A DNA stretch of 6,218 nt from Bryobacterales bacterium (GTDB taxonomy: Bacteria; Acidobacteriota; Terriglobia; Bryobacterales; Bryobacteraceae), in NCBI GenBank assembly GCA_003142355.1, contig PLMF01000377.1, positions 2,076 to 8,293 on the forward strand. Direction: 5' to 3'. Position 1 is the first letter of the stretch, and every line of letters starts with the position of its first letter. The notes beneath the pieces were generated by a model. It ran no database searches. It was not told where the DNA came from and was given only the letters and a program-made list of their open reading frames with translations. A program made the position numbers and the translations under genes. Below, in pieces: positions 1 through 6,218 of the stretch.

Positions 1-890
1 CGGTGACGGTGGAAGGCTACACCACGAAGCAGGGCGAATATGTGGATCCGCACATGCAATTCGTCACGCCCCGCTTCTTCGAGACCATGGGAATCCCGGT
101 GCTGCTGGGCCGGGATTTCACGATCCAGGACGACAAGGGGGCGCCGATGGTGGCGATCGTCAACGAGAAATTCGCCAGGCGCTATTTCGGCGGCGCCAAC
201 GCTATCGGGCGGCACGTGGGGCAGGGCGGCGATCCGGGGACGAAGACGGACATCGAGATTGTCGGCGTGGTGAAGGACACGAAGTACGAGAGCATGCGGG
301 ACGAGATTCCCTACGAGGTGTATCTCCCCTACCGGCAGATGCCATTCGTACTCGGGATGACGGCCTATCTGCGTACCGAGGCCGATTCGGAGAATATGTT
401 CTCGCTGCTGCGCCGGACGGTTCGGGAGGTGGATTCGAATGTGCCCGTCTACCGCATGCGCACGCTGGAACAGCAGCTCGACAAGTCGCTCATGTCGGAG
501 CGGCTGCTGGCCACGCTTTCAGCCATCTTCGGGTGCCTCGCCACGCTGCTGGCGGCGGTGGGGTTGTACGGGGTAATGGCCTACATGGTGGCGCGGCGCA
601 CACGGGAGATTGGAATCCGCATGGCGCTGGGGGCGAGCGGCGGCTCGGTGGTGTGGCTGGTGATGAGGGAAGTGCTGCTGCTGGCGGTGGTGGGCCTGGC
701 CATCGGACTGCCGTCGGCCTGGGCGCTCACGCGGCTGGTGGAGACGCAGTTGTTCGGAATTCAACCGGCCGATCCGCTGACCATGACGATGGCGGCAATC
801 GGCATCGCGGCAGTGGCCACGCTGGCGGGATATCTGCCGGCGCGGAGAGCCACGGGCATCGACCCGATGCGGGCGCTGCGGTGGGAGTAG
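1..890 (+). CDS. MacB/FtsX-family ABC transporter permease, C-terminal part (5' truncated by window)
   Basis: This is the C-terminal 295 or so residues of an integral membrane permease of the MacB/FtsX superfamily. The first ~160 visible residues are the extracytoplasmic MacB-type domain, with 'FFETMGIPVLLGRDF' and 'VAIVNEKFARRYF' as hallmark stretches. Three hydrophobic segments follow at about residues 168-194, 218-244 and 260-280. The FtsX motif 'RTREIGIRMALGAS' lies between the first two (about 199-212), and the protein ends in 'IDPMRALRWE'. That ending is typical of the abundant acidobacterial permeases with an N-terminal MacB domain and duplicated FtsX halves. The GTG at base 3 is an internal Val codon, not a start: the MacB domain is entered midway and full family members are about 800 residues. 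The substrate is unknown; such permeases are linked to export or envelope functions. It is not functionally tied to the dsr genes, from which a 239-base gap separates it. Confidence 0.9.
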   Translation, partial: VTVEGYTTKQGEYVDPHMQFVTPRFFETMGIPVLLGRDFTIQDDKGAPMVAIVNEKFARRYFGGANAIGRHVGQGGDPGTKTDIEIVGVVKDTKYESMRDEIPYEVYLPYRQMPFVLGMTAYLRTEADSENMFSLLRRTVREVDSNVPVYRMRTLEQQLDKSLMSERLLATLSAIFGCLATLLAAVGLYGVMAYMVARRTREIGIRMALGASGGSVVWLVMREVLLLAVVGLAIGLPSAWALTRLVETQLFGIQPADPLTMTMAAIGIAAVATLAGYLPARRATGIDPMRALRWE

Positions 891-911
891 GCTCGGCGCG
901 GGCTTAGATTT
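889..911 (+). terminator. Weak candidate intrinsic terminator at the permease stop
   Basis: A short hairpin overlaps the stop codon. GCTCG (891-895) pairs with CGGGC (899-903) around a 3-base loop, and the stem can be extended by G890-T904 and A889-T905, giving about 7 pairs with two G-T wobbles. It is followed only by an imperfect T-rich tract (TTAGATTT, 904-911). The stem is short and the tail interrupted, so termination here is an inference. Its position, directly between two unrelated functions, is the main argument in its favour. Confidence 0.25.
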
Positions 912-912
912 C

Positions 913-936
913 GACGCGGAGACGCGGAGACGCAGA
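913..936 (+). repeat. Tandem octamer repeat, three units of GACGCGGA
   Basis: Three head-to-tail copies of an 8-base unit occupy 913-920, 921-928 and 929-936; the third reads GACGCAGA (one G-to-A change). A related purine-rich stretch (CGCAGAGGAAGCGGAGAAG) occurs about 70 bases further on, at 1007-1025. Arrays of this GACGCGGA/GACGCAGA kind are, from general experience, recurrent in intergenic DNA of several environmental bacterial genomes, Acidobacteriota among them, and give spurious 'LRVSAS'-type peptides when translated. No role is known to me. The rest of the 891-1129 gap holds no gene that I can support. Confidence 0.6.
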
Positions 937-1080
937 GTAAAACCCAAGAAAAGTAAGAGGGGGCACGTGGTCAGTGGGGGATGGCGTGTCTTCCCCGGGT
1001 TCGGGCGCAGAGGAAGCGGAGAAGAATGGGGGCGAGAGGGCGGGACTTGGGGACTTTGCATGAAGTGAACCCCTGCGCAT

Positions 1081-1108
1081 TTGATTGCACTGGTGCTACA
1101 TGTAATAT
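1081..1108 (+). promoter_or_regulatory. Candidate sigma-70-type promoter of the dsr operon
   Basis: A TTGATT hexamer (1081-1086, 4 of 6 matches to TTGACA) and a TAATAT hexamer (1103-1108, 4 of 6 matches to TATAAT) are separated by 16 bases. They lie in the only AT-rich patch of the intergenic region, immediately ahead of dsrA. A start of transcription near 1115 would leave a leader of only about 15 bases before the dsrA ATG at 1130. A small inverted repeat, GCAC-TG-GTGC (1087-1096), sits in the spacer between the two hexamers and could be an operator half, but it is short enough to be chance. Confidence 0.4.
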
Positions 1109-1129
1109 TTCGACTATCGAGAACTCAGA

Positions 1130-2317
1130 ATGGCGGAAGACCAGCGCAAGCCAACCCCGCTCCTGGACGAGCTCGAAACTGGGCCCTGGCCCAGTTTCGT
1201 AACCGAAATCAAACGGGCGGCTGAAAATAGCCCGGCCTCCGCCGACCTGCTCGGGCTGCTGGAGCGCTCGTACCAGGATCGGAAGGGGCATTGGAAACAC
1301 GGCGGAATCGTGGGCGTGCGCGGGTACGGCAGCGGCGTGATCGGGCGCTACAACGACATCCCCGATGAGTTTCCGAACGTCGCCCAATTCCACACCTTGA
1401 GGGTCAACAACCCCTCGGGATGGTTCTACACCAGCGACGCGCTGCGCACGCTGGCGGACATCTGGGAGCGGCACGGCTCGGGGCTCACCAACCTGCACGG
1501 GGCCACCGGCGACATCATCTTATTAGGGGCCCGCACGGATGAGCTGGAGGGCACCTTCCAGGAACTGACCGCGGCCGGCTTCGACCTGGGCGGCTCCGGG
1601 TCGGCCATGCGGACACCCTCCTGCTGCGTGGGGCAGGCGCGCTGCGAGTGGGCCTGCTTCGACACCATGAAGTTCTCGAACGACCTCACGCAGGCTTACC
1701 AGGACGAGATGCACCGCCCGGCGTTCCCCTACAAGTTCAAGGTGAAGGCCTCCGGCTGTCCCAACGATTGCGTGGCCGCCATCGCCCGCGCGGACCTCTC
1801 GCTCATCGGCATCTGGAAGGACGACATCCGGCAGGACGACCGGGCGGTGGCGGAATACGCCGCCGGGGGCCTCGATATCGCGCGCGACGTGTGCGCCCGC
1901 TGCCCGGGCGGATGCATGGACTGGGACGGCGCGAAGCTGACCATCGACAACCGGGAGTGCAAGCGGTGCATGCACTGCATCAACGTCATGCCCAAGGCGC
2001 TGCGGCCGGGGGTGGAGCGCGGGGCGGCCATCCTCATCGGCGCCAAGGCCCCCATTGTGCAAGGGGCGCTGCTTTCCTCGGTGCTGGTGCCGTTCGTGCC
2101 CGAAGCGGAAATCGAGGGGACCGTGCGCGAGCTGCTGGCGCGCATCTGGGAGTTCTGGGACGAGTACGGCAAGAACCGCGAGCGCATCGGCGAGCTGATC
2201 CAGCGCGTGGGCATGGCCGCGTTCCTGGACGGCATCGGCTTGGAGCCGCGGCCGGAAATGGTGGCCTTCCCGCGCGACAACCCGTTCGTATTCTTCCAGA
2301 AGGAGGACGTGAAGTGA
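1130..2317 (+). CDS. dsrA: Dissimilatory sulfite reductase alpha subunit DsrA
   Basis: This is the 395-residue alpha subunit of the cytoplasmic DsrAB siroheme enzyme, which acts on sulfite/sulfide with DsrC as sulfur carrier. The N-terminal '[20 protein letters not shown]' (9-28) is a family signature and supports the ATG at 1130. '[21 protein letters not shown]' starts near residue 54. The siroheme and coupled [4Fe-4S] region shows C166-x5-C172 inside '[19 protein letters not shown]' (161-179) and C210-x3-C214 in 'GCPNDC'. An inserted ferredoxin domain supplies C258/C262 and C277-x2-C280-x2-C283, ending in the typical '[14 protein letters not shown]'. All ligands expected for a working enzyme are present. 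At 395 residues it is somewhat shorter than well-studied DsrA proteins (about 415-440). There is no clear ribosome-binding site before the start. It overlaps dsrB by 4 bases. Leu131-Leu132 are encoded by two successive TTA codons, unusual for this GC-rich gene. Confidence 0.97.
2301..2306 (+). promoter_or_regulatory. Consensus ribosome-binding site that fixes the dsrB start
   Basis: A perfect AGGAGG lies inside the last codons of dsrA, 7 bases before the GTG at 2314. It is the only consensus Shine-Dalgarno sequence I see in the operon. It selects GTG 2314 as the dsrB start over the much earlier in-frame ATG at 1648, which lies within dsrA. Confidence 0.8.
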
Positions 2318-3387
2318 CGCGCATCACCGACATCGGTCCTCCGCACTACGAGAAGTTTCTGCACCCCCTCATCAAGCGCAACTACGGCCACTGGCTGTAC
2401 CACGAAACGCTGGCGCCGGGGGTGCTGTGCCACGTGGCCGAATCGGGCGAGCGCATCTACACCGTGCGCGCGGGCTCGCCGCGGCTGCTGAGCGTGGCGA
2501 CGATCCGGCGCTTCGCGGACCTCGCCGATAAGTATTCGGGCGGCTACCTGCGGTTCACCAGCCGCCACAACATCGAGTTCCTGCTGGATGACCCGGCTAA
2601 CATCGAGCCGCTCAAACGCGAGCTGAGCGAAGCCGGCTTCCCGGTGGGCGGCACCAACAATGCGATCAGCAACGTGGTGCATACGCAGGGCTGGATCCAC
2701 TGCCACTCGGCCGCCACCGACGCCTCCGGCATCGTCAAGGCCCTGATGGACGAACTGCACCCGCACTTCACGCGTGAGGACCTCCCGGCCAAGCTGCGGG
2801 TGGCCGTGGCGTGCTGCGTGAACATGTGCGGCGCGGTGCACTGCTCGGACATCGCGATCCTGGGAATCCATCGCAAACCGCCGCAGGTCCGGCACGACGC
2901 GCTGCGCAAGGGCTGCGAGATCCCCACCCTGATCGCCTCCTGCCCGACGGGCGCCATACGGCCCGCGGTGGTGGACGGCAAGCGCACGGTGGACGTGGTC
3001 GAGGAGCAGTGCATGTACTGCTCCAACTGCTTCACGGTATGCGCCGCCATGCAGATGAACGACCCGGAGAACGACGGTCTCTCGATCTGGGTGGGCGGGA
3101 AGGTGAGCAACGCGCGCAGCGAGCCGAAGTTTTCGAAGCTGGCCATTCCGTTCCTGCCCAACAACCCGCCGCGGTGGCCGGAGGTGGTGGGCGCGGTGGC
3201 CAACATCGTGGACGTGTACGCCCGGCACGCCCGGCGCTACGAGCGGCTGGGCGAATGGACGGAGCGCGTGGGATGGCCGCGCTTCTTCGAGCTGACCGGC
3301 ATCCCGTTCACGCGCTACCATATCGACGATTTCCGGTACGCGGGTCTGAGCTACGCGCGCTCGACGCACATGCGGTTGCGGCCATGA
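2314..3387 (+). CDS. dsrB: Dissimilatory sulfite reductase beta subunit DsrB
   Basis: This is the 357-residue partner of DsrA in the alpha2-beta2 sulfite reductase. It starts at GTG, overlapping the dsrA stop in GTGA. The reading frame stays open for several hundred bases upstream, but that part is a shadow of dsrA; homology to DsrB begins at '[17 protein letters not shown]'. Visible signatures are '[12 protein letters not shown]' (70-81), '[18 protein letters not shown]' (122-139, with C130), and the siroheme-Fe-S motif '[19 protein letters not shown]' (166-184; C168-x3-C172). The ferredoxin domain has C210 in 'SCPTGAIRP' and C233-x2-C236-x2-C239-x3-C243. The C-terminal half, 'PRWPEVV...' onward, is also typical. 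No key cysteine is missing. Stoichiometric production with DsrA is favoured by the overlap. No dsrD follows, although dsrD often does so in classical sulfate reducers; a dsrL-like gene takes that place. Confidence 0.97.
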
Positions 3388-4325
3388 TGGCGGGACTCTT
3401 TAAACCGGTGAAGAAGCCGGTGATCCGGCGTCTGGCGGCGCAGGGCGGCGATATCGGCCCCTACCGGCCGCGGTATGCCCCCAAGACGGCGCCGTGCACC
3501 GCCGCGTGCCCGAGCGCGGGAGATATCCGCGGCTGGCTGATGGCGGTGGCCGATGGCGGGGCGCTCGAATCCGCCTGGGAGAAGATCGCCGCGCGCAACC
3601 CGTTCCCCTCCGTCTGCGGCAGGGTCTGCCCGGCCGATTGCGAAGCGGCCTGCCCGCGGGAAGCCAAGGACGGCGCGGTGGCCATTCGCGCTTTGGAGAG
3701 GCACCTCGGCGATTTGGCCCTCGAGGGCGGGCTGGCGCTTGCCGCCGCCGCGGCACCGCGGGGCGAAGTGGCCGTGGCGGGCGCTGGTCCGGCGGGCCTC
3801 TCGTGCGCGTATCAACTCGCTCGGCGGGGATGGCGCGTCACGGTGTTCGATGCGGCGGCGCCAGGGGGTTTCCTGCGCTCTCTGCCGGGGCTGCCGGTGG
3901 AGATCCTGGACCGCGAGATCGCCCGCATCACGGCGCTGGGCGTCACGCTGCGCCCGGACCCCGCACCCGACGATGTCGTCTTTACCGATCCCGGCGGCAC
4001 GCTCGCCAGCCTGCCCCAACTGATCGCCAGTGGGGCCGACGCACGACCCCCTGGTCGCGCTATTGCGGACCGCATCAAGTCGGCTTGGTACGTAGAAGCG
4101 CCGCGGCACGAACAGATTTTGAATGAAGCCGACGCCCTGGCCGAAGCTCGCCGCTGCTTCGCTTGCGGCACCTGCATGGGGTGCGGCAATTGCTGGATGT
4201 ACTGCGCCAACGGCTGCTTCGAGAAGACTCCCAAGGGAAACCGTTTCAAACTCAAGCTGGAGCTGTGCCACGGGTGCAGGCGCTGCGCGGAAGAGTGCCC
4301 CTCCGGCTTTATCGACATGCTGTAA
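3384..4325 (+). CDS. Shortened DsrL-like iron-sulfur protein lacking the central NAD(P)H-binding domain
   Basis: This 313-residue protein resembles DsrL, a relative of the glutamate synthase small subunit that passes electrons between NAD(P)H and DsrAB. Full DsrL proteins are roughly twice as long. Residues ~25-112 form the N-terminal double-cluster domain (C38, C42, then C78-x3-C82-x3-C86-x3-C90 in '[18 protein letters not shown]'). Residues 129-156 are a Rossmann strand-turn-helix with 'GAGPAG' (133-138) ending in D156 rather than the usual E. '[19 protein letters not shown]' (161-179) is a degraded form of the family's 'GG-LRYGIP-YRLP-LDREI'. After residue ~198 the sequence jumps to what looks like the last helix of the FAD domain ('[17 protein letters not shown]'), so the NAD(P)H domain is absent. 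Residues 256-313 carry two more [4Fe-4S] sites (C264/C267/C270/C274, preceded by C258 and C261, and C295/C298/C301/C305). It begins at ATG 3384 (ATGA overlap with dsrB) or the adjacent ATG 3387. Flavin binding is uncertain. Confidence 0.85.
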
Positions 4326-4329
4326 GCAT

Positions 4330-4647
4330 ATGCCTACATACGAACACGACGGACGCGTTTACGAGGTGGATGAGGACGGCTTCCTTCAGGAGCCGGACCT
4401 GTGGAACGAAACCGCGGCCCGCGATTTCGCGGCTGCGGAGGACGTGCCGGAGATGACCGAAGCGCACTGGGTCGTCGTCAACTACCTGCGCAACTACTAC
4501 CTGCAGTTCGGCATCGCCCCCATGGTCCGCAAGGTCGTCAAGGAGACCGGCTTCAAGCTCACTCGAATCTACGAGCTGTTCCCCTCGGGCCCGGCCAAGG
4601 GCGCGTGCAAGGTGGCCGGACTGCCCAAGCCCACCGGCTGCGTGTAG
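4330..4647 (+). CDS. dsrC: Sulfur-carrier protein DsrC (TusE/DsrC family)
   Basis: A 105-residue cytoplasmic sulfur carrier that inserts its flexible C-terminal arm into DsrAB and receives or delivers sulfur as a trisulfide. The start ATG is 4 bases after the dsrL-like stop and gives the usual family length; the longer open frame upstream is a shadow. 'WVVVNYLRNYYLQFGIAPMV' (47-66) and 'IYELFPSGPAKGACKVAGLP' (80-99) are family signatures. Both redox cysteines are present at C93 and the penultimate C104, spaced C-x10-C, which marks a true DsrC rather than TusE or the single-Cys homologues. Its place between dsrAB and dsrMK fits its role as shared substrate of both complexes; in many organisms dsrC is unlinked. 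No clear ribosome-binding site is visible, so translational coupling to the preceding gene is likely. Confidence 0.96.
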   Translation: MPTYEHDGRVYEVDEDGFLQEPDLWNETAARDFAAAEDVPEMTEAHWVVVNYLRNYYLQFGIAPMVRKVVKETGFKLTRIYELFPSGPAKGACKVAGLPKPTGCV

Positions 4648-4651
4648 TGCC

Positions 4652-5350
4652 ATGATCGCCGCCGCCATCGCGTACCTCGGCCTCGCGATTTTCGTCGCGG
4701 GCATGGTGTGGCGCGTGGTGACGTGGGCGCGCGCGCCGGCGCCGTTCCCCATCGCGCTCACCTGCGGGCAGCAGAAGTCGCTCGAAGGCATTCGCGCGGC
4801 GTGGCTCGAGAATCCGTGGACGCGCGCGGGCGCGGCCTGCCGGGTGGCGCTCGAGGCGCTGCTGTTTCGCTCGCTGTGGCGGAATTCGCGCGCCGAATTG
4901 CTGGCGGGGCCGCGCTTCGTGTATCGTCGAGACCGCTGGCTGTGGGGCGGAGCGCTGCTGTTCCATGGCTGTCTTTTGTGGGTATTGGTGGGGCACGTGC
5001 GGTTGTTCCTCGATCGGGCGGTGGCGGGGCCGGCCAACCGGCTGGTGGACGCGGGGCTGCTGGCGGGGCTGGCGTTTCTGTTGCTGCGGCGGGTGCTCGA
5101 CGGGCGCCTGCGCTACGCGACCCTGGCGGCCGATTACGTGCCACTGGCGCTGCTGGCGACGGCGGGCTCATCGGGGGTTTTGATGCGCTGGTGGAGCCAC
5201 GCGGACGCGGGCCTGCTCTTCTACATTCACGTGGCTGCCGCCAGCGCGCTGGCCGCCTCCATTCCGTTCACCAAGTTGTCGCACATGGCGGGGATGTTTT
5301 TCAGCCCCACGCACAACGAACCAAGCCGTTCGCGCGCGGAGCGCCAGTAA
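4652..5350 (+). CDS. dsrM: DsrM, membrane heme b subunit of the DsrMK(JOP) complex (NarI-like)
   Basis: A 232-residue integral membrane protein that would hold two hemes b and exchange electrons between the quinone pool and cytoplasmic DsrK. Hydrophobic segments lie at about 2-25, 97-119, 131-149, 162-179 and 186-207. Candidate heme-ligand histidines are H105 and H115 in the second segment ('LLFHGCLLWVLVGHVRLF') and H193 and H211 around the fifth. The ending 'FTKLSHMAGMFFSPT' (206-220) is the DsrM signature. The stretch between 'GVLMRWW' and 'FYIHV' is only about 10 residues, whereas DsrM proteins as I recall them have a clearly longer loop there, so this is a compact version. The ATG is 4 bases after the dsrC stop; the gene ends 2 bases before dsrK. 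Identification is strong from both sequence and context. Confidence 0.93.
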   Translation: MIAAAIAYLGLAIFVAGMVWRVVTWARAPAPFPIALTCGQQKSLEGIRAAWLENPWTRAGAACRVALEALLFRSLWRNSRAELLAGPRFVYRRDRWLWGGALLFHGCLLWVLVGHVRLFLDRAVAGPANRLVDAGLLAGLAFLLLRRVLDGRLRYATLAADYVPLALLATAGSSGVLMRWWSHADAGLLFYIHVAAASALAASIPFTKLSHMAGMFFSPTHNEPSRSRAERQ

Positions 5351-5352
5351 CC

Positions 5353-6218
5353 ATGCCATGGCCCGGTCCCCCGGTCGAATTCCGCAAAGGAACTTACTCG
5401 CGCGCCGGCGCGGCCAAACACGTCAAGTACCTGGGGCTGCCCAATCCGCGCGACTGGCAACCCGCCGACGCGGATTGGAAGCTTCCCGAGAACTGGCGTG
5501 AGATCGTGCTCGAGGGGATGCGCGAGCGTCTGGAAAAGTACCGGTCGTTCCGGCTGTTCATGGACATCTGCGTGCGATGCGGCGCGTGCGCCGACAAGTG
5601 CCATTTCTATCTGGGCACGGGCGACCCCAGGAACATGCCGGTGCTGCGCGCCGAACTGCTCCGCTCGGTCTACCGCCGCTACTTCACGGCCGCCGGGCGC
5701 GCGCTGGGCAGGCTCGCCGGCGCGCGCGACCTGACGGTGGAGGTGCTCAAGGAGTGGTTCTACTACTTCTACCAGTGCACCGAGTGCCGGCGCTGCGCGG
5801 TGTATTGCCCCTTCGGCATCGATACCGCCGAAGTCACGATGGTGGCGCGCGAGCTATTGAACCTGGTGGGGTGCAACATCAACTGGATTGTGGAACCCGC
5901 GGCCAATTGCCAGCGCACCGGCAACCATCTGGGCATCGAGCCGCGCGGGATCGAGGACACGCTGGATTTCGCGGTAGATGAAATCGAGGAGCTGACCGGC
6001 ATCCGGGTGGAAGCGCCCATCAACCGCAAAGGCGCCGAGATTCTGTTCATCGCGCCCTCGGCCGATTTCTACGGCACGCCGCATTACTACACGCTGCTCG
6101 GCTACCTGATGGTGTTGCACGAAGCGCAGGTGGATTACACCTTCAGCTCGTACGCTTCCGAGGGCGGCAACTTCGGCATGTTCGTCTCCCACGAGCTGAT
6201 GCAGCGGCTCAACGCCAA
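5353..6218 (+). CDS. dsrK: DsrK, Fe-S catalytic subunit of DsrMK(JOP), HdrD-like (3' end outside window)
   Basis: The first 288 residues of a cytoplasmic HdrD-like protein thought to reduce the DsrC trisulfide, or act in reverse, with electrons from DsrM. The frame is open from ATG 5353 to the window edge. The N-terminal portion includes 'KHVKYLGLPNPRDW' and 'DWKLPENW', known from DsrK. Two classical [4Fe-4S] motifs follow: C73-x2-C76-x2-C79-x3-C83 ('ICVRCGACADKC') and C142-x2-C145-x2-C148-x3-C152-P ('CTECRRCAVYCPFGID'). 'NCQRTGNHLGIEPRGIEDT' starts at residue 185. The cysteine-rich CCG domain that binds the special catalytic cluster is expected beyond the window. A weak GGAG (5338-5341) lies 11 bases before the ATG. 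Family members are about 530-550 residues, so roughly half is missing here. Confidence 0.95.
   Translation, partial: MPWPGPPVEFRKGTYSRAGAAKHVKYLGLPNPRDWQPADADWKLPENWREIVLEGMRERLEKYRSFRLFMDICVRCGACADKCHFYLGTGDPRNMPVLRAELLRSVYRRYFTAAGRALGRLAGARDLTVEVLKEWFYYFYQCTECRRCAVYCPFGIDTAEVTMVARELLNLVGCNINWIVEPAANCQRTGNHLGIEPRGIEDTLDFAVDEIEELTGIRVEAPINRKGAEILFIAPSADFYGTPHYYTLLGYLMVLHEAQVDYTFSSYASEGGNFGMFVSHELMQRLNA

Follow-up and report, generated by a model that had tools for sequence, protein, structure and literature searches.

The window, i.e., the whole stretch of 6,218 nt analyzed here (Bryobacterales bacterium, contig PLMF01000377.1), carries a dsr operon of the acidobacterial type on the plus strand, with the gene order dsrA-dsrB-short DsrL gene-dsrC-dsrM-dsrK (Table 1). 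Adjacent dsr genes overlap by 4 bases or are separated by gaps of 2-4 bases, and the ATG of the short DsrL gene overlaps the stop codon of dsrB. This third gene, a single open frame encoding 313 residues, is the subject of our study.

Table 1. Features of the window. Positions count from its first nucleotide; residue numbers refer to the 313-residue protein.
Feature	Position	Strand	Models and residues
dsrA	1130..2317	+	TIGR02064, 548.6 bits
dsrB	2314..3387	+	TIGR02066, 507.2 bits
Short DsrL-like gene, 313 aa, without NAD(P)H domain	3384..4325	+	
N-terminal GltD-type Fe-S domain, residues ~36-114	3489..3725	+	Cys 38, 42, 82, 86, 90, Arg 92
Residual FAD-type Rossmann half, residues ~127-196	3762..3971	+	GAGPAG 133-138, D156, PGGFLR 160-165
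Deletion junction, residues ~197-219	3972..4040	+	Without NAD(P)H domain or FAD GxG/GGD segments
C-terminal twin [4Fe-4S] ferredoxin	4155..4322	+	Cys 258, 261, 264, 267, 270, 274, 295, 298, 301, 305
dsrC, 105 aa	4330..4647	+	PF04358, TIGR03342; both C-terminal cysteines (93, 104) present
dsrM, short, 232 aa	4652..5350	+	NF038037, 208.2 bits, cut-off of 300 not reached
dsrK, cut by window end	5353..6216	+	NF045796, 395.4 bits, cut-off 400

The short protein is a DsrL homologue in which the NAD(P)H Rossmann domain is absent and the FAD domain is halved. Pfam recognizes Fer4_20 at residues 34-114 (E 2.7e-18), Rossmann-type FAD/NAD matches at about 128-165, and dicluster ferredoxin models at about 263-312. 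The best NCBIfam model is NF009410 (PRK12771, NAD(P)-binding protein), with 233.1 bits against a curated cut-off of 516. Likeness to GltD and Nfn proteins stops at about residue 190-194, close to the point near residue 198 where an earlier sequence-only reading had placed an abrupt loss of sequence, and the C-terminal ferredoxin then follows. What remains at the junction is one short strand plus one helix, both aligning to the final part of the FAD domain of GltD; the last helix of the Rossmann half runs to residue 218, and the first ferredoxin cysteine (258) comes about 40 residues later. YRR, GGGDTA and GGD are all missing; D156 comes after strand 2, TDPGG occupies residues 201-205, and the ferredoxin carries CMGCGNCW, the signature of the short clade described below. 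The predicted fold, from a model with a mean pLDDT of 73.5 that is low in parts of the ferredoxin, likewise has no NAD(P)H domain. That reading had named an intact NAD(P)H fold as one outcome that would overturn it, and its description of one open frame with both Fe-S ends retained is borne out by the frame itself, the Pfam matches and the conserved cysteines.

The form is shared well beyond this contig. A protein search yielded 365 relatives at E <= 1e-3 (7999 candidates scored). The best 120 of them fall into three length classes, 51 at 295-365 aa (short), 26 at 395-411 aa (mid) and 42 at 535-548 aa (full), plus one protein of 413 aa, a short form with an insert; in this protein (P0027, locus L144) the extra residues precede the Rossmann half. 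As the search took only lengths of 0.55-1.75 times the query, full forms of about 553 aa were excluded; a second, profile-based search reached some of them, and 63 of the 196 proteins gathered thereafter are short. A contig scan, which covered at least 80 loci, found the same operon in the Bryobacterales fen_178 MAG (L001), with a DsrL of 313 aa that is 83% identical to that of the window in the tblastn match and 85% over aligned residues.

Within the family of the fen_178 genome (G001), which also holds a Bryobacteraceae MAG, 17 of 237 genomes have a DsrL match at E <= 1e-75, four of them short (G001, G561, G621, G560), 11 full and two cut by contig ends. In all four short-form genomes the gene occupies the same position in the operon. 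The Acidobacteriaceae MAG G002 belongs to a family in which 19 of 300 genomes match, 12 with a mid form (395-402 aa) and seven with a full one; the mid form of about 397 aa also lacks the NAD(P)H domain. A phylum-wide sample gave matches in 27 of 396 genomes, some to the front part only and perhaps not DsrL. Homologues of about 310 residues with the same gap, for which the sequence-only reading had proposed to search, occur in many relatives, and the closest relatives, whose full length would have spoken for an artifact, share the gap.

In total, 55 loci were examined: five short (the window included), 13 mid, 33 full and four cut. The order dsrA-B-L-C-M-K is kept where contigs reach, occasionally with small genes in between. 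Two full-length loci (L180, L181) have no dsr neighbors and may represent other relatives. Several further features of these operons deserve mention. DsrM measures 232 aa in the window versus 328-331 aa in three operons with full DsrL (L004, L009, L011); by eye, the His motifs of the short DsrM seem kept. Related operons have an RsbRD_N gene between dsrC and dsrM (match in 45 of the 55 loci), which is missing in the window (4647-4652) and in its three nearest relatives, L001, L142 and L144. Upstream of dsrA, L001 has a DsrK-like Fe-S/CCG protein (4443-6734), probably DsrK2, where the window has an ADOP-family permease. A rubrerythrin-like frame, of weak likeness, stands near dsrL in 17 of 33 full-length loci (L011:3736-4203 and 16 more), in none of the 18 truncated ones and in one of the four cut ones. 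Small conserved frames of DsrD size, related to each other (e.g., L011:3439-3687 and L001:2920-3180), occur in 30 of the 55 loci. They are not recognized by PF08679; two that were tried had no Pfam or NCBIfam match, and one had no convincing match in the PDB. The Pfam model for DsrD matched none of 49 genomes, a result that is uninformative because it matched none of 14 controls either.

To assess which parts of the protein have been kept, 168 distinct proteins were aligned (55 short, 39 mid, 74 full); 51 of them come from the loci and the others from the relatives listed by the length-capped protein search. Five N-terminal and ten C-terminal positions are cysteine in all rows except one, a short protein gapped in the ferredoxin; the N-terminal position C78 varies in all three classes. 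In the 55 short forms, Cys 38, 42, 82, 86 and 90 and Arg 92 are identical throughout, and Arg 92 is equally so in the 74 full forms. The first ferredoxin motif reads CMxCGNCW in 59 of 63 short proteins versus CMDCExCW in 105 of 107 full ones.

The nucleotide sites behave differently from these ligands. GGGDTA and YRR are absent in 94 of 94 truncated forms, and the YRR position is a gap in all 55 short ones; the loss of the NAD(P)H domain that had been proposed for the 313-residue protein holds across the truncated classes. With its cluster ligands kept and no NAD(P) site, this protein cannot use NAD(P)H in the known way. As to FAD, we rely on motifs of the GltD/DPD family, which we take to mark the binding site. 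GGD and the Arg of IPxxR are each present in 74 of 74 full, three of 39 mid and none of 55 short forms, and the short clade has no GxG loop in the FAD domain. After strand 2, the acidic residue is Glu in 73 of 74 full forms, and Asp takes this position in 26 of 39 mid and 33 of 55 short forms; three short proteins (P0157, P0072, P0033) have lost both this acidic residue and the GG loop. Most proteins, including most short ones, retain GAGPAG or a close variant. By its motifs, the FAD site appears eroded stepwise from full to mid to short. The earlier suggestion of a worn FAD site is therefore upheld in substance, though not in the weight it gave to D156: Asp prevails in the mid class too and is no specific sign of wear, and the missing GGD and IPxxR Arg are the stronger signs. 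Some full-length proteins are gapped at YRR as well, many with an altered GGGDTA: three of the 33 full loci (L173, L176, L178) and 26 of the 74 full proteins of the length-capped set (P0069, P0075 and others), and none of 65 proteins of 549 aa or more.

Short dsrL is under purifying selection. In five of five pairs of short-clade genes its dN/dS is 0.16-0.20, compared with 0.08-0.10 for dsrA, 0.06-0.14 for dsrB and 0.09-0.23 for dsrC (all NG86; YN00 ratios are lower but lack a value for several pairs). That the gene is a pseudogene in decay, or a full-length dsrL that was misassembled, is extremely improbable, even though the in-frame internal loss relative to full-length DsrL might speak for it: 63 of 196 gathered proteins are short, four genomes of one family have the gene at the same position in the operon, the short forms are one supported clade (100/98), and the ratios are low. 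The relatives that share the gap rule out an isolated deletion or misassembly, and dN/dS rules out a pseudogene; the view of a distinct form rather than a dead gene has stood up.

By region, dN/dS of the window against L001 and L142 is 0.23 and 0.28 in the N-terminal Fe-S domain, 0.13 and 0.14 in the residual Rossmann half (residues 121-196), 0.32 and 0.36 in the linker with the junction, and 0.16 and 0.08 in the ferredoxin. The Rossmann half is hence constrained more tightly than the N-terminal Fe-S domain and about as tightly as the ferredoxin. Its low ratios indicate that it is maintained and not drifting, which is consistent both with a nucleotide that is still bound and with a scaffold retained for the clusters.

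The history of the truncation was studied in two trees. The DsrAB tree, which spans 44 operons, unites the short forms in one clade (97/94) and places the mid forms in three positions among full-length operons; AU tests reject a single mid clade (p 4.3e-4) and a single clade of mid and short forms (p 6.6e-56). In a DsrL tree of 76 proteins, built on 276 shared columns with the deleted region omitted, short (100/98) and mid forms (100/99) each fall on one side of a branch, as does a third class (100/94) that lacks the NAD(P) domain and keeps GGD; short and third class group together (96/92), and a single clade of all truncated forms is not rejected (AU test, p 0.23). The two trees conflict, which reflects either several domain losses or exchange of dsrL between operons, and we claim no number of independent losses. 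For the Acidobacteriaceae loci L150-L160 and L175, the disagreement between the trees hints at such an exchange.

Among genomes whose completeness is not stated, aprA was found in none of four short-form, six of 13 mid-form and 26 of 32 full-form genomes, and sat in none of four, six of 13 (the same six) and 28 of 32. With both genes at zero of four, the short-form genomes look, by gene content, like users of sulfite rather than sulfate. Sulfite-only gene sets have been described for peat acidobacteria by Hausmann et al. 2018 (PMC6018796, excerpted text). Truncation as such goes along with absence of aprA (six of 17 truncated versus 26 of 32 full genomes with the gene, Fisher p 0.0036), but the genomes provide only three phylogenetically independent pairs, with which a sign test cannot reach 0.05, and we regard a tie between truncation and loss of sulfate activation as a lead rather than a result.

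To our knowledge, it is unsettled from which donor DsrAB receives its electrons physiologically in organisms that reduce sulfite or sulfate; one leading candidate for NADPH coupling is DsrL-2. The following literature is taken from excerpts of the papers. According to Loffler et al. 2020 (PMC7596348), DsrL is the partner of DsrAB, DsrL of A. vinosum has four [4Fe-4S] clusters and one FAD, and DsrL-2 of D. amilsii is active with NADP(H) and not NAD(H), which is related to YRR. Papers on acidobacterial MAGs (PMC8528874, PMC10564751) cite DsrL-2 as the NAD(P)H oxidoreductase for DsrAB. In open-licence PMC papers, their excerpted main texts without supplements, we found no report of a DsrL lacking the NAD(P) domain.

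Our favored reading, held with moderate confidence, is that the short protein is a DsrL-2-derived, NAD(P)H-independent Fe-S relay to DsrAB in a reductive-type Dsr system, probably flavin-free or weakly flavinylated. A DsrL-2-derived subunit would here have given up pyridine-nucleotide chemistry, and would still dock on DsrAB and act as an Fe-S wire. Electrons would enter at one of the two cluster pairs and exit to the siroheme enzyme from the other, serving the two-electron step that makes the DsrC trisulfide. The donor would be a low-potential, one-electron carrier, most simply reduced ferredoxin, which we propose on grounds of economy, or a membrane-bound or heterodisulfide-reductase-like partner. 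We infer both the passage of electrons to DsrAB and the ferredoxin donor; contact with DsrAB is assumed from the operon place and the A. vinosum literature. Microbes with short DsrL probably drive sulfite reduction from an electron source other than NADPH.

Several observations weigh against a relay. The glycine loop survives in most short forms and the Rossmann half (0.13, 0.14) is tighter than the N-terminal Fe-S domain (0.23, 0.28), so that this half may still bind FAD or another nucleotide; the structure model is of limited confidence (mean pLDDT 73.5, low in parts of the ferredoxin). In A. vinosum DsrL, moreover, neither NADH oxidation nor NADH-to-sulfite transfer depends on the iron-sulfur clusters (PMC7596348, excerpt), an argument against the clusters being the wire of that enzyme. 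If that result holds, the role of the clusters may lie in another direction or with a donor that is not NADH, and short DsrL would then be the form that retains only this route.

The first of these points leads to an alternative in which flavin is kept in the half fold, the protein being an NAD(P)H-free flavo-Fe-S adaptor that, like HdrA, passes or splits electrons between Fe-S modules. We consider it unlikely, if by no means negligible, as the short clade is without GGD, the IPxxR Arg and the GxG loop, and P0157, P0072 and P0033 additionally lack the acidic residue and GG loop; flavin has probably been lost or is weakly bound in this clade. It is improbable that a separate oxidoreductase docks on short DsrL and provides the NAD(P)H module in trans, such that the pathway would still start from NAD(P)H. 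Genome G001 does encode five more matches to the GltD-type part, yet these span the Fe-S and first Rossmann part only, as is typical of the general GltD family, and the operon part inside the window has no such gene. We give equally little credence to a protein that has ceased to carry electrons and serves DsrAB or DsrC as a structural or assembly subunit; the lost nucleotide sites would suit it, but the checked Fe-S ligands are near-invariant in diverged short forms, and a scaffold would not obviously need them.

Extending the relay reading over the whole series, we tentatively suggest, at somewhat less than even odds, that the DsrL of Acidobacteriota, once an NADPH:DsrAB oxidoreductase, became a pure Fe-S relay stepwise, and perhaps repeatedly. 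The YRR NADP clamp would have been lost at full length, the NAD(P)H domain excised and the FAD site eroded, with the Fe-S ligands untouched, and sulfite respiration would have exchanged NADPH for a donor at ferredoxin level or in the membrane, in lineages that had dispensed with sulfate activation.

A conserved DsrL without NAD(P)H site would imply that the reading as an NAD(P)H oxidoreductase fails for a set of acidobacteria. The natural series of intact, NAD(P)-less and FAD-eroded forms could also serve to separate the roles of the Fe-S modules for DsrAB from those of the nucleotide sites. Finally, searches with full-length DsrL, or domain criteria, can miss or misname short forms. In the excerpted texts, Diao et al. 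2023 (PMC10591310) flag some of the published DsrLs as missed by their profile, and Hausmann et al. 2018 (PMC6018796) describe their seven acidobacterial DsrLs as shorter than that of "A. ...".

Among known systems, the best solved-structure matches of the short form are GltD, NfnB (NfnL) and proteins of the NfnABC and StnABC complexes. They have the N-terminal Fe-S domain and the FAD fold in common with it, and at the gap of the short form they possess an NAD(P)H domain. HdrA is an Fe-S flavoprotein with a thioredoxin-reductase-like fold, with no known use of pyridine nucleotides; in this respect it resembles the short form. Its cluster arrangement and partners differ from those of short DsrL, and HdrA-like chains appear among the 50 fold matches listed for the mid-class model only, far below the GltD/Nfn matches.

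The closest known system is DsrL-2 (Desulfurella amilsii and relatives, NADPH-active), with which the short form shares ancestry, the place beside dsrAB and dsrC, and the N- and C-terminal Fe-S modules. Among the matches listed, 42 full-length forms are 48-57% identical to it over 53-69% of the query. In contrast to DsrL-2, it lacks the NAD(P) domain, YRR and most FAD motifs, has 313 aa rather than about 553, and carries CMxCGNCW in place of CMDCExCW. In the excerpted text of Loffler et al. 2020 (PMC7596348), reductive-type DsrL-2 has an Arg replacing a Cys ligand of the N-terminal distal cluster, to which Arg 92 may correspond, and YRR occurs in all group DsrL-2 sequences except two Candidatus genera. 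The same authors accept a DsrL only if all domains, the NAD(P) domain included, are present. Measured by this definition, the gene is complete and accompanied by dsrAB, both Fe-S modules are predicted from Fer4_20, Fer4_7 and the conserved cysteines, and its neighbors are dsrB and dsrC rather than genes of pyruvate/ketoisovalerate:ferredoxin oxidoreductases. It departs from the definition in the FAD Rossmann fold with embedded NAD(P) Rossmann fold, of which the former is partial and the latter absent, and in the linker before the C-terminal ferredoxin (about 40 rather than about 100 residues). The YRR motif that DsrL-2 carries in its NADP site is missing as well. We therefore file the 313-residue protein as a DsrL-derived variant and not as DsrL in the published sense.
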